From positions 1 through 9,916 of the forward strand of contig DAOVRJ010000078.1 of the NCBI GenBank assembly GCA_030628225.1: a stretch of 9,916 nt of DNA, given 5' to 3'. Positions 1 through 9,916 of the stretch are shown in pieces. A model generated the notes under the pieces. That model worked only from the letters and a program-made list of their open reading frames with translations, was not told where the DNA came from and ran no database searches. This DNA comes from Candidatus Zixiibacteriota bacterium (GTDB lineage Bacteria > SM23-81). Made by a program: the position numbers and the translations under genes. How positions within the stretch are numbered: position 1 is the first letter of the stretch; each line of letters opens with the position of its first letter.

Positions 1-13
1 GCTGGAAAGGTAT

Positions 14-41
14 TGTCATGCCTGTATTCGCAGGAATGACA
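14..41. repeat. REP-like imperfect palindrome
   Basis: The stretch folds into a hairpin. TGTCAT (14-19) pairs with ATGACA (36-41), there is one G/A mismatch (20/35), then CCTG (21-24) pairs with CAGG (31-34) around the loop TATTCG. TGTCAT...CCTG palindromes of this kind recur in intergenic DNA of many proteobacterial genomes as REP-like elements. It lies about 170 bases downstream of the glnS stop and has no T-tract on either strand, so it is more likely a dispersed repeat or mRNA-end structure than an intrinsic terminator. Confidence 0.6.
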
Positions 42-57
42 GAAGAGAAGTTCTCCC

Positions 58-102
58 AACTCTCACAACTCGCCTAACTCTCTAAACTCTCTGAACTATA
101 AT
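58..102. repeat. 9-bp tandem repeat array, 5 units
   Basis: Five consecutive nonamers start with AACT: AACTCTCAC, AACTCGCCT, AACTCTCTA, AACTCTCTG, AACTATAAT. The period is exact although the units have diverged at their 3' halves. The array sits in the non-coding DNA downstream of glnS and is followed by a short 7-base duplication (CCAGGAT CAAGGAT, 103-116). No promoter or gene overlaps it convincingly. Confidence 0.7.
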
Positions 103-132
103 CCAGGATCAAGGATCGGTTTATTCTTTTAA

Positions 133-166
133 CGAATCTCGAATTTCGAATCTCGAGTCTCGGTCT
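133..166. repeat. 7-bp tandem repeat array (CGAATCT type)
   Basis: The heptamers CGAATCT, CGAATTT, CGAATCT, CGAGTCT run head to tail, followed by a partial CGGTCT. Read on the minus strand the unit is CGAGATT/CGAGACT, the same unit found at 9796-9842 on the plus strand. It begins 44 bases after the glnS stop (minus strand). It resembles the STRR heptanucleotide repeats known from heterocystous cyanobacteria, but the host here looks proteobacterial. Confidence 0.75.
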
Positions 167-209
167 TTCATCCAGCATCGAGCTTCGCAGAAGGCAGCGC
201 CTGCGTCCT

Positions 210-1973
210 CTATTTCTGCATCTTCTGTGCCTTTTCGATTTTGGCCCATGTGTCCCGAAGCGAGACGGTTCGATTGAAAACGAGTTTCTGAGCAGAAGAA
301 TCCGGGTCGACGCAGAAATAGCCTTGCCTGAGGAACTGGTAGCGGTTCCCCGGCTGCGCATCGGCCAGGTTGGATTCCGCCTGGCAACCGCTCAGGATCT
401 CCCGAGAATTCGGGTTCAAGTGGGTCTTGAAGTCCTCTCCCTCGGCGAGATCGAGGGGATTTTCCTTGGAGAAGAGATGGTCGTAGAGGTGCACTTCAAC
501 ATCCAGGGCATGAGCAGCCGAGACCCAGTGCAGCGTTCCCTTGACCCTGCGGCCATCCTGGGTCCAGCCGCCGCGAGATTTGGGATCATAGGTGCAGTGC
601 AGCTCGCTGATCTGACCGGTTTGTTCATCCTTGATCGCTCGCTGACAGGTGATGTAGTAGGCATGCTTCAGGCGCACCTCGCGTCCCGGAGCAAGACGGA
701 AAAACTTTTTTGGAGGATCTTCACGGAAATCCTCCTGCTCGATGTATATTACCCGGGAGAAGGGAACCTTACGAGTTCCCATAGATTCATCCTCGGGATT
801 ATTGCTGGCCTCCAGCTCCTCTTCCTGCCCTTCAGGGTAGTTGTCGATGATAACTTTCAGCGGCCGCAAAACAACCATTGCCCTCGGCGAACGCCTGTTT
901 AAATCTTCGCGAAGACAGTGCTCTAACAGGGCGATGTCCACGATGCTGTCCCGCTTGGCCACGCCGATCCGGTCGCAGAAATTTCGAATGGCCTGGTGCG
1001 TATAACCCCGGCGGCGCAGACCGCTGAGAGTTGGCATCCGGGGATCATCCCATCCGCCGACGTGTCCTTCATCCACCAGCTGGCGGAGTTTTCGTTTGCT
1101 CAGCACCGTGTGGCTGATGTTGAGGCGGGCAAACTCGATCTGCTGCGGATGGTGGATCCCCAGCTGGTCAAGGAACCAGTCGTACAATGGTCGGTGGTTT
1201 TCAAATTCCAGATCACACAGTGAATGCGTGATTCCCTCGATGGAATCCGACTGGCCGTGAGTGAAGTCGTATGTCGGGTAGATGCACCATTTGTCGTCCG
1301 TTCTATAGTGTTTCGCACGCAGAATACGGTACATGACCGGATCGCGCATATTCAGGTTGGCGGAGGCCATGTCGATCTTGGCCCGGAGTACTTTGGCACC
1401 GTCGGGAAACCCCCCGGCCCGCATGCGCTCAAAAAGCTCCAGATTCTCCTCCACCGAGCGATCGTGGTAGGGGCTTTCTCTCCCCGGCTCGGTTAATGTC
1501 CCCCGATATTCGCGAATCTCATCGGCGCTCAGGTCGTCCACATACGCCTTGCCCATCTTGATCAACTGCACGGCATACTCGTAGAGCTGCTCGTAGTAGT
1601 CGGAGGCGAAATAGAGCCGCTCTCCCCAATCGAACCCCAACCAGCGGATGTCCCGCTTGATGGCCTCGACATACTCCATGTTCTCCTTGGCAGGGTTGCT
1701 GTCGTCCATGCGCAGATTGCAGAGCCCGCTATAATCCGCGGCGATGCCGAAATCTATGCTGATGGCTTTGGCGTGGCCGATGTGCAGGTATCCGTTTGGC
1801 TCCGGTGGAAAACGGGTGTGGATGCGCCCCTCGTGTTTGCCGTTCTTTATATCCTCTTCAACGATGGCCCGGATGAAGTCCAGAACAGGTGCGGCATGGC
1901 CAGGGGCGGTTTCTGTGGCGCCCTTCGTTTTCTCGTCCGGATTGTTGCCGGGGTCGGCAAGCGATTTGTGCAT
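210..1973 (-). CDS. glnS: Glutaminyl-tRNA synthetase
   Basis: This cytoplasmic class I aminoacyl-tRNA synthetase attaches glutamine to tRNA-Gln with ATP. At 587 residues it aligns by eye along its whole length with Escherichia coli GlnRS (about 554 residues), with an extra N-terminal extension of roughly 20-25 residues. The HIGH motif is at residues 64-67 ([10 protein letters not shown]) and the KMSKS-equivalent is VLSKRK at 290-295. Family blocks include [45 protein letters not shown] and the C-terminal [13 protein letters not shown]. The C-terminal beta-barrel anticodon-binding region is complete ([17 protein letters not shown]). The ATG is preceded by CGAGG about 10 bases upstream. The gene follows gltX after 66 bases on the same strand, so co-transcription is likely. 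Bacterial GlnRS is usually explained by ancient transfer from eukaryotes; many relatives use GatCAB instead. Confidence 0.98.
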
Positions 1974-2039
1974 CAGAAGTTAACCTCGAATCTAGCTGTC
2001 GATCTCAGGTCTGACGGTAGAAAGCTGACCTTACGGATA

Positions 2040-3530
2040 TTAATCTCGACGTCCGAAGAGGACGCTGTACTCCTTTTCCAGTTTCTTGAGCTTTTTGCCG
2101 GAAACACCGCCTAAGGCCTCTATTGCTCTGCGCAGCCGCATGCGAACCATGTCCGAGCCGAGGATCTCCATGGAATCAAACAGCGGTGTCCACACCCGCC
2201 GGCCGCTCAAGGCCACGAAGAACGGTGCCAGGAGATCGCGTAGCTTCAGCTCGAGCGTCACGGCCATATTGCGGAAAAGAGCATCGAGCGCTTTTGCCGA
2301 AAACCCCCCTTGTTCTTCCAGTCTCCAGACCGAAAACTGCAGGATCTCGGCGACTTCCTGCGGTGCTTTTCCCTTGATCTTGAGCTGCTGAGGATCGAAT
2401 GGCACCTCGTCGGCGAAGAAGGCGGCGGTCAGGTGACCCCAATCGGCCAGCGTCTCCAGACGGGGCTGAACCAGGGGGATGATCCGGCCGATCCTCTCCC
2501 GGTTAAGCGCCCAACTCTCCAGCTTTTCCTGAAGCGCCCGGGGAGAAAAGTCCTCCCGGATATAGCGTCCATTTAGCCAGCGGAGTTTGTCGACGTCAAA
2601 GACCGGACCGCCCAGCGAGATCTTCTCCAGCTGAAGATTGGCCAGCATCTGCTGCAGAGTGAACTTATCCTCGCCGTCCGGCATCGCCCATCCCATAAGG
2701 CCCAGGTAGTTGAGCAACGCCTCTGGCAAAAACCCGGCTCGACGATAATAGTTGATGGAAGTCGGGTTTTTCCGCTTGGAAAGCTTCGATTTATCTTTGT
2801 TTCTGAGAAGGGGCAGATGACAGAAGATGGGCAGATCCCATCCGAAATACTCATAGAGCTTCACGTGCTTGGGAACAGAGTTGATCCACTCCTCGCCCCG
2901 GATCACGTGGGTAATTCCCATCAGGTGGTCATCGACGACAACGGCCAGGTGATATGTGGGAAAGCCGTCGGACTTGATGATGATCTGATCGTCGACCAGC
3001 GCCCAGTCCTTGCGGATCTCCCCGCGCAGGAGATCCTGGAACACACATACTCCTTCACCGGGTATCTTCATCCGGATGACAAACGGCTGGCCGGCGCTGG
3101 CGCGTTTGTCCGACTCCGCCGGCAGAATGTTGCGGCAGTGCCGGTCGTATCCGGTGTCCGGGCCCTGACGGGTGCGCATTTTGTCAAGGCGTTCCCTGGT
3201 ACAGAAGCATCGATACGCGTGGCCTGCCTTCAGAAGGCTCTCCGCATGCTGCCGATAGATCGCCAGTCGCTCGCTCTGGCGATAGGGCCCGTGAGGTCCG
3301 TCGATGTCGGGACCCTCGTCCCACTGCAGGCCGAGCCAGCGGAGCGATTCCAGGATCGCATCCTCGGATTCCTTTGTGGAGCGGGCCTGGTCGGTGTCCT
3401 CAATGCGCAGGATGAACTTACCCCCCCGCCCTTTGGCGAAGGCGTAATTGAAAAGCGCCTGATAGGCGGTTCCCACATGCGGATCCCCGGTGGGCGATGG
3501 CGCGATGCGGACTCGAACCTGTTCCCCCAT
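2040..3530 (-). CDS. gltX: Glutamyl-tRNA synthetase
   Basis: This class I synthetase charges tRNA-Glu with glutamate in the cytoplasm, supplying translation and often tetrapyrrole synthesis. It is 496 residues, slightly longer than the usual 465-490. The start carries the family signature RIAPSPTGDPHVGTA, with HVGT (18-21) as the HIGH motif, followed by FILRIEDTD. The KMSKS-equivalent is KLSKRK at 249-254. A zinc-site pattern is visible: C108, C110, Y128 and C132 (CFC...YDRHC), the arrangement known from E. coli GluRS. The tRNA-binding C-terminal helical domain is present. The ATG lies 7 bases after the stop of the small membrane-protein gene, and its ribosome site CGGAG overlaps the end of that gene, suggesting translational coupling. 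With GlnRS encoded next door, this GluRS is expected to be the discriminating type; that is inference. Confidence 0.98.
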   Translation of the reverse strand: MGEQVRVRIAPSPTGDPHVGTAYQALFNYAFAKGRGGKFILRIEDTDQARSTKESEDAILESLRWLGLQWDEGPDIDGPHGPYRQSERLAIYRQHAESLLKAGHAYRCFCTRERLDKMRTRQGPDTGYDRHCRNILPAESDKRASAGQPFVIRMKIPGEGVCVFQDLLRGEIRKDWALVDDQIIIKSDGFPTYHLAVVVDDHLMGITHVIRGEEWINSVPKHVKLYEYFGWDLPIFCHLPLLRNKDKSKLSKRKNPTSINYYRRAGFLPEALLNYLGLMGWAMPDGEDKFTLQQMLANLQLEKISLGGPVFDVDKLRWLNGRYIREDFSPRALQEKLESWALNRERIGRIIPLVQPRLETLADWGHLTAAFFADEVPFDPQQLKIKGKAPQEVAEILQFSVWRLEEQGGFSAKALDALFRNMAVTLELKLRDLLAPFFVALSGRRVWTPLFDSMEILGSDMVRMRLRRAIEALGGVSGKKLKKLEKEYSVLFGRRD

Positions 3531-3537
3531 ACTGGTA

Positions 3538-3903
3538 TCACTCCGTGCTCAGGGGTGGTGTGGGGGATTGAAAGGGTGGGGATTCCCGGGGTTCCAGTTG
3601 GATCTCTATGCCCCCAAGTCCCCGAGCGAGAAGATTGTAGAGTCCGGCGAAAAGAGCGGTCATCAAAGAGCCAAAAACAGCGTAGAAAATGGCCAGAAAG
3701 ATGGCTACAAAAAAGCCCATAATGCCGCTAAAAAAGCCGCTCATCCTGCCGAATTCACCGGGACCGGCGAAATCCATCATCTGGCCCACAAAGGCAAAGA
3801 AAATGGCGTAGAAGAGTCCGACGATCAAACCGAGGACGGCGAAGATGACGAAGGATATCTTCATCACAGACCAGGCGTTGATTTTCTTTATCTGATAGAT
3901 CAT
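3538..3903 (-). CDS. Small two-span membrane protein (DUF3566-like)
   Basis: This is a 121-residue hydrophobic protein with a short cytoplasmic-looking N-terminus (MIYQIKKINAWSVMKISF) and two predicted membrane segments, at about residues 14-40 and 60-92. The spans are rich in Phe, Ile and Ala and are separated by a Gly/Met-rich loop. A Pro-rich polar tail follows (residues 103-121). The AWSVMKISF motif followed by a hydrophobic span recalls DUF3566-type small membrane proteins, but that link is from memory and tentative; no catalytic residues are seen. The start is well supported: AAGGAG sits 6 bases before the ATG. It is the first gene of the probable gltX-glnS transcription unit. Its function is unknown, and nothing in it suggests a role in aminoacylation. 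Confidence 0.78.
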   Translation of the reverse strand: MIYQIKKINAWSVMKISFVIFAVLGLIVGLFYAIFFAFVGQMMDFAGPGEFGRMSGFFSGIMGFFVAIFLAIFYAVFGSLMTALFAGLYNLLARGLGGIEIQLEPRESPPFQSPTPPLSTE

Positions 3904-3933
3904 CGTCGGCTCCTTGAGCCTGTAGGGAGAAAG

Positions 3934-3969
3934 GGGATTAGGGATTAGGATTTAGGGGGCAGGGACTTA
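3934..3969. repeat. 7-bp tandem repeat array (GGGATTA type)
   Basis: The units are GGGATTA, GGGATTA, GGATTTA, GGGGGCA and GGGACTTA: an exact 7-base period for four units and then an 8-base unit. The array lies in the leader of the small membrane-protein gene, about 30 bases upstream of its ATG. GGGATTAGGG (3934-3943) is perfectly complementary to CCCTAATCCC at 4031-4040 and again at 4065-4074. Confidence 0.75.
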
Positions 3970-3988
3970 GTAATTCCTACCTATCCGT

Positions 3989-4016
3989 ATAATAAATGCG
4001 CCTGAGTATTATTAAA
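3989..4016 (-). promoter_or_regulatory. Possible sigma-70 promoter for the membrane protein-gltX-glnS cluster
   Basis: On the minus strand, TTTAAT (4016-4011) is followed after 16 bases by TATTAT (3994-3989), a good -10 with a poor -35. The surroundings are AT-rich. Transcription would start near 3983, about 80 bases before the membrane-protein ATG, and would include the GGGATTA repeats in the leader. The match is weak. Confidence 0.3.
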
Positions 4017-4029
4017 GAGCTCTGTTTTT

Positions 4030-4077
4030 CCCCTAATCCCTGGTGGGGCTGGGTGATGCAGGGCCCCTAATCCCTAG
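4030..4077. repeat. Inverted copies of the GGGATTA heptamer
   Basis: CCCCTAATCCCT occurs at 4030-4041 and again at 4064-4075, with copies offset by 34 bases. The reverse complement, AGGGATTAGGGG, is the unit of the array at 3934-3969. The three blocks could form alternative long-range stems (10 perfect base pairs each). No gene lies within. Confidence 0.65.
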
Positions 4078-4135
4078 TGCGGTCGGGATGCCAGGGGCAG
4101 CGCATCGCCTTTCACCAGCATCCGCCTTTTTTAAG

Positions 4136-4224
4136 CGGAGAGGGAGGGATTCGAACCCTCGGTGGGCTTGAGACCCACAACACCTTAGCAGGGTGCCGCC
4201 TTCAGCCAGCTCGGCCACCTCTCC
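4136..4224 (-). tRNA. tRNA-Ser(GCU)
   Basis: This is an 89-base cloverleaf with the long variable arm typical of serine tRNAs. The acceptor stem GGAGAGG pairs with CCTCTCC, with discriminator G at 4136. The anticodon stem GCACC/GGTGT (one G-U pair) carries the loop CTGCTAA, giving anticodon GCU, which reads AGC and AGU. The variable arm is GTGGG/CCCAC and the T-arm is AGGGTTCGAATCCCT. The bases after the discriminator are CTT, so the 3' CCA is not encoded and must be added by tRNA nucleotidyltransferase. No convincing promoter or terminator was found close by. Confidence 0.96.
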
Positions 4225-4320
4225 GAATCCTATTATTTGCTTTGAGTTATTGGTTCTTCAATCTTTTAAGCGAGTGGGTAGGTGACCAGCGCCCGGTTCT
4301 GAGATGCTGAGACAGCGTGA

Positions 4321-4500
4321 TTATTCAGGTTCTTCCGGGAGCAGTGATTCTATCTTAGCCAACAAATCAGGTACGTCCCTTGTGGTGGTTTCCCCGATCT
4401 CATCTGAATCTACAGCGTCATATGCATGAATAAGATGGCCTCATCCCGTCGCATGAATCTCCTCTTGTTCGGAGAAAAGCACTTGAGCGGTCCCCAGTAT
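4321..4500 (-). pseudogene. Decayed HepT-like (DUF86) C-terminal fragment
   Basis: The minus strand between 4437 and 4321 encodes HLIHAYDAVDSDEI, then RDVPDLLAKIESLLPEE, and a TAA stop. This matches by eye the C-terminal signature of HepT-like/DUF86 proteins, the RNase-type toxins or antitoxin partners of MNT nucleotidyltransferases, which read roughly RNxLIHAYxxVDxEIVW...RDLPxLLxxIExLL. The frame is closed by TGA (4443-4441) just upstream. The expected Met-Arg of the catalytic Rx4-6H motif (ATGAGG, 4444-4439) is in another frame, with only one base between it and the His codon; this fits a small deletion. No intact N-terminal half or MNT partner gene is present. The upstream limit given is approximate. 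The identification rests on about 40 residues. Confidence 0.6.
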
Positions 4501-4576
4501 TTCCTTACGACGTGCGCTTGTTCGCTGCTATTTCCCATTTTCCCACAATGAGTAGAGTGACGTCTTTGGAGATATC

Positions 4577-5452
4577 TTATTTCATTGACGCATCCTGAGA
4601 GGTCAGTTTTACTAACTCAACGCGTCGGTTTTTAGCCCGTCCTTCCTCGGTGGTATTGGGCATCACCGGTTTGGATTCCCCAAATCCCTTAGGTGTGAGC
4701 CGGGTGATATCGATTCCAAAAAGCCCAAGATAGGTGACTACGGTTTCGGCCCGGTTCTGCGAGAGTTCCAGATTATGCGTTTCCGAACCCTGGTCGTCGG
4801 TGTGACCCTGGACCTCGAGCTTCAGGTCGGGATTTTCCTTCAGCAAGGTTGCGACGTGTTGAAGCTGCTTAGTGGACTTAGGCTGAAGACTGGCTTTGTC
4901 GAGGTCGAATAGGATATCATGCAACTGGACACGGCCCTCGGCCTCCAGGGCAGCTTTCATCTCGGCCGGACCAAAAGTCAGGCTCTTCTTGAATCCTGCT
5001 TGTTCGATAATGCGCAGGTCTTGCATGGATTGGTTCCAGATGTGGACCTCGCACCAGGTCGTACCACCGTCGTCCCCGGGAAGGGTGAAAGTAAGGTATC
5101 CCTGATTCTCGTACAGAATCGTGCCACCGTTTTCCAGTGCAGCCTGTTTGTAGTTTTCCCGGTACTCCAGAATTGAATGGCTGGCGTCCCATTTCCCTTT
5201 GGAGTCCAGGAGGATATATCTGAGCTTCCAGAACTTACCTTTGACCGGCTTCTTAACCCTCTTTCCGGTCTGGGGATCGGTGGTCCAGAAGCTGTATTCC
5301 GCGAAATTCTGGTAGAGGTGCTGAACATTATGGATAAGAACAGATCCGGGAAACGGCCGGATCAGAGGGTGCTCTTTTACATCTTGAGCATGGACTGGAA
5401 CAGTAAGAATGAAGAAGAGAACAAATAAGTAAAAAAACTTAAAACGATTCAT
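4577..5452 (-). CDS. OmpA-family peptidoglycan-associated protein
   Basis: This is a 291-residue exported protein. The N-terminus MNRFKFF plus a hydrophobic core ending in VHA-Q is a Sec signal peptide cleaved near residue 22. No lipobox Cys is seen. Residues 24-170 form an uncharacterised periplasmic region (PLIRPFPGSVLI..., with FWKLRYILLDSKGKWDASHS). Residues 177-283 are an OmpA C-terminal domain. It contains LHDILFDLDKASLQP, VQGHTDDQGSE, LSQNRAETV and KNRRVEL; Asp219 and Arg234 correspond to the diaminopimelate-contacting pair of the family. It probably tethers the envelope to peptidoglycan. The start is supported by a near-perfect AGGAGG 7 bases upstream of the ATG. The gene stands alone between two serine tRNA genes on the same strand. 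There is no N-terminal beta-barrel, so it is not a classical OmpA porin. Confidence 0.93.
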   Translation of the reverse strand: MNRFKFFYLFVLFFILTVPVHAQDVKEHPLIRPFPGSVLIHNVQHLYQNFAEYSFWTTDPQTGKRVKKPVKGKFWKLRYILLDSKGKWDASHSILEYRENYKQAALENGGTILYENQGYLTFTLPGDDGGTTWCEVHIWNQSMQDLRIIEQAGFKKSLTFGPAEMKAALEAEGRVQLHDILFDLDKASLQPKSTKQLQHVATLLKENPDLKLEVQGHTDDQGSETHNLELSQNRAETVVTYLGLFGIDITRLTPKGFGESKPVMPNTTEEGRAKNRRVELVKLTSQDASMK

Positions 5453-5522
5453 CGGTCTTCCTCCTGGTTTTGGGATCCAATAACTTGGAACTTCATATTC
5501 CTAGCAGTATTTTTCACAATGT

Positions 5523-5546
5523 GGAATATGCAAATGCTAATATTCC
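5523..5546. promoter_or_regulatory. Palindrome upstream of the OmpA-family gene (candidate operator)
   Basis: GGAATAT (5523-5529) and ATATTCC (5540-5546) form a perfect 7-bp inverted repeat separated by 10 bases, about 70 bases upstream of the OmpA-family ATG. A related GGAA...TTCC half-palindrome follows at about 5487-5501. On the minus strand, TTGTGA-16-TATGAA between them could act as a weak promoter. The dyad is compatible with a dimeric regulator site, but no family can be named. Confidence 0.35.
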
Positions 5547-5595
5547 CAAAGTTAAGCCATATAACTACAATATAGACTGCCGAATGAAAATTCCA

Positions 5596-5627
5596 AACAT
5601 TGCCTGGATAGCAAACCGCTCAATGTT
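5596..5627. repeat. 7-bp inverted repeat between tRNA-Ser(UGA) and the OmpA-family gene
   Basis: AACATTG (5596-5602) and CAATGTT (5621-5627) are perfectly complementary with an 18-base spacer. The element lies downstream of tRNA-Ser(UGA) on the minus strand. A T5 run (5646-5650 on the complement) immediately follows the tRNA CCA end, before this dyad, so the order is wrong for an intrinsic terminator. Its role is unknown. Confidence 0.3.
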
Positions 5628-5652
5628 AAGCCGCCATCAAACCTTAAAAACT

Positions 5653-5739
5653 TGGCGGAGGGTGAGGGATTCGAACCCCCATGGGCCGAAGCCCGGCGGA
5701 TTTCAAGTCCGCTGCCTTACCAGTTAGGACTAACCCTCC
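5653..5739 (-). tRNA. tRNA-Ser(UGA)
   Basis: This is an 87-base cloverleaf including an encoded CCA (5655-5653). The acceptor stem GGAGGGT pairs with ACCCTCC, with discriminator G. The anticodon stem GCGGA/TCCGC carries the loop CTTGAAA, so the anticodon is UGA, reading UCA and other UCN codons. The long variable arm has the stem GGGC-TTCG-GCCC, diagnostic of a class II (Ser/Leu/Tyr) tRNA. The T-arm contains GGTTCGAATCC. A selenocysteine tRNA was considered and excluded: the anticodon is TGA rather than TCA, and the acceptor stem is the normal 7 bp. Confidence 0.96.
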
Positions 5740-6226
5740 TGCAGGAAAATTAGTTTTTTACCCTAGCAAATCAATTTAATGTCTTTTACCTCCATTGTCA
5801 AGATATATTCACCATGACCGGCTGGGCAAAGCGACCTGAGCCCTACCTTTGTGAGGAAAATAATGGGTGCTTTTATCCCGGGGAAGGGGGAAGAAGTATG
5901 GGTTGGGAGCCATCAGCCCCTCCTTGGTGGTGAGACGAGCTCAAACACAAGCAGGAGAAGGGTTTTATACCGATCACGGCTCCTTTCAGGAGAAAAGAGC
6001 GCGATTTTCTGATCACGTCTTGGAATTTGCCAGCTTTCTGGCAAATTGCTGAAAACAAATGCTTCTCCCCTGTGCCGCCAGATAACTCTCGGCGGCTCTT
6101 CTTCCCGTTGAATTTCAAAAAGAACCTGTTCTGGCCAGCTATCTCCTTGTTTTGGCATGCAAAGTGCGCGACAAATGGAAAAAACCCACCGTGGCATGGG
6201 TCTACCTTTTTTTCAGGACCGGGAAG
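5740..6226. other. Non-coding stretch with hairpin between tRNA-Ser(UGA) and the HD-GYP gene
   Basis: No convincing gene is seen in these 487 bases; the open frames are short, mutually overlapping and lack ribosome sites or recognisable protein sequence. The left end holds the tRNA-Ser(UGA) promoter. At 6024-6047 AATTTGCCAG and CTGGCAAATT form a perfect 10-bp stem with loop CTTT, without a T-tract on either strand. Weaker structures include CTCCT/AGGAG (5981-5993) and GGAGCC (5906-5911) with GGCTCC (5978-5983); GATCACG is repeated at 5972 and 6011. The region could be a structured 5' leader or small RNA region for the downstream regulator gene, but no known RNA family was recognised. Confidence 0.5.
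5773..5801 (-). promoter_or_regulatory. Sigma-70-type promoter of tRNA-Ser(UGA)
   Basis: On the minus strand, a consensus -35 TTGACA (5801-5796) is followed after exactly 17 bases by TAAATT (5778-5773), a 4/6 match to the -10. The predicted start is near 5766, giving a 5' leader of about 27 bases before the tRNA. The sequence between is AT-rich. This is the best promoter match in the window. Confidence 0.65.
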
Positions 6227-7843
6227 ATGAAAAGAAGAATCCTTGTTGTTGACGACGAGGAGTGCATACGCCGGATAGCCCAGGATTTCCTGGTGAGCGA
6301 GGGCTGGGAAGTTGATGTGGCCGATGATGGCCCACCGGCTCTAAAGCAGATCCAAAAACGTCATTATGATCTGGTTCTCTCCGACATCAAGATGCCCCAG
6401 ATGGACGGGCTGGAGCTCATCCGCCGGGTTCACCAGGTGGATCCCCACCTGATCACCATCATCATGACCGGCTTCGGCAGCATGGAAACGGTCCAGGTGG
6501 CGCTAAAAGAGGGCGCTTATGACTATATTCTGAAGCCGTTTCAGCTTGCAGAGCTCCGGCAGGCGGTGGAAAGGGCTTTTGAGCGCCAACAGCTTATGGA
6601 GGAGAACATCCGCCTGAAGGAACTTGCCGGGCTGATCGAGGTCAGCGAGACCATCAACACCACCTTGAGGAAACGAGATCTATACAAGTTGCTCCTGAAG
6701 ACGGCCCTTTCCCGGACAGATGCCACCCGGGGATCGATAATGATCTATAATGAGCAAAGAAAAGGTCTGGAGATCGTGGCCGCCGAGGGGCTGGAAGAGG
6801 GAATCGTGCAAACCACTCTGGTGAAACCCGGCCAGGGCATCGCCGGAGTGGTTTTTCAAAAAGGAAAGCCGGTGGTTGTTAGCGACATCACCAAGGACCC
6901 CAAATTTGGTCCTCTGCGACGGGGATATCAGGACAAAGCCTTTATCAGCATGCCCCTGGAAAGGGATGAAGAGCTGATATCTCTGCCCCTGAATGCCTCG
7001 CGGAGAGTTATAGGGGTGCTCAATTTGAGCCATAGAACCACGGGGAAGAAATTTACCCTATCCGAGCTGGAGGAACTCCGTGTTCTGGCATGTCAAGCCG
7101 CCGTTTCCATAGATAACATGTTTTTGTTCTACGATTTAGAAGAAGCCTATTTGAGTGCGATTCAATCACTGGCCCTTATGCAGGAAGCCCGGGATTCTTA
7201 TACCAGCGGACATTCGCAAAGGGTCACTCAGATCTCGGTTGTTATCGCCAAGACCTTGGACCTCTCCCAGAAGGAAATAGAGCTTTTGCAGCATGCCGGC
7301 ATGTTGCACGATATAGGGAAGATAGGTATTCCCGAGGGCATCCTGAACAAACCTGGAAAATTGACCTCGGCGGAGCGCAAGATCATACAACAGCATCCCG
7401 TCATCGGTGAGAAAGTCTTGAAACCGGTGAAGTTTTTAGCGGAAGTCCGGCTAATTGTCCGGCATCATCATGAACGAGAAAACGGAACCGGATATCCAGA
7501 TGGCTTGAACGGGAAAGAACTTTCTCCCCTGATCAAGATCATCAGCGTCGCCGACGCATTTGACGCCATGGACTCTAACAGACCACACCGCCGTGCTTTG
7601 TCGCGAAGCCAGATCAAACAGGAGCTCCGCCAAAACAGCGGAAGGCAGTTCGATGCCCAGGTGGTGGACGTCTTTCTGAAGATCTTGAAGAGTAGACCGG
7701 AGAAACTGCTGAAGAAACAAACAGGTCAGGGTCTGCCCGACCTGGGGGAGGAAATGCTCCAGACAGGAAGCCGGCCAGGACCCAGGGTACGGCAAAGTCC
7801 CGCTGGCGGGAAAAAAAAGGTTAAAATTGCAGTAAAAGCATAA
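6227..7843 (+). CDS. REC-GAF-HD-GYP response regulator (predicted c-di-GMP phosphodiesterase)
   Basis: This is a 538-residue cytoplasmic signalling protein. Residues 1-120 form a receiver domain with the acidic pair D9/D10, phospho-acceptor D53 (LVLSDIKMP), T81 and K103 (ILKPF), all intact. Residues about 135-300 are a GAF domain (GIAGVVFQKGKPVVVSDI, RVIGVLNL), likely binding a small ligand. Residues about 305-490 are an HD-GYP domain: H329, H361-D362 (HDIGKIGIP), H390, H414-H415 in HHERENGTGYP and D443. The metal-binding and GYP residues needed to hydrolyse c-di-GMP are present. A basic tail follows (about 495-538). I chose the ATG at 6227 over an upstream TTG at 6152: AGGA lies 8 bases before it, and the receiver fold starts at once (MKRRILVVDD). 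A stand-alone receiver gene follows; no sensor kinase is visible. Confidence 0.95.
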   Translation: MKRRILVVDDEECIRRIAQDFLVSEGWEVDVADDGPPALKQIQKRHYDLVLSDIKMPQMDGLELIRRVHQVDPHLITIIMTGFGSMETVQVALKEGAYDYILKPFQLAELRQAVERAFERQQLMEENIRLKELAGLIEVSETINTTLRKRDLYKLLLKTALSRTDATRGSIMIYNEQRKGLEIVAAEGLEEGIVQTTLVKPGQGIAGVVFQKGKPVVVSDITKDPKFGPLRRGYQDKAFISMPLERDEELISLPLNASRRVIGVLNLSHRTTGKKFTLSELEELRVLACQAAVSIDNMFLFYDLEEAYLSAIQSLALMQEARDSYTSGHSQRVTQISVVIAKTLDLSQKEIELLQHAGMLHDIGKIGIPEGILNKPGKLTSAERKIIQQHPVIGEKVLKPVKFLAEVRLIVRHHHERENGTGYPDGLNGKELSPLIKIISVADAFDAMDSNRPHRRALSRSQIKQELRQNSGRQFDAQVVDVFLKILKSRPEKLLKKQTGQGLPDLGEEMLQTGSRPGPRVRQSPAGGKKKVKIAVKA

Positions 7844-8001
7844 GAACTTCAACGCAAGCGGACCTTACCCGGTGCTTCTTTCACGCCATAAAGAACGAAA
7901 ATGGAAACTTCATGGTGTGGCTCTCTAGCCACATCTACAGATTGGTCAGCCTGTTACGCGCTCCACGGCTTATCTCGAGGGCTCCCAAGAGAAACGATCT
8001 C

Positions 8002-8442
8002 ATGAACCAGCAATCCCTGAAGATTCTCCTGGTTGAGGATGATCCTGAGGTTGGACTCATCACCCAGATGGTTTTAAAAAAAACGAAGGTGCCCAACGAG
8101 CTTTTTGTAGTTGGAGATGGACAAAAAGCCCTGGATTTTCTCTATCATAGGGGGAAATATTCCAACGGCAGAAAAGCTCCCCAGCCCGATTTGATTCTTA
8201 TGGAGATCGATCTGCCCAGGATCAGCGGCCTTGAGGTGCTCAGGAAGCTGAAGGTAGACAAGGAGCTTAGAAGAATTCCTGTCACTATCATAGCTCGCTC
8301 AGGATGCGATGCGGACATAGCCGAAAGCTATGCTCTGGGAGCGAACACCTACATCCAAAAACCGATGGGGTTTGACAGGTTCGTCAGGACAATCCGGTCC
8401 TTCTACCGGTACTGGACGGTTCTGGCCAAATTGCCATCTTGA
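8002..8442 (+). CDS. Stand-alone receiver (Rcp1-like) lacking the phospho-acceptor Asp
   Basis: This 146-residue single-domain protein has the CheY fold of the Rcp1-type group: KILLVEDDPEVGLI at the start, the LDFLYHRGKYS insertion, LEVLRKLK, and a C-terminal FYRYW helix. The acidic residues E12-D13-D14 and K120 (YIQKPM) are kept. The position normally occupied by the phosphorylated Asp is Glu68 (LILMEIDLP instead of LLLDLNLP), and the switch Thr is Ala98 (IIARS). It is therefore probably a pseudo-receiver locked in one state or regulated by binding alone. The ATG at 8002 directly precedes the fold; its ribosome site (AAGAGA) is weak. An upstream ATG at 7912 would add 30 basic, non-conserved residues and seems unlikely. 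It lies 158 bases after the HD-GYP gene and may share its transcript. Confidence 0.92.
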   Translation: MNQQSLKILLVEDDPEVGLITQMVLKKTKVPNELFVVGDGQKALDFLYHRGKYSNGRKAPQPDLILMEIDLPRISGLEVLRKLKVDKELRRIPVTIIARSGCDADIAESYALGANTYIQKPMGFDRFVRTIRSFYRYWTVLAKLPS

Positions 8443-8474
8443 CCAACGAGCAGACTTGGGCATAGCCGTTCTAT

Positions 8475-8508
8475 CCGGTGGTTCCTGCAGCATCAGGGGA
8501 TTAACCGG
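8475..8508. terminator. Possible hairpin between convergent genes
   Basis: CCGGT (8475-8479) pairs with ACCGG (8504-8508), and nested CCTG (8484-8487) pairs with CAGG (8494-8497). The structure lies where the receiver gene and the DUF362 gene converge and overlaps the last codons of the latter. There is no T-tract on either strand, so if it terminates transcription it is not a standard intrinsic terminator. Confidence 0.22.
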
Positions 8509-9647
8509 GCCAGCAAGCTCCACTTGAGCTCGATGGCTGATTCCGGGCAAAGCTCGTGGCAGCACAGACATGAGATGCATTTTTGTGCCCGGAGCCGCGG
8601 ATGGGGCGAAGCTGCTGTCAGGGCTCCTGTGGGGCAGCTTTTCACGCAGGTGTTGCAGTTGGTGCAAATTTCCGGAATGATCCGCGGGCGTGTGTAGATG
8701 AACCTCCTGACCAGATGGACCAGGGGTGTGGGGATCAGCTTGCTGGGATGGGATTTCGGCCGGACGAACTTCTCGATTCCCAGCTTCTCCGGGTCTTCCC
8801 CCAGCACCTGAATCTCCTCCGGGGAACATACGCCCAGACCTCGCCGGGCGGCCAATTGACATGTGCTGATCTCTCTGGGGGAGATGCCCACAGCCAGCCC
8901 GGCAATTGCATCAACGGCAACAGCATCATTACCCGCCAGCAGCAAGCCCACATCCCGTTTTCTCCCCGCCGACGGACCATTGCCATCCATGCCCTCTACG
9001 GCATCCATGAGTGTCAGTTGCGGGACGATTAAGGAGTATATGTCCACCAGGGCCTCGCTGAAAGGCCCGGGCTTGGGATGGATCAGGTGGGTCTCCCGCT
9101 TGCAAAACCCCGGGATCAAACCATACATGTTCTTCACAGCCCCGGTGAACAGGACCAGACTGTGCGTCTTGAGCTTGGGCAGATTGATGATGATGTCAAC
9201 GTCCATGGCCAATCTGGAGATGTGATAGATCTGGCTACCTCGAGATTTTTTGTAGCAACCGCCGGCCTCGATGTTCACCAGGGGAACCCCGGTTCTCTCG
9301 GATACCTCCTGCATGCCCGTAGCCGCCCACACATCCTTTAAATCCCGGCCTGAGGCCCCGGGGCTGTCCCCGATCATCGGTTTTCCCCCGGCCTTTTTAA
9401 CTTCCTCCGCCACCGCGGCAACCACCTCGGGGTGAGTGGTGATAGCCTGTTCCGGCATCTTGGGAGCCAGGAGATTGGGTTTAATGAGCACCCGGTCCCC
9501 TTTTCTGACCACCGAGCTTAGCCCGCCGATGAGGGCAAAACAGCGCCCAACGGCCTCTGTCACCATCTCACGCTCATATGCCGGACACCGAACCACCGCC
9601 ACTTTACTTTTTACTTTTTCCTCAGCCGCCCGGGAATATCGCAGCAT
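8493..9647 (-). CDS. DUF362 protein with C-terminal 2x[4Fe-4S] ferredoxin domain
   Basis: This 384-residue cytoplasmic iron-sulfur protein of unknown reaction is common in anaerobic bacteria and archaea. Residues about 15-290 are the DUF362 domain (RVLIKPNLL, MIGDSPGA, IINLPKLKTHSL, GAVKNMYGLIPG, LMDAVEGMDGNGP, AVDAIAGLAVG). Residues about 322-375 carry two ferredoxin cysteine sets: C328-C331-C334-C338 (CTNCNTCVKSCP) and C357-C360-C363-C367 (CISCLCCHELCP), which should bind two [4Fe-4S] clusters. It is usually described as an uncharacterised redox protein. I chose the ATG at 9647, preceded by GGAGAG about 7 bases upstream; ATG 9662 and TTG 9692 in the same frame would add 5 or 15 residues but have poorer ribosome sites. 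It is convergent with the receiver gene and stands alone. Confidence 0.93.
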   Translation of the reverse strand: MLRYSRAAEEKVKSKVAVVRCPAYEREMVTEAVGRCFALIGGLSSVVRKGDRVLIKPNLLAPKMPEQAITTHPEVVAAVAEEVKKAGGKPMIGDSPGASGRDLKDVWAATGMQEVSERTGVPLVNIEAGGCYKKSRGSQIYHISRLAMDVDIIINLPKLKTHSLVLFTGAVKNMYGLIPGFCKRETHLIHPKPGPFSEALVDIYSLIVPQLTLMDAVEGMDGNGPSAGRKRDVGLLLAGNDAVAVDAIAGLAVGISPREISTCQLAARRGLGVCSPEEIQVLGEDPEKLGIEKFVRPKSHPSKLIPTPLVHLVRRFIYTRPRIIPEICTNCNTCVKSCPTGALTAASPHPRLRAQKCISCLCCHELCPESAIELKWSLLARLIP

Positions 9648-9725
9648 CAGACATCTCTCCATTTCCTGTCTTTCATGCCGATTGTTGAACAAAGGCCAGC
9701 GAGAAAGTAGTCGCCAGCCTGAGAT

Positions 9726-9754
9726 CTTACAGTAATAAATCCGGCTGATCGCAA
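9726..9754 (-). promoter_or_regulatory. Possible promoter of the DUF362 gene
   Basis: On the minus strand, TTGCGA (9754-9749) is followed after 17 bases by TGTAAG (9731-9726), each matching the sigma-70 hexamers at four positions. The transcript would start near 9719, about 70 bases before the chosen ATG. The match is modest and unsupported by other signals. Confidence 0.3.
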
Positions 9755-9795
9755 GAGTTTGTGGGCGCTGTGAGTGAAGGATGCTGGTGAAAGGC

Positions 9796-9842
9796 CGAGA
9801 TTCGAGACTTGAGACTCGTTGAACCCCGAGACTAGAGACTCG
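9796..9842. repeat. 7-bp tandem repeat array (CGAGACT type)
   Basis: The heptamers CGAGATT, CGAGACT, TGAGACT and CG are followed by an 8-base interruption, then CGAGACT, AGAGACT and CG. The unit is the reverse complement of the left-edge array at 133-166, so the two arrays carry the same family in opposite orientation. The array lies upstream of the DUF362 gene in DNA with no other gene. Confidence 0.75.
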
Positions 9843-9875
9843 TAAAGGCTGAAGTCAAAATATTTTCCCATTTTG

Positions 9876-9916
9876 CATTTTTCACTTTTCATTTTTCACT
9901 TTGCATTTCTTTTACC
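9876..9916. repeat. 14-bp tandem repeat, about 2.7 units, running off the window
   Basis: CATTTTTCACTTTT (9876-9889) and CATTTTTCACTTTG (9890-9903) are followed by a diverged third unit beginning CATTTCTTTT. The two full units differ at one base. The array is T-rich on the plus strand and continues to the window edge, so its true length is unknown. Open frames crossing it are products of the repeat, not genes. Confidence 0.7.

Follow-up and report, generated by a model that had tools for sequence, protein, structure and literature searches.

The window, a stretch of 9,916 nucleotides, is the whole of one contig (C42) of the draft genome G000, which comprises 2.34 Mb in 306 contigs. On its minus strand glnS and gltX lie side by side (210-1973 and 2040-3530), an adjacency that is also found in G001, a genome of the sister genus (C37:22550-24223 and 25022-25774), where the spacer past glnS holds repeat words that differ from those of the window. 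Two tRNA-Ser genes, with anticodons GCT and TGA (4135-4224 and 5653-5739, about 1.4 kb apart), are the only matches of an Rfam scan of the window. Genes were called by a simple codon-usage script and not by a standard gene finder, and the distances given below, as well as a few assignments of arrays to reading frames, are approximate.

The two ends of the window carry short arrays of one heptamer family, CGAGAYT, in opposite orientation, which had been described in an earlier note on this DNA and is confirmed by the sequence. The left array (minus strand) has four units, CGAGACT CGAGATT CGAAATT CGAGATT (162-135), and a partial CG (134-133), so that the span of 133-166 first given for it holds for 133-162 and positions 163-166 belong to a linker. 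This linker, GAAAGAC, and a GATGCTGGAT module occupy positions 163-182 of the same strand directly 5' of the array, an order that recurs at many other loci. Beyond the array, still on the minus strand, come an A-rich linker, TTAAAAGAATAAAC, and a GATCCTTGATCCTGGAT module (101-132), then an array of the nonamer GAGAGTTnn detected by TRF (52-97), and finally, at the contig end, the palindrome TGTCATGCCTGTATTCGCAGGAATGACA (14-41, without strand), which is dispersed elsewhere too and matches elements at four other loci (L034, L036, L039 and L045).

The right array lies on the plus strand, as do its neighbours: a GGATGCTGG module and a TGAAAGGC linker (9779-9795) precede three units, CGAGATT CGAGACT TGAGACT (9796-9816), and a CG (9817-9818). 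After an 8-base gap (9819-9826) there is a second run, CGAGACT AGAGACT CG (9827-9842), which begins 31 bases after the start of the first and is out of phase with it by 3. The arrays had been called phase-perfect, a description that fits the left array and both sub-arrays on the right but not 9796-9842 overall, given the out-of-phase second run and its AGAGACT unit. An array of CATTTTT/CACTTTT heptamers follows (9869-9908, plus). Neither CGAGAYT array falls in a gene; the left one lies 47 bp past the stop of glnS and the right one 103 bp ahead of the start of a DUF362-like gene. A separate family, GGGATTA, forms an array at 3934-3960 (plus), and it is opposed by inverted CCCTAAT copies, CCCTAATCCC, at 4030-4041 and 4064-4076, with about 70 bp between them.

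The host had been taken for a probable member of the Desulfobacterota, to which no link was found: G001, which belongs to the same family, is 'candidate division Zixibacteria bacterium SM23_81' (contigs LJUY01000066 and LJUY01000060, with identical array sequences). Two more genomes of the same phylum, G002 and G003, were also compared. The part of G000 that was read amounts to about 0.62 Mb, roughly a quarter of this genome, and takes in all contigs with a three-unit array; a similar share of G001 was covered.

In the 2.34 Mb of G000 the pattern (YGARAYT)x3 has 71 exact matches (31 forward and 40 reverse) that make up 51 arrays, while the reversed pattern and 3.09 Mb of first-order Markov sequence give none and the analytic expectation is 0.0003. 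The proposal of a family dispersed over the genome is thereby borne out, and counts at the level of shuffled sequence, or a lack of arrays beyond these two, are excluded. The arrays are also enriched outside genes, as had been supposed, since 46 of the 51 with at least three units are intergenic (p 8e-31). Contiguous units number two in 22 arrays, three in 31 and four in 20, and never more than four. CGAGAYT arrays are absent from G002 and G003, and G003 has many heptamers of other sequence.

Arrays accumulate where contigs stop: 19 of the 51 are found no more than 300 bp from a contig end, where 8% would be expected (p 4e-9), which suggests that the assembly breaks at these repeats and so places arrays at both ends of the window. 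Because the window is an entire contig that ends in repeats, the opposite orientation of its two arrays is an assembly effect with no added meaning.

CGAGAYT is, moreover, not the lone family that was first supposed, but one module of a mosaic that includes at least five further families of heptamers as well as a nonamer. A systematic sample of contigs, 295 kb in all, contains 36 arrays of period 7, whereas shuffled sequence contains none; periods 14 and 21 echo this peak, and other periods have far lower numbers. Period 7 (also 14 and 21) stands far above the rest in each of G000, G001 and G003, and loci of unrelated phyla show the same enrichment. Its density reaches about 90-130 arrays per Mb in two genera, and the SM23_81-family lineage is unusually rich in 7-base arrays. 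The families of G000 comprise CGAGAYT, GGATNCT/GATCCTG, CATTTTT/CACTTTT/CATTTTG, GGGATTA, CGGGRNY and CGGARYT, together with the nonamer GAGAGTTnn.

These modules follow a preferred order. GGATNCT stands just upstream of the CGAGAYT array, followed by a GAAAGRC-like linker, the array itself, a partial CG and an A-rich linker, and downstream there is GATCCTG at +17 to +20 (about 15 loci have a GATCCTTGATCCTGGAT module at this distance), with CATTTTT at +28/29 or +53 and CGGG at +1 to +18 as alternatives. At one locus of SM23_81 (L096) the modules have the same order, including ATTATAGTT and GAGAGTT. The number of units differs among CGAGAYT copies whose flanks are alike. Two simpler rules were considered and dropped: a strict alternation of CGAGATT and CGAGACT is weak (47 changes and 33 non-changes, with about 39 expected), and a universal YG-based heptamer grammar across phyla is contradicted by several families without YG. 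Another dispersed sequence, TCCGCTACCCCCTCT, often lies directly ahead of CGAGAYT arrays (L040, L044, L066, L258 and others), and one that resembles it occupies the equivalent slot in G001.

Composites in unrelated spacers of G000 are mostly 80-95% identical across 150-430 bp. The right end of the window (9796-9916) matches a copy on another contig (L047:6119, contig C165) at all of its 121 bp and is 88-96% identical to copies on C158 and C137. Identical unit order occurs in 27 pairs, against a shuffle mean of 7.3, although the shuffle maximum of 29 means that this figure is not extreme. Genome-wide dispersal, common flanks and order at non-orthologous sites and near-identical composites on different contigs are thus observed directly, and there is good support for composites being copied.

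The comparison with the sister genus points in the same direction. Among 53 syntenic gene pairs of G000 and G001, three spacers have arrays in G000 and none was scored in G001, and the remaining 50 are without arrays in both; arrays present in one genus are therefore missing from the other at orthologous spacers. At the orthologous spacer C269/L289, a terminator-like hairpin is common to both genomes, and the spacer measures 218 bp with a composite in G000 and 92 bp without one in G001, a difference that insertion and deletion would produce alike. What G000 has in addition is a GGATCCT-CGAGAYT-CATTTTT unit that starts with GGATCCTGGATAAAAG, ends with CTTTTACCAGGATCCAGGATCC and is closed by inverted GGATCC repeats. 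In another spacer (L258 in G000, L220 in G001) the same slot in G001 is filled, as judged by eye, by degenerate heptamers of a different motif. These differences imply that the arrays turn over from one genus to the other, and a composite seems to come or go as a whole; gain in G000 and loss in G001 are both compatible with the data.

Taken together, these observations are best accounted for, with a probability of roughly 0.6, if CGAGAYT arrays are one module of a mosaic repeat, non-coding and dispersed between genes, that spreads by the copying of composites between spacers. Short arrays of two to four units, drawn from several heptamer families and the nonamer, would be joined in a preferred order by A/G-rich linkers, and we infer that such composites, rather than single heptamers, are what is copied. 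Two routes may be envisaged: units of MITE type, bracketed by inverted GGATNCT ends, could be moved in trans, or recombination and template switching could take place among spacers that already share heptamers; in either case local slippage would then adjust the number of units. No gene-specific function would be needed, and the repeat is best regarded as spacer DNA of a neutral or selfish kind. Copying does not explain period 7 as such, which is also found in unrelated phyla with other motifs, and we agree with the earlier note that the propagation and the function of the family are unexplained.

A stricter form of the copied-composite reading, which we regard as possible though doubtful, is a true MITE or REP-type element moved by an encoded transposase, for example a RAYT (Y1_Tnp). 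MITE, REP and BOX repeats are non-coding, dispersed and modular, with partly inverted ends and empty orthologous sites. The composites of G000 share their dispersed, modular and non-coding nature and, in some copies, the inverted ends, and differ from them in having heptamer arrays as modules and ends that are not uniform. The inverted GGATCC ends and the array-free orthologous spacer at C269 are what such an element would leave, and the palindromic repeat at 14-41 of the window belongs to a longer composite. However, terminal inverted GGATNCT is clear at C269, near-complete at C165 and absent from others, and some composites end in different heptamers such as TGCTTAC; no target-site duplication can be defined at C269, the single clean site, and the analysis found no mobilising enzyme. 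All four genomes of the phylum that were compared (G000-G003) have Y1_Tnp genes, yet no CGAGAYT or GGATNCT arrays surround those at L224 and L228, the two inspected among the four Y1_Tnp loci of G000, and these two loci give a link to RAYT no support; the L224 locus has one TGAAAAA-type array. Spread by phages was considered and discarded, with an array in only two stretches among 2.9 million viral contigs.

Independent local expansion, in which polymerase slippage favours 7-base steps in place and similar motifs converge, is unlikely as a full account. Slippage is the hypothesis that PMC4692102 cites for the excess of heptamers in bacteria, and both the enrichment of period 7 (and 14 and 21) across G000, G001, G003 and unrelated phyla and the variable unit number of copies with similar flanks agree with it. 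It does not predict that non-orthologous spacers share flanks, identical linkers and module order, nor that contiguous units stay at four or fewer in G000 when the same unit reaches up to 32 in Vibrio. All that is left for local expansion is to have given rise to period 7 and to changes in unit number.

It is less probable still that the arrays are cis-regulatory or RNA-level elements, for example sites for RNA- or DNA-binding proteins as proposed for TAACTGA in Beggiatoaceae. Almost all arrays are intergenic, and many CGAGAYT arrays lie within 15-50 bp of a gene end, as such elements might. In tandem spacers of G000, however, CGAGAYT arrays are sense in 11 cases and antisense in 11, which speaks against a transcribed cis-element, and the motif is kept in none of the three orthologous spacers of the sister genus. 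Arrays are closer to the gene on their 5' side, whatever its direction, in 21 of 27 cases (21 and 6, p 0.006). Of three composites tested for folding, two fold no better than shuffles and the third (z -3.1) does so through its inverted ends; strong folding (z -7.6) is seen in one pair of inverted arrays. An RNA hairpin with compensating changes was considered for the inverted pair at L066 and rejected: by eye, its variable C/T positions give C-A mismatches, and so there is no sign of selection for pairing. A regulatory role for CGAGAYT arrays is not supported. The nonamer GAGAGTTnn, with 25 arrays in the G000 contigs read, lies closer to a gene on its 5' side in 14 of 14 cases and in sense orientation downstream of genes in 12 of 14, and is a better candidate than CGAGAYT for a role at the transcript level.

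A more speculative view, to which we give a very low probability, holds that the heptamers are footprints of an unrecognised process that adds 7-base repeats to outward-running 3' ends of broken spacers, with template switching afterwards; telomere-like addition is the analogue invoked for such healing of bacterial ends. If true, it would explain why different motifs and phyla share period 7, why there are inverted pairs and why there is an inward polarity of purine-rich strands, which point inward from the flanking genes in 63 cases against 30 in G000 and 26 against 8 in G001. Elements with inverted ends would give such a pattern as well, and a crude test on loci from unrelated phyla did not reproduce the polarity (33 against 25). 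A general purine gradient over spacers proved weak or absent, except in convergent spacers. Lastly, an artefact of assembly or binning has a negligible probability: the genome is a 306-contig draft with arrays concentrated at contig ends, but the majority of arrays are contig-internal, between genes, and the independently assembled SM23_81 has the same module order at L096.

The STRR of heterocystous cyanobacteria are degenerate intergenic heptamer arrays, with several motifs per genome. The repeats of G000 share these properties and differ in motifs, phylum and composite order; to our knowledge, no composite order with A-rich linkers is on record for STRR, of which a Calothrix example is among those cited in PMC4692102. 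An excess of heptamers in bacteria, documented and unexplained according to that paper and the works cited there, extends to GGGNATC / GGGGA(C/T)T repeats of Xanthomonas and Nostoc, which are intergenic and genome-wide, have few units, form inverted pairs, lie closer to the gene 5' of them irrespective of its direction and have no known function (PMC4692102). The G000 arrays resemble them in the heptamer unit, the intergenic site, the few units, the inverted pairs and the proximity to the 5' gene, whereas CGAGAYT has no G-tracts of three or more and cannot form the quadruplex proposed for GGGNATC. Furthermore, the G000 arrays are embedded in composites of several families, and while 83% of heptamer positions are conserved between two Xanthomonas species (PMC4692102), all three comparable spacers differ between the genera of G000 and G001.

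Arrays of TAACTGA are patchy over phyla (Beggiatoaceae, cyanobacteria, Bacteroidetes), with no known vehicle, and in Beggiatoaceae they lie mostly just upstream of starts, in one orientation (PMC4679880). They have in common with G000 intergenic direct repeats of heptamers, a patchy distribution over phyla, mixed heptamers within a spacer and relatives without arrays; unlike the single, sense-oriented motif upstream of starts in Beggiatoaceae, G000 has many motifs and no orientation rule. The earlier note expected a heptamer family to be unusual in a probable Desulfobacterota genome, but such arrays are nothing unusual outside the cyanobacteria: they are known from Xanthomonas (PMC4692102) and from Bacteroidetes as well as Beggiatoaceae (PMC4679880). 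Arrays of CGAGAYT itself were found in more than 100 stretches of DNA that belong to many phyla. This number is a lower bound, and the loci, picked by the CGAGAYT pattern, are not an unbiased sample of bacteria; they also hold 84 arrays of other heptamers. The G000 repeats belong to a known class of bacterial heptamer repeats, and their multi-family modular order is the new feature.

Why bacterial intergenic repeats so often use a 7-base unit has been an open question since it was first noticed, as cited in PMC4692102. The SM23_81-family lineage is a favourable case, in that period 7 is dense in two of its genera, one genome has six or more motif families, the module order is visible and a spacer of the sister genus is free of arrays; it makes the choice between copied composites and local slippage testable. 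Dispersed mosaic repeats also help to account for the hundreds of contigs in the assembly of such a genome.

Some arrays of other bacteria deserve mention. The Beggiatoaceae motif, as TCAGTTA (TAACTGA) heptamers, is not in the window and is present in G003 (L250:5268). In Acidobacteria (L136 and L172), CGAGATT arrays form tight inverted pairs that would make long hairpins. In Vibrio (L125, L117 and L101), arrays of 9 to 32 perfect CGAGATT units, in sense orientation, have a stop codon on one side and a terminator-like hairpin on the other.
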